The translations under genes and the position numbers were made by a program. Shown here in pieces: positions 1 through 64,000 of a DNA stretch of 64,000 nucleotides; within the stretch, counting starts at the first letter, position 1; every line of letters starts with the position of its first letter. Source of the DNA: Caulobacter hibisci (lineage in GTDB: Bacteria; Pseudomonadota; Alphaproteobacteria; Caulobacterales; Caulobacteraceae); NCBI RefSeq assembly GCF_016135805.1, contig NZ_JADWOX010000005.1:186001-250000 (forward strand). Direction: 5' to 3'. The notes under the pieces are model-generated. The model had not been told where the DNA came from and did not search any database. It saw nothing but the letters and a program-made list of their open reading frames with translations.

Positions 1-104
1 CCCTGCCCTTCACCCGGGACGGCAAGGGCTTGAAGGTGGTGCTGCCGGAGCGCCGGCCGGCGTTTACGCCGGTGGTGAAGATCGAAGGGCCGGGGTTGGT
101 TTAA
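1..104 (+). CDS. C-terminal end of a probable alpha-L-fucosidase (GH29), 5' truncated by the window edge
   Basis: Reading from base 3, the window opens inside an open frame of 33 codons that ends in TAA at 102-104. The visible peptide begins LPFTRDGKGLKVVLPERRPA and finishes VVKIEGPGLV. A run of 'LPFTRDGKGLKV.LP' followed by a beta strand ending 'KIEG' resembles the C-terminal beta-sandwich of bacterial GH29 alpha-L-fucosidases. Only the last domain is visible, so the catalytic residues cannot be checked. The gene converges on the TonB-dependent receptor at 293-2575 across an inverted repeat. The family call rests on a short tail and is tentative; another glycoside hydrolase with a similar C-terminal sandwich is possible. 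Confidence 0.45.
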   Translation, partial: LPFTRDGKGLKVVLPERRPAFTPVVKIEGPGLV

Positions 105-109
105 CTAAA

Positions 110-275
110 TCCCTCTCCCCTTGCGGGAGAGGGTGGCCCCCGCGAAGGCGGGGGTCGGGTGAGGGGTCGCACGAACGAAAACGCTGCGAAAGCCGATCAG
201 CTTTCGCGGCGTCTTGCATTTGAGAGACCCCTCATCCGTCGGCTTTCGCCGACACCTTCTCCCGCAAGGGGAGAA
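110..275. repeat. Intergenic inverted repeat between convergent genes
   Basis: The left part reads CCCTCTCCCCTTGCGGGAGA and continues through a GC-rich CCCCCGCGAAGGCGGGGG hairpin to GGTGAGGGGT. The right part at about 226-273 reads as a diverged reverse complement: ACCCCTCATCC, then a CGGC..GCCG hairpin, then CTTCTCCCGCAAGGGGAGAAG. The whole would fold into a long cruciform between two convergent stop codons, so it can serve as a bidirectional terminator. It looks like a member of a dispersed intergenic repeat family. No other copy of this exact family was noticed in the window. Confidence 0.7.
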
Positions 276-292
276 GGAAGACGAGCATCAGC

Positions 293-2575
293 TTATCGCA
301 GCTTGGCGCTGACCGAGATGCCGACGATGCGGGGCTCGTTGAAGACCGAGGCCATGTAGTTCTCGATCACGCCCTTGAGGTTCTTCTCGTTGGTGATGTT
401 GCGGCCGAACAGGGCCACCTCATAGGCGCCGCCCGGAGCCGAGTAGCCCAGCTTCACGCCGCCCTCGAAGTTGCCGTCGGAGTAGAACTCCTTGGTCTTG
501 TAGAGGACGTAGTTGGTGTAGCCCTGCTGGTTCCAGTCGGTGGCGGCGAACAGCACGCCGCCATTGGCCAGCGGCACGTCGTAACGGGCCGTGAAGTCGA
601 TGTTGTACTCCGGCGCGTTCGGCAGCGGCTGGCCGTCGATCTGGGCGTAGACGTTCGAACCGATCTGGATGGTCGGGTTCTGCACGGTGCAGACGACCAC
701 GCCGTTCAGGGCGCAGACCTGGGCGTAGACGCGCTTGTCCTTGATCTCGCTGTGCAGCAGCGAGAGGCCGGCGGTCAGGGTCAGGTTGGCGATCGGCTTC
801 CACTGGGCTTCGGCTTCCATGCCGTAGGCCTCGGCCTGGTCGGCGTTGAACAGCACGCCGTTGCCGTTGCTGTCGTTGCCGTTCAGCTGGATGTCTTCGA
901 CCTTGTAGGTGAAGGCCGTGGCGTTCAGGCGCAGGGTGTTGTCCAGCAGCTGGCTCTTGAAGCCGGCTTCCCACGACAGGATCGTTTCCGAATTGGCCGT
1001 GGTGAAATCGCTGTTGAACACCGCCGAGCGGCCCTGGATGGTCGGGCCGCGGAAGCCGCGGGCGACGCGGGCGTAGACGCTGACGTCGTCGCTGACCTTG
1101 TAGAGCGCCGACAGGTCCCAGCTGGGCTGGCTGTCGGACAGCTTCACGTAGCGGCGGCCGGTATAGGTGACGACGCCGGCGGCGGTGTCGGCCGACTTCA
1201 GCAGGCGGGTCTTCTTGGTGTCGTCGGTCTGACGCAGGCCGCCGGTGACCGTCAGCTTGTCGGTGACGTCATAGCTGACCTGGCCGAACACGGCCCACGA
1301 GGTGTTGACGTTCGACAGCGACACCCAGTTGTTCGGGTTGGTGCGGACGAAGAAGGCGCGCTGGTAGAAGTTGGTGATGTCGCGGCTGTCGAAATAGTAG
1401 CCCCCGACCTGCCACTTCAGCGGACCGTCGGTGTCGCTGGCCAGGCGGATTTCCTGGGTGACCTGATCAAGGTCCTTCACCACGCCCTGCGATTGGCCAA
1501 AGCCGTTGGGCACGCCGCCGACCGGATAGTTGGCGGCCGCGCCGCCGTCGGTGTCGCCACGGCTGTAGCCGTCGGTGGTCTCGTAGGCGCTGATCGAGGT
1601 CAGCTTCACGCCGCCGAAGTCGTAGTCGATCTTCAGCGAGGTCCCGGCGGTGTCATAGGCCTGCGGGTTGTTGACGGCCTCGTCGAAGGCGACCTTGTCG
1701 CGCTCGGCGTACTGGGTGCTGTTGGAGCCCTTCTTCAGGCCGGCGCGGTGGAAGAGGGTCGAGGTGCCCTCGTACTGGCGCAGATGGGCCGAGGCCAGGA
1801 CCGACAGGTTCTCGGTCGGGGTGGCCAGGATTTGCAGACGGATGTCGCGCTCGTCGAAGCCGCCCATGGCGTCGCTCTGCGGCGTCTTGGTGCCGTCGGC
1901 GCTGGTCCCGGCGAAGGTGTTGTCCACCCAGTCGTCGCGGTGCTGGTAGAGGGCCGAGACGCGGAAGGCCAGCTTGTCGGCCACGATCGGGCCGCCGATG
2001 CCGCCGTCGAAGGTGGTGGTGCCGTAGCTGCCGTACGAGGCCTGGGCCCGGCCCTGCAGGGTCTGGGTCGGCTTGATGGTGTCGAACTTGATGATGCCGG
2101 CGGTGGTGTTGCGGCCGAACAGCGAGCCTTGCGGGCCGCGCAGCACTTCCACCTGCTGGACGTCGAACACGGGGTTCGACTTCAGGACGACATGCTCGAG
2201 CACGACCTCGTCCTGGATGATCGACACCGGCTGGGAGGCGCCAAGGTAGAAGTCGATGTTGCCGAGGCCGCGGATGTAGAAGCGCGGGAAGATCCGGCCC
2301 GTGGTGGTCTCGGCATAGAGGCCGGGCACGCGGCCGGCCAGGGCCAGGATGTCGTCGCCGCCGGCCTGCATCGCGCGCAGGTCCTGGCCGCCGACCACGG
2401 CGACCGACAGCGGCGTATCCTGCAGGTTCACCGAGCGGCGCTCGGCGGTGACGATGATCTCTTCCAGGCTGGTGGAGTCAGCCGCTTCTTGGGCGTTGGC
2501 GGCGCCGGCGCAGGCCAGAGCGCCGAGCGCGCAGGTCAGCATAAGCGCCGACCGGCCGAACATGGATTTAGACAC
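293..2575 (-). CDS. TonB-dependent outer-membrane receptor, 760 aa
   Basis: This is a complete TonB-dependent receptor. A signal peptide (about residues 1-28, ending AGAANA) is followed by a TonB-box-like EEIIVTAERR and a plug domain with the typical sequence VEVLRGPQGSLFGRNTTAG near residue 150. A 22-strand type barrel follows, ending in ...VSAKLR with a terminal aromatic/basic pattern. The start is GTG at 2573-2575, chosen because AAGGGGA lies about eight bases upstream. The plug form is that common in sphingomonads and Caulobacter for siderophores, vitamins or small aromatics; the substrate cannot be told from sequence. It has no operon partner: the neighbours are a convergent fucosidase tail and a DUF3667 gene beyond a 155-bp gap. 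A 12-bp palindrome lies in that gap, upstream. Confidence 0.9.
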   Translation of the reverse strand: MSKSMFGRSALMLTCALGALACAGAANAQEAADSTSLEEIIVTAERRSVNLQDTPLSVAVVGGQDLRAMQAGGDDILALAGRVPGLYAETTTGRIFPRFYIRGLGNIDFYLGASQPVSIIQDEVVLEHVVLKSNPVFDVQQVEVLRGPQGSLFGRNTTAGIIKFDTIKPTQTLQGRAQASYGSYGTTTFDGGIGGPIVADKLAFRVSALYQHRDDWVDNTFAGTSADGTKTPQSDAMGGFDERDIRLQILATPTENLSVLASAHLRQYEGTSTLFHRAGLKKGSNSTQYAERDKVAFDEAVNNPQAYDTAGTSLKIDYDFGGVKLTSISAYETTDGYSRGDTDGGAAANYPVGGVPNGFGQSQGVVKDLDQVTQEIRLASDTDGPLKWQVGGYYFDSRDITNFYQRAFFVRTNPNNWVSLSNVNTSWAVFGQVSYDVTDKLTVTGGLRQTDDTKKTRLLKSADTAAGVVTYTGRRYVKLSDSQPSWDLSALYKVSDDVSVYARVARGFRGPTIQGRSAVFNSDFTTANSETILSWEAGFKSQLLDNTLRLNATAFTYKVEDIQLNGNDSNGNGVLFNADQAEAYGMEAEAQWKPIANLTLTAGLSLLHSEIKDKRVYAQVCALNGVVVCTVQNPTIQIGSNVYAQIDGQPLPNAPEYNIDFTARYDVPLANGGVLFAATDWNQQGYTNYVLYKTKEFYSDGNFEGGVKLGYSAPGGAYEVALFGRNITNEKNLKGVIENYMASVFNEPRIVGISVSAKLR

Positions 2576-2660
2576 GTAGTAATCCCCTTATTACGCGGAA
2601 GTGCCTGCGGTTGTTTATTATTTCCGCATCACGTCGCTCGGGTATCAGCCGCGTGTAAAA

Positions 2661-2672
2661 CTGTCATGACAG
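2661..2672. promoter_or_regulatory. Perfect 12-bp palindrome upstream of the TonB receptor (candidate operator)
   Basis: CTGTCATGACAG is a perfect palindrome 86 bases upstream of the receptor's GTG start and downstream of the DUF3667 stop codon at 2731. It is placed where an operator for the receptor would be. No regulator gene adjoins it, so which protein would bind is unknown. Confidence 0.35.
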
Positions 2673-2730
2673 GCACGGACGGTAACCGGGGATAAAGTCC
2701 GCTCACGAACAATAAAGCGGCAGGCGGTCG

Positions 2731-3765
2731 TCAGATCTGCGACAACCCCAGCCACAGCAGGCCCAGCAGCAGGAAGACGAACGCCATCTGCGTGGTCACC
2801 CAGACGACGCCGGTCTTGAGCACCGCGCCGAAGATGTTGGAGCCATAGACGCCGCGCAGGGTCTGGAACAGGTTCACCGGCGCCCAGAGCAGCGCTGCCA
2901 GGACGCCGATCTCGCTCACCTGGCGCGGCAGGATCAGCACTACCGCCCACAGCAGGAAGATGAACGACAGGTAGTTCATCGAGACGATCAGGTGATCGTA
3001 CATGAAGAACTTCCGCCGGTAGAAATAGCAGCCGGCCAGGGACAGGGCGAGGATCGGCAGCAGGAACACCGCCAGCCTGTGCCCCCAGCCGAAGACCACG
3101 GCCATGAAGTAACCGGGCGTGGCGACGGCCTTGTTCAACTGGGTGTTCAGCCATTCCGCCTTGGCCTTGTCGTTGGCCAGGACGTCCTTGCTGGGCCCCA
3201 CGAACCGAAGCTTCGTGCCGTCCTTGCCGACCGTCAGGACGCCGTCCTCCTGAAGGTCCTTGGCGGCTTCGGCCGACGCCTGGCTGGCCGCGCCGCCGCC
3301 AGGCTTTGCGTGGGCGGCCTCGCCGTGAGCGGCAGGGGAAGCATGCTCGGCACGGTGCTGCGCATCGTGCACCGCCTTGTGGATCACCGTCTCGGCCGAG
3401 AGGATGAACAGCAGCAGCGAGACCAGGAACAGGCGGAACGGCGGCACGTGCCGGGCGCGCTTGCCGTCGAGATATTCGCGGCTCAGCCGTCCGGGCCGCA
3501 CGAACAGCCACGGCACGGTGCGCCACAGCCGGCCGTCGAGGTGGAACATCCCCTCGATGGCCTCCCAGGTGACGTGCAGGATCGACTTGTGATGGTTCGA
3601 GGCTTCCTGGCCGCAGGCGTGGCAGAAATGGCCGACCAGCTCGGTCTCGCAGTTGTCGCACTTGGTCCCGGGCGGCGGAGCCGAATGGGTCGAGCGCCCG
3701 TCCGACCGGAAACGCGCCATCCAGCCGCCCAGCGCTCCGCCGGTGATCGCCTCGAGTTCCTTCAC
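2731..3765 (-). CDS. DUF3667 family integral membrane protein with N-terminal zinc ribbon
   Basis: The protein is 344 aa if it starts at GTG 3763-3765, which follows a GGGGG Shine-Dalgarno-like run. Near residues 33-50 a CxxC...CxxC zinc ribbon (CDNCETELVGHFCHACGQ) is followed by a conserved segment with LWRTVPWLFVRPGRLSREYL and GKRARHVPPFRLF. Both are hallmarks of DUF3667 proteins. A first membrane helix (LFLVSLLLFIL) follows, then a soluble Ala/His-rich loop, then three or four C-terminal helices. The family's function is unknown. The longer open frame up to 3834 lacks a comparable ribosome binding site. It stands alone between the TonB receptor and the hut locus. Confidence 0.8.
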   Translation of the reverse strand: MKELEAITGGALGGWMARFRSDGRSTHSAPPPGTKCDNCETELVGHFCHACGQEASNHHKSILHVTWEAIEGMFHLDGRLWRTVPWLFVRPGRLSREYLDGKRARHVPPFRLFLVSLLLFILSAETVIHKAVHDAQHRAEHASPAAHGEAAHAKPGGGAASQASAEAAKDLQEDGVLTVGKDGTKLRFVGPSKDVLANDKAKAEWLNTQLNKAVATPGYFMAVVFGWGHRLAVFLLPILALSLAGCYFYRRKFFMYDHLIVSMNYLSFIFLLWAVVLILPRQVSEIGVLAALLWAPVNLFQTLRGVYGSNIFGAVLKTGVVWVTTQMAFVFLLLGLLWLGLSQI

Positions 3766-3905
3766 GCCAGCCCCCAACGCACGATTCCGTCGCCACTCGC
3801 ATAACGATGTACGACAGCTTGCACGCGAGCGCACGTGGGGGAACGCGGGTACGGTTCAGACGCCCAGACGTTGGGCGCCCTTGCCCTCCATCAGCCCCCC
3901 AAAAT

Positions 3906-4000
3906 GAAGTCATCGCCCGCTTCATGCGGGCGACCCAAGCTGAACTCGCCCCAGTCTGACAGGACGCTTGGGTCGCCCGGACAAGCCGGGCGATGACTTC
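3906..4000. repeat. Intergenic inverted repeat between DUF3667 and hutC
   Basis: GAAGTCATCGCCCGC...GCGGGCGACCCAAGC is followed, after about 25 bases, by GCTTGGGTCGCCCGG...CCGGGCGATGACTTC. The two halves are near-perfect reverse complements, and each half carries its own small hairpin, giving a clover-like fold. It lies just beyond the hutC stop codon (4032, minus strand), where it could also end the hutFC transcript. One copy was seen. Confidence 0.7.
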
Positions 4001-4031
4001 TGAACGGGGCAAGGTGGAAAGGAGGGCGCGG

Positions 4032-4742
4032 CTAACGCGCCGGGCCGAAGCGAGCCACCAGGTCATAGGCCTCGCCGGGGAACAGCTGGCGCACGTGGGT
4101 GACGGGCTCGCCGGCCCGCCAGGTGCGGCGCTCAACGGCCAGCAGGGCCGTGCCGACGTCCAGGGCCAGGAGCTCGGCGACGGCGGCTTCCGCCCCCACG
4201 GCGCTGATCCGGCTTTCCGCTTCCGTCCACGGCACGTGATGCAGCAGCCAGGCGCCGGGCGGCTCGGCGGCGAAGTCGGCGGCGGCGGCCTCGGGCACGG
4301 CGGCCAGGCTGATCAGGCGGTCCTCCAGGGCGAAGGGCCGCCCGCCGGCCACGTGCAGGCCGCGCAGGGCGATGAGGTCGCCCTCCCCCGCCAGCTCGAC
4401 CTCGTCGGCGTCATCCGGATCGGCGGCGCGGCGCGCGGCGGCCAGCAGCACGAAGGCGTAGGTCTCGCCGCGCGCGGTGATCTCGGCCTGGATGTCGGGG
4501 ATGTCGAGGACGGTAGAATGCACCTTGGGCCGGGCCACGAACGAGCCGGCCCGTCGGCGGCGGACGATCAGGCCGGTGTCGGCCAAGGCTGACATCGCCT
4601 TGTTCACCGTCATCCGCGAGCAGCCGTACTGGGCCATCAGCTCGCTCTCGAACGGCACGCGATGACCCGGCGCCCAGGCGCCCGAGCGGATCAGGCCCTC
4701 GATCTCGTCGCGGATGCGCTGGTGCAGGGGGGCGGCGGTCAA
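4032..4742 (-). CDS. hutC: HutC, GntR-family repressor of histidine utilisation
   Basis: A 236-aa GntR regulator of the HutC/FarR subfamily. Residues about 5-70 form the winged helix-turn-helix (LHQRIRDEIEGLIRSGAW...SRMTVNKAMSALADTGLIVRRRRAGSFVA). The rest is the UTRA effector domain, which in HutC senses urocanate. The start is TTG at 4740-4742. It overlaps the hutF stop codon as TTGA, so hutF and hutC are probably translationally coupled; a longer in-frame extension upstream has no GntR similarity. HutC represses the hut genes until urocanate accumulates, and a matching palindrome lies at 6210-6227 between the divergent hut transcripts. As the last gene of the hutF-hutC unit it is probably autoregulated. 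Confidence 0.93.
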   Translation of the reverse strand: MTAAPLHQRIRDEIEGLIRSGAWAPGHRVPFESELMAQYGCSRMTVNKAMSALADTGLIVRRRRAGSFVARPKVHSTVLDIPDIQAEITARGETYAFVLLAAARRAADPDDADEVELAGEGDLIALRGLHVAGGRPFALEDRLISLAAVPEAAAADFAAEPPGAWLLHHVPWTEAESRISAVGAEAAVAELLALDVGTALLAVERRTWRAGEPVTHVRQLFPGEAYDLVARFGPAR

Positions 4743-6187
4743 GACAGCAGGGCCTTCAGGGTCTGGCGATAGCGTTCGGCGATGGCGTCGCGATGCCGGT
4801 GGCGGCCGCCAGAGACGACGGGACGACCAGCGCGCCAGACGCTGTCGATCGCCCCGTGGCGGCCGGCGAAGACCAGGCTGTCGATCAGGGCGTCGCCGCC
4901 GCGCCCGACGATGGCCGGGTGCTCGCGGTCGAGGGTGACGAAGTCGGCCGGCGCGCCCCGGCGCAGACCCGGCCGGCCCGCGCCCAGGGCCTGGGCCCCG
5001 CCCGCCACGGCCGCGCGCCACAGCTCGCCGCCGGTCGAGCGCTTGGGACCGCCGGCCAGCACGTTGCGAGCCCGGCGGGTCAGGCGCTGGGAATATTCCA
5101 GAAGCCGCAGTTCCTCGGCCGCGTCGATCAGCACGTTGCTGTCCGAGCCGATCCCGAAGGCGCCGCCGGCGGCCTGGAAGTCGTGGGCGGGAAAGACGCC
5201 GTCGCCCAGATTGGCCTCGGTGATCGGACAGAGGCCGGCGACCGCGCCGCTCTTGGCCAGGCGCTCGGTCTCCATGGCGTTCATGTGGGTGGCGTGGACC
5301 AGGCACCACGACTTGCCGACGTCGGCGTGGTTCATCAGCCAGCGCACCGGACGCTGGCCGGTGGCGGCCAGACAGTCGTCCACTTCCTTGGTCTGCTCGG
5401 CGATGTGGATGTGGATCGGACCGCCGGCGGCCAGGGGTGTGATGGCCGTCAGTTCCTCAGGCGTCACGGCGCGCAGGCTGTGGGGCGCGATCCCGACCAC
5501 CGCCTCGGACAGGCCCGCGACGGCGGCGCGGCTGGCCTCCAGCAGGCGGGCGTAGCCGTCGACATCGGTGACGAAGCGCTTCTGGCCCTCGCCCGGCGCG
5601 GCGCCGCCGAAGCCCGAATGGGCGTAGAACACCGGCAGCAGGGTCAGGCCGATGCCGGTCTCTTCCGCCGCCGCGGCGATCCGCGCGCCCATCTCGGCGG
5701 GATCGTCGAAGGCCGCGCCGCCCCGGTCATGATGCAGGTAGTGGAACTCGCCGACGCGGGTGAAGCCGCTTTCCAGCATCTCGACCTGGCCCATGGCGGC
5801 GATGGCCTGCAGGGCGTCGGGATCGAGCCGCTCGACGAAGCGGTACATCAGCTCGCGCCAGGTCCAGAAGCTGTCGCCCTCCTCGCCGCGCGCCTCGGTC
5901 AGGCCGGCCATGGCCCGCTGAAAGGCGTGGCTGTGCAGGTTGGGCATGCCCGGCAGGGCGGCGCCCAGGCGGGGCTCGCTACCGGCGACGACGTCGGTGT
6001 CGATGCGGGCGATGCGGCCTTCCGACAGGGTCAGGCGCACGCCCTTGGCCCAGCCGTCGGCCAGCAGGGCGCTTTCGCACCAGACCACGACGTCGCGAGA
6101 AGCCTCGGGCGCAGGTGCGCTCGGGGCTTCGACGAGCACCTCCTCGGGCGCCGGTTCGGGGGCTTCAAGATTCTCGGCGTCGCTCAC
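4739..6187 (-). CDS. hutF: HutF, formimidoylglutamate deiminase
   Basis: An amidohydrolase-superfamily enzyme that converts N-formimidoyl-L-glutamate to N-formyl-L-glutamate and ammonia, the five-step branch completed by HutG. Visible motifs are the metal-binding [14 protein letters not shown], the conserved [10 protein letters not shown] segment, IHIHIAEQ with the metal and catalytic His, and [12 protein letters not shown] near the C-terminus. The start is GTG 6185-6187, giving 482 aa. This adds an acidic Pro/Ala-rich stretch of about 35 residues ([20 protein letters not shown]) ahead of the domain, which is unusual for the family of about 450 aa. An internal start near [14 protein letters not shown] is possible. 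It is divergent from hutI across the HutC-type operator. Confidence 0.93.
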
Positions 6188-6209
6188 TGGACAATCCTCG
6201 TCGCTCGCG

Positions 6210-6227
6210 AATATGTCTATACATATT
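6210..6227. promoter_or_regulatory. HutC-type operator palindrome between hutF and hutI
   Basis: AATATGTCTATACATATT has 7-bp arms AATATGT/ACATATT around CTAT. Its core, TGTC-TA-TACA, differs at one base from the TGTA-N2-TACA form reported for pseudomonad HutC sites. It lies 23 bases upstream of the hutF GTG and 58 bases upstream of the hutI ATG, in an AT-rich patch inside very GC-rich DNA. One operator could therefore control both divergent hut transcripts. Confidence 0.7.
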
Positions 6228-6284
6228 GAACCGGGCCGCAAGGGTCGCGGGGAGCGACTCAAGACGGATCGGGAGGCGTTGGCG

Positions 6285-7508
6285 ATGCGGTGCGATCGGG
6301 TTTGGATCAAGGCCCGCCTTGCGACCCTCGCCGAAGCCGCGCCCGGCCTGGGCGTCGTCGAGGACGGCGTGATCGCCGCCAAGGACGGCCGGATCCTCTA
6401 TGCCGGCCCCGCCAGCGGCGCCCCGTCCTTCGAGGCCCCCGAGACCATCGACTGCGACGGCCGCTGGATCACCCCCGGCCTGATCGACCCGCACACCCAC
6501 CTGATCTTCGGCGGCGACCGCGCCCACGAGTTCGAGCTGCGGCTGGCGGGCGCATCGTACGAAGAGATCGCCCGGGCCGGCGGCGGCATCGTCTCGACCA
6601 TGAAGGCCACCCGCGAGGCGACCGAAGACCAGTTGGTCGCCGCCGCCCTGCCCCGCCTGGACGCCCTGATCGCCGAGGGCATGACGACCATCGAGGTCAA
6701 GTCCGGCTACGGCCTCTCCCTCGAACACGAGCTGAAGAGCCTGCGCGCCGCCCGCGGCCTGGCCAAGGCTCGGCCGGTTTTGGTGAAGACCACCTTCCTC
6801 GGCGCCCACGCCCTGCCGCCGGAATATAAGGGCGACGCCGACGGCTACATCGACCTTGTTTGCCGCGAGATGATCCCCGCCGTAGCCGCCCCTGAATTCG
6901 GGGGGGAAGGCCTCGCCGACGCCGTAGACGGCTTCTGCGAAGGCATCGGCTTTTCCCCCGCCCAGATCCGCCGGGTGTTCGAGACCGCCCGCGCCCACGG
7001 CCTACCGGTCAAGCTGCACGCAGAGCAGCTGTCGAACCTCAACGGCGCGGCCCTAGCCGCCGAATTCGGGGCGCTGTCGGCCGACCACCTGGAGCATCTC
7101 GACGAAGCCGGGATCGCCGCCATGGCCAAGGCCGGCACGACGGCGGTGCTGCTGCCCGGCGCCTACTACTTCGTTCGCGAGACCAAGTTGCCGCCGATAG
7201 AAGCCTTGCGCGCGGCCGGCGTGCCGCTGGCCCTGGCCACCGACTGCAACCCCGGCACCTCGCCGCTGACCAGCCTGCTGCTGACCATGAACATGGCCGC
7301 CACCCTGTTCCGCCTGACGGTGGACGAGTGCCTGGCCGGCGTCATCCGCGAGGCCGCCCGGGCCCTGGGCGTGCTGGCTGATCGCGGAACCCTGGAAGCC
7401 GGCAAGGCCTGCGACCTCGCCATCTGGGACGTCGAGCGTCCCGCCGAACTTGTCTACCGCATGGGCTTCAATCCGCTCCATGCGCGCGTCTGGAGCGCCG
7501 TTTCGTGA
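6285..7508 (+). CDS. hutI: HutI, imidazolonepropionase
   Basis: The 407-aa enzyme hydrolyses 4-imidazolone-5-propanoate to N-formimidoyl-L-glutamate, the third step of histidine degradation. It has the amidohydrolase metal site in [14 protein letters not shown] (His70, His72), the substrate segment [37 protein letters not shown] and the late [13 protein letters not shown] 6285 was chosen because GGGAGG lies about eight bases before it and the protein then begins directly with the domain ([15 protein letters not shown]). Its TGA stop overlaps the hutH GTG start as GTGA, so hutI and hutH are coupled. It is the first gene of the rightward hut unit, under the palindrome at 6210. Confidence 0.95.
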
Positions 7509-9037
7509 TCACTGAAGTCCTCATCCCCGGCGAAGTCAGCCTCGCCCAGTGGAAGTCCGTCTATCGCGGCGCGGCCGCCCGCCTGGCCGACGGCGCCTGG
7601 CCGGTGATCGCGGAAAGCGCCGCGGCGGTGACCCGCATCCTGGCCAAGGGCGAGCCGGTCTACGGCATCAATACGGGCTTTGGGAAACTGGCCAGCGTGC
7701 GCATCGGCGACGAGGACCTGGCGACCCTGCAGCGTAACATCGTGCTGTCCCACGCCGCCGGCACGGGCGAGCCCTCGCCGGTTGCGGTGATCCGCCTGAT
7801 GATGGCCCTGAAGCTGGCCAGCCTGGCGCAAGGCGCCTCGGGCGTGCGGGTCGAGACGGTCAAGCTGCTGGAAGCGATGCTGGAGCTTGGCCTGACGCCG
7901 GTGGTGCCCAGCCAGGGCTCGGTCGGCGCCTCCGGAGACCTCGCGCCGCTGGCGCACATGGCCGCGACCATGATCGGGGTCGGCGAGATCGACGTCGGCG
8001 GCGTGCGAAAGCCCGCGCTCGAAGCCCTGAGCCGCGCCGGCCTCGCCCCCGTCGAACTCGGCCCTAAGGAAGGCCTGGCCCTGCTGAACGGCACCCAGTT
8101 CTCGACCGCCAATGCGCTCGCCGGCCTGTTCGAGGCCGACCTGCTGTTCCAGTCGGCCCTGGTCACCGGCGCCCTGTCGACCGAGGCCGCCAAGGGCTCT
8201 GACACGCCGTTCGATCCGCGCATCCACGCCCTGCGCCGCCACGCCGGCCAGATCGAGACCGCCGCCGCCCTGCGCAGCCTGATGGCGGCCTCCGACATCC
8301 GCGCCTCGCACCTGAAGGAGGACGAGCGGGTGCAGGACCCCTACTGCCTGCGCTGCCAGCCGCAGGTGATGGGCGCGGCGCTCGACGTGCTGCGCCAGGC
8401 GGCGACCACCCTGGCCACCGAGGCCAACGGCGTGTCGGACAACCCACTGATCTTCCCGGAAGCGGACGAGGCCCTGTCCGGCGGCAACTTCCACGCCGAG
8501 CCCGTGGCCTTCGCCGCCGACATGATCGCCCTGGCCGTCTGCGAGATCGGCTCGATCGCCGAGCGCCGCATCGCCATGCTGGTGGATCCGGCGCTGTCGG
8601 GCCTGCCGGCCTTCCTGACGCCCAAGCCGGGCCTGAACTCCGGCTTCATGATCCCGCAGGTCACGGCCGCGGCCCTGGTCTCGGAGAACAAGCAGAAGGC
8701 CTATCCGGCTAGCGTCGACTCCATCCCGACCTCGGCCAACCAGGAAGACCACGTGTCGATGGCCGCCCACGGGGCGCGCCGCCTGCTGTCGATGGTCGAG
8801 AACGCAACGGCGGTGATCGGCATTGAACTGCTGGCCGCCGCGCAAGGCTGCGACTTCCATGCGCCCCTGACCTCCAGCGCCGTCCTTGAGGCCGTGCGCA
8901 AGGCGGTGCGGGCGCGGGTGCCGCACCTTTCGGACGACCGCCACTTCCATCCCGACATGGAAGCGGCCAACACTCTGGTGCGGACTGGCGCGGTGATCGC
9001 CGCGGCAGCCGGCGTTCCCTTGCCCGGAGCGACCTGA
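7505..9037 (+). CDS. hutH: HutH, histidine ammonia-lyase
   Basis: This 510-aa enzyme deaminates L-histidine to trans-urocanate, the first step of the pathway. The MIO prosthetic group forms from Ala142-Ser143-Gly144 in [15 protein letters not shown], the same numbering as the classic enzyme. Also visible are [10 protein letters not shown] near residue 55, the [15 protein letters not shown] segment, and [14 protein letters not shown] near residue 415. The GTG start overlaps hutI. The final TGATG joins it to hutG with a one-base overlap, indicating tight translational coupling through hutI-hutH-hutG. The length is normal and nothing appears truncated. Confidence 0.96.
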
Positions 9038-9855
9038 TGAGCAGCGACTGGCTCGAAGTCTGGCGGGGCGACGCCCCCTTGATCGTCAGCATTCCCCATT
9101 CGGGGTCGCATGTGCCCGAGGAGATCGAGAAACGGCTGGTCTCGCCGTGGCTGGCCCGCAAGGACGCCGACTGGTGGGTCGAGCGGCTCTACAACTTCGC
9201 CGACGACCTGGGGGCGACGACGGTGCGCACCTGCCTGTCGCGCACGGTGATCGACGTCAATCGCGACCCGTCGGGCGCCTCGCTCTATCCGGGCATGGCC
9301 ACCACCGCCCTGTGCCCGACCGACACCTTCGACGGCGAGCGGCTCTATGCCGAAGGCCAGGAGCCGGACGAGGCCGAGATCGCCGCCCGCCGTGAGCGCT
9401 GGTTCATCCCCTACCATCAGGCCCTGCGGGCCGAGATCGACCGCCTCTTGGCCCTGCATGGCAAGGTGGTGCTCTACGACGCCCACTCGATCCGCTCGCG
9501 GGCGCCGCGGCTGTTTCCCGGCGAGCTGCCAGTGTTCAACATCGGCACCAACTCGGGGCAGAGCTGCGACCCGGCCCTGGCGGCGGCGGTCGAGGCGGCC
9601 TGCGAGACCTCGGGCCTGCCGATGGTGACCAACGGTCGCTTCAAGGGCGGCTGGATCACCCGCCACTACGGCAAGCCCGAGCGCGGCATCCACGCCGTGC
9701 AGATGGAGCTGGCCTGCCGCGGCTATATCGACGACCCCTCGCCGCGCATCACCCCGCAGTCCTGGCCCTCGCCCTACCGCCCGCCCAAGGCCGCGCCGAT
9801 GCGCAGCGTCCTGACCGACGTGCTGAAGGCCTGCATCGATTTCGCTTCCAGCTGA
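9037..9855 (+). CDS. hutG: HutG, N-formylglutamate deformylase
   Basis: A 272-aa protein of the N-formylglutamate amidohydrolase family. It hydrolyses N-formyl-L-glutamate to L-glutamate and formate, completing the HutF-dependent branch. Recognisable blocks are IVSIPHSGSHVPEEI near the N-terminus, RTVIDVNRDPSG, WFIPYHQALRAEIDRLL, VVLYDAHSIRS, FNIGTNSGQSCDP and the late GIHAVQMELACRGYIDD. It begins at ATG 9037 inside the TGATG junction with hutH. Having both hutF and hutG means glutamate is released with loss of ammonia and formate, rather than formamide as in HutG-type formiminoglutamases. Confidence 0.95.
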   Translation: MSSDWLEVWRGDAPLIVSIPHSGSHVPEEIEKRLVSPWLARKDADWWVERLYNFADDLGATTVRTCLSRTVIDVNRDPSGASLYPGMATTALCPTDTFDGERLYAEGQEPDEAEIAARRERWFIPYHQALRAEIDRLLALHGKVVLYDAHSIRSRAPRLFPGELPVFNIGTNSGQSCDPALAAAVEAACETSGLPMVTNGRFKGGWITRHYGKPERGIHAVQMELACRGYIDDPSPRITPQSWPSPYRPPKAAPMRSVLTDVLKACIDFASS

Positions 9856-9866
9856 GCGAACGAAAA

Positions 9867-9955
9867 CCTCGTCCTTCGACAGGCTCAGGATGAGGTTTTC
9901 GAACGACCCGCTGCGTCTGAATTAGCCCTCATCCTGAGCTTGTCGAAGGACGAGG
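9867..9955. repeat. Dispersed inverted repeat inside the hut operon (copy 1 of 2)
   Basis: The left arm CCTCGTCCTTCGACAGGCTC continues AGGATGAGG. The right arm CCTCATCCTGAGCTTGTCGA continues AGGACGAGG; it is the reverse complement with one mismatch. A central unpaired section of about 31 bases separates them. A second copy lies at 17904-17992. This copy sits between hutG and hutU, so the rightward hut mRNA must read through a long hairpin. Confidence 0.8.
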
Positions 9956-9977
9956 GCGGCCCCGCCGAAAGACCCGC

Positions 9978-11642
9978 ATGACCCGCCTCGACAACACCCG
10001 CGTCATCCGCCCCGCCACCGGCACGGAGCTCACCGCCAAGTCCTGGCTGACCGAGGCCCCGCTGCGGATGCTGATGAACAACCTGCATCCCGACGTCGCC
10101 GAACGGCCGGAGGAGCTGGTGGTCTATGGCGGCATCGGCCGCGCCGCCCGCGACTGGGAAAGCTACGACAAGATCGTCGAGACCCTGCGCCGGCTGGAGG
10201 ACGACCAGACCCTGCTGGTCCAGTCCGGCAAGCCGGTCGGGGTGTTCCGCACCCATGCCGACGCGCCGCGCGTGCTGATCGCCAACTCCAACCTCGTGCC
10301 GCGCTGGGCGACCTGGGAGCACTTCAACGAGCTCGATAAGAGGGGCCTGGCCATGTACGGCCAGATGACCGCCGGCTCTTGGATCTATATCGGGGCCCAG
10401 GGCATCGTGCAGGGCACCTACGAGACCTTCGTCGAGATGGGCCGCCAGCACCATGGCGGCGACCTGTCGGGCAAGTGGCTGCTGACGGCGGGCCTGGGCG
10501 GCATGGGCGGCGCACAGCCCCTCGCCTCGGTGTTCGCCGGGGCCTCGTGCCTGGCCATCGAGTGTCAGCCTTCGCGGATCGAGATGCGGCTGCGCACCGG
10601 CTATCTCGACAAGTCGACCACCGATCTCGACGAGGCCCTGGCCTGGATCGCGGAGGCCTGCGCGGCCAAGACCCCGATCTCGGTCGGCCTGCTGGGCAAC
10701 GCCGCCGAGCTGCTGCCGGAGATGTTCAAGCGCGGCGTCCGTCCCGACCTGCTGACCGATCAGACCAGCGCCCACGACCCGATCAACGGCTACCTGCCGG
10801 CCGGCTGGACCCTGGACCAATGGGCCGACGCCAAGGCCCGCGACCCGGCCAGCGTCAACAAGGCCGCCCGCGCCTCGATGGCCGTGCACGTCCAGGCCAT
10901 GCTCGACTTCCAGGCCGCCGGTGTGCCCACCGTCGACTACGGCAACAACATCCGCCAGATGGCGCTGGAGGAAGGCGTGACCGACGCCTTCGACTTCCCC
11001 GGCTTCGTGCCGGCCTATATCCGCCCGCTGTTCTGCCGGGGGATCGGGCCGTTTCGCTGGGCGGCGCTGTCGAGCGATCCGGAAGACATCGCCAAGACCG
11101 ACGCCAAGGTCAAAGAGCTGATCCCCGACAATCCCCACCTGCACAACTGGCTCGACATGGCCGGCCAGCGGATCAAGTTCCAGGGCTTGCCCGCCCGCAT
11201 CTGCTGGGTGGGTCTGGGCGATCGCCACCGCCTTGGCCTGGCCTTCAACGAGATGGTCGCCAAGGGCGAGCTGAAGGCCCCGGTCGTCATCGGCCGCGAT
11301 CACCTCGACTCCGGCTCGGTCGCCTCGCCCAACCGCGAGACCGAGGCGATGATGGACGGCTCGGACGCCGTCTCCGACTGGCCGCTGCTGAACGCCCTGC
11401 TCAACACCGCCTCGGGCGCCACCTGGGTGTCGCTGCACCACGGCGGCGGGGTCGGCATGGGCTTTTCGCAGCACTCGGGCATGGTCATCGTCTGCGACGG
11501 CACGCAGGCCGCCGCCAAGCGCATCGAGCGGGTGCTGTGGAACGACCCGGCCACCGGCGTCATGCGCCACGCCGACGCCGGCTACGAGATCGCCAGGGAC
11601 TGCGCGCGGGAGCACCAGCTGGATCTGCCGGGGATCCTCTAG
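9978..11642 (+). CDS. hutU: HutU, urocanate hydratase
   Basis: The 554-aa urocanase converts trans-urocanate to 4-imidazolone-5-propanoate using tightly bound NAD+ as an electrophile. Family blocks are complete: [51 protein letters not shown], the dinucleotide-binding [32 protein letters not shown], and [19 protein letters not shown] near the C-terminus. The ATG at 9978 has only a weak GAAAG ribosome site. The inverted repeat separates it by about 120 bases from hutG. It may therefore have weaker or independently tuned expression. Its TAG shares the G with the hutD GTG start. Confidence 0.96.
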
Positions 11643-12184
11643 TGCGCCTGCTGCGCGCCGCCGATCGCGCGCCCGCCCCGTGGAAGAACGGCGGCGGGAC
11701 GACCTGGGAGATCGCCGCCCAGCCGCCGGGCGCCGGGCTGGACGCCTTCGACTGGCGGCTGAGCATCGCGGAGGTGGCTTCGGCGGGGCCGTTCTCGGTG
11801 TTTCCCGGCGTCGACCGGGTGCTGACGGTGATCGCCGGCGAGGGCCTGCGGCTGAGCATCGACGGCCAGGGCGAGGCCTTGCTCGACGAGACCGCCGCGC
11901 CCCTCGCCTTCCCCGGCGACGCGCCGGCCTCGGCTGCGCTGGACGCCGGGCCGATCCGCGACCTCAACCTGATGGTCCGGCGCGGCGCGTGGCGCGGACG
12001 CGCGCGACGCCTGGCGAACGGCGAGCAAATCGTCGCAAAGGCGGATGTCACGGTCCTGGCCGCCCTCGCCCCGGCGCGGGTCAAGGGCGAGACCCTGGCC
12101 GCGGAGGACGCCGTCGTCGTCGAGCCCGGCGAGACCCTTGCCGTGGAAGGAAGTCTATTACTGATCGAGATCGATAGAGCCTAA
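11642..12184 (+). CDS. hutD: HutD family cupin-like protein
   Basis: A 180-aa member of the HutD/Ves family. The diagnostic N-terminal block is present (APWKNGGGTTWEIAAQP, then FDWRLSIAEVASAGPFSVFPGVDRVLTVIAGEGLRL). So is NLMVRRG near residue 115. The protein folds as a bicupin. In pseudomonads HutD is thought to set an upper limit on hut induction, possibly by binding a pathway intermediate; its exact role is unsettled. It starts at GTG 11642, overlapping the hutU stop by one base, and is the last gene of the rightward hut unit. Confidence 0.9.
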   Translation: MRLLRAADRAPAPWKNGGGTTWEIAAQPPGAGLDAFDWRLSIAEVASAGPFSVFPGVDRVLTVIAGEGLRLSIDGQGEALLDETAAPLAFPGDAPASAALDAGPIRDLNLMVRRGAWRGRARRLANGEQIVAKADVTVLAALAPARVKGETLAAEDAVVVEPGETLAVEGSLLLIEIDRA

Positions 12185-12388
12185 CCTCCCGATCAGATCA
12201 ACTCAATCAAAGCTGGCGCGAAACTATCGACGCGAACAACGTTCGGCAGTTTTTCCAAGCACAAGCTTGAGCACAAATGAGTGGATGCGCGTCGTCCTGA
12301 CGCAGCAACCCTGCCTTTTCATCGCCTTATCTGGATGGTTAACGACGCCCAACGCGAGAGCGGGCGAAACGATCCATAGGATGGCGAT

Positions 12389-13051
12389 ATGCACTTTTCG
12401 GCGATGAAGACCCTCCCTCCCCAGGCGCGCGTGGCCCTGGGTCTGGCCGTGCTCTTCGCGCCGATGGCGGGCCTGGCGATGGAAAGCCCGCATGTGGACA
12501 TGAGCGCCCGCCCGGCGGTGCAAAAGCTGCTCGACCGGATCGAGGCGGACGAGCCCAAGCCCGTCCGCATGGAGACGGTCTGGAAGGGCGCCGACGTCGA
12601 CGGCGACGGCGCGGCCGACTTCGCCAACCCGACCGGCGCGGCTCCGCGTGAGCATGACGACTTCGGCGACGGCGCGTTCGGGGCCCGCCGCGACGGCGGC
12701 TCGCGCCGGCACGAGGGCGTCGACTACACGGCCGTCGCCGGCCAGGCCGCCAAGGCCCCGATCTCCGGCTACGTCACCAAGATCGGCTACGCCTATGCCG
12801 ACTCCACCGACCTGCGCTTCGTCGAGATCACCAATCCCGCGCTGGGTTATGTGGCGCGGGCCTTCTACGTCGATCCCAGCGTCGAGGTCGGCCAGACCAT
12901 TCACCTGGGCCAGACCATCGGCCACGTGGCCAGCCTGCAGAAGCACTATCCGGGCATCACCAACCACGTGCACCTGGAAGTGATGAAGCCCGGCGGCCGG
13001 CGGATCAACGCCGCGGCGCTGATCCAGCCTAAGCTGGTGGCGGCGGCTTAA
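12389..13051 (+). CDS. Secreted M23-type (LytM-like) metallopeptidase domain protein
   Basis: A 220-aa protein with a cleavable signal (about residues 1-30, VALGLAVLFAPMAGLAMES). After a linker containing an EF-hand-like DVDGDGAADF (residues about 70-79) comes an M23/LytM fold. It has RRHEGVDYTAV for the first metal His and Asp, and NHVHLEVMKPGGRRINAAAL for the final HxH motif. Such proteins cut or bind peptidoglycan cross-bridges in the periplasm. Both metal motifs look intact, so it may be an active endopeptidase. AGGA precedes ATG 12389; a second ATG five codons on is an alternative. It is monocistronic, followed by a large inverted repeat. Confidence 0.82.
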   Translation: MHFSAMKTLPPQARVALGLAVLFAPMAGLAMESPHVDMSARPAVQKLLDRIEADEPKPVRMETVWKGADVDGDGAADFANPTGAAPREHDDFGDGAFGARRDGGSRRHEGVDYTAVAGQAAKAPISGYVTKIGYAYADSTDLRFVEITNPALGYVARAFYVDPSVEVGQTIHLGQTIGHVASLQKHYPGITNHVHLEVMKPGGRRINAAALIQPKLVAAA

Positions 13052-13065
13052 GCCGCTTCGCGGCT

Positions 13066-13169
13066 CCCCCTCAGTCGCTCCGCGACAGCTCCCCCAGAGG
13101 GGGAGCATCTGACGGCGCGCACCAAGATCCTCCCCCTCTGGGGGAGGTGGCCCGGAGGGCCGGAGGGGG
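13066..13169. repeat. Dispersed inverted repeat, family with CTCCCCCAGAGGGGGAG core (copy 1 of 2)
   Basis: The element runs from CCCCCTCAGTCGCTCCGCGA through CTCCCCCAGAGGGGGAG, a variable centre of about 14 bases, then CTCCCCCTCTGGGGGAG, to GGCCCGGAGGGCCGGAGGGGG. Each half contains its own palindromes. A nearly identical element in the opposite orientation lies at 40909-41016. It separates two convergent genes and probably also terminates both. Confidence 0.85.
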
Positions 13170-13183
13170 TGCGCGAAGCGCCC

Positions 13184-14170
13184 CTACTTCTCATCCGCGT
13201 AGATCGCCGTCCCCTTGCCCTTGGCGCTAGCCCAGCCGCGGTACATGCCCGAACTGTTCATCGGGAAGGCGGCCTCGCCCTTGGCGTTCATGGTGATCAT
13301 CCCGCCGTCGCCGCCGATGTCGCCGATGGCCTTGATCGTCGCCTCGCCGGCGGTCTTCAGGTCCTGGCCGGCGAAGGCGATGCGGGCGCAGACCTGGTGG
13401 GCGGCGCTGGTGCGGATGAAGTATTCGCCCGAGCCGGTGGCCGAGACGGCGCAGACGCCGTCCTGGGCGTAGGTCCCCGCGCCGATGATGGGGCTGTCGC
13501 CGACCCGGCCCCACTTCTTGCCGGTCATGCCGCCGGTCGAGGTGGCCGCCGCCAGATGACCCTTGGCGTCGATCGCCACCGCCCCGACCGTGCCGTAGAG
13601 GTGGGTCGGATCCAGCGCGGCCTTCTGCTTGGCGCGCCAGGCCTCCAGTTGCTTCCAGCGCTCCTCGGTGCGGAAGTAGGACGGATCGACCTGCTCTAAG
13701 CCTTGCGCCAACGAGAAGGCGTCGGCGCCCTCGCGGGCCAGCATCACGTGCGGCGACTTCTCCATCACCGCCCGGGCCAGGCTGATCGGGTGCTTTGTGC
13801 GGGTGACCCCGGCCACCGCGCCCGCCTTCAGGGTGGCGCCGTCCATGATCGAGGCGTCCAGCTCGTTCTTGCCGTCGGCGGTGAAGACCGCGCCCTTGCC
13901 GGCGTTGAACAGCGGATTGTCCTCCAGCACCTTCACCGCCGCCTCGACGGCGTCGAGGCTGGAGCCGCCCTTCTCGAGCACCGCCGAACCGGCCTTCAGC
14001 GCGTCGTCGAGCCCGGCGCGATAGGCCTTGTCCTTCTCCGGCGACAGGTCCCCGCGATTGATCACCCCCGCCCCGCCATGGATGGCCAGCGACCAGTCGC
14101 CAGCAATGGCGGCGGGCGCGGCCGCCAAGGAAGCCGCAAGCGAAGCGGCGAGCAGGACGGACTTGGACAT
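13184..14170 (-). CDS. Isoaspartyl peptidase / plant-type L-asparaginase (Ntn-hydrolase)
   Basis: A 328-aa protein with a signal peptide (about residues 1-23, ending APAAIAG) and the Ntn-asparaginase fold. The N-terminal subunit begins WSLAIHGGAGVI. Autocleavage is predicted before Thr194 in HLYGTVGAVAIDAKG, and the substrate loop ATSTGGMTGKKWGRVGDSPIIGAGTYA is complete. These enzymes remove beta-aspartyl residues from peptides and hydrolyse asparagine. The signal peptide places this one in the periplasm. ATG 14168-14170 follows a GGAG site; an earlier in-frame ATG seven codons upstream would bury the signal peptide. The final residues are short compared with some homologues but no motif is missing. 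Confidence 0.93.
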   Translation of the reverse strand: MSKSVLLAASLAASLAAAPAAIAGDWSLAIHGGAGVINRGDLSPEKDKAYRAGLDDALKAGSAVLEKGGSSLDAVEAAVKVLEDNPLFNAGKGAVFTADGKNELDASIMDGATLKAGAVAGVTRTKHPISLARAVMEKSPHVMLAREGADAFSLAQGLEQVDPSYFRTEERWKQLEAWRAKQKAALDPTHLYGTVGAVAIDAKGHLAAATSTGGMTGKKWGRVGDSPIIGAGTYAQDGVCAVSATGSGEYFIRTSAAHQVCARIAFAGQDLKTAGEATIKAIGDIGGDGGMITMNAKGEAAFPMNSSGMYRGWASAKGKGTAIYADEK

Positions 14171-14262
14171 GGCGACTCTCCGGGGGATCACCGCCCGATA
14201 AGAGCACCTTCGTCGCCCGGTTTCACTGGCGCTTAAGGTGAAGCTCGTTCTAGGGTCGCGTC

Positions 14263-14964
14263 ATGATCGGCGGCGTAGTGCATCGGATCGGCCCCTCGGA
14301 CCGCTCCATCGTGGCGGCGGGCTGGCTGGCCGTATGGTCGATGGCGGTCGCGTTCTGGCTACTGTTCAAGCCCTGGCCCTATCCGGTCGTCATGATCCTG
14401 GCGGCCCTGACGCCGTGGGCGACGATCTGGCTGGTCAGGCGCGATCCGGAACTGTCGCTGTTCGAGTCCCAGCGCCAGCCGGGTTCGGGAAACCTCGCCC
14501 TGGCCTGGGGCCTGCCTTCCCTCGCGCTGGCCATCCCGAGCTTCCACCAGCATTTCGTGGATTACGGCGGCCTGCTCGTCGTGGCTATCGGCCTGGGCGC
14601 GGTGCTGTGGACGGCCATGGTCGTGGCCGACACGCATGGGCGAAACCGGACGGCCATGGCCTTCGCGGCGGTCGTCGCCTTCGCCTGGGGGTGGGGTGTC
14701 GTGACCGCCATCGACCTTGCCCTCACCCGGAACAATTTCACGGTCGTCAAGGGCGTGGTCGAGGATGCGGACTGGCCCCGGCGCGGCGGTCCCAGCCTCT
14801 ATGTCGGCGCTACGGTGGACGGTCGGCGCGAGACCTTCGACAATCTGAACGTGACGCAGGCGATCTACGGCCTGCACCCGATCGGCGCGCCGATCTGCGT
14901 CGAGATCCACAAGGGTCTGCTGGGTTCGCGTCACGTCTATGCGGTGACCTGCCCGCTGGTCTGA
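14263..14964 (+). CDS. Uncharacterised integral membrane protein
   Basis: The 233-aa product has about four predicted membrane helices in its first 165 residues: AAGWLAVWSMAVAFWLLF, PVVMILAALTPWATIWLV, GLLVVAIGLGAVLWTAMVV, and AFAAVVAFAWGWGVVTAIDL. A soluble C-terminal domain of about 70 residues contains FTVVKGVVEDADWPRRGGPS and ends HVYAVTCPLV. I do not recognise the family. The tail resembles small cytoplasmic or periplasmic beta-rich domains seen in uncharacterised alphaproteobacterial proteins. Neighbours give no hint: an asparaginase diverges upstream and an alpha-xylosidase converges downstream across a hairpin. Confidence 0.7.
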   Translation: MIGGVVHRIGPSDRSIVAAGWLAVWSMAVAFWLLFKPWPYPVVMILAALTPWATIWLVRRDPELSLFESQRQPGSGNLALAWGLPSLALAIPSFHQHFVDYGGLLVVAIGLGAVLWTAMVVADTHGRNRTAMAFAAVVAFAWGWGVVTAIDLALTRNNFTVVKGVVEDADWPRRGGPSLYVGATVDGRRETFDNLNVTQAIYGLHPIGAPICVEIHKGLLGSRHVYAVTCPLV

Positions 14965-14984
14965 AGCCCCCGTGGAACGACGAA

Positions 14985-15008
14985 GGGCCCGGCGTCGCCG
15001 CCGGGCCC
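14985..15008. terminator. Hairpin between convergent genes, probable bidirectional terminator
   Basis: GGGCCCGGCG and CGCCGGGCCC pair perfectly around a TCGC loop, between the stop codons of the membrane-protein gene (14964, plus) and the GH31 gene (15033, minus). There is no U-run, so it is a strong stem but not a textbook intrinsic terminator. Confidence 0.5.
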
Positions 15009-15032
15009 TCGCTGGCTCATCGAGAATGAGCC

Positions 15033-17861
15033 CTACTTCCGGGTCAGCACCACCGGCTGGCCGTCGTATTCCACGGTCAGATCGGCGGCCGCGTCGAAGT
15101 CGGTGGGCTTGGCGCCCTTGCCGATGAAGCGGACCTTGAAGGTGCGCTTCTCGACCAGGCCCTTGAAGCTGCCCGAACGGGCGCCGATGGTCACCCGGCC
15201 GCTGGCGTCGTCATAGGAGATCGGCGTGCGGGCCCAGGCGCCGCGGGCGTAGCCGTTGGACAGGCCGTCGTCTTCATACAGCTCGTACTTGCCGTCCTTG
15301 CCGGTGAAGACCAGCAGGGTGATCGGCGCGTCGGGCTTCTCGCCGACATACTGCTGAACGTCGGTGGTCGGCACGATGGCGCCGGCCTTGACGAACAACG
15401 GCATGCGGGCCAGCGGCGCGTCGGCCTTGACCGTCTGCCCGCCCTTGAAGGCCTTGCCGGTCTCGAAGTCGTACCAGGTCCCGGCCGGCAGGTAGACGCC
15501 GCGCGAACGGGCCTTGAACGCCGTCACCGGGGCCACGAGGAAGTCCTCGCCGAACAGGTACTGGTCGTCGACCGTGCGAGCCTTGGCGTCGGTCGGATAG
15601 TCCATCACCAAGCCGCGCATCATGCTGCCGTCGCGGTGATAGGTGTCGGCCGCCAGGGTGTAGACGTAAGGCATCAGCCGGTAGCGAAGCTCGTCGTACC
15701 AAGCCAGCGACTTGTAGACGTCGCTGCCTTCGTCGGCGAGTTCGTAGATCTCGCGGAACGGCAGCTCGCCGTGGCTGCGGAACAGCGGGCTGAAGGCGCC
15801 GAACTGGAACCAGCGCAGGTTCAGCTCCTGCCACTCGGCCCAGTGGGCGGGGTCCTTGCTCTCGTAGCGCTTCTCGACCGAGAAGCCGCCGATGTCCGTC
15901 GTCCAGTTGGGGATGCCCGACATCGACAGGTTCACGCCGGCCGAGATCTGGTCACGGAAGTCGTCCCAGCGGGCCACGACGTCGCCGCTCCACACCGCCG
16001 AGGCGTTGCGTTGCAGGCCGCCGAAGCCCGAGCGGGTCAGGATGAACGGACGGACGTCCGGGTTATCCTTGATCTCGCCCTCATAGACGCCGCGGGTGTG
16101 CTCAAGGGCGTAGCTGTTGAAGTACTCCGCGCCGGGGCCGAGCGCCGTCGGGCTCATGCGCAGGGTGCGCTCGGGCACGTCGACGTTCGAGTGCAGGTCG
16201 GGCTCGGAGGCGTCCATCCACCAGGCGTCGACGCCGTAGACCTTCAGGTTCTTCTTCACCTGGCGCCAATAGATGTCGCGGGCTTCCTGGGTGTAGGGGT
16301 CGTAGAACGAGTTCAGGTAGCCGGGGCCCACCCAGTCGAGCGCGCCCTGCTCGACGTTGCGATGGTACATGTGACCGGCCGCGTCGAGCTCCTTGTAGTT
16401 ATCCGTGGTCGGATAGAACTTCGGCCAGATCGAGATCATGAAGTGGGCGTTCAGCCCATGGATGTCGTCGATCATCTTCTGCGGATCGGGGAAGCGCGTC
16501 TCGTCGAACTTGTGGGTGCCCCACTCGGGGTCCTTCCAGTAGCGCCAGTCCATGACGATGTTGTCGAGCGGCAGGCCGCGCTTGCGGTATTCCTTCACAA
16601 CGCCGACGATCTGGTCCTGGGTCTCGTAGCGCTGGCGCGACTGCCAGAAGCCGTAGGCCCAGCGCGGCATCATGACCGCGGAACCGGTCAGGTCGCGATA
16701 GCCGGCCACCACCTGATCCAGGTCGTCGCCGCCGACATAGTAGTAGTCGATGGCCTTGCCGACTTCCGAGGTGAATTGCAACGAGTGACGGTCTGCGCTC
16801 GCCATCGGGTCGTTGTGCAGCAGGCCGATATAGCCGTCGTCCGGCGTCCACTCGACGCGAATCTTGTGCTTCTTGCCCGGCGTCAGCTTGGCGTCGAAGT
16901 TGTGGTACCAGGGGTTCCAGTTCTGGCGCCAGCGGTCGATGACCAGCTGGCCGTCCAGCCAGACCTTGGCGTAGCTGCTGGAATAGAGCTTGAAATTGTG
17001 CTCGCCGGCCTTGTCGGTCTGGATCGCGCCTTCCCACACCACCGTCTGGCCGGGCTGGAGCTTCTTCTCGGCGGTCTGGAGCTCAGTCGGCCAGTTGGGC
17101 AGGTCCTTGAGGAAGCGGTAGTCGATGTCCTTCTCGACCCGCGTCACCTTCAGCTGGCCGTTCTGATAGTACTTGGCGGTGAAGCCGCCGGCCTTGCCGT
17201 CGGCGTCGAAGATCTTCAGGTCGCGCGAGGCGACGTCATAGGGGATCGGGTTGCCGAAGCGGGTGATCGAGTTGTTGTCCCACAGCAGGCCGTAGCCGCG
17301 CGAGGACAGCAGCATCGGCACCGCGATGGCGCGGTTGTACTGCAAGAGTTCGACGTCCTGGCCATTGTAGTCCATCTGGCCGTTCTGGTGCTGGCCCAGG
17401 CCGTAGAAGGCCTCGTCCGTACCCGGATTGAACTGCTGGCGAACGACGTAGAAGTCCTTGCCCTCGACCTTGGTCGGGGTGAAGGCGCCGCGGTCGCGCT
17501 CGGCCAGGGTCTTGCGGCCCTTGGCGTCGAGGAAGTCGACCGTGCCGTCGCTCAGCGAGACCTGCGCGGTGGCCTTGGCGGTCTTCAGGGTCAGCACCCC
17601 GCCCTTCTCGGCGACCGTGAAGCTGGTCGCGACGGGCTTGGCCGTGACCATCAGGCTGGGCGGGGCGTCGAAGGTTTCGGTCGGCGAGGCGGTGACGTGG
17701 ATGATCCGCTCGCCCATCACCTGCAGCCGGACCTTCTTGGCCGGACCTGAGGCGGGGGTGACGATGACGCCGTCGGCGGTCTTCTTGAACGATCCGTCGA
17801 GGGCGAAAGCGCTGGTCGAGGCCAGCAGGGAGAGGGCCAGGCCCGCATAGAGGCTGCGCAT
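15033..17861 (-). CDS. Periplasmic GH31 alpha-xylosidase with PA14-like insert
   Basis: The 942-aa enzyme starts at ATG 17859-17861 with a signal peptide ending STSAFA. The N-terminal GH31 sandwich is interrupted near residues 250-400 by a PA14-like insert (HNFKLYSSSYAKVWLDGQLV, NWNPWYHNFDAKLTPGKKH). The barrel follows, with catalytic nucleophile Asp550 in DAWWMDASEPD and acid/base Asp627 in WSGDVVARW. PA14-bearing GH31 enzymes such as Cellvibrio Xyl31A remove alpha-1,6-xylose from xyloglucan oligosaccharides. The neighbouring GH35 beta-galactosidase and TonB receptor support that substrate. A longer upstream open frame runs through the inverted repeat at 17904-17992 and is not coding. Activity on another alpha-glycoside cannot be excluded. 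Confidence 0.9.
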   Translation of the reverse strand: MRSLYAGLALSLLASTSAFALDGSFKKTADGVIVTPASGPAKKVRLQVMGERIIHVTASPTETFDAPPSLMVTAKPVATSFTVAEKGGVLTLKTAKATAQVSLSDGTVDFLDAKGRKTLAERDRGAFTPTKVEGKDFYVVRQQFNPGTDEAFYGLGQHQNGQMDYNGQDVELLQYNRAIAVPMLLSSRGYGLLWDNNSITRFGNPIPYDVASRDLKIFDADGKAGGFTAKYYQNGQLKVTRVEKDIDYRFLKDLPNWPTELQTAEKKLQPGQTVVWEGAIQTDKAGEHNFKLYSSSYAKVWLDGQLVIDRWRQNWNPWYHNFDAKLTPGKKHKIRVEWTPDDGYIGLLHNDPMASADRHSLQFTSEVGKAIDYYYVGGDDLDQVVAGYRDLTGSAVMMPRWAYGFWQSRQRYETQDQIVGVVKEYRKRGLPLDNIVMDWRYWKDPEWGTHKFDETRFPDPQKMIDDIHGLNAHFMISIWPKFYPTTDNYKELDAAGHMYHRNVEQGALDWVGPGYLNSFYDPYTQEARDIYWRQVKKNLKVYGVDAWWMDASEPDLHSNVDVPERTLRMSPTALGPGAEYFNSYALEHTRGVYEGEIKDNPDVRPFILTRSGFGGLQRNASAVWSGDVVARWDDFRDQISAGVNLSMSGIPNWTTDIGGFSVEKRYESKDPAHWAEWQELNLRWFQFGAFSPLFRSHGELPFREIYELADEGSDVYKSLAWYDELRYRLMPYVYTLAADTYHRDGSMMRGLVMDYPTDAKARTVDDQYLFGEDFLVAPVTAFKARSRGVYLPAGTWYDFETGKAFKGGQTVKADAPLARMPLFVKAGAIVPTTDVQQYVGEKPDAPITLLVFTGKDGKYELYEDDGLSNGYARGAWARTPISYDDASGRVTIGARSGSFKGLVEKRTFKVRFIGKGAKPTDFDAAADLTVEYDGQPVVLTRK

Positions 17862-17903
17862 GTCTTCGTTCTTCCCTGTTTTCGTTCTTTTGTTGGGGCG
17901 AAA

Positions 17904-17992
17904 CCCTCGTCCTTCGACAGGCTCAGGATGAGGGTTTGGGTAGGTTCGGGGCCGGCAATGATCCTCATCCTGAGCTTGTCGAAGGACGAGGA
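17904..17992. repeat. Dispersed inverted repeat (copy 2 of 2, same family as 9867-9955)
   Basis: The left arm CCCTCGTCCTTCGACAGGCT continues CAGGATGAGGG. The right arm ATCCTCATCCTGAGCTTGTC continues GAAGGACGAGGAT. It carries the same single mismatch (CAGGCTC against GAGCTTG) as copy 1, with a different central sequence. It lies between the GH31 and GH35 genes, which are co-directional. It is therefore upstream of the GH31 start and may separate the two transcripts. Confidence 0.8.
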
Positions 17993-18012
17993 TCACGCAG
18001 CGACCAAGGACT

Positions 18013-19650
18013 TCAGTAGGTCGCCAGCTTCACCTTCAGGATCTGGGGCAAGGTGGTCAGGTTCAGGCCGTAGTCGACCTGATCGCCGTTCCAGACGCGG
18101 TCGAACACCCACTGGCCCGCCTCATTGAAGTGGCCTTCCTCGACCCGCGAGACCATGAACTGCTCACCCTTGGCCGAGCCGAAGGTCAGGCGGGCGCGGT
18201 AGCCGGTGATCAGGAACTCGTCGGGGCCGAGCTGGGCGATCAGGGCGCCGGCGTCGGGGATCTCGCGGTCGGGCTGCTTCTCGGCCTTGGCCATCCACGG
18301 GGCCTCGATCGAGCCGAACTGCCATTCGCCGTAGGTGATGCGCACGTTCCAGCGGCCGCCGAGGTCGAGGGTCTCGGGCTTGCCGCCCTCCTGCTCGCCC
18401 ACGCCCCAGACCTTGCCCTCGAACGAGAGCTTGGCCCACTCGCGGGCCATCGGCGACAGCAGGCGGTAGTGGACGCCGAAGTTCTCCAGCGTCTTGGCGT
18501 CGACCGTCTTGGCGCCGAGCGGGTAGTTGGAATAGCCGGTGTAGTCGAGGCCGAACGGGGCGAAGCCGATGCCCTGATGGCCCAGCACGTCGTAGATGTA
18601 GCGGGCATAGGCCTTGTCGCTGCCGATCTCGGGCACGAACAGGGCGTTGTCGGGCCGGCCGTACTGCTCCAGCGTCTTCCGCACCTTCTCGCTCTCGCGC
18701 ATGTAGATGTCGGGGGCCAGGGCGTCGATCGACGGGGCGGCGGCCTTCCAGACGTCGAGCACGTTCCACGTCGGGCCGCCCGACGAGTAGGTGAACGGGT
18801 CCTGGTCGTGGAAGGGGTCGCGCAGGGCGGCGTTGACGTACATCGGCAGCGGCAGCTCGCGCTTGCCGGCCTCAGCGATCTCATTGACGTAGCGGCCGAT
18901 CGACCAGGCGTAGAAGAACTCGTCGGCGTCCTTGCCGAACACCGCCTTCCAGGTCCCCGGCTTCTTGCCCAGGGCCTTGACCAGTTCGCTGGGAACCGGC
19001 CCGTCGAAGATCTTCTGGGCGGTCGGCGAGAAGTCGCGGATGGCGCTGTAGGCGCCGACCTCGTTCTCGGGCTGGACCATGATCACGGTGTGGTCGGGGT
19101 CGGCCGCCTTCAGGTGGCGCATCAGGGCGACGAAGGCCTTCTTGTCGGCCTCCAGCGTCGCGCGGAAGTGCGGCGACAGCGAGTTCTTCATCTCGCCCTT
19201 GCCGTTGATCAGCCGGGGGAAGCGCTTGTTGTCGAGCTTGACCCACTCGGGGGCGTATTGCGGGCCGTTGTTCTTCCAGGTGGCGAACCACAGGATGACC
19301 AGCTTGGTGTCGTTCTCGCGCGCCTGCTTCAGCAGCAGGTCGACATAGGAGAAGTCGAACTTGCCCTCGACCGGCTCGATCTGCTCCCAGGCGACCGGGA
19401 TCTCCAGCGTATTGGCGCTCATGGCCTTCACGGCCGGCCACACCTTGGGCAGCTGCGAAGGATAGTTGGCGGCGTTGTTCGCCTGGACGCCCAGCATCAG
19501 GAACGGCTTGCCGTCGACCAGCAGGGCGTGGCGGCCGTTCTTGGTCACCAGCTTGGGCAGTTGGCCTTGCGCGAAGGCCGGGGCGGCCAGCGACAGGCTG
19601 AGGATCGCGCCAAGGGCGGCGAGCCCGTGCTTACGGGTTCGAAACGTCAC
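18013..19650 (-). CDS. GH35 beta-galactosidase with DUF5597 C-terminal domain
   Basis: A 545-aa secreted enzyme (signal peptide ending APAFAQ) of the DUF5597-bearing GH35 group typified by Cellvibrio Bgl35A, which removes beta-1,2-galactose from xyloglucan oligosaccharides. The general acid/base is Glu197 in MVQPENEVGAYSA and the nucleophile Glu341 in ALFVPEIGSD. The first strand carries KPFLMLGVQANNAANYPSQL. The C-terminal third (GDQVDYGLNLTT, ending LKVKLATY) is the beta-rich domain. The start is GTG 19648-19650, preceded by GGAGG at good spacing. It lies beside the GH31 alpha-xylosidase. Galactose released here would feed the dgoKA pathway further right. Confidence 0.92.
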   Translation of the reverse strand: MTFRTRKHGLAALGAILSLSLAAPAFAQGQLPKLVTKNGRHALLVDGKPFLMLGVQANNAANYPSQLPKVWPAVKAMSANTLEIPVAWEQIEPVEGKFDFSYVDLLLKQARENDTKLVILWFATWKNNGPQYAPEWVKLDNKRFPRLINGKGEMKNSLSPHFRATLEADKKAFVALMRHLKAADPDHTVIMVQPENEVGAYSAIRDFSPTAQKIFDGPVPSELVKALGKKPGTWKAVFGKDADEFFYAWSIGRYVNEIAEAGKRELPLPMYVNAALRDPFHDQDPFTYSSGGPTWNVLDVWKAAAPSIDALAPDIYMRESEKVRKTLEQYGRPDNALFVPEIGSDKAYARYIYDVLGHQGIGFAPFGLDYTGYSNYPLGAKTVDAKTLENFGVHYRLLSPMAREWAKLSFEGKVWGVGEQEGGKPETLDLGGRWNVRITYGEWQFGSIEAPWMAKAEKQPDREIPDAGALIAQLGPDEFLITGYRARLTFGSAKGEQFMVSRVEEGHFNEAGQWVFDRVWNGDQVDYGLNLTTLPQILKVKLATY

Positions 19651-19683
19651 GCGAAAACCTCCTGCTGGCCAGCCGGTCGGACC

Positions 19684-19740
19684 TTAAGCCTGCATCGAGC
19701 GTTCGCCGCGGAAGTAAGCGCTGTCAAAGAGAGCTTTCAT
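19684..19740 (-). CDS. Possible 18-codon leader peptide ahead of the GH35 gene
   Basis: ATG 19738-19740 follows a strong GGAGG..GAGGGG site and opens MKALFDSAYFRGERSMQA before TAA at 19684-19686. The stop is 33 bases before the GH35 GTG. The LacI-type operator at 19713-19726 lies inside this frame. A related sequence after the halogenase stop codon repeats the same GGCGAGGGGCATGA context. It could be a translated leader or a decayed gene start; coding is unproven. Confidence 0.3.
   Translation of the reverse strand: MKALFDSAYFRGERSMQA
19713..19726. promoter_or_regulatory. LacI-type operator candidate upstream of the GH35 gene
   Basis: Plus strand AGTAAGCGCTGTCA, minus strand TGACAGCGCTTACT. 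It shares the AGCGCT core and TGA..end with the perfect palindrome TGATAGCGCTATCA at 24839. It lies 63 bases upstream of the GH35 start codon. Confidence 0.45.
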
Positions 19741-19796
19741 GCCCCTCGCCTCCTCCCGATCCGGCGGTCGCGCGAGAGACTTCAGCCCCGCCAACT

Positions 19797-19810
19797 CGTT
19801 ACCGCTACCA
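19797..19810. promoter_or_regulatory. LacI-type operator candidate next to a TATAAG -10-like box
   Basis: The minus strand reads TGGTAGCGGTAACG, fitting the general LacI-family form TGNTANCGNTANCR. Directly upstream on the minus strand is TTTATAAGAA, a plausible -10 element. This is the placement expected for an operator covering the transcription start of the GH35 gene. About 40 bases further upstream, AACCGGTT at 19852-19859 is another LacI-like core. Confidence 0.5.
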
Positions 19811-19910
19811 TTCTTATAAATACGACAATTAGCCGAGGCGGCCGTGATTGCAACCGGTTTTCATCGGCGACCTTGCTGGGGCCAACTCAGCAACAGTTTG
19901 TAAAATTTGA

Positions 19911-19958
19911 GGAAAAGACAAAAAAATCCGCGCATCGCCCGCAGGAGGCGATGCGCGG
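19911..19958 (-). terminator. Intrinsic terminator for the halogenase transcript (or GH35 leader attenuator)
   Basis: On the minus strand CCGCGCATCGCC pairs perfectly with GGCGATGCGCGG around a seven-base loop and is followed by ATTTTTTTGTCTTTT. This is the strongest intrinsic terminator on the minus strand of this block. It would end the transcript coming from the halogenase gene. Confidence 0.85.
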
Positions 19959-20105
19959 TTGAAAAGACTCGCGCGAGACCGGGGAGGTGGTTCGCGCGGC
20001 GCGCTGGCAGACCTCGCAGGAAGTCCGCACGGCCGAACAGTCGCTTTCGCGACCCCGGCGCCACGGGTCATATGTATAATCATACAAATGAAGACGCAAG
20101 GGAAT

Positions 20106-20119
20106 TGATAGCGTTGTCA
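20106..20119. promoter_or_regulatory. LacI-type operator candidate downstream of the halogenase gene
   Basis: TGATAGCGTTGTCA differs from the perfect palindrome at 24839 by two bases. It lies 35 bases beyond the halogenase stop codon and about 455 bases upstream of the GH35 start. Confidence 0.5.
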
Positions 20120-20154
20120 GCCCATTTTTTAGAGAGTCATGCCCCTCGCCGCCC

Positions 20155-21666
20155 TCAGACCGGATCGGCCTTGCAGGTCGCGGCGATGAAGGCGCCCTGG
20201 GTCGGCAAACGCGACGCCAATCGGCGGATCGAGTCCCGCAGCGAGTCGAGCTTGGCCGAGACATTGGCCTGCGAGGCCACGTCGGCCAGGCGGTCGTAGT
20301 CGCGCGGCTCGATCCCCTGCCCCAGGAACACCGCCAGCCAGCTGGGCTCGGCGAACAGCTGCTCGTCGTAGCGGGCGATCTTGGCCTTGGCCCGGAACAG
20401 CTCGATCTTGTGGCGCAGGCTGTCGGGGATCTCCATCTCGCGGCAGTACCGCCACAGCGGCGCGTCGTCCCGCTCGGTGGCGTGGTAGTGCAGGACAATG
20501 AAGTCGCGGATCTGCTCGTACTCGATCTGAGTCAGGCGGTTGTATTCGTCGGCCACCGCCGGCTCGTGAGCCCCGGTCGGCAGCAACGACAGCAGGCGCA
20601 TGATCCCGGTCTGGACCAAGTGGATGCTGGTCGACTCCAGCGGCTCCATGAAGCCGCTCGCCAGGCCCAGGGCCACGACGTTCTTGTTCCAGGTCTTCTT
20701 GCGGCGGCCGGTGACGAAGCGCAGCGGACGCGGATCGGCCTGCGGCGCGCCGTCCAGGTTGGCCAGCAGGGTGGCCGCCGCCTCGTCGTCGCTGATGAAC
20801 TGGCTGCAGTAGACATAGCCGTTGCCGATGCGGTGCTGCAGCGGGATGCGCCATTGCCAGCCGGCCTCGCGAGCGGTGGCGCGGGTGTAGGGCGTCAACG
20901 GCGTGACGCCGTCGCACGGCACCGCCAAGGCCCGGTCGCAGGGCAGCCAGCGCGACCAGTCTTCATAGCCGGTCTGAAGAGACTGCTCGATCAACAGGCC
21001 GCGGAAACCCGAACAGTCGACGAAGAAGTCGCCCTCGACCCGGCGACCGCCGTCCAGCTCCAGCGCCTCGACGAAGCCGTCCTGCGGCCGCAGCTTGACC
21101 GCGTTGATCTTGCCCTCGATGCGCCTGACACCCCGCGCCTCGGCATAGGCACGCAGGTAGCGGGCGTAGAGCGCCGCGTCGAAGTGGTAGGCGTAGGCCA
21201 GTTGCGGCACGCCGGGCGGCAGCTCCTTGGGCGGCACGGCGAAATGGTCGAGGCTCGCGGTTACGGCGGCCATCGAATAGTCGTCCAGCGAGCCGGTCCG
21301 CCCCTGGGCCTTCATCCGCAGCCAGTAGTGATGGAACGACACGCCGTCGAGCGTGACGCCATAGGGCCCGAACGGGTGGATGTATTGCGAGCCGAGCTTG
21401 TTCCAGTCGCGGAACTGGATGCCCAGCTTGAAGGTCGCCTGGGTCTTCCGGATGAAGTCGAACTCGTCGATGCCCAGCAGGCTGTTGAGGAACTGGATCG
21501 GCGGAATGGTCGCCTCGCCCACCCCGACCGTGCCGATCTCCTCGGACTCGACCAGCTCGACCGATCCGACCTGGCCCTTGGTGGCCTGGATCAGGGCCGC
21601 GGCGGCCATCCAGCCGGCCGTCCCACCGCCGACGACGACGAACTTGCGCGCAGGTTGCTCGCTCAT
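20155..21666 (-). CDS. Tryptophan-halogenase-family flavoprotein in a glycan-uptake locus
   Basis: The 503-aa protein begins with the FAD-binding [19 protein letters not shown]. It then has [21 protein letters not shown], the Lys equivalent to the catalytic halogenase lysine (Lys80 in [12 protein letters not shown]), and the family signature WxWxIP as Trp270[16 protein letters not shown]. It also has [12 protein letters not shown] and a C-terminal [14 protein letters not shown]. All hallmarks of flavin-dependent halogenases are present. Homologues linked to TonB receptors are common in Caulobacter, Xanthomonas and Brevundimonas, where the physiological substrate is unknown. It follows the large TonB receptor on the same strand across a terminator-like hairpin. 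A separate flavin reductase would be needed and none is in the window. The start is ATG 21664-21666, after a run of GGGG. Confidence 0.88.
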
Positions 21667-21710
21667 GTTTCCCCCTTGGTGAGGCAAGGCTAGCCGCCCA
21701 CCCCACAAAC

Positions 21711-21759
21711 AGAAAGGCCCCCGCCCGCTGGCGATCCGAGGATCGGGCGGACGGGGGCC
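21711..21759 (-). terminator. Terminator-like hairpin between TonB receptor and halogenase genes
   Basis: On the minus strand, GGCCCCCG and CGGGGGCC bracket a long GC-rich stem with an internal GATCC..GGATC pairing, followed by TTTCTGTTTG. It lies 25 bases beyond the receptor stop codon. It would reduce readthrough into the halogenase, so receptor and halogenase levels may differ within one operon. Confidence 0.65.
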
Positions 21760-21784
21760 GGTCTATTCCGACCTGGTGCGGACC

Positions 21785-24709
21785 TTAGAAGGTGCCGCGC
21801 AGGACGATCGAGTAGCGACGGTCGGCCACCACCCAGTTGTGACCCGTCAGGCCCTCTTCAGGCTTGCCCGGATAGCTGACCAGGATCTTGGTCTTGGTGT
21901 TGGTCAGGTTCACGGCCTGGAAGCCGATCTTCAGGCTGTCGTCGACCGTGTAGAAGATCGAGCCGTCCAGCTGACCGTAGTCGTCGTACCAGGCCGGGAT
22001 GTTGATGTTGGCGGCCGTGGTGGTCAGCAGGTAGCGCTCACGCCAGTTGTAGGCCAGACGGGCCGACACCTTGCCCAGGTCGTACAGGGCGGCGACGTTG
22101 TAGCTCTTCTTCGACAGGCCCTCGAGCGGCAGCTCGTCCTGGTTGGCGGTGATGTTGCCGACCGAGCTGCTGTCGTACGGGTTCGAGGCGGCGTTGCGGG
22201 CGCCCTTGCTGTCGACATAGGTGAAGTTGGCCTGCACGCCCAGGCCGCGCAGAGCGCCCGGCAGCTGGTCGTAGTACTGCTGGTAGGCGACTTCGAAGCC
22301 TTTGATCTTCCCGTGGCCGGCGTTGTACGGCTGGGTCACCAGGACGTCGCGGGTGACGCCGTTGTTGGTGAACTGGATCGTCTCGGTGCCGTTGGTGATG
22401 AAGTTGTAGACGTCCTTGTAGAACAGGGTCGCCGTCAGGCTGCCCGTCGAAGCGAAGTACCACTCGTACGACAGGTCGTACTGGGTGGAACGGATCGGCT
22501 TCAGGTTCGGGTTACCGGCGGTGGCCGTGTACTGATAGACGCAGTTGGCCGAGGCGTTGGACGGGATCGTGGTCGAGCAGGCGCCGCCGGTCGTGTACCC
22601 GTTGGTGGCCGAGATCGTGTAGAACGGCTGCAGTTGGCTGAAGTCCGGACGCACGATCGACTTGCCGGCCGCGAAGCGGACGAACATTTCCGGCGTCAGC
22701 TTCAGGCGGACGTTCAAGCTGGGCAGGACGCTCAAATAGTCGCGGCCGCCGGTGTAGTCGCTCTTGGCGCCGTTGGCGAAGTTGCGGTCCGCCAGCGGGA
22801 TCGAGGTCAGCGTGATCGGGCTGAACAGCTGGATGCCCTTCGAGGTCGACTCCGTCTGGACGACGCGGACGCCGAAGTTGCCGTCGATCTCACGCTCGTC
22901 GCCGAACAGGCTGACGTCGTGGCCGAAGCGCAGCAGGCCGTAGCCGGCAAGGGTCTTTTCCTTCTGACGGTTCACGCCGCCGCTGGCGCCGCCGGCCGTC
23001 AGGTTGTCGTAGTCGCCGTTGAACACGGTCCACCAGCCGCCGCTGGTCGACGAGATGTTGGCCAGCAGGGCCGCGCCCTGGGCGTAGTTCTGCACCAGCG
23101 ACGCGGTCGGCAGGACGAAGGTCGCCGGGAGGTGGACCTTGCCGCGGAAGTAGTTGTCGAAGCTGTAGAGCGAGTAATAGCCCTGGTAGGTCGGCAGCTT
23201 GTCGATGGTGTTGCTGGTGCCCCAGCTCGGAGCCACGGCCGCCCAGTTGTAGTTCGTCTCGCGGGTGGTGGACTCGCGGTAGGTGTTGCGAACGCCGAAG
23301 CGGAACGACTTCAGCCAGCCGCCGTCGTCGAAGGTGTAGGCGCCGTCGAAGCGCTGGGCCCACTCGCTGGCATCGTTGCGGTCGTGGTGGTCCATGGCCG
23401 CGTTGAGGTAGTAGCTGGCCGGATTGGACGTGTACGACTCGTCGTTGTTCATCGTGATGAGCGGCATGTCGCCGGTCAGGTCCAGCGTCGCGGCCGCGGC
23501 GTCGCCGCTGAGCGCGTTGAACACGGTGAAGTCGACGGTCTTGGTCTTGGCGTAGATGTACTGGACGTCGCCGGTGAACGACCACTTGTCGTTCGGATTC
23601 CACTTCACGTTCAGGGCGTAGTCCGACGTCACCGAGCTACGCTCGGCGTAGCGGGTGTCGAGGGTCGACGACCCCAGGCTGGTGCCGCCCAGGCTGCTGG
23701 CCAGGGTGCCGCTCACGAAGCGACCGCTGGAGTCGTAGGTGTAGGAGGTGCCGGCGGCGGGATAGTTGCTCGAACCGGCGTTGAAGCCGACCGCGTGCTC
23801 GGTCGAGGCCGCGGTGGCCGACGAGCGCAGGAACTGCAGGCTGGCTTCCCACTGGTCATTCGGGCGCCATTGCAGCGCGGCCGCGATGCCCTTGCGCTCG
23901 CGTTCGAAGTCGAGGCTGCGGTAGCCGAAGCCGCCGGGGACGTAGACGGTCTTGCCGGGCACCAAGTCGGTGCGGGCGTAGTAGGGATCGACCGAGATGG
24001 TGTCGGTGCGGCTCGACAGTTGCGAGTCCGACAGGTCGATCAGGAAGCCCAACTCGCCGATGTTGGTGTCCCAGCGGTCGCTGTACAGCACCGAGCCGCT
24101 CGGCTTCCATTCCTTCGACAGGTCGCCGATGCTCATGTCGGCCGAGTAGGCGATGATGCGCTTGTTGCTGTCGAACGGCAGGCGGGTGCGCAGGTTGACG
24201 GTGCCGCCCACGCCGCCTTCGACGATGTCAGCCGACGGGTTCTTGTAGACGTCGACGCCGGCCATCAGCTCGGGCGGAACGTCTTCGAAGCTCAGGGTGC
24301 GGCCCGACTTGGCCGAGAAGTTGTCACGGCCGTTCAGTTCGCCGCGGACCCAGCTCAGGCCGCGCACCTGCACGCCCGAACCTTCGACCGACAGGCGGTC
24401 GGCGTCGCGGCCGTCCGAGGTGCGGCCGATGGTCACGCCGGCGACGCGCTGCAGCGCTTCGGTGACCGAGCGATCCGGCAGGGCGCCGATGTCGGTGGAG
24501 GTGATCGAGTCGACCAGCTGCTCGGCGTTCTTCTTCAGGGCCTGGGCCGACTGGATCGAAGCGCGCTGACCGGTGACCACGACCTCTTCGACGGTCGTGT
24601 CGGCGGGCGCAGCGGCGTCCTGCGCCAGCGCTGTCAACGGAGCCACGGCGCAAAGCGCCACGACCGAAGCGCCGAGCATGAACCGATGTGAGTTATGGAG
24701 GCGTCGCAT
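21785..24709 (-). CDS. Large TonB-dependent receptor, probable oligosaccharide importer
   Basis: The 974-aa receptor has a signal peptide ending LTALAQ and a TonB-box-like VEEVVVTGQRASIQSAQALK. The plug follows, with DSITSTDIGALPDRSVTEALQRVAGVTI, RGLSWVRGELNGRD and DVYKNPSADIVEGGVGGTVNLRTRLPFD, and then a long barrel ending RRYSIVLRGTF with the expected terminal Phe. This TIGR01782-type plug ('ADxxEGGxxGTV') is typical of receptors for plant oligosaccharides in Caulobacter and Xanthomonas. Neighbouring GH31 and GH35 enzymes suggest a xyloglucan-type ligand. The start is ATG 24707-24709 after AAGGA; upstream in-frame codons add residues ahead of the signal peptide and were rejected. A perfect LacI-type operator lies 130 bases upstream. 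Confidence 0.93.
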   Translation of the reverse strand: MRRLHNSHRFMLGASVVALCAVAPLTALAQDAAAPADTTVEEVVVTGQRASIQSAQALKKNAEQLVDSITSTDIGALPDRSVTEALQRVAGVTIGRTSDGRDADRLSVEGSGVQVRGLSWVRGELNGRDNFSAKSGRTLSFEDVPPELMAGVDVYKNPSADIVEGGVGGTVNLRTRLPFDSNKRIIAYSADMSIGDLSKEWKPSGSVLYSDRWDTNIGELGFLIDLSDSQLSSRTDTISVDPYYARTDLVPGKTVYVPGGFGYRSLDFERERKGIAAALQWRPNDQWEASLQFLRSSATAASTEHAVGFNAGSSNYPAAGTSYTYDSSGRFVSGTLASSLGGTSLGSSTLDTRYAERSSVTSDYALNVKWNPNDKWSFTGDVQYIYAKTKTVDFTVFNALSGDAAAATLDLTGDMPLITMNNDESYTSNPASYYLNAAMDHHDRNDASEWAQRFDGAYTFDDGGWLKSFRFGVRNTYRESTTRETNYNWAAVAPSWGTSNTIDKLPTYQGYYSLYSFDNYFRGKVHLPATFVLPTASLVQNYAQGAALLANISSTSGGWWTVFNGDYDNLTAGGASGGVNRQKEKTLAGYGLLRFGHDVSLFGDEREIDGNFGVRVVQTESTSKGIQLFSPITLTSIPLADRNFANGAKSDYTGGRDYLSVLPSLNVRLKLTPEMFVRFAAGKSIVRPDFSQLQPFYTISATNGYTTGGACSTTIPSNASANCVYQYTATAGNPNLKPIRSTQYDLSYEWYFASTGSLTATLFYKDVYNFITNGTETIQFTNNGVTRDVLVTQPYNAGHGKIKGFEVAYQQYYDQLPGALRGLGVQANFTYVDSKGARNAASNPYDSSSVGNITANQDELPLEGLSKKSYNVAALYDLGKVSARLAYNWRERYLLTTTAANINIPAWYDDYGQLDGSIFYTVDDSLKIGFQAVNLTNTKTKILVSYPGKPEEGLTGHNWVVADRRYSIVLRGTF

Positions 24710-25108
24710 GCCTGTTTCCTTCCCCAGTGAGTCAAACCGCCCCGGCGTTCTCATAGGCGCCGGTGACGTGCGGAACTCTCGCCCCACACAATCTGATTGG
24801 TAGCTATAGTCATATAATTATGGTCATCAAGACAAAATTGATAGCGCTATCATTTCACCTACCGGCGCGCCTTTTCGGCCACAGGCGCAGCCGTGAACGC
24901 CCTAAACCCCTAGGCGAAACAATGGTCTGACCACACCCGCAAGAGGCTGGACCACCCTGCCGTTTGCGCCCATCATTATTATATTATAAATGCGTTGCGA
25001 CCCTGGCCGGAACATCCCGCCGGGCGCGCGTTTAGGGACGAACATGACGCAGGCTGAAGACTCCGGACGGCTTCACCAGAGAAGCGATCGTGACGGAGGA
25101 GCCTGCTG
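24710..25108. other. 399-bp divergent control region between the TonB receptor and dgoK
   Basis: No gene was found. It is AT-rich in two patches. The first, 24801-24852, contains the AT-rich palindrome CATATAATTATG (24811-24822) and the LacI-type operator TGATAGCGCTATCA (24839-24852). The second, 24973-24990, contains TTATTATATTATAAATG ahead of the dgoK transcript. Both divergent promoters presumably lie here. Confidence 0.6.
24839..24852. promoter_or_regulatory. Perfect 14-bp LacI-type operator TGATAGCGCTATCA
   Basis: A perfect palindrome fitting the LacI-family consensus TGNTANCGNTANCA. It lies between the TonB receptor and dgoK, 130 bases upstream of the receptor start and 257 bases upstream of dgoK. 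Imperfect copies at 19713, 19797 and 20106 mark a shared regulon. No LacI-family gene is in the window, so the repressor must be encoded elsewhere. Confidence 0.7.
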
Positions 25109-26050
25109 ATGGTCGCGTCCGATCCGTCCATCACCATCTTCGGCGACTGGGGCACCTCGCGCCTGCGACTGTATCTGCGCCAGGGCAAGAGCGTGCTGCA
25201 CCGTCGTGACGGCCCGGGCATCGGCTCGCTGACCGCCTCGCCCGAGCAGACCTTCCTCGATCTCGTCGGCGACTGGCGCGAGGCCGGCCCCGAAACCATC
25301 CTGCTGTGCGGCATGGTCGGCTCGCGCAACGGCTGGATCGAGGCGCCCTACGCCCCCTGCCCGGCCGACGCCGCGGCCATCACCCAGCGCCTGGTCAAGG
25401 TCGAGGCCCAGGGCCTGACCGTCTCGATCGTGCCGGGCCTGTCCTGCACCAACCCGCTGGGCGGCCCCGACGTGATGCGGGGTGAAGAGACCCAGATCCT
25501 CGGCGCCCTGGCGCTGAACCCGGAACTCAAGACCGGCCGCCACCTGCTGGCCATGCCCGGCACCCACACCAAGTGGGTCGTGGTCGAGGACGGAGCGATC
25601 AGCAGCTTCCTGACCGCCCCGGTCGGCGAGGTCTTCGCCATCCTGCGCGAACACTCGATCCTGGCCAAGGCCGCCGCCGGCGACGCGCCCGCGACGCCGG
25701 AAGGCTTCGATCTGGGCCTCTCGCGGATCACCGACAAGGGCGCGGCCCTGCTGCCCCACCTGCTGTTCGAGACCCGCAGCCGCCAGCTGATCGACGGCCT
25801 GCCCAAGGCCGACGCCATGGGCTTCCTGTCGGGCCTGCTGATCGGCGCAGACGCCGCCGGCGCGGCCGGCTGGTTCGGCCAGCTCGGCAAGGTCGCCCTG
25901 ATCGGCGCTCCGGCCCTGAACGTCCTCTACGCCAAGGCCATCGCGGCCGCCGGCGGCGACAGCTTCGAGATCGACGGCGACGCCGCCGTTCTCGCCGGCC
26001 TATCCTCCCTGTCCACCTCCTTGACGCGTGATGCCCATGTCCTTGCCTGA
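25109..26050 (+). CDS. dgoK: DgoK, 2-dehydro-3-deoxygalactonokinase
   Basis: A 313-aa kinase that phosphorylates 2-keto-3-deoxygalactonate with ATP in the De Ley-Doudoroff galactose pathway. The N-terminal phosphate loop FGDWGTSRLRLYL, the GMVGSRNGWIEAPY block, VPGLSCTNPLGGPDVMRGEETQI and the MPGTHTKWVVVEDG segment are all diagnostic of the DgoK family. ATG 25109 follows GGAGGA at 25096-25101. It overlaps dgoA by about 20 bases in another frame, so the two are probably co-translated. It is the first gene of dgoK-dgoA-transporter-lactonase-gntR. Confidence 0.94.
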   Translation: MVASDPSITIFGDWGTSRLRLYLRQGKSVLHRRDGPGIGSLTASPEQTFLDLVGDWREAGPETILLCGMVGSRNGWIEAPYAPCPADAAAITQRLVKVEAQGLTVSIVPGLSCTNPLGGPDVMRGEETQILGALALNPELKTGRHLLAMPGTHTKWVVVEDGAISSFLTAPVGEVFAILREHSILAKAAAGDAPATPEGFDLGLSRITDKGAALLPHLLFETRSRQLIDGLPKADAMGFLSGLLIGADAAGAAGWFGQLGKVALIGAPALNVLYAKAIAAAGGDSFEIDGDAAVLAGLSSLSTSLTRDAHVLA

Positions 26051-26657
26051 CGCCCCGCCCATCGTCGCCATCCTGCGCGGTGTGAAGCCCGACGAAATCG
26101 TCGCCATCGCCGGAGCCCTCGTCGAGGCCGGCATCGGCTACATCGAGATCCCGCTGAACTCGCCCGAGCCGCTGGTCAGCATCGGCAAGCTCTGCGAAGC
26201 CTTCGGCGACAAGGCCCTGTGCGGCGCCGGCACCGTCCTGACCCCGCAGGCGGTCGACGACGTGGCCGCGGTCGGCGGCAAGCTGATCGTCACCCCCAAC
26301 ATCGACCCCGAGGTCATCGCCCGCGCCGTCGAGCTGGGCCTGACCGTCATGCCGGGCTTCTCCACCCCGACCGAGGCCTTCACGGCCGTGAAGGCCGGCG
26401 CCAAGGCGCTGAAGCTCTATCCGGCCGGCTCGTTCGGCCCGGGTCACCTGAAGGCCGTGCGCGACGTGCTGCCCAAGGACATCCAGGTCTATGCCGTCGG
26501 CGGCGTCGGCGCGGCCAACCTCAAGCCGTGGCTGGACATCGGCGTGGCCGGCATCGGCGTCGGCGGCGAACTCTATCGCCCGGGCTACACGGCGGCCGAG
26601 GTCGGCGAGCGGGCCCGCGCCCTGGTCGCGGCCTGGACTGCGCAGACGGCCGGCTGA
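26031..26657 (+). CDS. dgoA: DgoA, 2-dehydro-3-deoxy-6-phosphogalactonate aldolase
   Basis: The 208-aa class I aldolase splits 2-keto-3-deoxy-6-phosphogalactonate into pyruvate and glyceraldehyde 3-phosphate. The Schiff-base lysine is Lys128 in AKALKLYPAGSFGP, the proton-relay Glu is in YIEIPLNSPEP, and GAGTVLTPQAV and VYAVGGVGAANL form phosphate-binding loops. ATG 26031 was chosen; GTG 26028 and ATG 26037 are in frame and cannot be excluded because no clear ribosome site is present. This fits coupling to dgoK, whose end it overlaps. KLYPA with SFGP favours the galactonate rather than the gluconate aldolase. Confidence 0.92.
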   Translation: MPMSLPDAPPIVAILRGVKPDEIVAIAGALVEAGIGYIEIPLNSPEPLVSIGKLCEAFGDKALCGAGTVLTPQAVDDVAAVGGKLIVTPNIDPEVIARAVELGLTVMPGFSTPTEAFTAVKAGAKALKLYPAGSFGPGHLKAVRDVLPKDIQVYAVGGVGAANLKPWLDIGVAGIGVGGELYRPGYTAAEVGERARALVAAWTAQTAG

Positions 26658-26706
26658 GCCGTCTTACGATCATAACGAAGAGCAGCCCTAAAGGGGGGAA
26701 GCCCAC

Positions 26707-28281
26707 GTGACTCTAGCAACCATCGACCTCGCGATCCTCGCGATCTACGCCGTGGCCATCTTCGGCCTGGCGCAGTGGGTTTCCCGCGACAAGGGCGGGC
26801 AGAAGAAGACTTCGACCGACTACTTCCTCGCGTCGAAGGCCCTGCCCTGGTGGGCGATCGGCGCCTCGCTGATCGCCGCCAACATCTCGGCCGAACAGAT
26901 CATCGGCATGAGCGGCTCGGGCTACGCCATCGGCCTGGCCATCGCCTCCTACGAGTGGATGGCGGCCCTTACTCTGCTGATCGTCGGCAAGTTCTTCCTG
27001 CCGGTGTTCCTGAAGAACGGCATCGTGACGATGCCGCAGTTCCTGGAGCAGCGGTACGGTCCCAGCGTGCGGACCATCATGGCCGTGTTCTGGCTGGGCC
27101 TGTACGTGTTCGTGAACCTGACCTCGATCCTTTGGCTGGGCTCGATCGCCGTGCACACGGTGACCGGCATGGACCAGATGTGGGCGCTGGCCGCCATCGG
27201 CGTCTTCGCCCTGGCCTACCAGCTGTGGGGCGGCCTGAAGGCCGTGGCCCTGACCGACATCGTTCAGGTGGCGCTGCTGGTCATGGGCGGCCTGATCATC
27301 GCCTGGCTGTCGCTCGACAAGATCGGCGGCGCGGGCGGCGTCATCGGCGGCTTCCACCACTTGACCACCCAGTTCCCCGAACACTTCGACATGATCCTCG
27401 ACAAGGCCAGCCCGCACTACAAGGACCTGCCGGGCCTGAGCGTGCTGTTCGGCGGCCTGTGGATCATGAACATCAGCTACTGGGGCTTCAACCAGTACAT
27501 CATCCAGCGCGCTCTCGGCGCCAAGGACCTGCCCGAAGCCCAGAAGGGCATCGCCCTGGCCGCCTATCTGAAGCTGCTGATGCCGGTCATCGTGGTGCTG
27601 CCGGGCATCGCCGCCCTGGTGCTGGTGCCGGGCTCGATCAAGCCCGACCAAGCCTATCCGGAGATGATGAAGCTGCTGCCGCCGGGCCTGCTGGGTCTGG
27701 TGTTCGCCGCCCTGGTGGCCGCGATCGTCGCGTCGCTGGCCGCCAAGATCAACTCGATCGCCACCATCTTCACCCTCGACCTCTACGCCAAGGCCAAGCC
27801 GCAGGCCTCCGAGCAGCACCTGGTGCTGGTCGGCCGCATCACCGCCGTCGTGGCGGTGATCATCGGCATCCTGACCGCCAAGCCGCTGCTGGGCGGCGCC
27901 GAGCAGGCCTTCCAGTTCATCCAGGACTTCACCGGCTTCTTCACGCCGGGGATCGTGGTGATCTTCATGCTGGGCCTGTTCTGGAAGCGCGCGACCACGG
28001 CCTCGGCCCTGGTGGCCGCGATCGGCGGCGCGGGCCTGTCGGGCCTGTTCTTCTTCCTCAACAAGCTGGGCATGTTCGGCATGCCGTTCATGAACCGCGT
28101 GGGCCTGGTGTTCCTGCTGACCCTGGCCGCGGCCGTGATCGTCTCGCTGGTCGCCCCGCAGAAGAAGGAGGTCAACGTCGTGACCCTCGAGGGCGTCAGC
28201 TACAAGACGACCAAGGGCTTCAACATCGCCGGCGTGGGCGTGATCCTGATCCTCATCGCCCTGTACGCCACGTGGTGGTGA
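26707..28281 (+). CDS. Sodium/sugar symporter of the SSS family (SglT type, probable galactose carrier)
   Basis: A 524-aa inner-membrane protein with about 14 helices and clear solute:sodium symporter motifs: TDYFLASKALPWWAIGASLIAANISAEQIIGMSGSGYAIG, LPVFLKNGIVTMPQFLEQRYG, LWGGLKAVALTDIVQ and NISYWGFNQYIIQRALGAKDL. The WGFNQYIIQR and ISAEQ segments match the Vibrio vSGLT group, which carries glucose or galactose with sodium. The surrounding dgoKA genes favour galactose. GTG 26707 follows AGGGGGG at 26691-26697. Its TGA stop overlaps the next gene's GTG as GTGA, indicating coupling. Confidence 0.9.
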   Translation: MTLATIDLAILAIYAVAIFGLAQWVSRDKGGQKKTSTDYFLASKALPWWAIGASLIAANISAEQIIGMSGSGYAIGLAIASYEWMAALTLLIVGKFFLPVFLKNGIVTMPQFLEQRYGPSVRTIMAVFWLGLYVFVNLTSILWLGSIAVHTVTGMDQMWALAAIGVFALAYQLWGGLKAVALTDIVQVALLVMGGLIIAWLSLDKIGGAGGVIGGFHHLTTQFPEHFDMILDKASPHYKDLPGLSVLFGGLWIMNISYWGFNQYIIQRALGAKDLPEAQKGIALAAYLKLLMPVIVVLPGIAALVLVPGSIKPDQAYPEMMKLLPPGLLGLVFAALVAAIVASLAAKINSIATIFTLDLYAKAKPQASEQHLVLVGRITAVVAVIIGILTAKPLLGGAEQAFQFIQDFTGFFTPGIVVIFMLGLFWKRATTASALVAAIGGAGLSGLFFFLNKLGMFGMPFMNRVGLVFLLTLAAAVIVSLVAPQKKEVNVVTLEGVSYKTTKGFNIAGVGVILILIALYATWW

Positions 28282-29183
28282 TCTCCAGCCAAACGCCGGC
28301 CGCGATCATCGCGGCCGGCGACGTGCTCGGCGAGGGGCCGGTGTGGGACGCCGGCCGCCTGCTGTGGACCGACATCCAGAGCCGTCGCCTGCGCGCCTTC
28401 GACCCCGCCACCGGCGCGGTCGAGACCTTCGCCGCCCCCGAGCGCATCGGCTCGATCGCCCTTCTTCCGGGCGAGACGAACCGGGTCATCGCCGCCTTCG
28501 AGACCGGCCTTGGGCTGTTCGACCTCGCCTCGGGCCAGGTCGACTGGCTGCACCGCGTGGAGGCGGAGGCCAACGGCCGCCGCTTCAACGACGGCCGCGT
28601 CGACCGCTCGGGCCGGTTCTGGGCCGGGACCATGGTCGAGGACGAGGCCATCCGTCACCAGGCCGAGGCCAGCGTCTGGCGGCTGGACCATGCCGGCGCC
28701 TTCGAGGCGCAGTTTAGCGGCGTGCAGATCGCCAACGGCCTGGCCTTCAGCCCCGACGGCAGGACCGCCTATTTTTCGGACAGCCCGCTGCAGACGATTT
28801 TCGCCTTCGACCTCGACGAGGACGGGACGCTGAGCGGCCGCCGGGTGTTCGCCGAGGTGACCGAGGGCTATCCCGACGGCGCCACGGTCGACTCCGAAGG
28901 CTGCCTGTGGAGCGCCCGCTGGGCGGCCGGAACCGTTGTGCGCCATGCGCCCGACGGTCGCGTGCTGGAAACCCTGCACGTTCCCGCCAGCCAGCCCACC
29001 TGCGTGGCGTTCGGCGGCGATGACCTGCGCACGCTGTATGTCACTTCGGCTCGCGATGAACTCTCCGAGGACGAATTGGTCAGACAACCACGCGCGGGCG
29101 ATGTATTCGCATATGACGTGACCGTTCCGGGTCTCCCCGAACCACGGTACACAGGGGCGATTCGTTTCGCGTCCGACGTATAG
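28278..29183 (+). CDS. SMP-30/gluconolactonase-family lactonase, probable galactonolactonase
   Basis: The 301-aa six-bladed beta-propeller belongs to the SMP-30 family. The metal ligands are recognisable: Glu19 in LGEGPVWD, the Asn/Asp loop GRRFNDGRVDRSGRFWAGTM, Asn in QIANGLAFSPDG and Asp in YPDGATVDSEG. In this operon it most likely opens galactono-lactone formed by a galactose dehydrogenase, giving galactonate for dehydration to the DgoK substrate. GTG 28278 overlaps the symporter stop as GTGA; a GTG one codon earlier is equally possible. Neither galactose dehydrogenase nor galactonate dehydratase is in the window. Confidence 0.88.
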   Translation: MISSQTPAAIIAAGDVLGEGPVWDAGRLLWTDIQSRRLRAFDPATGAVETFAAPERIGSIALLPGETNRVIAAFETGLGLFDLASGQVDWLHRVEAEANGRRFNDGRVDRSGRFWAGTMVEDEAIRHQAEASVWRLDHAGAFEAQFSGVQIANGLAFSPDGRTAYFSDSPLQTIFAFDLDEDGTLSGRRVFAEVTEGYPDGATVDSEGCLWSARWAAGTVVRHAPDGRVLETLHVPASQPTCVAFGGDDLRTLYVTSARDELSEDELVRQPRAGDVFAYDVTVPGLPEPRYTGAIRFASDV

Positions 29184-29200
29184 AAAAGAAGACTTTGGCG

Positions 29201-29926
29201 ATGCGCACCCAGCCTGGACTGAGCCTCACCTACGGCCTCGTGGAATCGCTTGGTCAGGCCATCGTCACGGGCGAGTACGTCGAGATCGGCTTTCCCACCG
29301 AAGGCGAGCTGTCGAAGAAGTTCGGCGCCAGCCGCACGGTGACGCGCGAGGCGGTGAAGATGCTCACCGCCAAGGGCCTGCTCAGCGCCCGCCCCCGCCA
29401 CGGCACGGTGGTCGAGCCGGAAGCCAACTGGAACCTGCTCGACCCCGACGTCCTGCGCTGGCTGCTGGAGCGCAAGTTCTCGCTGAAGCTGCTGTCGGAC
29501 TTCACCGAGATGCGGCTGGGCATCGAGCCGGCCGCCGCGGCCCTGGCCGCCCGCAACGCCGACGAGGCGGGCCTGGACGCCATCCGCAAGGGCCTGGCCC
29601 GCATGAAGGCGGCCGGCGAAGGCGAAGACGACCCCCTCGCCTCGGACATCGCGTTCCACATCGCGATCCTCAGCGCGACCAAGAACCCGTTCTATATCGA
29701 GCTGCACGAGCTGGTGAACACGGCGCTGCGGATCTCGATCCGCTTCACCAACCGCATCAAGGGCCGCACCGCCTCGATCCCTTCGCACGAGGACGTCGCC
29801 AACGCGATCATCGCCCGCGACGCCGTGGCCGCCCAGACGGCCATGCAGGCGATCATCGTCGACGTGCTGGAACTGATCCGCGCGGCCTCGGCGGTCGATC
29901 CGCAGGCGGCCCGCAAAGAGGCCTGA
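29201..29926 (+). CDS. FadR-subfamily GntR regulator of the galactose operon
   Basis: A 241-aa regulator. The N-terminal winged helix (LVESLGQAIVTGEYVEIGFPTEGELSKKFGASRTVTREAVKMLTAKGLLSARPRHGTVV) is followed by an all-helical FCD effector domain. That domain carries the usual metal/ligand pattern: EMRLGIEPAAAALAA, DIAFHIAILSATKNPF and SHEDVANAI. DgoR-type FCD proteins respond to galactonate or 2-keto-3-deoxy acids, and its position at the end of dgoKA-transporter-lactonase supports such a role. ATG 29201 was chosen; an in-frame TTG two codons earlier exists. AT-rich palindromes at 20073 and 24811 are candidate targets but unproven. Confidence 0.88.
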   Translation: MRTQPGLSLTYGLVESLGQAIVTGEYVEIGFPTEGELSKKFGASRTVTREAVKMLTAKGLLSARPRHGTVVEPEANWNLLDPDVLRWLLERKFSLKLLSDFTEMRLGIEPAAAALAARNADEAGLDAIRKGLARMKAAGEGEDDPLASDIAFHIAILSATKNPFYIELHELVNTALRISIRFTNRIKGRTASIPSHEDVANAIIARDAVAAQTAMQAIIVDVLELIRAASAVDPQAARKEA

Positions 29927-29976
29927 GCCCCGCCCCGGCGCGTCTTACCCCGATTTAACTCGTCGAACCTGGTTTC

Positions 29977-30008
29977 TCGTCTAGAAGACCCAACTGGGAA
30001 CTAGACGA
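29977..30008. promoter_or_regulatory. Nested palindrome in front of the RND efflux genes
   Basis: TCGTCTAG and CTAGACGA enclose an inner CCCA-AC-TGGG palindrome. The element ends 15 bases before the efflux GTG start, overlapping the ribosome-binding region. It could be an operator for a repressor of the pump or an RNA stem-loop in the leader. No regulator gene of the TetR or MarR type adjoins it. Confidence 0.45.
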
Positions 30009-30023
30009 AAAAAGGGGCAGGTC

Positions 30024-31160
30024 GTGGGGTACGGGTTCAAGGGGTCTTTCGGGCGCACGACGGCGCTGGCCCTGGTTCTGACGGTTTCGGCCGCCGGCCT
30101 TTCCGCCTGCGGCAAGGACAAGAAGGCCGAGGCCAAGGGCAAGAAGCCCGTGGCCGCCCAGACGGTCAGCGTCGCGCCCGTCGCCGTGCTGCCCCTGCCC
30201 CGCGTCGTCAACGCCTCGGGCACGATCTCGGCCTGGGAAGAGGTGCCGGTCGGCGCAGAGACCGGCGGCCTGACCGCCGTCGCCGTCAACGCCGAGGAGG
30301 GCCAGTTCGTCCAGCAGGGCCACGTCCTGGTCGCGCTGAACGACACCCTGCTGCGCGCCCAGCTGCGCCAGCAGGAAGCCGCCGTCACCAGCGCCCGCGC
30401 CACCCTGGCCGAGGCCGAGGCCTCGCTGAAGCGCTCGCGCGAGCTGCAGGCCAAGGGCTTCCTGTCGGCCTCCTCGCTCGACACCGCCACCGCCAAGCAA
30501 GGCACGGCCGCCGCTCAGCTGGCCTCGGCCCAGGCCTCGCTCGGCGAGACCACCGCCCGCCTGGCCCAGGCCTCGATCCGCGCGCCCGTCTCGGGCCTGA
30601 TCGTCCGCCGCAGCGTCACCAAGGGCCAGATCGTCAGCGCCGGCAGCGAGCTGTTCCGCATCGTTCGCGACGGCCGCATGGAGCTGGACGCCGAGATCCC
30701 CGAGACCGATCTCGGCGTGGTCAAGGCCGGCATGCCCGCCCGCATCGCCTCCGAGCAGGTCGGCCAGGCCGACGGCCGCGTGCGCCTGGTCACCTCCGAG
30801 GTCGACGCCCAGACCCGCCTGGGCGTGGCCCGCATCGCCCTGTCGTCGATGGGCGCCTTCCGCCCGGGGATGTTCGCCCGCGCCCAGATCCTGGCCGGCG
30901 ACCAGGCCTCGCCGGTCGTGCCCAGCGCCTCGATCCTCTACCGCCAGAACCAGGCCGGGGTGTTCCTGATCGACGCGCAGCACAAGGCCCAGTTCCGCAA
31001 GGTCGCCATCCTGGCCCGCACCGGCGACGTCACCGCCATCGACGGCGTGCAGGCCGGCGAGCGGGTGATCGTGCAGGGCGCAGGCTTCCTGGGCGACGGC
31101 GACGCGGTGCGGGTCTCGGGCGTGCTGCCCGCCCCGATCCTGCCCGCCAGCAAGCGCTAG
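30024..31160 (+). CDS. RND efflux periplasmic adaptor lipoprotein
   Basis: The 378-aa membrane-fusion protein links an RND pump to the outer membrane. The signal ends in a lipobox (LSAC-G near residue 32), so it is probably lipid-anchored. The lipoyl halves are ETGGLTAVAVNAEEGQFVQQGHVLVAL and ASIRAPVSGLIVRRSVTKGQIVSAGSEL. Between them lies a helical hairpin (LRAQLRQQEAAVTSARATLAEAEASLKRSRELQAKGFLS). Beta-barrel and membrane-proximal domains follow. GTG 30024 follows an AGGGG site. The pump gene starts nine bases after its stop. No outer-membrane factor is nearby. Confidence 0.92.
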   Translation: MGYGFKGSFGRTTALALVLTVSAAGLSACGKDKKAEAKGKKPVAAQTVSVAPVAVLPLPRVVNASGTISAWEEVPVGAETGGLTAVAVNAEEGQFVQQGHVLVALNDTLLRAQLRQQEAAVTSARATLAEAEASLKRSRELQAKGFLSASSLDTATAKQGTAAAQLASAQASLGETTARLAQASIRAPVSGLIVRRSVTKGQIVSAGSELFRIVRDGRMELDAEIPETDLGVVKAGMPARIASEQVGQADGRVRLVTSEVDAQTRLGVARIALSSMGAFRPGMFARAQILAGDQASPVVPSASILYRQNQAGVFLIDAQHKAQFRKVAILARTGDVTAIDGVQAGERVIVQGAGFLGDGDAVRVSGVLPAPILPASKR

Positions 31161-31169
31161 GGCCCGGCG

Positions 31170-34100
31170 ATGGACACCAACAACATCTCGCGCTGGGCGA
31201 TCAAGAACCCGATCCCCGTCCTGATGCTCTTCGTCATGCTGACGATCACCGGGATTTCCGGCTTCGCCAGCATGCGGGTCAACAACAACCCCGACGTCGA
31301 CCTGCCCCTGGTGCTGATCTCGGCCTCGCGGCCGGGCGCCGCGCCCAGCGAGCTGGAGACCCAGGTCACCCGCCTGATCGAGGATTCGGTCGCGGGCCTG
31401 GGCCAGGTGCGCCACATCACCTCGACCGTGGGCGACGGCTATTCCTCGACCATGATCGAGTTCGAGCTGGGGGTGGACCACGAGCGCGTCACCAACGACG
31501 TGCGCAACGCCATGTCCAACCTGCAGTCGGCCCTGCCGTCCGACATGCAGATCCCCAACGTCACCCGCATCGACATCTCCGGCGATCCGCTGATCACCTA
31601 CGTGGTCAAGGCCCCGTCCATGACGCCGGAACAGCGCAGCTGGTTCGTCGATAACGACGTGGCCCGCACCCTGCTGGCCATCCGCGGCATCGGCGAGGTC
31701 AATCGCCTGGGCGGCGTCAGCCGCGAGATCGAGGTGGCCCTGGATCCCGACCGCCTGTCGTCGCGCGGCGTCACCGCCGCCGCCGTCAGCCAGGCCCTGG
31801 CCAGCACCAACGCCGACCTGCCCGGCGGCCGGGTGACCGTCTCGGGCTCCGAGCGCGCCATCCGCACCCTGGGCGCGGCCGGTTCGGTGGACCAGCTGCG
31901 CGAGACTCGCATCCCGCTGTCGTCGGGCGGCACCGTCCGCCTGGGCGACCTGGGCGAGGTCACCGACCGCTGGGCTGAGCCGCGCAACCGCGCCCGCGCC
32001 GACAACCAGGAAGTCGTGACCTTCAACATGGTCCGCTCGCGCGGCGCCAGCGAGGTCAAGGTCGCCGAGAAGGTGCGCAAGGCGATCGAGAAGCTCGACG
32101 CCGAGCACCCCGAGCTGACGATCTCCGAGATCACCTCGAACGTGAAGTACATCGAGGAAAGCTACTGGGCGTCGCTGGAGGCCCTGGGCCTGGGCGCCCT
32201 GCTGGCGGTGCTGGTGGTGCTGCTGTTCCTGCGCGACTGGCGCGCCACCTTCCTGGCGGCCGTGGCCATCCCGCTGTCGCTGCTGCCGACCTTCGCGATC
32301 ATGGCCCCGCTGGGCCAGTCGCTGAACGGCGTCACCCTGCTGGCCCTGTCTCTGACCGTCGGCATCCTGGTCGACGACGCCATCGTCGAGATCGAGAACA
32401 TCGTCCGCCACATGCGCGGCGGCAAGTCGCCCTACAACGCGGCGATGGAGGCCGCCGACGAGATCGGCCTGGCCGTGGTGGCCACCACCTTCACCATCGT
32501 GGCGGTGTTCGCGCCCACCGGCTTCATGCCCGGGATCATCGGCCAGTTCTTCAAGGCCTTCGCCCTGGCCGCCTGCGTCTCGGTGCTGTTCTCGCTGCTG
32601 GTCGCCCGCATGCTGACGCCGCTGATGGGCGCCTACATGCTCAAGCCCCACAGCAAGCCCGACACCGACCCGTTCTGGATGTCGGGCTATCTCAAGGCCC
32701 TGAACTGGTCGCTGAACAACCGGTGGAAGGTGCTGGTCATCGGCTTCGTCAGCTTCGCCGCGTCGCTGGCCCTGATCCCGCTGCTGCCGTTCGAGTTCCA
32801 GCCGGCGGCCGACCGCGGCCGCGCGCCGTTCTCGATCGAGCTGCCACCCGGCTCCACCCTCGACGAGACCGACGCCATCGTGCAGCGCGTGTCGCGCGAG
32901 CTGAAGGCTCGCCCCGAGGTCAAGAGCGTCTACGCCTCGGTCGGCAACGACGGGGTCAACAAGGCCCGGATCACCGCCGACCTGGTGCCGAAGGGCGAGC
33001 GGATGAACCAGCAGCTGTTCACCCGCCAGATGGTCGACCAGTTCAAGGACATCCCCGGCGCGCGCATCGGCGCGGGCAGCAACAGCGGCGGCGGCCCCGG
33101 CGACGGCGGCAGCTATACCCTGCGGCTGGTCGGCGACGACGGTCCCGAGCTCGAGGCCGCCGCCCGTAAAGTCGAGGCCGAGATGCGCACGGTCCCGGGC
33201 CTGGCCAACGTGGTCAACACCGCCTCGATCGCCCGTCCGGAGATCATCGTCACCCCGCGCCCCGACCAGGCCGCCCGCATGGGCGTCTCGGCCGGCGCGA
33301 TCTCGCAGGCCGTGCGGGTGGCGACCATCGGCGACATCGACCAGTCCCTGCCCAAGTACAATCTGGGCGACCGCCAGGTGCCGATCCGCCTGCGCCTGAC
33401 CCAGAACGCCCTGCAGGACCTGTCGGTGCTGGAGACGCTGAAGGTGCCTTCGTCCAGCGGGGCCTCGGTGCCGCTGAATGCGGTGGCCGACATCCGCTTC
33501 GGCGCCGGCCCCTCGCAGATCAACCGCCAGGACCGCTCGCGCGTGGCCGAGATCACCGCCGAGCTGGACGGGATCGTGGTCGGCGACGCGTCCAAGCGCG
33601 TCCACGCCCTGGACTCGGTCAAGAGCCTGCCGACCGGCGTCAAGGAAGTGGCCGCCGGCGACGCCGAGTTCATCGCCGAGATGATCTCCGGCTTCGTCAT
33701 GGCCCTCGTGACTGGCCTGCTGCTGATGTACGTCGTGCTGGTGCTGCTGTTCCGCAGCTTCGCCCACCCGGTGACCATCATGGCCGCCCTGCCCCTGGCC
33801 ATCGGCGGCGCCTTCGCCCTGCTGAAGCTGGTCAACAGCAGCTTCTCGATGTCGAGCCTGATCGGCATCCTGATGCTGATGGGCATCGCCGCCAAGAACT
33901 CGATCCTCCTGGTCGAGTACGCGATCATGGCGATGAAGGACGGCATGACCCGGCGCGAGGCCCTGATCGACGCGGCTCACAAGCGGGCCCGGCCGATCCT
34001 GATGACCACCGTGGCCATGGGCGCGGGCATGGTGCCGGTCGCCGTGGGCTTCGGCGCCGACGTCGAGTTCCGGGCCCCGATGGCGATCACTGTCATCGGC

Positions 34101-34274
34101 GGCCTGATCACCTCGACCTTCCTGTCGCTGCTCTACATCCCGGTGGTGTTCGTGTTCATGGACCAGGTGAAGAACTGGTCGAACAAGGTGATGGGCAAGG
34201 TGTTCGGCCACTCGCACCACCATCCGGCGCCGGGCGCGCACGAGCAGCCGGTGCTGGTCAGCAAGGATCACTGA
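31170..34274 (+). CDS. RND family efflux transporter permease
   Basis: A 1034-aa inner-membrane pump of the HAE1 type. It opens [20 protein letters not shown], then has the periplasmic porter domains, the central helices ([35 protein letters not shown]) and the proton-relay helix [23 protein letters not shown] with its two adjacent Asp residues. The second half repeats the pattern with [21 protein letters not shown]. The length is normal. It forms an operon with the adaptor and ends at a strong terminator. Substrates cannot be predicted. The His-rich tail ([14 protein letters not shown]) is typical of cytoplasmic ends and need not imply metal transport. Confidence 0.94.
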
Positions 34275-34297
34275 TCCGGCTGGCCAGAGACGATCGA

Positions 34298-34326
34298 GGG
34301 GCGGACTTCCGGGTCCGCCCCTTTTT
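34298..34326 (+). terminator. Intrinsic terminator of the RND operon
   Basis: GGGGCGGAC and GTCCGCCCC pair perfectly around a six-base loop and are followed by TTTTT. It lies 24 bases after the pump stop codon and just before the convergent stop of the MocR-type gene. Confidence 0.93.
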
Positions 34327-34334
34327 CGTGCGCG

Positions 34335-35675
34335 TCAGGTCAGCGACGCCGCGACGCGCCGCAGCGCCGACGCGAGCACGCTCCGCTTGCCCGGCGCGCC
34401 CAGCGACAATCGCGCGCCATCAGTGAGGATCTCCGGCGCGGCGAACAGCGAGGCGGGCGCCAGCGACAGACCCTCGGGCGCCGTCGCCGGTCGGTCCAGC
34501 CAGACGTGCAGGCAGCCCGCCGGTCCTTGCGCCGAGGGCAGGAGTTCGGCGGCCAGGACGCGGCGGGCGGTCGCCTCGGCCCGCACCCCGGCCAGGATCG
34601 CCTGCGCCGTCCCATCACGGATCCAGGCCGTCGCCACCGCGGCCATCAGCGGCGCAGGCATCTGGCACAGGGCGTGGCCGGCAGCGGCCAGACGCTCGGC
34701 GGACGCCGCGTCAGGGGCGGCGACATAGGCGATGCGCAGGCCCGGGGTCAGGGCCTTGGCCAGGGTAGCGACGTGCCAGACCCGCTCGGGCGCCAGGCTG
34801 GCCGGCGCCGCCGGCGCCGGATAGGGCAAGCGGCCATAGGCGTCGTCCTCGACGATGCGGGCGCCGGCCCGCGCGCAGGCCTCGACCACCGCGGCGCGCC
34901 GGGCGGGGCTCATGGTCGCCGTGGTCGGGTTCTGCCAGGTCGGGGTGACGACCACGAGTCGCGCGCCGCTAGTCGCTAAACGCTCGGCCAGGGCCTCGGG
35001 AACGATCCCCTCCCCGTCCATCGGACAGGCGATCGCGCGCAGGCCCCGCGCGGCCAGGGCCGCCAGCAGGCCGGGATAGGTCAGGGCCTCGACCACCACG
35101 GCGTCGCCCGGAACGGTCTCGACCGCCAGGATCGCCGACAGCGCCGCCTGGGCGCCGGCGCAGACCACGATCCGCTCAGGATCCACCGCGCCAACGCCCG
35201 GCGCCAGCCAGGCCGCGCCCGCCGCCCGCTGCGCCAGCGAACCGGGGCCGGCGTGATAGGCCATCAGGGTGGCCGGGTCGGTACGGGCCAGCACCGCCGC
35301 CGTCGTCTCGCGCAGCAGGGCCGCCAGCGACAGCCCCTCGGGCTGCGGCGGCAGGTTCATCGACAGGTCGATCAGGCCGGCCTCCTCCTCGCCCGCCCGC
35401 CGGCGCACGAAGGTGCCGCGCCCGGCCGCCCCCTCCACCAGCCCCTGCTCGCGGGCCAGGGCGTAGGCCCGGGTGACCGTGGTGAAGTCGACGCCCAGCA
35501 GGGCCGCCACCGTCCGCTGCGGCGGCAACTGCTCGCCGGCCGAAAGCTCGCCGTCCGCGACCGCCCCGCGCAAGGCCTCGAACAGCCGCCGATAGATCGG
35601 ACCCTCGCCCGCGTCCACGCGCCGCAGCCAGGTCGCCCCCGGCGGCAGCGCGGCCTCTCTTGCGTCGCCCATCAT
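34335..35675 (-). CDS. MocR-type regulator (GntR winged helix fused to aminotransferase-fold domain)
   Basis: The 446-aa protein has an N-terminal GntR helix-turn-helix (IYRRLFEALRGAVADGELSAGEQLPPQRTVAALLGVDFTTVTRAYALAREQGLVEGAAGRGTFV). A fold-type-I PLP domain follows: AYHAGPGSLAQR, VVVTPTWQNPTTATMS, DDAYGRLPY, and ATLAKALTPGLRIAYV with the PLP lysine. MocR proteins such as PdxR and GabR activate a divergent gene and repress themselves. The gene here is divergent from DUF983 across a long palindrome that overlaps its first codons. ATG 35673-35675 or 35670-35672 is the likely start, since an earlier ATG (35685-35687) falls inside the palindrome. Confidence 0.9.
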   Translation of the reverse strand: MMGDAREAALPPGATWLRRVDAGEGPIYRRLFEALRGAVADGELSAGEQLPPQRTVAALLGVDFTTVTRAYALAREQGLVEGAAGRGTFVRRRAGEEEAGLIDLSMNLPPQPEGLSLAALLRETTAAVLARTDPATLMAYHAGPGSLAQRAAGAAWLAPGVGAVDPERIVVCAGAQAALSAILAVETVPGDAVVVEALTYPGLLAALAARGLRAIACPMDGEGIVPEALAERLATSGARLVVVTPTWQNPTTATMSPARRAAVVEACARAGARIVEDDAYGRLPYPAPAAPASLAPERVWHVATLAKALTPGLRIAYVAAPDAASAERLAAAGHALCQMPAPLMAAVATAWIRDGTAQAILAGVRAEATARRVLAAELLPSAQGPAGCLHVWLDRPATAPEGLSLAPASLFAAPEILTDGARLSLGAPGKRSVLASALRRVAASLT

Positions 35676-35711
35676 TGATCCATACATTTACGCGGTAATG
35701 TATGGATCAAT
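35674..35711. promoter_or_regulatory. 38-bp palindrome between the MocR-type gene and DUF983 (probable operator)
   Basis: The 15-bp arms ATTGATCCATACATT and AATGTATGGATCAAT are perfect inverted repeats around an 8-base TACGCGGT spacer. It overlaps the 5' end of the MocR-type gene and lies 22 bases upstream of the DUF983 ATG. It is therefore well placed to repress one gene and control the other. It is strikingly AT-rich against its surroundings. Confidence 0.8.
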
Positions 35712-35733
35712 TTTCGGATTGTAGGTAGGGGTC

Positions 35734-36147
35734 ATGACGACCGGTCACCAGGTTTTCGATCCGCCGCCGCCGGTGATCAGCGGCCTGCGCCAGCGCTGCC
35801 CGCGCTGCGGCGAGGGCAAGCTGTTCAAGGGCTTTCTCGGCCTGGCCCCGGCCTGCGACCGCTGCGGCCTCGACTACGGCTTCGCCGAACCGGCCGACGG
35901 CCCGGCCTTCTTCGTGATGAGCGGCGTCGGCATCCTGGTCATCGCCGTCTTCGCCTGGATCGAGGTGGTCTACCGGCCGCCGATCTGGGTGCACTTCGTC
36001 ACCGTCTTCCCGGCCCTGATCGTCGGCTGTCTGGCGACCCTGCGGCCCGTGAAGGCCTGGCTGGTGGCCGCGCAGTTCGTCACCAAGGCCGAGGAAGGCA
36101 AGTTCGAGAGCCTGGGCCGCCACGACCACGATCCCAGAAGGCTCTGA
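35734..36147 (+). CDS. DUF983 family zinc-ribbon membrane protein
   Basis: A 137-aa protein with an N-terminal CxxC...CxxC ribbon (RCPRCGEGKLFKGFLGLAPACDRCGLDYGFAEPADGPAFF) and two membrane helices (VMSGVGILVIAVFAWIEVVY and VTVFPALIVGCLATLRPVKAW). This is the complete DUF983 architecture. The family has no settled function; in some proteobacteria it adjoins cytochrome oxidase assembly genes, but not here. Its divergent MocR-type neighbour and shared palindrome suggest control by a PLP-responsive regulator. The iron-permease-like gene follows after 15 bases and may be co-transcribed. Confidence 0.85.
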   Translation: MTTGHQVFDPPPPVISGLRQRCPRCGEGKLFKGFLGLAPACDRCGLDYGFAEPADGPAFFVMSGVGILVIAVFAWIEVVYRPPIWVHFVTVFPALIVGCLATLRPVKAWLVAAQFVTKAEEGKFESLGRHDHDPRRL

Positions 36148-36162
36148 ACGGAACACCGAGCT

Positions 36163-36669
36163 GTGGCGTTTGACAGCAAACGCTGGAGCCCGCCGTTGGA
36201 CAAGTTCTTCGCCAAGTTCGCCAACGCCACCGCCCAGGTGACGGGCCGCCCCGTCACCTTCCTGGCCTGCCTGGGGCTGGTGATCCTGTGGGCGGTCTCG
36301 GGGCCGATCTTCAAGTTCTCCGAGACCTGGCAGCTGGTGATCAACACCGGCACCACGATCATCACCTTCCTGATGGTGTTCCTGATCCAGAACACCCAGA
36401 ACCGCGACAGCGAGGCCGTCCAGGCCAAGCTCGACGAGCTGATCCTGACCTCGACCGCCGACAACGACTTCGTCGGCATCGAGAAGCTGTCGGAGAAGGA
36501 GCTCGACGCCTACCACGCCCAGTGCAAGGCGGCCGCCGAGCGCGCGCACGACCGGCTGGAGCAGGTCACCGCCCTGCGCGAGAAGAAGAACAAGGCGCCC
36601 GCGAAGAAGCCCGCCGCCAAGACCTCGACCGCGAAGGCCGCGCCGCGCAAGCGAGCCTCAAGAACATGA
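36163..36669 (+). CDS. Low-affinity iron permease family small membrane protein
   Basis: A 168-aa protein of the family annotated as low-affinity iron permease. It has FAKFANATAQVTGRPVTFLACLGLVILWAVSGPIFKFSETWQLVINTGTTIITFLMVFLIQNTQNRDSEAVQAKLDELI, giving two helices and the conserved NTQNRD..A...KLDEL. A Lys/Ala-rich tail ends the protein. Bacterial members are much shorter than the yeast Fet4 protein, and direct evidence for iron transport is thin, so the name should be read cautiously. The start is GTG 36163 without a strong ribosome site, which fits translation behind DUF983. Confidence 0.82.
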   Translation: MAFDSKRWSPPLDKFFAKFANATAQVTGRPVTFLACLGLVILWAVSGPIFKFSETWQLVINTGTTIITFLMVFLIQNTQNRDSEAVQAKLDELILTSTADNDFVGIEKLSEKELDAYHAQCKAAAERAHDRLEQVTALREKKNKAPAKKPAAKTSTAKAAPRKRASRT

Positions 36670-36691
36670 ACGGCAGCTACCGTCTCTGGCC

Positions 36692-37330
36692 TTAAACTGG
36701 CCTGGGTTCGCCATTGAGCGTGTCGGATATTTGAATCAAACGCTGGACTTCGGCGCGCGAGGGTTCGCGGTCCAACAGCCCATGAGCGACGGCGTTACGC
36801 ATGTCGGCCATCTGTCTAAGAAATTGGAATTCTGTTTGCGGCAATCGGCCCGTCGAGATGACGACATCGATCAACGATCGAGGACTGAGGCTCCGAGCCA
36901 TCAAATTCGGCTCGAGCCGACGGCAAATCGCTTCAAGAATCGACCAGGCCATCAAGAGCGCGGCACGAGGTGCGACATCTGTAACGCGACGCACCTCGTC
37001 CAACGCGACCCGCACCTCTTGGTTTGTCGCGATCGTCATCGGCACGCCTTCCGGCGAAGCATAGATGACTTCCAGACGCCATTCGGGATGATCTGCGAAC
37101 AGACTTTGCAGTTGCCTTACCTTAGTGTCGGCGGAGGGACTGCGGCTACGCATGACCTCGATCACCAAGGAGGGTGCACGGCCAACCGCGATAGCGTCGG
37201 GCTGAAAACCTCGTAAGAACGCTGGGAGTTGCTCTCGTTTCGGTTCGCGGATCAGCTGATAGCCCTCGCTGGCCCAACGGGCTTCGAGGCTGTCGAGCAT
37301 CGCTTGCTCATTCAATACTGCCGACGCCAT
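36692..37330 (-). CDS. AHJR-type PD-(D/E)xK-like plus HEPN-like protein, second gene of a RusA-coupled pair
   Basis: The 212-aa protein has two parts. Residues about 8-100 look like an archaeal-resolvase-type restriction-endonuclease fold: an N-terminal Glu-rich helix, FQPDAIAVG with Asp45, and LVIEVMRSRSP with Glu58. The usual lysine two residues after the Glu is Met60, so catalysis may be lost or use another residue. Residues about 115-205 are helical and carry MADMRNAVAHGLLD. That is an RxxxxH motif (Arg178, His183) as in HEPN ribonucleases. The gene begins inside TAATG of the RusA-like gene, indicating translational coupling. Base composition is visibly less GC-rich than the neighbours, suggesting transfer. 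Family names are inferred from motifs only. Confidence 0.6.
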   Translation of the reverse strand: MASAVLNEQAMLDSLEARWASEGYQLIREPKREQLPAFLRGFQPDAIAVGRAPSLVIEVMRSRSPSADTKVRQLQSLFADHPEWRLEVIYASPEGVPMTIATNQEVRVALDEVRRVTDVAPRAALLMAWSILEAICRRLEPNLMARSLSPRSLIDVVISTGRLPQTEFQFLRQMADMRNAVAHGLLDREPSRAEVQRLIQISDTLNGEPRPV

Positions 37331-37779
37331 TACGATAGCTCCTCATGAACATCGTCCGTGATCCGGACGTAGATCACTGGGTCATCGGCTTCTAGGGCTG
37401 TAACCAGGGTAATGGACGGACTTTGAAAGGCGAAGACGCGCCCCGGCTCAAATTTTTGCACCACCACTCGCTCGACGATTTCGTCATCGCTGTAAACGCA
37501 GCGTACCATGGCATCCAAGATCGGCTTCACTCGATTATCGACGTCGCCTTGCATCTCAGCGCCGGGGAAGATGAAGATCGTAACAGCAAGGGGATCGGTC
37601 AAAAGCCAAGATCCTTCAGGGAGCGCGGCCCGCGCTGCTTCCTGAATCGTTTGCTTCCAGTCACGCCTAGATCCGCTTGAGCCCTGGAGGCTGATAGCGG
37701 TGCCATGAACTACGAACTCAAAGGGCAGATTGGGTTCTAGCGACACGGCTGAATCCACGGATCGATCAAGCTTCGCCAT
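37330..37779 (-). CDS. RusA-like Holliday-junction resolvase-fold protein
   Basis: A 149-aa protein with the RusA core: MQGDVDNRVKPILDAMVRCVYSDDEIV. It supplies Asp79, Asp81, Lys85 and the Asp98-Asp99 pair, which match the acidic triad and lysine of E. coli RusA. The N-terminal strand FEFVVHGTAISLQG is longer than usual, and the C-terminus lacks the usual short basic tail. RusA proteins usually sit in lambdoid prophages and cut four-way junctions. No phage gene is present here; instead the gene is coupled by TAATG to a nuclease/HEPN-type partner. Moderately low GC suggests acquisition. The start at ATG 37777-37779 has a weak ribosome site. Confidence 0.72.
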   Translation of the reverse strand: MAKLDRSVDSAVSLEPNLPFEFVVHGTAISLQGSSGSRRDWKQTIQEAARAALPEGSWLLTDPLAVTIFIFPGAEMQGDVDNRVKPILDAMVRCVYSDDEIVERVVVQKFEPGRVFAFQSPSITLVTALEADDPVIYVRITDDVHEELS

Positions 37780-37849
37780 TTAGCGAGCTCATCGGCGTAG
37801 AAACAACCGAAGATTGCCCCCCGCCCCCCATTCCAATCCTGCGCGCGCC

Positions 37850-38161
37850 CTACTTCTTCTCGAGCAGCAGCGTGCCCTGCTTCTTCACCTGGCCGGTGAT
37901 CTTGCCGGCGATCATGCCCAGCAGGCCCGGCAGCACGATCTCGACCAGCACGACGTTGGCCGCCACGTTCAGCTTGCCGGTGATGTTTTGCCCCATGACG
38001 ATGGCCGAGAAGTCGAGCACGTCGTCGCGCCAGGCCTTGGTGACGTTGGCCAGGCCGCCGGGGATCTGGGCGCCCAGCTGCTCGAAGCCGCTCTCGATCC
38101 GCCGCTTGGCCTCGGCCACGCCGAGTTCGTGGGGGATGTTGATGGTGACAGGCTTCGACAT
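37850..38161 (-). CDS. Polyhydroxyalkanoic acid system family protein
   Basis: A 103-aa protein beginning MSKPVTINIPHELGVAEAKRRI and containing GGLANVTKAWRDDVLDFSAIVMGQNITGKLNV. These are the conserved blocks of the PHA granule-associated/PHA-system small protein family. The tail EIVLPGLLGMIAGKITGQVKKQGTLLLEKK looks amphipathic. Members are often near PHA genes or are general small granule or membrane-associated proteins; no PHA synthase is in this window. ATG 38159-38161 follows GGAG. The longer open frame upstream runs antisense to the small membrane gene and was rejected. Confidence 0.82.
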   Translation of the reverse strand: MSKPVTINIPHELGVAEAKRRIESGFEQLGAQIPGGLANVTKAWRDDVLDFSAIVMGQNITGKLNVAANVVLVEIVLPGLLGMIAGKITGQVKKQGTLLLEKK

Positions 38162-38275
38162 GGGAACTCCGACAGAGGTATTTCGCCCCTGACATAGGGA
38201 CGACATCGGCGTTCGGCTATACGTCCAGTTCTGACGCACCTGCGGCGCAGGTTGGCGAGGTCCACGGAGGAAGCC

Positions 38276-38500
38276 ATGACCGACATCGCCATGACCCAGT
38301 ACTTCGACGCTCCCGTCCGCAGCGCCCGCCGTGTTCGCGCCGGCCGTCCGGGCCGTCCGACGGGGGTCTGGGGCTCGATCTCCTATGCCGGCGTGCTGCT
38401 TGTCTGGGCCGGCCTGTTCGTGATCCGCCCGCGCCTGGCCTTGCAGGTGATGGCCCAGCGCCGCGCCGACTCGCCGATCCCGCGCTTCGACAAACGCTGA
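38276..38500 (+). CDS. Small single-pass membrane protein, 74 aa
   Basis: ATG 38276 follows ACGGAGG at ideal spacing, supporting real translation. The 74-aa product has a basic N-terminal half (RSARRVRAGRPGRP), one hydrophobic helix (SISYAGVLLVWAGLFVI) and a basic C-terminus ending RFDKR. I do not recognise a family. It is divergent from the PHA-system gene and 49 bases upstream of the epimerase gene, with which it may be co-transcribed. Confidence 0.6.
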   Translation: MTDIAMTQYFDAPVRSARRVRAGRPGRPTGVWGSISYAGVLLVWAGLFVIRPRLALQVMAQRRADSPIPRFDKR

Positions 38501-38549
38501 GCCTCTCCCCCCTCTCGCCAAAGCGTTCGAACGGCGCCAAGCCAGGGGC

Positions 38550-39563
38550 ATGAGCCGTCTCGTCGCCGTCCGCCCCGTCAGCCACCCGCTCGCCGCCCCG
38601 TTCCGCATCTCGCGCGGGGTCAAGACCGCCGCCGAGGTCGTGGTGGTCGAGATCGCCGACGGTGGACACATCGGCCGCGGCGAGAGCGTGCCCTACGCCC
38701 GCTACGGCGAGACGGTCGCCGGCGTCGAGGCGCAGCTGGCCCCCGCCGCCCGCCTGATCGCCATGGGCGGCGGCCTCGCCGAAGCCCTGGCCCTGTTGCC
38801 GGCTGGCGCGGCGCGCAACGCCCTGGACTGCGCGATCTGGGACCTGCGGGCCAAGCAGGACGGCGTCTCCGTCGCCGCCCGCACCGGCCTGGCCGTCCCG
38901 GCGTCGCTGGTCACCGCCGTCACCGTCAGCCTGGATACGCCGGACGCCATGGCCGCCGCGGCCCGCAAGGTCGCCGACGCGCCGCTGATCAAGATCAAGC
39001 TGTCGGCCGAAGATCCCGCCGCGCGCCTGGCCGCCGTGGCGCAGGCCGCCCCCGACGCCGCCCTGATCGTCGATCCCAACGAGGGCTGGACCTTCGAGAT
39101 CCTGCGCGGACTGGAAGACCAGCTGTCGCGCCTCAACATCGCCCTGGTCGAACAGCCCCTGCCGGCCGGCGAGGACGCGGCCCTGGAAGGCTACGCCCCG
39201 CCCTTCCCGATCTGCGCCGACGAGTCGGTGCACACCGCCGCCGACCTGCCGGCCTTGCGCGCCCGCTACCAGGCGGTGAACCTCAAGCTCGACAAGTCCG
39301 GCGGCCTGACCGAGGCGCTGGCGATGCTGCGGGCCGCCAAGGACCTCGGCTTCACCCTGATGACCGGCTGCATGGTCGCCTCGTCCCTGGCCATCGCGCC
39401 GGCCCTGCACCTGGCCGCCGACTGCGCCTTCGCCGACCTCGACGGACCGTGGTGGCTAAAGGAAGACCATCCCGGCGGCCTGCGGGTCGAGGCCGGACGG
39501 ATCGTGCCGCCCGCCGCGGGGTTCTGGGGGGATGGCGTCGACGCCGAGGAGCTGTGGCTGTGA
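38550..39563 (+). CDS. dgcA: L-Ala-D/L-Glu epimerase (enolase superfamily, DgcA/YcjG type)
   Basis: The 337-aa muconate-lactonizing-type enzyme has the paired lysines of IKIKLSAED on strand 2 and metal ligands in IVDPNEGW, LVEQPLP and CADESVHT. The opposite-face lysine is in NLKLDKSGG, and the C-terminal strand is MTGCMVASSLAIAPALHLA. This combination matches dipeptide epimerases that convert L-Ala-D-Glu from murein recycling to L-Ala-L-Glu. The next gene is a dicarboxylate/amino-acid symporter; a link to glutamate or murein-peptide use is plausible but inferred. The length is typical. The symbol is used in the sense of the dipeptide epimerase/DgcA clade. Confidence 0.85.
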   Translation: MSRLVAVRPVSHPLAAPFRISRGVKTAAEVVVVEIADGGHIGRGESVPYARYGETVAGVEAQLAPAARLIAMGGGLAEALALLPAGAARNALDCAIWDLRAKQDGVSVAARTGLAVPASLVTAVTVSLDTPDAMAAAARKVADAPLIKIKLSAEDPAARLAAVAQAAPDAALIVDPNEGWTFEILRGLEDQLSRLNIALVEQPLPAGEDAALEGYAPPFPICADESVHTAADLPALRARYQAVNLKLDKSGGLTEALAMLRAAKDLGFTLMTGCMVASSLAIAPALHLAADCAFADLDGPWWLKEDHPGGLRVEAGRIVPPAAGFWGDGVDAEELWL

Positions 39564-39603
39564 GGGCTTGACCCACCTCGCATAACGCCGTGCTCTGGCA
39601 GGC

Positions 39604-40896
39604 ATGACCGACGCCCTCGCCGCCGCGCCGCCCCCTCCATCTCGCAAGAACCCGCTGCAGGTCTGGTTCGGGATCTCGCTGTGGAAGCGGATCCTGGCCG
39701 CCCTCGTGGTTGGGGCCGTGGTCGGCTATGTCTGGGGCGAAGGGGCGACCAGCCTCAAATGGATCGGCGAGATCTTCGTGCGGCTGATCCGTATGATGGT
39801 GGCGCCGCTAGTGTTCGTGATCATCGCCTCGGGCGTGGCCCAGCTGGGCGACGCCAAGCGGCTGGGCGGCATCGGCGTCAAGACCATCGCCATGTACGTG
39901 CTGACCACCCTGATCGCGGTGACCATCGGCCTGATCGTCGCCAGCCTGCTCGGTCCCGGCGTCGGCGCCGATCTGCACAACGCCGCCCCCCAGGCGGTGG
40001 CCACGCCCAAGTCGCCGGCCGAGCTGTTCATCGGCATCGTGCCGCTCAATCCGATCAACGCCCTGGCCGAGGGCGAGACCCTGGCGATCATCTTCTTCGC
40101 CGTGCTGGTCGGGGCCGGGGTGATCGTGGCGGGAGAAAGCGGCGAGCCGGTCGCCAGGCTGCTGGCCAGCGCCAGCGAGGTGATGCTGCGCATCGTCGGC
40201 TTCGTGATGGAGACCGCGCCTTTCGGGGTGTTCGCCCTGATCGCCGTGGTCATGGGCACGAACGGTCCCGAGACCTTCCTGCACGTCGCCAAGCTGGGGG
40301 TCTGCGTGATCATCGGGGCGGCGATCCAAACCTTCGTCACCCACGCCGCCGTCGTGCGCCTGGGGGCCTGGCTGCCGCTGCTGCCGTTCTATCGCGGCTG
40401 CATGGACGCGATCCTCGTGGGCTTCTCCACCTCGTCCAGCTCGGCCACCCTGCCGGTGGCGATCCGGGTGGCCGAGGACAATCTGGGCATCAAGCCGTCG
40501 GTGTCCTCCACCGTCCTGCCGCTGGGGGCGACCATCGGCATGGACGGCACGGCGATGTACGTGGCCATGCTGACCCTGTTCGCCGCCCAGGCCTTCGGCG
40601 TGCACCTGACCCTGGCCGACTACGCCCTGGTGGCGGTGACCACCACCATCGTCGCCATGGGCGTGGCCCCGGTGCCTTCGGGCTCGCTATTCGTGCTGGC
40701 GGCGGTGCTGGCGACCATCGGCATCGGCCCGACCCAGACGGCGATCATCGTCGGCTTCATCCTGCCCTTCGACCGCATCCTCGACATGATCCGCACCGTG
40801 CCGAACGTGACCTGCGACCTGTCGATCGCCACGGCCGTGGCGCGGTGGGAGAAGGAGATCGATGTCGAGGCGTATCTGTCGAAGAAGGACGTGTGA
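39604..40896 (+). CDS. Dicarboxylate/amino acid:cation symporter (DAACS family)
   Basis: A 430-aa inner-membrane carrier of the DctA/GltP family. The helical hairpin 1 motif is present as VGFSTSSSSATLPVAIRVAEDNLGI. It is followed by SSTVLPLGATIGMDGTAMYVAM (the substrate and sodium site, NMDGT-like) and the late PFDRILDMIRTVPNVTCDLSIATAVA. It would import C4-dicarboxylates, glutamate or aspartate with sodium or protons. The Asp-Arg-x-x-D segment PFDRILDM is present, but the amino-acid/dicarboxylate choice cannot be settled by eye. It is 40 bases after the dipeptide epimerase gene, on the same strand. A large inverted repeat follows its stop. Confidence 0.9.
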   Translation: MTDALAAAPPPPSRKNPLQVWFGISLWKRILAALVVGAVVGYVWGEGATSLKWIGEIFVRLIRMMVAPLVFVIIASGVAQLGDAKRLGGIGVKTIAMYVLTTLIAVTIGLIVASLLGPGVGADLHNAAPQAVATPKSPAELFIGIVPLNPINALAEGETLAIIFFAVLVGAGVIVAGESGEPVARLLASASEVMLRIVGFVMETAPFGVFALIAVVMGTNGPETFLHVAKLGVCVIIGAAIQTFVTHAAVVRLGAWLPLLPFYRGCMDAILVGFSTSSSSATLPVAIRVAEDNLGIKPSVSSTVLPLGATIGMDGTAMYVAMLTLFAAQAFGVHLTLADYALVAVTTTIVAMGVAPVPSGSLFVLAAVLATIGIGPTQTAIIVGFILPFDRILDMIRTVPNVTCDLSIATAVARWEKEIDVEAYLSKKDV

Positions 40897-40908
40897 GGCC
40901 GGCGAAAG

Positions 40909-41016
40909 CCCCCTCCGGCCCTCCGGGCCACCTCCCCCAGAGGGGGAGGATCTAGAAGCGCCGCGCCAACAAGATGCTCCCCCTCTGGGGGAGCTGTCGC
41001 GGTGCGACTGAGGGGG
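40909..41016. repeat. Dispersed inverted repeat (copy 2 of 2, reversed orientation relative to 13066-13169)
   Basis: CCCCCTCCGGCCCTCCGGGC, CACCTCCCCCAGAGGGGGAG, a variable centre of about 18 bases, GCTCCCCCTCTGGGGGAGC and GTCGCGGTGCGACTGAGGGGG follow each other. It is the reverse complement of the element at 13066, with only the centre and a few bases changed. It lies between convergent dctA-like and murB genes, where it can act as a terminator for both. Confidence 0.85.
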
Positions 41017-41023
41017 CCGGCCG

Positions 41024-41932
41024 TCAGGCCGGACGCCCGATCCGCTTGATTTCCCAGTCCAGCTGCCCCCCGGTCTTGGCCAGCACGTCGGCGCGGACGG
41101 TGTCGCCCAGGCCTTCCAGGTCGGCCGCCGAGGCCTCGCCGGTGTTGATCAGGAAGTTGCTGTGCAGCGGGCTGAACATCGCCCCGCCGAACGGCTTGCC
41201 GCGCCAGCCGGCCTCGTCGACCAGTTTCCACGACGAGTGACCCGGCGGGTTCTTGAAGGTCGAGCCGCCGGTCTTTTCGCGGATCGGCTGGGTGGTCTCG
41301 CGACGCGACGTGATCTCGCTCATGCGCGCCTTGATCGCCGCCGGCTCGTCGGCGGCTCCCTCGTAGATCGCATCAAGCACGATGACCGTCTCGCCGTCCT
41401 GCAGGGCGCTGTGACGGTAGGTGTAGTGCAGGTCCTCGACCGGCAGTTCACTCACCTGGCCGGCGCGGTCCATGACGCGCACCGACTTGACCACGTTGAC
41501 GGTCTCCGAGCCGTAGCAGCCGGCGTTCATGATCACCGCGCCGCCGATCGTGCCGGGGATGCCGGCGTAGAACTCCAGCCCCGCGATGCCGGCTTCCGCC
41601 GCCTTGCGGGCGAGGATGGCGTCGGGAACGGCCGAGCCGGCCTTGATCCGATTGTCGCCCAGGGCCTCGACGCCGTTGAAGCCCTTGCCCAGGCGGATGA
41701 TCACGCCCTCGACGCCGCCGTCGCGGACCAGCAGGTTCGAGCCGACGCCGATGGCCATCACCGGCACGGCCGGATCCAGGGCCTTCAGGAAGTCGGCCAG
41801 ATCCTGCTCGTCGGCCGGCAGGAACACCACGTCGGCCGGCCCGCCGACGCGGAACCAGGTGAACGGGGCCAAGGCCTCGTCGATCAGCAGCTTGCCGCGT
41901 ACGGCGGGGAGATTGACTTTCCAGGCGGTCAT
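41024..41932 (-). CDS. murB: MurB, UDP-N-acetylenolpyruvoylglucosamine reductase
   Basis: The 302-aa FAD enzyme reduces UDP-GlcNAc-enolpyruvate to UDP-MurNAc in the cytoplasm. FAD-binding blocks are [43 protein letters not shown] and [24 protein letters not shown]. Catalytic [10 protein letters not shown] and the C-terminal [19 protein letters not shown] are present, as in type II (short) MurB. Its ATG overlaps the stop of the upstream small gene as ATGA. It is the last gene of murC-orf-murB and is not followed by ddl or ftsQ. Confidence 0.95.
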
Positions 41933-42408
41933 TTGTCGAAGAAATCTTGAATTTGTTGAAGACGTTGAAGGTTCTTAGCCGATTGGCGCGATCTCCAAGC
42001 GGCATCGACGCGGCCGAGGAGTTCCTCTTGCACCCGACTCGTAGAGACATGATGCGCTAAAGCCATGAGGCCTATGTCTGTGCTCGGCTTTGTCAGCAGC
42101 TCCAAAACGCCCTCCGGATCGATCACGACGTCGCCTTGCTCGACAAGGCTCGGCGCCCAGCTTTCCGTGACCTTCACGAACAGTGCTTCGAGCACGACTG
42201 CTGGGTCAGAGCTCTCGACGAGAAGATCGACATCGTCCTTCTCGCTGTAGGTCAGCCTCAAGCTTTCGGCGTCCGCGCCCAGGCTAATCCTGTAGCCGCC
42301 GCGATCAGGGCCATCGCAATTCGCTAGAAGGTCGATCGGCGCTCCCATGACCGTGGCGATGCGGTGCATTTCATCGCGTAGGTCGGTCAGGGAGATCGTT
42401 TGATTCAC
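41929..42408 (-). CDS. Small Imm63-like (immunity-protein-like) gene inserted between murC and murB
   Basis: A 159-aa acidic protein overlapping both neighbours by four bases (GTGA with murC, ATGA with murB). It reads [50 protein letters not shown]. The pattern is an acidic beta region followed by a helix, and it resembles polymorphic-toxin immunity proteins of the Imm63 kind. A helical tail includes [20 protein letters not shown]. The resemblance is by eye and could be wrong. Base composition is clearly less GC-rich than murC and murB. No toxin gene adjoins it. It may instead be a small regulator or accessory gene of cell-wall synthesis. Confidence 0.5.
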
Positions 42409-43823
42409 TTCGCCAGCGCTTCCAGCTGGCCCGGCAGGGCGTAGGCCCAGGAGGTGATGTCCCCGGCCCCCAGCAGCACCACCAGGTCGCCGCTCGTGGC
42501 TTCCGCCGCGATCAGGGCCGGCAGGGCCGCCGGGCTTTCCAGCGGCAGGGCCCGGCGGTGGCCGAACTTCTTGAGGCCCTCGACCAGGTGGTCGCGATCG
42601 ACCCCCTCGATCGGCTGCTCGCCGGCCGTGTAGACGTCGGCGACGACCACTGTGTCGGCGTCGTTGAAGCAGCTGCTGAACTCGGTCATCAGGTCGCGCA
42701 GGCGGGTGTAGCGGTGCGGCTGGACCACGGCGATCACCTTGCCCTGGCTGACCGCGCGGGCGGCCTTGAGCACGGCGGCGATCTCGACCGGGTGGTGGCC
42801 GTAGTCGTCGACCACGCGGATGCCATTGGCGACGCCCGTGGTCGTGAACCGGCGCTTGACCCCGCCGAAGGCCGCCAGACCCGCGCGGATGCCCTCGGCG
42901 TCGACGCCCAGCTCGCGGGCCACGGCCACGGCGGCGGTGGCGTTGAGCACGTTATGGTGGCCAGCCATCGGCATCTTCAGGCCTTCGTAGCGGATCGTCT
43001 CGCCCTCCAGCGGCGAGATGGCGATGTCGAAGCTGGCGCCCTCGGGGCCCATCTCGACGTTGGAGACGCGCACTTCCGCCTGCGGGTTGGTGCCGTAGGT
43101 GACCAGGCGGCGGTTCTCGATCCGCGAGGTCAGGGCCTGCACTTCCGGATGGTCGGTGCAGACGGCGGCGAAACCGTAGAACGGGATGTTCTCGATGAAG
43201 TCCTGGAAGCCCTTCTTCACCGCGTCGAAGTCGCCCCAGTGATCCAGGTGCTCGGCGTCGATATTGGTGACGATGGCCACCGTCGACTTCAGCTTCAGGA
43301 ACGAGCCGTCGCTCTCGTCGGCCTCGACGACGATCCAGTCGCCCTCGCCGACCTTGGCGTTGGTGCCGTAGGCGTTGATGATGCCGCCGTTGACCACGGT
43401 CGGGTCCAGGCCGCCGGCGTCGAGCAGGGCCGCGACCATCGAGGTCGTGGTCGTCTTGCCATGCGTGCCGCCCACGGCCACGGAAAACTGAAGGCGCATC
43501 AGCTCGGCCAGCATCTCGGCGCGGCGAACCAGCGGCAGGCGCTTGTCGCGGCCGGCGGCCATCTCGACGTTGTCGGCCTTGATCGCCGTCGAATAGACGA
43601 TCGCCGAAGCGCCTTCGACGTTGCTGGCGTCCTGGCCGATGAAGATGCGCGCGCCCAGCTTCTCGAGCCGCTCGGTGTTGGCGCTGGCTTTCGCATCACT
43701 GCCCTGCACGGTGTAGCCGATGCGGATCATGATCTCGGCGATGCCGGACATGCCGATGCCGCCGATGCCGATGAAGTGCACGGGGCCGAGTTCGAAGGGG
43801 ACGGGGCGTCGACGCTGGATCAT
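42405..43823 (-). CDS. murC: MurC, UDP-N-acetylmuramate-L-alanine ligase
   Basis: The 472-aa Mur ligase adds L-alanine to UDP-MurNAc using ATP. The N-terminal Rossmann part begins [20 protein letters not shown]. The ATP loop is [20 protein letters not shown], followed by [26 protein letters not shown] and the C-terminal [20 protein letters not shown]. All family motifs and the length fit. It is divergent from lepA by about 100 bases. Its stop overlaps the next gene as GTGA. The expected dcw neighbours murG/ftsW upstream are missing here. Confidence 0.96.
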
Positions 43824-43925
43824 GGGGTCGGATTAGACGATTTGGCGCGCCGCGTGAACGGGGTCGATGACGCAAACCCGTCACGGGCCCTCGCGAAGCG
43901 GGCCAAATGTGATAGACGCACGCGA

Positions 43926-45734
<1,809 letters not shown>

Positions 45735-45739
45735 TCGGC

Positions 45740-45811
45740 GGGGCTTTCGCCCCTCCCCTGTGTAAAACCAGATCCGACGACCGCGGCCATCCCTGGATGA
45801 GCCGCGGTTTT
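45740..45811. terminator. Terminator region between lepA and a convergent secreted-protein gene
   Basis: A small GGGGC-TTTC-GCCCC stem at 45740-45753 is followed by the larger stem ACCGCGGC (45780-45787) with GCCGCGGT (45801-45808) and TTTTCG. The second stem with its T-run is a good intrinsic terminator for lepA. It may also serve the minus-strand gene ending at 45820. Confidence 0.75.
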
Positions 45812-45819
45812 CGTTTCGG

Positions 45820-46374
45820 TCAAGACTTGCGGGCGACCAGGATCGTCAGGGCGGCGTCGCCGGCGCCGGAGATCTGCACCACATGGTCGCCGGGCGTCAG
45901 GTCGAAGCTGACGATCTTGCGGACGCTCGAGCAGGCCGGCCCGTGGCCGTGGCCCACCGAACGCAGCGCCGCGCCGTCCTTCAGCACGTCGATCCAGGCG
46001 GCCGAGCCCAGGGCCACGGCGTAGACGCCGGCCGTTTCGACCCGCAGGTAGAACAGCCCGCCCCAGCTGGCGACGTCGCCCGCCTTTTCTGGCGAGCTGG
46101 GATAGGCCACGTCCGGCGTCGGCGACAGGGCCGCGGCATAGGCCTGGCCGGGGACGAGCGCCGCTTTGGACAAGCCCGCAGTCGAGGTCGCCGCCGCAAG
46201 CGGGGCCCGGGCCGACCAGGCGGCCAGTTCTGGCGGCAGGCTGGCCTCGGCGCCGGCGCCGGCGCAGGCAGGCGCGGCCGGGGTCGGCGTGGCCTGGGCG
46301 AACGCGGCCGGCCCGGTCAGGGCCAGACCGGCCGCCAGCAGCGGCGCGGCGAAAGAAGCGAACCGGGGAAGCAT
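45820..46374 (-). CDS. Uncharacterised secreted protein, 184 aa
   Basis: The protein has a signal peptide (APLLAAGLALTGPAAFA, about residues 8-26) and a Pro/Ala-rich linker. A beta-rich domain follows: WGGLFYLRVETAGVYAVALGSAAWIDVL, GHGHGPACSSVRKIVSFDLTPGDHVVQISGAGDAALTILVARKS. Two cysteines (near residues 35 and 150) may pair in the periplasm. The alternating pattern resembles small carbohydrate-binding or jelly-roll folds, but I do not recognise a family. ATG 46372-46374 follows GGAG. It is convergent with lepA and divergent from the GST gene. Confidence 0.7.
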   Translation of the reverse strand: MLPRFASFAAPLLAAGLALTGPAAFAQATPTPAAPACAGAGAEASLPPELAAWSARAPLAAATSTAGLSKAALVPGQAYAAALSPTPDVAYPSSPEKAGDVASWGGLFYLRVETAGVYAVALGSAAWIDVLKDGAALRSVGHGHGPACSSVRKIVSFDLTPGDHVVQISGAGDAALTILVARKS

Positions 46375-46493
46375 GGCGATCTCCGTTATGCAGCCCCAAT
46401 ACATAACGAGTCGCGCCGGCGCATCCGACCATTTTTCAGCAGCGCACCCGGCGGCGGCGGTGCTAGGTATCGCGGCGATTGCAGGAGGACCGC

Positions 46494-47120
46494 ATGCTCA
46501 AGATCCTCGGCCGCACCTCGTCGCTGAACGTGCGCAAGGTGCTGTGGACTTGCGACGAGCTGGGCCTGGCCTATGAGCGCGAGGACTGGGGGGCGGGCTA
46601 CGCCTCGACGAAGGATCCGGCCTTCCTGGCGCTCAATCCCAACGCCCTGGTGCCGGTGATCCTCGACGAGCACGGGCCACTGTGGGAATCCAACACCATC
46701 TGCCGCTACCTGGCCTCGCGCCACGATATCGGCCAGGCCTTGCTGCCCAATGAGCCCCGCGCCCGGGCCGGGGTCGAGCAGTGGATGGACTGGCAGGCGA
46801 CCGAGCTCAACACCGCCTGGCGCTACGCCTTCGCCGGCCTCGTGCGCCGTATGCCGGGCTTCGACGATCCCGAGCAGATCGCCGCCAGCGTCCGCGCCTG
46901 GAACGCCGCCATGACGGTGCTGGAGCGCCAGCTCGACCGCACCGGCGCCTTCGCGGCCGGCGAGGCCTTCACCCTGGCCGACATCGTGCTGGGCGTTTCC
47001 GTCCACCGCTGGGCCGCCTCCCCCATCGACCGCGACATGCTGCCGGCGGTCGCAGCCTACTATGTGCGCCTGCGCGGTCGCGCCGCCTTCGGGCCGTGGG
47101 CGCTGGACGAGGTTCCCTGA
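46494..47120 (+). CDS. Glutathione S-transferase family protein
   Basis: A 208-aa GST. The thioredoxin-like N-terminal domain reads MLKILGRTSSLNVRKVLWTCDELGLAYEREDW, with the catalytic Ser in the TSSLNVRKV turn. It continues NPNALVPVILDEHGPLWESNTICRYLA, the glutathione-binding cis-Pro and Glu-Ser pair. The C-terminal helical domain has FAAGEAFTLADIVLGVSVHRW, the N-capping/hydrophobic staple region. ATG 46494 is preceded by AGGAGG at ideal spacing. It would conjugate or reduce substrates in the cytoplasm; its target is unknown. It is monocistronic or linked to the next small gene. Confidence 0.92.
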   Translation: MLKILGRTSSLNVRKVLWTCDELGLAYEREDWGAGYASTKDPAFLALNPNALVPVILDEHGPLWESNTICRYLASRHDIGQALLPNEPRARAGVEQWMDWQATELNTAWRYAFAGLVRRMPGFDDPEQIAASVRAWNAAMTVLERQLDRTGAFAAGEAFTLADIVLGVSVHRWAASPIDRDMLPAVAAYYVRLRGRAAFGPWALDEVP

Positions 47121-47188
47121 GGCCCCTCGCCTCGGCGCCGCTTCCAGCAGACGGGACGCGGGGCGCCTGGGCGTGCTAAAGCGCCCGG

Positions 47189-47365
47189 ATGACCGACGAG
47201 ATTAACGACGCTCCGCCGAACGAAACCCCGATGCAGCGCGCCCTGCGCCTGAAGAAGGCCGCCCAGGGCCGCCATGGCCATGGCGCCAAGGCCTCCAGCG
47301 GCAAGGTCGATCGGGCCGACGCCGCCGCCCCGACCGGCAAGTCCCGCCCCTGGATGACGCGCTAG
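47189..47365 (+). CDS. Small basic protein, 58 aa
   Basis: ATG 47189 opens 58 codons ending TAG 47363-47365. The peptide MTDEINDAPPNETPMQRALR continues into a basic, Ala/Gly/His-rich stretch (LKKAAQGRHGHGAKASSGK) and ends KSRPWMTR. The layout, acidic N-terminus then lysine/arginine-rich, and codon use like its neighbours suggest a real small gene. It has no strong ribosome site. It lies between GST and GNAT genes on the same strand. The function is unknown. Confidence 0.55.
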   Translation: MTDEINDAPPNETPMQRALRLKKAAQGRHGHGAKASSGKVDRADAAAPTGKSRPWMTR

Positions 47366-47377
47366 GGTCCAGATTCC

Positions 47378-47875
47378 ATGACCATCCGCCTCGAACGCCC
47401 CGAAGACATCGCCGCCATCGGCGCGGTGACCACGGCCGCGTTCGAGGGCCGCCCCTACAGCAGCCAGACCGAGGCCCTGATCGTCGACGCCCTGCGCGCG
47501 GCCGGGGCCCTGTCGCTGTCGTTGGTGGCCCAGGCGGACGACGGCGAGATCGTCGGCCATATCGCCTTCTCGCCGGTCGACATCGCGATCTCGGCCGGCG
47601 ACTGGTACGGCCTGGGCCCCGTCTCGGTGGCGCCCGGCCGCCAGAAGGAAGGCCACGGCCAGGCCCTGATCCGCGAGGGACTGGAGCGACTGCAGGCCAT
47701 GGGCGCGGCTGGCTGCGTGCTGCTGGGCTCTCCGCTCTACTATGCCCGTTTCGGCTTCGAGACCGACGAGGCCCTGACCTACGGCGGCGAAGCCTCGCCC
47801 TACCTGCAGCGCCTGGTCTTCAAGGGCCGCCCGCCGCGCGGGTCGGTGACCTATCACATGGCGTTCGGGGCTTAG
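47378..47875 (+). CDS. GNAT family N-acetyltransferase
   Basis: A 165-aa acetyltransferase. The GNAT fold is clear: MTIRLERPEDIAAIGAVTTAAF, SLVAQADDGEIVGHIAFSPVDI and the acetyl-CoA loop LGPVSVAPGRQKEGHGQALIREGLERLQAMG. The Q/RxxGxG/A pattern is partly altered to RQKEGHGQA. LLGSPLYYARFGFETDEAL follows, then the C-terminal YLQRLVFKGRPPRGSVTYHMAFGA. This resembles the YhbS-type subgroup. The substrate is unknown. It starts 12 bases after the small basic gene and is probably co-transcribed with it. Confidence 0.88.
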   Translation: MTIRLERPEDIAAIGAVTTAAFEGRPYSSQTEALIVDALRAAGALSLSLVAQADDGEIVGHIAFSPVDIAISAGDWYGLGPVSVAPGRQKEGHGQALIREGLERLQAMGAAGCVLLGSPLYYARFGFETDEALTYGGEASPYLQRLVFKGRPPRGSVTYHMAFGA

Positions 47876-47884
47876 GGCCCTCCC

Positions 47885-49015
47885 CTACTTCCCCACGAAC
47901 CACGCCTTCAGCCGCTCAACCTCCGCCGGGCTGACCGGGATCACCGCCCCGTGCTTGGGGCTCTGGAAGTTGGTCGCCTTCATCGGCGAGCCCGGGTCGT
48001 TGAAACGGCCCAGGTTCCTGTAGTGAACGAAGTCGGTGGTCTCCGAGAAGCCCATGTTGTTCGGCTTGGCTCCGAACACGTCGTACATCAAGACATAGGC
48101 GCCACTCCCCGCCCGCCGCCACAGGGTCGGGGCCTCGGCGGCGACGGCTTCGGGATCGATCTTGCCGGGCTCATAGACATAGCCGCCGGTCAGGCTCTTC
48201 GACGTCGCGTGGCGGATGCCGGCGGGCTTGTCGTAGCCCACCGCGAACAGATGGTAGGTGTCGCCGACCTTGGTGATGTCGCCGTCGATCAGGCTCTGGG
48301 CCGGGTCGGGATGGGCCAGCAGCGGCTTGGGCTGGGTGGTCAGGGTGGTGAAGGCCTCATCGGCATAGGCGTAGGCCAGAGAGTTGCGGCCCGCGCCGAC
48401 CCGGGTCGTGAAATAGACCATCATCGCCTTGCGCTCGGGATCGTAGATCGTCTCGGGCGCCCAGGCGCAGCCGATGTCGCCCAGCTGCGGAAACAGCTTG
48501 TCGACCCGCACGATGGCGTGGGTCCAGTGAACCAGGTCGTACGACTTCATCAGGATCAGGGCTCGGTTGTTGCCCCAGCCGTAGTCCTTTTCCGGCCGCT
48601 CCCACGGATCGGCGCGCAGGCCCTTCTGCTTGGCGTAGATGTGCAGGTCGGTCAGGGCCAGGTAGAAGGCGCCGTCGGGGCCGCGCACGATATGCGGATC
48701 GCGCACGCCCTTCTGCTCGGCCACGCCCTCGCCGCGCAGCACCGGCTCGCCATTGTTGACGTCGGTGAAGACGTAGCCGTCGGGCGAGGTGGCGAAGTGG
48801 ACCGAGTGGGTCTCGTCCTTGAAATAGACCATCAGATAGGCGGTCTGGGCCGAGGCGGGCGGAATGGCCTTGCGGGCGGAGGGCTTGAGGCTGGAGACGA
48901 TCTCGACCTGCTTGCCCGTGGGAGCGGCCAAGGCAGGCGTCGTGCCCAGCAACGCCAGCGCCAGGGCCGATGCGCAGATGCCGAGCGAGCGCCGGCGCCA
49001 GGCGTTGAAGCCCAT
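47885..49015 (-). CDS. Secreted GH43-like five-bladed propeller glycosidase
   Basis: The 376-aa protein has a signal peptide (SLGICASALALALLGTTPALAA) and a five-bladed beta-propeller with the GH43/GH117-type features: TAYLMVYFKDETHSVHFATSPDGYVFTDVN, GVRDPHIVRGPDGAFYLALTDL, APETIYDPERKAMMVYFTTRV and LIDGDITKVGDTYHLFAVG. These supply candidate Asp and Glu catalytic residues. It probably removes arabinose, xylose or related sugars from plant polysaccharides. ATG 49013-49015 is used; a longer in-frame stretch precedes the signal peptide. It stands alone, convergent with the GNAT gene by 10 bases. Confidence 0.85.
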   Translation of the reverse strand: MGFNAWRRRSLGICASALALALLGTTPALAAPTGKQVEIVSSLKPSARKAIPPASAQTAYLMVYFKDETHSVHFATSPDGYVFTDVNNGEPVLRGEGVAEQKGVRDPHIVRGPDGAFYLALTDLHIYAKQKGLRADPWERPEKDYGWGNNRALILMKSYDLVHWTHAIVRVDKLFPQLGDIGCAWAPETIYDPERKAMMVYFTTRVGAGRNSLAYAYADEAFTTLTTQPKPLLAHPDPAQSLIDGDITKVGDTYHLFAVGYDKPAGIRHATSKSLTGGYVYEPGKIDPEAVAAEAPTLWRRAGSGAYVLMYDVFGAKPNNMGFSETTDFVHYRNLGRFNDPGSPMKATNFQSPKHGAVIPVSPAEVERLKAWFVGK

Positions 49016-49152
49016 CGGTAGTCCTCCCCTGACGCGTGGGCTTTCCCACCGCGGGGCCATTTGTCTGACTTATTCCCGGAAGCGCAAGCGCCGACGTTGT
49101 GGGCGTGCTCGCGGGGCGCTAGCTAGAGAACCGCATTTTGCAGGAGTCGGCT

Positions 49153-49302
49153 TTGCGCCTCACCCTTTCGCTCGCCGTGCTGCTGGTCATGACCGGCTGC
49201 ACGACCATCACCTACAACTGCAATGTCCCGGGCAGCTGTCCGGGCGTGCAGAAGGCGGGGCTGTCGGCGACGCTGATCAACAAGCCTGAGGCCCGGCCGT
49301 AA
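49153..49302 (+). CDS. Small lipoprotein, 49 aa
   Basis: TTG 49153-49155 follows CAGGAG six bases away and begins RLTLSLAVLLVMTGCTTI. That is a short signal with lipobox VMTG-Cys. The mature part is about 34 residues with two further cysteines (YNCNVPGSCPG) and ends KPEARP. It is too short for ordinary gene finders and has no recognised family. It is convergent with flhA, eight bases apart. A lipid-anchored, disulfide-bonded peptide in the envelope is the simplest reading. Confidence 0.6.
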   Translation: MRLTLSLAVLLVMTGCTTITYNCNVPGSCPGVQKAGLSATLINKPEARP

Positions 49303-49309
49303 AGCCGGC

Positions 49310-51427
49310 CTAGACCATCCCCACCGTCTTCAGACGGGCGCGGGGGTGGATCTCGTTCTGGCTCATCACCACGGTCTGGCCGCGGAAGCGCTCGATGATC
49401 GAGCGCACGTAGGGCCGGATGGCCGGGCTGGTCAGCAGCACCGGCGACTCGCCCTGCAGGGCGGCGCGCTCGAAGGTGTCGCGGACGCCGCGGATGAACT
49501 CCTGCAGGCGCGAGGGGGCCAGGGCCAGCTGCTTGTCCTCGCCGGGGCCGATCAAGGCTTCGGCGAAGGCCTGCTCCCAGTCGCCCGACAGGGTGATGAT
49601 CGGCAGGGCGCCGTCGTCGCCGCGATTGACCCAGCACAGCTGGCGGGCCAGGCGGGCGCGGACCTGCTCGACCAGCTGGGTGACCGAGCTGGTGTGCGGG
49701 GCGGCCTCGCCGATGCCTTCCAGGATCTGCGGCAGGTCGCGGATCGACACGCGCTCCTTCAGCAGGGCCTGCAGCACGCGCTGGATCGTGGCGGCGTTGA
49801 CCACCGACGGGATCATGTCGTCGACCAGCTTCTTCTGGTTCTCCGGCAGCTCCTTCAGCAGCTTCTGCACCTCGGCGTAGGAGAGCAGGTCGGCCATGTT
49901 CTCCTTGAGGATCTCGGTCAGGTGCGTGGTCAGCACGGTGGCCGGATCGACGACGGTGTAGCCGCGGAAGGTGGCTTCCTCGCGCAGGTCGTCCGAAACC
50001 CAGGTGGCCGGCAGGCCGAAGGCGGGCTCGCGCACGTGCTCGCCCGGCAGCTCCACCTGGCCGCCGCGCGGGTCCATGGCCATCAGGTGGCCCAGGCGCA
50101 CTTCGCCCAGGCCCGCTTCCATCTCCTTGATGCGGATGGCGTAGCCCTGGTTGGCCAGGCGCATGTTGTCGAGAATGCGCACGGGCGGCATGACGAAGCC
50201 GAACTCGGTGGCCAGGGTCTTGCGCAGGGCGCGGATCTGGTCGGTCAGGCGGCGGCCTTCCAGGTCGTTGATCAGGGTCAGCAGGCCGTAGCCCAGCTCG
50301 ATCTTGACGTCGTCGATGGCCAGGGCCGCGCTGATCGGCTCTTCCTCGGGCTCGGACGGCGCGTCGGCGGCGGCCTGGGCCGCCGCCGCGGCCGCCTCCT
50401 TGGCCGGGGCCAGCTTTGCCGCCTGGGCCCTCCGATAGGCCAGATAGCCAGCGCCGACCGCCAGGCCGGCGAAGGGCAGGATCGGCATGCCGGGGATCAG
50501 GGCGATGACGCCCGACGAGGCCGAGACCATGCCCAGGGCGACCGGGTTCATGGCCAGCTGGGTGGTCAGGGCCTTGTCGGCGCTGCCTTCGACGCCGGCC
50601 TTGGAGACCACCAGACCGGCGGCGATCGAGATGATCAGGGCCGGGATCTGGCTGACCAGGCCGTCGCCGATGGTCATCAGGGTGTAGGTCGAGGCCGCCT
50701 CGCCGATCGGCACCTTGTGCTGCACGACGCCGATCAGGATGCCGCCGACGATGTTGATGCCGGTGATGATCAGGCCGGCGACGGCGTCGCCCTTCACGAA
50801 CTTGCTGGCGCCGTCCATGGCGCCGAAGAAGGTGCTTTCCTGCTCCAGCTCCTTGCGGCGGAGCTTGGCGCCTTCCTGGTCGATCAGGCCGGTCGACAGG
50901 TCGGCGTCGATGGCCATCTGCTTGCCGGGCATGGCGTCCAGGGTGAAGCGGGCCGCGACTTCAGCGATCCGGCCCGAACCCTTGGTGACGACCATGAAGT
51001 TCACCACCACCAGGATGATGAAGACGATGACGCCGATGACGAAGTTGCCCTGCATCATCAGGTTGCCGAAGGCGGCGATGACCGCGCCGGCCCCGTGGCC
51101 GCCCTCGTGACCATTGCCCAGGATCAGGCGGGTCGAGGCGATGTTGAGGCCCAGGCGATACAGGGTCGCGACCAGCAGGACGGTCGGGAACGAGGTGAAT
51201 TCCAGCGGCTTCTTGATCAGCACCGCCGTCATCAGGATCAGCACCGAGCCGGTCAGCGACACGGCCAGCAGGATGTCCAGCAGGAACGGCGGGACCGGCA
51301 GGATCAGCAGGACGATGATGCCGACGACGCCGACGGCCAGGCCCATCTCGCCGCGCAGAATGCCTTCCCACAGCGACTTGGCGCTGGGCAGGGAGGTTCC
51401 GGCCTTGGGGGCGGCGGCGTCAGCCAT
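49310..51427 (-). CDS. flhA: FlhA, flagellar type III export gate protein
   Basis: The 705-aa FlhA forms the nonameric export gate. The N-terminal half has eight helices with LPVPPFLLDILLAVSLTGSVLILM, PTVLLVATLYRLGLNIASTRLIL and the conserved cytoplasmic loop AEVAARFTLDAMPGKQMAIDADLSTGLID. The C-terminal half is the soluble docking domain (VLTTHLTEILKENMADLLSYAEVQKLL). The length and order are normal. It follows flbD by 143 bases on the same strand, as the last gene of the fliF cluster. ATG 51425-51427 follows AAGG. Confidence 0.96.
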   Translation of the reverse strand: MADAAAPKAGTSLPSAKSLWEGILRGEMGLAVGVVGIIVLLILPVPPFLLDILLAVSLTGSVLILMTAVLIKKPLEFTSFPTVLLVATLYRLGLNIASTRLILGNGHEGGHGAGAVIAAFGNLMMQGNFVIGVIVFIILVVVNFMVVTKGSGRIAEVAARFTLDAMPGKQMAIDADLSTGLIDQEGAKLRRKELEQESTFFGAMDGASKFVKGDAVAGLIITGINIVGGILIGVVQHKVPIGEAASTYTLMTIGDGLVSQIPALIISIAAGLVVSKAGVEGSADKALTTQLAMNPVALGMVSASSGVIALIPGMPILPFAGLAVGAGYLAYRRAQAAKLAPAKEAAAAAAQAAADAPSEPEEEPISAALAIDDVKIELGYGLLTLINDLEGRRLTDQIRALRKTLATEFGFVMPPVRILDNMRLANQGYAIRIKEMEAGLGEVRLGHLMAMDPRGGQVELPGEHVREPAFGLPATWVSDDLREEATFRGYTVVDPATVLTTHLTEILKENMADLLSYAEVQKLLKELPENQKKLVDDMIPSVVNAATIQRVLQALLKERVSIRDLPQILEGIGEAAPHTSSVTQLVEQVRARLARQLCWVNRGDDGALPIITLSGDWEQAFAEALIGPGEDKQLALAPSRLQEFIRGVRDTFERAALQGESPVLLTSPAIRPYVRSIIERFRGQTVVMSQNEIHPRARLKTVGMV

Positions 51428-51570
51428 GGAGAGCCTTATCGCAGTCTATGGGGTCGAACCGTCCCGCTTGAAGCGATTTGGGGCGGCTCGCCATCTCCTT
51501 AATCCAAATTAGCCATGTTCGGCGCCGGACCGATCGTCGCGGGCGCCGAACGGCGTTACGCACTTAAGGT

Positions 51571-52953
51571 TTAGGCGGCGGCGCCCACGCCACCCTGCGG
51601 CGGCGGGACGCTGACGCCAGCGTCGCCGTATTCCTTGAGCTTGTTGCGCAGGGTGCGGATCGAGATGCCCAGGATGTTGGCCGCGTGGGTGCGGTTGCCT
51701 AGGCAGTGCTCCAGGGTGTCGATGATCAGGGTCTGCTCCATCTCGGCGACCGTCTGGCCGACGAAATTGCGCGTCGCCGCCGAGGCCACGGCCTCGGCCG
51801 CCGCCATCGAGGCGCCGCGGGCCACGGCCGCATCCGGCGCGGGGGCCAGGGGCTGGCCGTCCGGCAGGCGGATAGCGAATTCCTCGATCTCCGGGCCGGT
51901 CGACAGCAGCACCGCGCGGTGCATGGCGTTTTCCAGCTCGCGGACGTTACCCGGCCAGCGGTGGGCGATCAGGCGGCGCTTGGCCTCGGCCGAGATCGAC
52001 TTCAGGTCGATGCCGTTGGCGGCCGAGTACTTCTTCACGAAGTGCTCGCACAGATTCAGGATGTCGCCCGGGCGCTCGCGCAGGGGCGGCAGGGCCAGGT
52101 TCACGACGTTCAGGCGGTAGAGCAGGTCTTCGCGGAACACGCCTTCCTTGACCGCATCGACGAGGTTGCGGTTGCTGGTGGCGAGGATGCGGATGTCGAC
52201 CTTGACCGGCTTGGTGCCGCCGACGCGGTCGATCTCGCGCTCCTGGATGGCGCGCAGCAGCTTGGCCTGCAGGCGCACGTCCATTTCGCTGATTTCGTCC
52301 AGCAGCAGGGTGCCGCCGTTGGCTTCCTCGAACTTGCCGATGCGGCGCGCCAGGGCGCCGGTGAAGGCCCCCTTCTCGTGGCCGAACAGCTCGCTTTCCA
52401 GCAGGTTCTCGGGGATGGCGGCGCAGTTGACGCTGATGAACGGCGCCTTGGCCCGACGCGACTTGGCGTGGACGTGGCGGGCCATCACTTCCTTACCCGA
52501 GCCGCTTTCGCCGGTGATCAGGATCGAGGCGTCGGACGGCGCGACCTGGTCGGCCAGCTTGATCACCTGCTCCATGTTCGGGTCGCGGGCGATCATCGGG
52601 CGGTTGTCGTCGGTCACCGCGGCCAGGACGGCGGCGATCAGCTCTGCGTCCGGCGGCAGCGGGATGAATTCCTTGGCCCCGGCCTTGATGGCGGCGGCGG
52701 CGCGCATCGGGTCGGCGTCGACGCCGCAGGCCACGACCGGCACCCGGATGCGCTCGCTCTCGTTGGCTAGGATCAGGCCGGCGATGTCGAGGCCGTAGTC
52801 GACCATCATCAGGTCGGCGCCCTGCCCCGCCCGCAGCGCGTTGGTCGCCTGCTCCGTGGTCTCGACGTGCGAGACCTTGGCCCCCGCGTTCATCGCCATC
52901 TTCACGGCGACCGAGAGCTGACCGTTCAGTTTACCAACGACCAAGAGGCGCAT
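51571..52953 (-). CDS. flbD: FlbD, sigma-54-dependent flagellar regulator
   Basis: A 460-aa bacterial enhancer-binding protein. The N-terminal receiver-like domain (residues 1-110) is degenerate, as known for Caulobacter FlbD. The AAA+ core has Walker A ITGESGSGKEVMARH, the sigma-54 contact loop GHEKGAFTGALARR and Walker B GGTLLLDEISEMD. A Fis-type helix-turn-helix ends the protein (GNRTHAANILGISIRTLRNKLKEYG). FlbD turns on class III/IV flagellar genes and represses fliF; FliX is its usual partner but is not in this window. Sites for it are proposed in the fliK-flgK intergenic region. It lies 94 bases after fliN. Confidence 0.96.
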   Translation of the reverse strand: MRLLVVGKLNGQLSVAVKMAMNAGAKVSHVETTEQATNALRAGQGADLMMVDYGLDIAGLILANESERIRVPVVACGVDADPMRAAAAIKAGAKEFIPLPPDAELIAAVLAAVTDDNRPMIARDPNMEQVIKLADQVAPSDASILITGESGSGKEVMARHVHAKSRRAKAPFISVNCAAIPENLLESELFGHEKGAFTGALARRIGKFEEANGGTLLLDEISEMDVRLQAKLLRAIQEREIDRVGGTKPVKVDIRILATSNRNLVDAVKEGVFREDLLYRLNVVNLALPPLRERPGDILNLCEHFVKKYSAANGIDLKSISAEAKRRLIAHRWPGNVRELENAMHRAVLLSTGPEIEEFAIRLPDGQPLAPAPDAAVARGASMAAAEAVASAATRNFVGQTVAEMEQTLIIDTLEHCLGNRTHAANILGISIRTLRNKLKEYGDAGVSVPPPQGGVGAAA

Positions 52954-53047
52954 TGTCTTGTCTCCGGGCGGCCCTTCCGGACCGATCTTCTACTGCTTCG
53001 CCCTGTTTTCGAAGGGCGCGGACTACGAGGGACTTCGAAACCGGGGC

Positions 53048-53380
53048 TTAGCCCGCGGCGTCGCCGTCCTTGATGATTTCCGTCATGGTCACCCCCAGGC
53101 GCTCGTCGACGACGACGACCTCGCCCCGGGCGACCAAGCGGTTGTTGACGTAGATGTCGATCGCCTCGCCGACCTTGCGGTCGAGCTCGAGGATCGAGCC
53201 GGCCTGCAGCTGCAGCAGCTGCGCCACCGACATGTTGGAGCGGCCGAGCACGGCCGAGATGTTGACGGGAACGTCGAACACCGGGGCCAGGTCGGAAGCG
53301 ATCTTGTCGCTCAGCTCGACCGGGATCTCCGAGGCCAGCATGCCGCCGTTGAAGTCGTTCAGGGTGAGGTCGTCGGACAT
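53048..53380 (-). CDS. fliN: FliN, flagellar switch C-ring protein
   Basis: A 110-aa protein. The C-terminal SpoA/FliN domain is complete: VFDVPVNISAVLGRSNMSVAQLLQLQAGSILELDRKVGEAIDIYVNNRLVARGEVVVVDERLGVTMTEII. FliN forms the bottom of the C-ring and docks the FliH/FliI export complex. The short N-terminal part (MSDDLTLNDFNGGMLASEIPV) is typical of the short alphaproteobacterial form. It lies five bases after flbE, so co-translation is likely. Confidence 0.95.
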   Translation of the reverse strand: MSDDLTLNDFNGGMLASEIPVELSDKIASDLAPVFDVPVNISAVLGRSNMSVAQLLQLQAGSILELDRKVGEAIDIYVNNRLVARGEVVVVDERLGVTMTEIIKDGDAAG

Positions 53381-53385
53381 GGCGG

Positions 53386-54036
53386 TCAGCCTTCGCTAGG
53401 AAGCAGGGGTTCGGCATGGAGCCCTTCGGCCGCGATGGCGGCTTCCAGGGCCTGGGCGACGCGTTGCGCCGCCTCGTCCGGATTGAATTCCGCCCGGCCG
53501 TCGCCCCAGTCGAGGACGAAGGCGGCGGGCGGCTGGGCCGGATCGGCCCGGGCGACGATCGCGCCTGGGAAGCCGACGGCGTGGGCGGTCTGTTCCAGGG
53601 CGGCCTGGGTGCGCTCGACCAGATGCGGCGCGACCCGGACCGAAAGCTTGGGCGAGGCCTCGACCTCGCGGGCCAGGGCCAGCAACGCCGCCGAAGCCGG
53701 GGCCTCGGGGAACTGGTCCAGGGCCGCGTCGGCGATCTTGTTGGCGCAGGCCAGGGCCAGGCGCGCCGAGCTTTCGCGGTGCTCGTGGGCGACGGCGGCC
53801 AGGGTCGACATCGCGCCGTGCACGGCATGGGCGATGGCGTTCATGGCCTGGGCGGCTTCCTGCTCGGCGCGGGCCACGGCCGAACGCTCGCCCTGGGCGA
53901 AGGCCTCGGCCTTGGCTTCCTCGAGCTCTTCCGGCGTGAAGCTCTTCTTCACCTTGGGAGCCTCGTAGGCCACCCCGCCACGGTCGTCGAAGACCGTGTC
54001 GAAGGCGAAGCGCTGATAGTGGGTTCCGTTGGTCAT
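53386..54036 (-). CDS. flbE: FlbE (FliH-like) flagellar assembly protein
   Basis: A 216-aa protein between fliG and fliN. Its residues 35-110 form a long Ala/Glu-rich helix ([31 protein letters not shown]), as in FliH. A C-terminal domain follows ([44 protein letters not shown]). In Caulobacter this position is occupied by flbE, a FliH-like protein that helps the export ATPase and affects flagellar gene expression. Direct similarity to enteric FliH is weak, so the name leans on synteny. It starts 10 bases after fliG. Confidence 0.88.
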
Positions 54037-54046
54037 CGCGCGCGCC

Positions 54047-55063
54047 TCAGTAAATCAGTTCGTCGTCGGTGCCGGAGCCGACCAGCATGATCTCGCCCTT
54101 GGCGGCGAGGTCCTTGGCGATCTGCACCATGGCGACCTGGGCCTGGTCGACGTCCTTCAGACGCACCGGGCCCATGCTTTCCATGTCTTCGCGCATGATC
54201 TTCGAGGCGCGTTCGGACATGTTGGAGAAGAACATCTCGCGCAGCTTGTCCGAGGCGCCCTTCAGCGCCAGGCCCAGTTGCTCCTTGCCGGTGGCGCGCA
54301 GCAGGGTCTGCACGCCGCCCGGATCCAGCTTCGACAGATCCTCGAACACGAACATCAGGGCCCGGATGCGCTCGGCCGCCTCGCGGTTGCGCTCTTCCAG
54401 GGCCGCGATGAAGCGGGCTTCGGTCTGGCGATCGAAGTTGTTGAAGATCTCGGCCATCATCTCGTGGCTGTCGCGCTTGGAGGTGCGCGCCAGGTTCGAC
54501 ATGAACTCGATCCGCAGGGTCTGCTCGATCTTGTCGAGGATCTCGCGCTGCACGGGCTCCATGCGCAGCATGCGGGTGACGCACTCCAGCGCGAAGTCTT
54601 CCGGCAGGCAGGCCAGGACGCGGGCGGCGTGGTCACTCTTCACCTTCGACAGCACGACGGCGACGGTCTGCGGATATTCGTTCTTCAGGTAGTTGGCGAG
54701 CACGGCCTCGTTCACGTTGCCGAGCTTGTCCCACATGGTGCGACCCGCCGGACCGCGGATCTCCTCCATCAGGGCGTCGACCTTCTCGGGCGGCATGAAC
54801 GACTGCAGCAGGCGCTGCGTCTGCTCGTACGAGCCCATGATCGCGCCGGTCGAGCTCATGCCCGAAACGAACTCGACCAGCAGTTCTTCAACCACCGACG
54901 ACGAGACCGTGCCCAGGCTGGCCATGGCCTGGGAGACTTCCTTGATCTCCTCGTCGTCCAGAGCTTCCCAGATCCTGGTGTGCTCTTCGCCCAGGGCGAG
55001 CAGGACGATGGCGGCCTTTTCGGGCCCGGCCAGCTTGGAGATGTCGTTGACGGCGGCTTTCAT
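54047..55063 (-). CDS. fliG: FliG, flagellar motor switch protein
   Basis: A 338-aa rotor protein. It has the N-terminal FliF-binding part ([39 protein letters not shown]), the middle armadillo domain ([24 protein letters not shown]) and the C-terminal charged torque ridge ([73 protein letters not shown]). All three domains are present in order. It starts four bases after the fliF stop codon, so the ring proteins FliF and FliG would be made together. Confidence 0.97.
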
Positions 55064-55067
55064 TCCG

Positions 55068-56726
55068 TCACTCCGACTCGTGCAGCCAGTTGCGCAGGAT
55101 CGCGACCGACTCTTCAGGGTGGCGCTCGACGAACTCCGAGACGCGCTTGATCGAGGACGCCTTAACCTGGCCTTCGATCTTGGCGATGTCGATACGCTGG
55201 TCGATGTCCGAGGTCGGGCCGGCGATGGCGATCGGCTCGCCCGACTGGTCGATCACGACCTGCTGGGTGCTGCCGTCCGACAGGGTGACCATGCGCGTCA
55301 CCTGGCCCTCGTGGCCCAGGGCCATCTGGATCGGATGCGAACCGCCGGGCTGGCTCAGGCTCTTCAGGAACGGACGGACCGCGAACAGCAGGATCAGCAG
55401 GGCGACGATCGCCAGCACGCCGATCTCGGCCACGCGCATCAGGTCGTTCTTGTCGAAGCCCGACATCAGGCCCGGCTCGGTCAGGCCCTGGTCCTCGGCG
55501 GTCGGGAAGCGGATGTTGGTCACCTTGACCTGGTCGCCGCGGGCGGCGTCGTAGCCGATGGCGGTCTTCACCAGCTCTTCGATCTGCTGGATTTCCTCGG
55601 CGGTGCGCGGGGTGTAGGCGCCCGACTTGCCGTCCTTGCCCGGAGCGGCGGTGGCGCCGTCCACGGCAACGGCCACGGCGACCTTCTTCATGGCGCCCGG
55701 CTCGGTGACCTCGGTGCGGACCGACTCGGAAATCTCGTAGTTGGTCGTGGTCTCGTTGCCGCCCGAGCTGGAGCCGACCGGCTGGCCGGCGCCGGCCTGG
55801 CCGCCGGGGATGTTCTGGGTGGCGGTGACGCCGCTGTTGTCTTCGTTCTTGGTCTCGGAGCTGTTGTTGGCGCTCGTGCTTTCCGAGCGAACGACCTGGC
55901 CGTCCGGATCGAACTTCTTTTCCTGGGTGGTGACGCGGTTCAGGTCGAGGTCGGCGGTGACCGTGACGCGGGCCTTGCCCGGACCCAGGACGCCATCCAG
56001 CATGTCCTTGACGCTCTTGGCGATGCGGGCTTCGGCTTCCGACTTGCGGTCCTGGGCCAGCTTGCCGGCCAGGCTCTCGTCGCCGCCGGCCGACAGGGTC
56101 TTGCCGCGCTCGTCGATCACGTTGACGCGCTCGCCCTTCATGCCCGGGACCGAGCCGGCGATCAGGTTCTGGACGGCGGCGACCATCTCGGAGGACGGTT
56201 CGCGGCCGGCGGTGCCAATGGTGACGGCGGCCGAGGGTTGCTCGGCGTCTTCCTCGAACAGCTGACGCTTGGGCAGCACCAGGTGGACGCGGACGTCGCG
56301 GACGCCCTGCCAGCCGCGGATGGTGCGCTCCAGCTCGCCCTGCAGGGCGCGCTGGCGGTTCAGCTGCTGGACGAAGTCGGTCTGGCCGATGGCGTTGGAA
56401 TTGTCGAAGATCTCGTAGCCGATCGAGCCCGAGGTCACGAGACCCTTGCCCGAAACCAGCAGGCGGGCCGAATTGACCTTGTCGCGGGCGACCATGATGG
56501 TCGAGCCGTCGCCCTTGGTCTCGTACTTGATGCCGGCCTGGTCCAGCGCCTGAGTGACCGACGAGGCTTCCTTGAGGTCGAGGTTGGAATAGAGCAGCTC
56601 GCTCGGCTGCTTGCCCAGCATCATGACGACCGCGGCCAGCACGGCGATCGAGCCGACGGCGACGCCCGCCAGGGCGGCCAGCCGGCCAACGCCGAACCTC
56701 TGAATCGCGCTCAGGAATTTATCCAC
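55068..56726 (-). CDS. fliF: FliF, flagellar MS-ring protein
   Basis: The 552-aa MS-ring protein is the first gene of the fliF-fliG-flbE-fliN-flbD-flhA unit. An N-terminal helix ([22 protein letters not shown]) is followed by the two ring-building motifs ([64 protein letters not shown]). A periplasmic loop and a second helix ([22 protein letters not shown]) come next, then the FliG-binding tail ending [18 protein letters not shown]. The start is GTG 56724-56726. A CtrA half-site-like TTAACC lies about 90 bases upstream, consistent with the class II control known for Caulobacter fliF. Confidence 0.97.
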
Positions 56727-56800
56727 TGGGCCTGTCCCTCAAACCGCGTCCTAACGGGGCGCAAACGAGACAGACCGGAGCCCGCCGTCGCTAGGCAGGA

Positions 56801-56820
56801 TTTACCCAGTCGATGGTTAA
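56801..56820 (-). promoter_or_regulatory. Candidate CtrA-type class II promoter element upstream of fliF
   Basis: On the minus strand TTAACCATCG is followed by ACTGGGTAAA, about 75-95 bases before the fliF GTG. TTAACC is the conserved half of the CtrA site found at Caulobacter class II flagellar promoters. A full TTAA-N7-TTAA is not present, so this is a half-site match only. Confidence 0.45.
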
Positions 56821-56872
56821 CGCGGACTTTAGATTTGGGGCCGGACGAAGTTGGCGAAGGCGCCAAATGGTC

Positions 56873-56900
56873 GCGGCCGCGCCCTTGGGGGCGCGGCCGC
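56873..56900. terminator. GC hairpin between sciP and fliF
   Basis: GCGGCCGCGCCC and GGGCGCGGCCGC pair perfectly (12 bp) around a TTGG loop, 62-90 bases beyond the sciP stop codon. It has no T-run. It may end the sciP transcript and insulate the fliF promoter that follows on the same strand. Confidence 0.55.
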
Positions 56901-56962
56901 TGGCCAGACCGTTCGGGCGCTTTCGGAGCATAACTCCTCGCGCCCGCTTAGTTCTGCACGCG

Positions 56963-57244
56963 TTACCGGTACTGCTGGAGCCGAGTGGTCCGCAGTCCCG
57001 CCAGGCCGTGGCGATCGATCGACTGCTGCCAGCTGAGGAACTCGTCGTTCGTCAACTTGTAGCGATCGCACGCCTCGTCGAGCGAGAGGAGACCACCGCG
57101 AACGGCGGCCACCACCTCGGCCTTGCGCCGGATCACCCAACGCTGGGTTTCCGGGGGCGGTAGATCCGACAGGGTAAGAGGCGCACCGGTCGGACCGATG
57201 ACGTACTTTTCACCCCGGCTGTTCGTGCGCTGCTGCTGCAACAT
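56963..57244 (-). CDS. sciP: SciP, small CtrA inhibitor (DUF1153)
   Basis: A 93-aa helix-turn-helix protein with the DUF1153 sequence: KYVIGPTGAPLTLSDLPPPETQRWVIRRKAEVVAAVRGGLLSLDEACDRYKLTNDEFLSWQQSIDRHGLAGLRTTRLQQYR. In Caulobacter, SciP binds CtrA in swarmer cells and blocks activation of flagellar and ctrA promoters. Its place between the hook operon and fliF matches that biology. ATG 57242-57244 was chosen; the frame extends seven codons to a TTG. TTAA repeats upstream (57390-57403) are a possible CtrA site, since sciP itself is CtrA-activated. Confidence 0.95.
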   Translation of the reverse strand: MLQQQRTNSRGEKYVIGPTGAPLTLSDLPPPETQRWVIRRKAEVVAAVRGGLLSLDEACDRYKLTNDEFLSWQQSIDRHGLAGLRTTRLQQYR

Positions 57245-57363
57245 GGCTTTACGCCTTTCCCACAACCATCACTGTTGACGAGGAATATAGGCGCCGGGAA
57301 ATAACAGCGGCTTAATTCCAATAGTAAAGAAAGACCTAAACATGGGACTTTCTCCTGCCATCA

Positions 57364-57403
57364 GAGTGTCTCGATGTGAAACACCCTGATTAAGACCAGT
57401 TAA
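57364..57403. promoter_or_regulatory. Imperfect hairpin and paired TTAA motifs upstream of sciP, downstream of flgE
   Basis: AGAGTGTCTC pairs imperfectly with GAAACACCCT (57364-57387) just after the flgE stop and may act as its terminator. TTAA-GACCAG-TTAA at 57390-57403 resembles the CtrA box TTAA-N7-TTAA but with a six-base spacer. Confidence 0.35.
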
Positions 57404-57412
57404 TACCTATGA

Positions 57413-59092
57413 TCAGCGCTTAATGCTCAGAAGTTCTTCCAGCATCTGATCAGCGGTGGTGATGATTTTCGACGAGGCCGAGTACGCACGCTGCGTAGTG
57501 ATCAGCCCGGTGAATTCAGTCGACAGGTCGACGGTCGAAGCTTCCAGCGTCGACGGAGCCAGAGAACCGGCGCCGCCAGAGCCCGGGGTCTTCAGGCTAT
57601 AGGTGCCGCTTTCGTTGGTGACGCGATAAGCGTTGCCGTTGACGCCCTTCAGGCCGTTCGGATTCGAGAAGGTGGCGACGGCGACCTGGGCGATGCGGCG
57701 GGTGACGCCGTTGTCGAAGATGGCCGAGACGTAGCCATCCTCGTCGACCTCGATGTTGGTCAGGTTGCCGAACGCCGTACCGTTGGTGTTCACCGACTGC
57801 ACGACCGACTGGCTGTTGTACTGGGTCAGGCCGCCGGCGGCGTTGGCCAGGTCGATCTGCACCGACTGGCTGTCGATGCCGAGGCTGTCGGCCCAGCGGG
57901 GGCCGCCGCCGGTGGCGGTCGGATCCGAGGCCGCGACGGTGATCGAGGTCGGATCGGTGCCGCCGAACAGGTTGCCGACCGAAGACAGCTTGCCGTCGGT
58001 GGTGAAGGTGATCTTGCCCGAGCTGATCAGACCGTTGGCGTTGTTGTCCAGGTCGCCCGGCTTGGCGCGCAGTTCGGCGTACCACTCGTTCGGGCCGGGG
58101 CCCTTGAGCAGCGACAGGGTGACATTGCGCTGGCCGCCCTTGGAGTCCGAGATCGGAACCTGGATCTCGAAGTCCGGCTTCACGCCGGTGGTGCTGTCGA
58201 GCGCGTAGTCCGACATCGAGTTGCTGGTCGGGTCATAGACGCCGCCGGCCGCCACTTCGGTCTTGGTGTTGACGCCCAGCGAGGCGAAGGAAACCGTCGT
58301 GCCGCCGCCGATGCCGATGGCCGCCGACGGGGTCGTCGTGCCGCTCGGGGTGTAGGTGGTCAGGGCGCCGGTGGTCGGGTCGTAGGCGGCCGTGCCGGTC
58401 GAGACCAGGTTCGTGCCTTCGTACAGCTTGACGTCATAGGTGTCGCCCGCGCCCGTCGGGGAATAGGCGACCGTGTAGTTGTGCGAGGCGCCGGCGCTGT
58501 CGGTCACAGTCTTGACGCCCGTGGTGAAGCTGGCCGAGGCCGAGACCGGCTGTTCCGACCGCAGGTTGGCGTTGACGCCGACGCGGGTGGTCTTCTCGGC
58601 GGTGCCGCCGACGCTGCCGACGTTGATCGACGACAGCTGGGTCAGGTCCGACGGGTCGGGCGTGATGGAGCCGGTGACCGGATCGGCCAGCCAGCCCTGC
58701 AGGTACAGGCCGGCGTCGTTCTTCAGATAGCCCAGGTTGTCCAGCTGGAACGAACCGGCGCGGGTGAACGAGCGGGTGTCGGTGGCGGTCAGGCCTTCCG
58801 GCTTCTCGGTGGCGACGAAGAAGCCCGAACCCGAGATCGACAGATCGAGGTTCGAGGTCGTCGACTGGGTCAGGCCCTGCTGGCTGATGAACTGGTGCGT
58901 CAGCGCCTTGACGCCGCCGGCGCTGTAGGTGCTGTTCTTGCTCTGCGAGGTGACCAGGGTCGAGAAGTTGGCCGACGACCGCTTGTAGCCGACGGTGTTG
59001 ACGTTGGCGATGTTGTCCGAGATCGCGGCCAGGGCCGACGAGTTGGCGACCAGGCCGGAGACGCCGGCGAGCATGGCGCTGTTGATGGACAT
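57413..59092 (-). CDS. flgE: FlgE, flagellar hook protein
   Basis: The 559-aa hook subunit has the flagellar rod/hook N-terminal motif MSINSAMLAGVSGLVANSSALAAISDNIANVNTVGYKRSSANFSTLV and the matching C-terminal helix STVDLSTEFTGLITTQRAYSASSKIITTADQMLEELLSIKR. Between them lies a Thr/Gly/Ser-rich surface domain with TSNLDLSISGSGFFV. It is longer than the enteric protein of about 400 aa but near the size expected for Caulobacter. It follows flgD by 138 bases on the same strand. Confidence 0.96.
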   Translation of the reverse strand: MSINSAMLAGVSGLVANSSALAAISDNIANVNTVGYKRSSANFSTLVTSQSKNSTYSAGGVKALTHQFISQQGLTQSTTSNLDLSISGSGFFVATEKPEGLTATDTRSFTRAGSFQLDNLGYLKNDAGLYLQGWLADPVTGSITPDPSDLTQLSSINVGSVGGTAEKTTRVGVNANLRSEQPVSASASFTTGVKTVTDSAGASHNYTVAYSPTGAGDTYDVKLYEGTNLVSTGTAAYDPTTGALTTYTPSGTTTPSAAIGIGGGTTVSFASLGVNTKTEVAAGGVYDPTSNSMSDYALDSTTGVKPDFEIQVPISDSKGGQRNVTLSLLKGPGPNEWYAELRAKPGDLDNNANGLISSGKITFTTDGKLSSVGNLFGGTDPTSITVAASDPTATGGGPRWADSLGIDSQSVQIDLANAAGGLTQYNSQSVVQSVNTNGTAFGNLTNIEVDEDGYVSAIFDNGVTRRIAQVAVATFSNPNGLKGVNGNAYRVTNESGTYSLKTPGSGGAGSLAPSTLEASTVDLSTEFTGLITTQRAYSASSKIITTADQMLEELLSIKR

Positions 59093-59230
59093 GACTGAAT
59101 TCCTGCTCGTGAAGAGTTGTTGGCGAGGGGTTCAGCGCTGTTTGCGTTTGGGTCCGGAGGGCCGCTCGGGCTGGGGGACCGCGTCGGCGTCTTTCTAACG
59201 CCCGGTTCATTCGGTGGAGGCCGGCGGGGC

Positions 59231-59926
59231 CTAGCTGGTGGTGGTCGTGGTCGCCGGCGGGTTGGTGACGCCGATCACCGACGAGATCGGGACCTTGACG
59301 CCGTTGATGGTGACCATGTTCTGGCCGCTCTCGTTGGTCACCGCGGTCACGATGCCTTCGATCCGGCCCTTGGAGCTGGTGGTGATGTTGGCCCCGTCCG
59401 CGTTGATGGCGGTGATCTTCAGGGTGTATTCGCCCCCCTCGGCCTGGGCGGTGCCGTTGTCGGCCTTGCCGTCCCAGGAGAAGGTGTGGTCGCCCTTGGA
59501 CATGTCGTCCGGGTACTTGGTGGCGATGGTCTCGCCGTACTTGTCGAGGACCTCGATCTTCACCGAGGTGCCGGCCTGGGCCTGGGTGTAGCTCCAGTCG
59601 GCCTTGCCGTTCTTGATGGTGGCCTTGGTGGTCTCGGCGGTGGCCAGCTTGTCCATCATGTTGAGGGCGTTGGTCAGGCCGCCGTCGTTCATGCCGACCA
59701 GGGCCGCCAGCAGGTCGTTGGTGACCAGCTGCTGCTCGACGCCGGTCATCTGCACGATCTGGCCGGTGAACTCGTTGGAATCCATCGGCGACAACGGATC
59801 CTGGTTCTTCATCTGCGTGGTCAGCAGCTTCAGGAACGTCTCCTCGCTGCTGGCGAGTTGGTTCCTGGAGTTGTTGATCTTGTCGAGCACCGAAGTGCTG
59901 CTGGACGTCGCGGTCGTCGTGGCCAT
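59231..59926 (-). CDS. flgD: FlgD, hook-capping scaffold protein
   Basis: A 231-aa hook cap. The N-terminal FlgD domain is clear: ASSEETFLKLLTTQMKNQDPLSPMDSNEFTGQIVQMTGVEQQLVTNDLLAAL. A FlgD Tudor/Ig-like region follows (IKNGKADWSYTQAQAGTSVKIEVLDKYGETIATKYPDDMSKGDHTFSWDGKADNGTAQAEGGEYTLKITAI). FlgD sits at the tip of the growing hook while FlgE adds beneath it. It starts 11 bases after the fliK stop and is in the same unit, fliK-flgD-flgE. Confidence 0.95.
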   Translation of the reverse strand: MATTTATSSSTSVLDKINNSRNQLASSEETFLKLLTTQMKNQDPLSPMDSNEFTGQIVQMTGVEQQLVTNDLLAALVGMNDGGLTNALNMMDKLATAETTKATIKNGKADWSYTQAQAGTSVKIEVLDKYGETIATKYPDDMSKGDHTFSWDGKADNGTAQAEGGEYTLKITAINADGANITTSSKGRIEGIVTAVTNESGQNMVTINGVKVPISSVIGVTNPPATTTTTS

Positions 59927-59937
59927 GACGCTTGCTC

Positions 59938-61605
59938 CTAGATTTTGACGTCGACGCCGCTGGCTTCCGCGAGGCGGTAGCCAGGGATCAGCGACGAAGC
60001 CGAAACGGTGGGGATGTCCTCGACGGCGGCGCCCGCGAAGGCGCGACCGGCGAAGGCGCGGCGGCCGTTCTCGCCGCCCTGGAAGTCGAAGAAGGCGTTC
60101 TGCTGCTGGCTCTGGCCGCCGTTGCCGCCCTGGCTCGACACGTCGAACTTCAGGGCGTTGTCGGCGACGTCGAAGCCGGCCTGGCTCAGGGCCTGGCGCA
60201 GTTCGCTGGCGCGGTTGCGCAGGTCGTTGGCGGCCTGCGGATTGTCGAAGGCCAGGGTCGCGGTCAGCTTGCCCTCGGCGCCGATGCGCACCTGCACGTC
60301 GACCTTGCCCAGGCCTTCCGGCGTCAGGACGATGTCGAAGCGGGTCGACTTGGCGTCGAGCTTCTTGCTGATCTCGGCCGACAGGGCCGCGACGGTCTCG
60401 GGCGAGCCGCGGACCAGGGTCTCGGCCGGCGCCTGGGCGGTCGAGGCGGCCTGGGCCTGCAGGGTCGGAGTGAAGGTCGCCTCGGCCTTGACGGCCGGAG
60501 CGTCGGTCGGAACGGCGTCGGCGGCCATCTGGGCGAAGGCTTCGTCGCCCTTGTCGCCGCCGCTGTTGGTGGCGGCGTCGTTGGCGGCCTGGTCGGCGGC
60601 CACGGCCTGCGGCGTGACCACGGCCTCGCCCTTGGCGGCGACCTCGGTCTTGGCGGCCTGCGGAGCGACGGGCGCGGCCTCGGCCGGCTTGGCGGCCTGG
60701 GCCTGGACCTGCGTGGCCGCGGCGGGAACTTCGGTGGCGGCCACGGCTTCCGGCGCGACCGGAGCGGCCTCGTCGCCGGCGGTCTGCACGCCGGTCAGGC
60801 TGACGATCTCGTCGCCGAGGCCAGCGTCGGTCGGCTGGGCGGCGACGTCGGCGGCCTTGGCCTTGTCGGTGGAGGCGGTCTGGGCGGAGGCCAGCTTGGC
60901 AAGCTTGGTCAGGTCGGCCGCGACCGGCGCGTCCGCGGCCTGCGGCAGGGCCTCGAGGGCCGAAAGATCGGCGGCCGCGGTCGCCGCGGCGTCGGCCTGG
61001 GCCGTAGCTTGAGCCGCAGCCTGTGCGGTCGAGGCGGCGGCCTCGCCCGTCAGGTCGGCGGTCAGGTCGGCGGCGGCGCCCACGGCCTGGGCCGCGGCGG
61101 CGAGCGGGGCGGCGCCGGCCAGCTTGGCGGCGTCGGAAACGATGTCGGCGGCGTCGCCCACCAGGTCGGCGGCCTTGCTCACCAGACCCGCGGCCGAACC
61201 GGCCTCGGTGGAGGCGACGGCGTCTTCGGCCTTGGCCGGAGCAACCGGTTGATCCTGTTGGACGGACATGGCCGCGACGATGGCGGCGCCGGCCTGGGCG
61301 GCGGCGTCCTTGTCCGACACGGACGCGTCGTCCTTGTCGGCGGCTTTATCGGCGACAGAGGCGGTGGCGTCGGTCTTGTCCGAGACCTTGGCGTCGGCGT
61401 CGTCCGAAGAGTTGGCGTCGGCCTTGGCGACGGTCTTGGCCTGAGCCTTGCCCGAAGCGGCCGGGCGAGCGGCCGGCTGGTCCTGCGTCGTCTCTTCATT
61501 GGCCGCCAGCAGCGCGCCGAAAGCGTCGCCCGAAGCGTCGGTCGACGCGAAGGCGCCGCCCTGGGCGGGCGTCGGAAGCGGAAGGGAGGCGGCGATCGCG
61601 GTCAT
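59938..61605 (-). CDS. fliK: FliK, flagellar hook-length control protein
   Basis: The 555-aa protein has an Ala/Asp/Lys-rich N-terminal two thirds, expected for the molecular-ruler region (AADKDDASVSDKDAAAQAGAA, LEALPQAADAPVAADLTKLA). The C-terminal FliK domain near residues 410-515 reads VRGSPETVAALSAEISKKLDAKSTRFDIVLTPEGLGKVDVQVRIGAEGKLTATLAFDNPQAANDLRNRASELRQALSQAGFDVADNALKFDV. FliK switches export from hook to filament substrates. It is first in fliK-flgD-flgE and lies below a sigma-54 promoter at 61672-61686. The low-complexity half makes long open frames on the other strand, which are not genes. Confidence 0.93.
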   Translation of the reverse strand: MTAIAASLPLPTPAQGGAFASTDASGDAFGALLAANEETTQDQPAARPAASGKAQAKTVAKADANSSDDADAKVSDKTDATASVADKAADKDDASVSDKDAAAQAGAAIVAAMSVQQDQPVAPAKAEDAVASTEAGSAAGLVSKAADLVGDAADIVSDAAKLAGAAPLAAAAQAVGAAADLTADLTGEAAASTAQAAAQATAQADAAATAAADLSALEALPQAADAPVAADLTKLAKLASAQTASTDKAKAADVAAQPTDAGLGDEIVSLTGVQTAGDEAAPVAPEAVAATEVPAAATQVQAQAAKPAEAAPVAPQAAKTEVAAKGEAVVTPQAVAADQAANDAATNSGGDKGDEAFAQMAADAVPTDAPAVKAEATFTPTLQAQAASTAQAPAETLVRGSPETVAALSAEISKKLDAKSTRFDIVLTPEGLGKVDVQVRIGAEGKLTATLAFDNPQAANDLRNRASELRQALSQAGFDVADNALKFDVSSQGGNGGQSQQQNAFFDFQGGENGRRAFAGRAFAGAAVEDIPTVSASSLIPGYRLAEASGVDVKI

Positions 61606-61671
61606 GCGGGTCGGTACGCTCAGGCTGGATGACGGCTCGAACGGAGCACGCCTTGATCCGCCGTCCTCTGA

Positions 61672-61686
61672 GCAATCACCGGGCCA
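61672..61686 (-). promoter_or_regulatory. Sigma-54 promoter for fliK-flgD-flgE
   Basis: On the minus strand TGGC-CCGGTGA-TTGC gives the invariant GG (-24) and GC (-12) with 10 bases between. It is 67 bases upstream of the fliK start, the right distance and direction. Confidence 0.8.
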
Positions 61687-61763
61687 ACCCGGAAAATTCG
61701 TTCAAATTATTGATTTAAAACGTTTTAATCTCTGATTTACCCTTTTATTTCGACCCCTTGCGG

Positions 61764-61811
61764 CGCTTTTTGCCGAGCGGAAACGGAAAGAATGACCCGT
61801 CGTTTGCCGCG
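61764..61811. promoter_or_regulatory. Two FlbD (ftr)-like enhancer elements
   Basis: Read on the minus strand, CGGCAAAAAGCG (61775-61764) and CGCGGCAAACG (61811-61801) share CGGCAAA, resembling the ftr sites bound by FlbD. They lie between the divergent sigma-54 promoters, about 80-115 bases from each, where an enhancer is expected. Confidence 0.6.
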
Positions 61812-61843
61812 TCGGCGCGTCGCAGCCGGTCTGGGAGCGGGGT

Positions 61844-61858
61844 TGGCGCCATCCTTGC
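61844..61858 (+). promoter_or_regulatory. Sigma-54 promoter for flgK
   Basis: TGGC-GCCATCC-TTGC matches sigma-54 consensus spacing exactly (GG-N10-GC). It lies about 163 bases upstream of the flgK ATG, implying a leader of about 150 bases. Confidence 0.78.
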
Positions 61859-62020
61859 GCTCACCTTTTCGTCGTCCGCACGGCGCATGGAACCCAACGC
61901 CTTGTATTTCAACGGTTTGCACATCGGTAACGAGACGCTCTCGCACGGCGCCCGGCAAGTTTCGCCGGGCAAGGTCGCGTCGCGTGGTTCGTGCTTTGCC
62001 GGGCGGACAGGAGACTTCTG

Positions 62021-64000
62021 ATGTCCCTCAACACCATCCTGAACACCGCGACTTCGGGGATGATGGCCGCCCAGACGGGCATGCGCGTCGTCTCCGACAA
62101 CATCGCCAACGTCAATACGGCCGGCTACGTCCGCAAGACGGTCAGCCAGTCCAACCTCGTGTCGAACGGCATGGGCGTTGGCGTCAATATCGACGCGATC
62201 AAGCGCGCGACCGACCGCTTCCTGCAGTCGGCCAGCCTGAACGCCGCGTCGGATTCGGGCCGGGCCAGCGCGCTGTCCAGCGCACTCGACAACGCCCAGA
62301 AGCTGTTCGGCGACCCCAGCGCGACGACCAACTTCTTCTCGATGCTGGACGACGTCTATTCGTCGTTCTCGCAAGCCGCCGACGAGCCGTCCTCGTCGCT
62401 GCTGCGCTCGCAGGCGATCACCAAGGTCGACGACTTCCTCAGCGAATCCAGCCGCATCACCGCGGGCCTGTCGAACCTGGGCAAGGACGCCGACACCAAG
62501 CTCTCGGCTGACGTCGACCGCGTCAACGTGCTGCTCAAGCAGATCGACGAGCTCAACAGCGACATCACCCGCGCCAAGACCACCGGCACCGACGCGACCG
62601 GTTCGGAGAACATCCAGGGCGGCCTGATCGACGAGCTGTCGGGCCTGATGAACGTGCAGGTCAGCCAGCGCGCCAACGGCGGCGTGCTGATCCGCTCGAC
62701 CGAGGGCCTCAGCCTGGCAGGCGACGGCGCGGCCACCGTCAAGTACGAGCAGTCGCCCACCGCCAACGGCTACCTGACCGTCACCCTGCCCAACAGCGGC
62801 GGCCAGCCCAGCCCGCTCTATATCAGCAGCGGAGAGATGAAGGGCCTGCTGGAACTGCGCAACACCGAGCTGCCGGCCCTGTCCGACCAGCTGGGCGAGT
62901 TCGTCACCCGCGCCACCGAGGAACTGAACCGCGCCTCCAACGCCAATTCGTCGGTCCCCGCCCCCACCAGCATGACGGGCCGCAACACCGGCCTGGACGC
63001 GACGACGGCCTTCTCGGGCTTCACCGGCAAGACCACCATCGCCCTGACCGACTCCAGCGGCGTCATCCAGCGCCGCATCGACGTCGACTTCACCGCCGGC
63101 TCGATGACCGTGGACGGCGCCGCCGGCCCGGCCTTCACGCCCGGCAACTTCCTGACCCAGCTGAACAGCGCCCTGGGGACCGACGGCCAGGCGACCTTCT
63201 CGAACGGGACGCTCAGCCTGTCGGCCAACGGCGGCCTGGGCGTGGCCATCGCCGACGACGCCACCACGCCGTCCACCAAGGCCGGCAAGGGCTTCAGCCA
63301 GTTCTTCGGCATGAACGACATCGTCCGCTCGACCGGCTACTCGCCGTACGAGACGGGCATGACCACGACCTCGCAGCACGGCTTCACCCCGGGCGACACC
63401 ATCACCCTGCGCCTGACCGACATCGAAGGCGGCCGCATCCGCGACGTGAAGGTGACCGTGCCGACCGGCGGCACGATGCAGGACCTGCTGACCTCGCTGA
63501 ACTCGCGCAGCGACGGCGCTGGCCAGTACGGAACCTTCTCGCTCGACTCCAAGGGCGCGCTGAACTTCAGCTCTAACAACGCCGCCCCGGTGACCCTGTC
63601 GGTGGTCGAGGACAAGACCCAGCGCGGCGTCGGCGGTCCGTCGGTCAGCCAACTGTTCGGCCTGGGCCCGTCGGAGCGCAGCACGCGCGCCTCGAGCTAC
63701 ACGGTCGATGCGACCCTCGACCAGAACCCCAACCGCCTGGCCTTCGCCAAGCTGGACCTGAACGCCACGGCCGGGACCTCGGCCCTGGCGGTCGGCGACG
63801 CCCGCGGGGCTCTGGCCCTGGCCAAGGCCGGCGACAGCACGGTGACCTTCTCGGCCGCCGGCGGCGTCGGCGCGGCGACCAGCACCATCCTGCGCTACGG
63901 CGCCGATTTCTCCGGCTCGATCGCCCGCAAGGCGGCCGCCGCCGAGTCCAAGAAGGACGCCACCGCTTCGGTCCAGACCGAGGTCGATACCCAGCGCCAG
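62021..64000 (+). CDS. flgK: FlgK, hook-filament junction protein 1 (3' end outside the window)
   Basis: ATG 62021 follows AGGAG at 62009-62013 and opens an uninterrupted frame of 660 codons to the window edge. The N-terminal helix MSLNTILNTATSGMMAAQTGMRVVSDNIANVNTAGYVRKTVSQS is the flagellar rod/hook signature, and the NxxGYxR segment is FlgK-like. The next 300 residues have LQSASLNAASDSGRASALSSALDNAQKLFG and VDRVNVLLKQIDELNSDI, as in HAP1. Then comes a long Ser/Thr/Gly-rich surface domain (GYSPYETGMTTTSQHGFTPGDT). The missing C-terminal helix would pair with the N-terminal one. FlgL is expected next. Confidence 0.94.
   Translation, partial: MSLNTILNTATSGMMAAQTGMRVVSDNIANVNTAGYVRKTVSQSNLVSNGMGVGVNIDAIKRATDRFLQSASLNAASDSGRASALSSALDNAQKLFGDPSATTNFFSMLDDVYSSFSQAADEPSSSLLRSQAITKVDDFLSESSRITAGLSNLGKDADTKLSADVDRVNVLLKQIDELNSDITRAKTTGTDATGSENIQGGLIDELSGLMNVQVSQRANGGVLIRSTEGLSLAGDGAATVKYEQSPTANGYLTVTLPNSGGQPSPLYISSGEMKGLLELRNTELPALSDQLGEFVTRATEELNRASNANSSVPAPTSMTGRNTGLDATTAFSGFTGKTTIALTDSSGVIQRRIDVDFTAGSMTVDGAAGPAFTPGNFLTQLNSALGTDGQATFSNGTLSLSANGGLGVAIADDATTPSTKAGKGFSQFFGMNDIVRSTGYSPYETGMTTTSQHGFTPGDTITLRLTDIEGGRIRDVKVTVPTGGTMQDLLTSLNSRSDGAGQYGTFSLDSKGALNFSSNNAAPVTLSVVEDKTQRGVGGPSVSQLFGLGPSERSTRASSYTVDATLDQNPNRLAFAKLDLNATAGTSALAVGDARGALALAKAGDSTVTFSAAGGVGAATSTILRYGADFSGSIARKAAAAESKKDATASVQTEVDTQRQ

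Follow-up and report, generated by a model that had tools for sequence, protein, structure and literature searches.

The Caulobacter hibisci window analysed here, that is, the whole stretch of 64,000 nucleotides, contains two short genes on the minus strand joined by the sequence TAATG (37328..37332), in which the stop codon of the first gene and the start codon of the second share one base. Gene 1 (37330..37779) encodes a RusA-family Holliday-junction resolvase of 149 aa, and gene 2 (36692..37330) a 212-aa protein in which an AHJR-like restriction-fold domain is fused to a HEPN domain. Both open reading frames and the one-base junction, proposed in a first-pass annotation made from the sequence, were confirmed. 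The locus raises the question of whether a structure-specific DNA nuclease and a predicted RNase form a genuine unit and, if they do, what such a unit might be for.

Domains and active sites of the two proteins

Gene 1 matches the Pfam RusA profile PF05866 with an E-value of 1e-10 (42.7 bits, cut-off 22.8). Its AlphaFold model (pLDDT 91.9) has the RusA fold over residues 17-144, the top PDB match being E. coli RusA 1q8r (Z 12.1, 106 residues, 2.3 Å) and the next unrelated fold scoring Z 5.7; Foldseek also returned the RusA fold (E 1.9e-5). The family assignment is based on Pfam and the fold, since the RusA sequence profile gave no match to PDB sequences at E 0.01. Gene 1 thus resembles E. coli RusA in fold, profile and catalytic residues, with an identity of just 18%. 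The residues D79, D81, K85, D98 and D99 named in the first-pass annotation are all present in the C. hibisci protein, and the catalytic segment running from D79-x-D81-N-x-x-K85 to D99 (37483..37545, minus strand) keeps D79, D81, K85 and D99 jointly in all 77 aligned RusA rows. We take the E. coli counterparts of this set to be D70, D72, K76 and D91. Cutting of Holliday junctions is predicted for gene 1.

The residue counts for gene 2 refer to 78 rows representing 77 genes, the gene of C. vibrioides DSM 9893 having been counted twice (L003 and L108). Alignment A6 left out nine of the 79 pair loci, namely L040, L057, L061, L071, L079, L081, L097 and L099, which are near-copies or lie on short contigs, and L114, which is cut by a contig end; nor does it include four further loci (L015, L017, L023, L024), L027, which is without RusA, or the broken L026.

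The AlphaFold model of gene 2 (pLDDT 93.3) consists of two domains. The N-terminal one (residues 6-106; 37013..37315, minus strand) matches the AHJR-like profile PF18743 with an E-value of 2.2e-22 (79.3 bits, cut-off 26.1). Archaeal Hjc 1gef is found by the model with a middling Z of 6.6, and a profile built from the 78 rows finds the Hjc-like 2eo0 among PDB sequences (E 1.4e-4). This half may be regarded as a fold relative of the AHJR-like restriction endonucleases and as a putative nuclease at most. The aspartate D45 is kept in 77 of the 78 rows and E58 in 69, whereas the lysine of the restriction fold is kept in 24 rows (23/77 without the duplicate C. vibrioides row) and absent from 54, C. 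hibisci having M60 in its place. The full PD-(D/E)xK triad is present in 23/78 rows and is not intact in C. hibisci. That this half has mostly lost its catalytic lysine goes beyond the first-pass annotation, which had noted Met60 in the C. hibisci protein. On a tree built without the columns concerned, at least 10 changes of the lysine state are required, and in the most divergent pair (G117, from another class) D, E and K are all present.

Elsewhere within residues 1-110, K or R reaches 50 of the 78 rows in no column, and a moved, near-invariant lysine in this half was rejected as an explanation, the best K/R column (position 70) reaching just 47/78. The restriction-fold half may cut with a lysine from a variable place, and its retained acids may bind metal. 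For the 10 of 13 sequence pairs with usable dS, dN/dS is 0.02-0.14 for RusA, 0.02-0.24 for the Hjc-like domain and 0.08-0.31 for the HEPN domain, so all three domains are under purifying selection and the Hjc-like domain is not decaying. Since the lysine is mostly lost and the domain is still constrained, the Hjc-like half is read as a nuclease turned sensor or adaptor, and a role in binding or regulation is more likely for it than one as a nuclease. Judging from the alignment, two active sites (RusA and HEPN) appear to be guarded and the third to be dispensable, with its domain still needed. Compared with an Hjc-type resolvase or an AHJR-like restriction endonuclease, gene 2 has a like profile and fold but mostly lacks the catalytic lysine, is fused to HEPN and is partnered by a second, unrelated resolvase.

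The HEPN domain covers residues ~101-208 (36707..37030, minus strand). It matches DUF4145, a HEPN family (PF13643), with an E-value of 3.8e-5 and 24.1 bits, just above the cut-off of 23.1, so that all three profiles, RusA, AHJR-like and DUF4145/HEPN, exceed their Pfam cut-offs. Its top fold match is the HEPN domain of Csm6 (8jbb, Z 11.2, 108 residues, 2.3 Å), and HepT scores Z 10.1-10.6, with 6m6w at 10.6. Because helical bundles can reach such Z values through common arrangement alone, the motif and the profile were also weighed in this assignment. The HEPN motif R-x4-6-H is represented by R178-N-A-V-A-H183 (36782..36799, minus strand), and R178, H183, G184 and E133 are found in 78/78 rows. 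The first-pass annotation had correctly placed D45, E58, M60 and R178-x4-H183, and the nuclease and HEPN folds that it suggested both appear in the model, as the Hjc-like and HEPN domains. RNase activity of the HEPN domain is predicted.

It could be supposed instead that the HEPN domain is a dimerisation or nucleotide-binding part, not an RNase, and that the complex is a structure-specific nuclease acting on DNA only. Many HEPN relatives are inactive, and outside its motif this domain evolves fastest of the three. The retention of both R178 and H183 in every row, whereas the lysine of the restriction fold is not kept, speaks against such a role, which we regard as quite improbable.

Linkage of the two genes across genomes

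RusA alone was used to scan 84,980 species genomes by peptide patterns that pick up close relatives. This yielded 121 confirmed relatives, of which the best 80 were examined. Gene 2 lies directly downstream on the same strand in 79 of these 80. In the remaining locus (L060), RusA is followed by a long reverse-strand transposase-like ORF, presumably an IS110-type transposase, as recognised by eye. The overlap of the two genes is four bases long in 44 and one base long in 31 of the 79 homologous pairs (75/79 in total); the start of gene 2 was set by a script, which took the first ATG in the vicinity of the RusA stop. Each protein searched separately finds the same 6 of 72,556 plasmids. The neighbourhood conservation of the pair is borne out by the genome scan and by the plasmid searches.

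In the C. hibisci genome and 60 relatives, gene 2 was found in 4/61 and RusA in 5/61. Four of the latter are the gene 2 genomes, with E-values below 1e-22 and adjacent genes, and the fifth match is weak and partial. Among 398 genomes drawn evenly from the phylum, the gene 2 profile matches nine, six over the full length and three in the HEPN half only. All six full-length matches have RusA coding directly upstream, broken in one case (G226). When both profiles were applied to 385 genomes of the class, strong matches to both were found in 7 genomes, to RusA only in 0, to gene 2 only in 1 (G671) and to neither in 377, which gives a Fisher p of 3e-14 with thresholds placed after the gap in E-values was seen. 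The remaining RusA matches in these 385 genomes are partial, with E-values of 8e-11 or worse; at E 1e-3, the gene 2 profile matches 9/385.

Three of these genomes deviate. In one of the seven double-positive genomes (G610, L026), both genes are broken. In G226 (L016), RusA is truncated and carries a frameshift beside a gene 2 that is still open, which may be a draft-assembly error. G671 (L027/L038) contains a divergent AHJR-HEPN protein that lacks the D-E-K set and keeps R-x4-H, and no RusA match was found in 19 kb around it. Since gene 2 occurs alone in G671 and with a broken RusA in G226, the genes are not absolutely interdependent. The pair is nevertheless a real conserved unit with translationally overlapping genes; chance neighbourhood was ruled out by the 79/80 linkage together with the co-occurrence in the 385 class genomes.

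Insertion, spread and genomic surroundings

In C. hibisci, the pair is a low-GC insertion of about 1.2 kb (about 36665..37846, without strand) that carries exactly the two genes and is missing from the compared relatives. The empty-site comparison covered the loci of 18 relatives (11 further fetched loci lay outside it), and in 17 of the 18 both flanks of the insertion match at a distance of 12-707 bases, too tight for the pair. Compared with L132, the insertion starts where the left-hand gene ends and stops just before the right-hand gene, and no mobile gene was seen inside it when the junction with L132 was read by eye. The lower GC content noted in the first-pass annotation amounts to 0.56-0.59 within the two genes, the flanks shown having about 0.64-0.77. 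It recurs elsewhere: in 75 of 78 loci the pair has a lower GC than its flanks, with a mean difference of 7.9 points. The site (36146-37850) is also variable in other respects: some relatives, for example L131, are without the left-hand gene too, and in L128-L130 it is occupied by about 650 bases of different sequence.

According to NCBI titles, the 80 loci belong to Alphaproteobacteria of several orders (78), a Myxococcota metagenome-assembled genome (1) and a record without placement (1). Caulobacter vibrioides, a species in standard laboratory use, carries a member (L108), which is also a PF18743 match. The Myxococcota contig (L082) and a Rhodobiaceae metagenome-assembled genome with the pair (L086) belong to one assembly series, and the former may have been misbinned. 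Outside Alphaproteobacteria, one clear full-length pair was found, that of G117 from another class of the phylum, in which 1/48 genomes has a full-length match and 6 more match in parts, with E-values from 1e-6 to 1e-3. The flanks of the copies differ between members of the C. hibisci genus, and the nearest neighbours of the pair belong to many families, few of which are common to several loci. The pair is patchily spread and moves horizontally between unrelated sites.

RusA is known mainly as a resolvase of phages and prophages and is usually phage-borne, which counts in favour of a prophage remnant. Neither protein, however, matched any of 50,697 phage records, and gene 2 is absent from all 37 viral contigs that encode a distant RusA. 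In a tree with 23 viral RusAs, a single branch, which is without support, separates the 77 paired RusAs from the viral ones. No phage gene was recognised by eye among the ORFs neighbouring the C. hibisci pair, as the first-pass annotation had stated, and a search of the 64-kb window for tRNA genes returned none. The negative results with phage records and viral loci, together with the clean 1.2-kb insertion, refute a prophage remnant as a general account and, with the 79/80 linkage, leave it, like chance neighbours, extremely improbable.

Neighbours were scanned as the nearest gene on each side (77 upstream and 75 downstream, with gene calls by a heuristic script). Pfam assigned them mostly to housekeeping families, each found in few members. 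PADLOC at E 1e-10 returned 7 families upstream and 46 downstream (25 listed), and nine large neighbours scanned singly included one SNF2-helicase-like protein and one dCTPase match. Clear defence-like neighbours are a minority and most look housekeeping, which counts against reading the pair as a conflict module. On plasmid pT136b (L162), genes of the AbiEi/AbiEii type and those for a restriction endonuclease, a UvrD helicase and an IS5 transposase lie beside the pair. On plasmid pTi_CFBP2177 (L160), the pair is situated between an imuA-imuB-dnaE2 cluster with ligD and a gene for an ATP-binding protein.

The latter setting fits a recombination or repair module with no role in conflict, in which RusA would resolve junctions and gene 2 would be a helper that binds junctions or clears RNA from R-loops or forks, and it was counted against the conflict reading. 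The folds of both proteins are those of junction resolvases, which agrees with repair as well. Such a module would hardly be expected to be as rare and patchy as the pair is among the 61 genomes and in the class, nor to be mobile and low in GC. Searching the 78 upstream regions with three LexA-type patterns gave 0 exact matches, and one-mismatch sites occurred at the level of shuffled sequences (8, 6 and 8 against 8.8, 4.6 and 9.0). SOS control was ruled out on these counts, and a repair module is on the whole unlikely.

Candidate function and related systems

From the architecture described above, which is directly observed, we infer that the pair is a stand-alone, horizontally moving conflict module, most likely directed against phages or plasmids and acting via growth arrest. 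We hold this reading tentatively, at a probability of roughly 0.45; the defence or toxin-type module proposed in the first-pass annotation is thereby supported in part. The structural kin of the HEPN domain, Csm6 and HepT, are conflict RNases, which counts in its favour. PADLOC-DB 2.0.0 knows neither protein as a system, which counts against it: RusA gave no match in this 2023 catalogue, and gene 2 gave short weak matches with E-values of 0.0025 and 0.019. A search of the proteins against NCBIfam returned nothing.

The main rival is a toxin-antitoxin pair in which gene 2 would be a HEPN RNase toxin and RusA an antitoxin that acts by binding, the pair being kept by addiction. Gene order, size, overlap, the lone insertion among housekeeping genes and the patchy spread are all toxin-antitoxin-like, and HepT of the HEPN-MNT toxin-antitoxin pair is among the nearest folds. 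The full catalytic set of RusA in all 77 rows would, however, be needless for plain binding. A toxin should also not outlive its antitoxin, whereas gene 2 is open beside the broken RusA of G226 (where an assembly error is possible) and is found without RusA in G671. We consider this explanation doubtful. The pair further shares with HEPN-MNT (HepT-MntA, type VII) a two-gene layout, the HEPN fold and R-x4-H, but its partner is a RusA resolvase (in 79/80 loci), not an MNT nucleotidyltransferase. The motif of the HEPN-MNT toxin, which we take to be R-x4-H-x-Y with a target tyrosine, is incomplete here, no Y being found at position 185 in any of the 78 rows.

For the preferred conflict module, the following course of events can be proposed. 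RusA, either by itself or complexed with gene 2, would recognise the branched DNA of replicating or recombining foreign DNA and probably nick it. The Hjc-like domain, whose junction-binding fold would have changed from cutting to sensing, would couple this event to the attached HEPN dimer, and the released HEPN RNase would cleave cellular RNA, by which the cell or the invader would be stopped. The fold match to Hjc is middling, and junction binding by the Hjc-like domain is putative; both points count against this reading. Four-way junctions are bound by RusA and also by Hjc, a resolvase unrelated to it. Branched DNA is suggested as the common ligand because two unrelated resolvase types share an operon with an RNase. 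That the pair represents an immune module of a new kind, in which RusA and a resolvase-fold sensor detect branched phage or plasmid DNA and switch on a fused HEPN RNase, is possible, with the odds against it.

Were this so, it would be the first system described, within the open-access literature searched, that reads DNA-recombination intermediates and answers with the destruction of RNA. HEPN RNases are among the commonest suicide effectors of bacteria. In nearly every locus examined here, a HEPN domain is linked to a structure-specific DNA nuclease as well as to a resolvase domain that has decayed. Should branched DNA indeed be the trigger, bacterial immunity would gain a signal of a new class, and RusA a cellular job.

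Open-access papers contained no report of an AHJR-HEPN protein with RusA, a provisional result, as most subscription journals and all supplements lie outside the search; RusA with HEPN gave no papers, and RusA with HepT unrelated ones only. The view of the first-pass annotation that this is an undescribed two-gene system is thus supported within these papers: conflict modules with HEPN effectors are known, and a resolvase-gated one is not described in the literature searched. A table entry in Anantharaman et al. 2013 (PMC3710099) records that HEPN-M (DUF86) proteins are in some cases found as fusions with a REase resembling the archaeal Holliday junction resolvase, one that had escaped earlier detection. 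The main text of that paper, where 'holliday' occurs once, names no RusA partner at that place, and the fusions in the table may include gene 2. The protein BxaP is described (PMC10799925) as having anti-phage activity and shares DUF4145/HEPN with gene 2, but its other domain is HEAT-like, and it is linked to BREX and not to RusA. Csm6, the best fold match of the HEPN half, differs in that gene 2 is without a CARF domain and has an Hjc-like N-terminal domain instead. The gene 1 family, paired in nearly every locus and not phage-borne, differs in these respects from RusA as otherwise known. The C. hibisci genome contains a second RusA match, weak and partial (G000:C4:26726-26836, L216), which is probably an ordinary RusA of the phage type.
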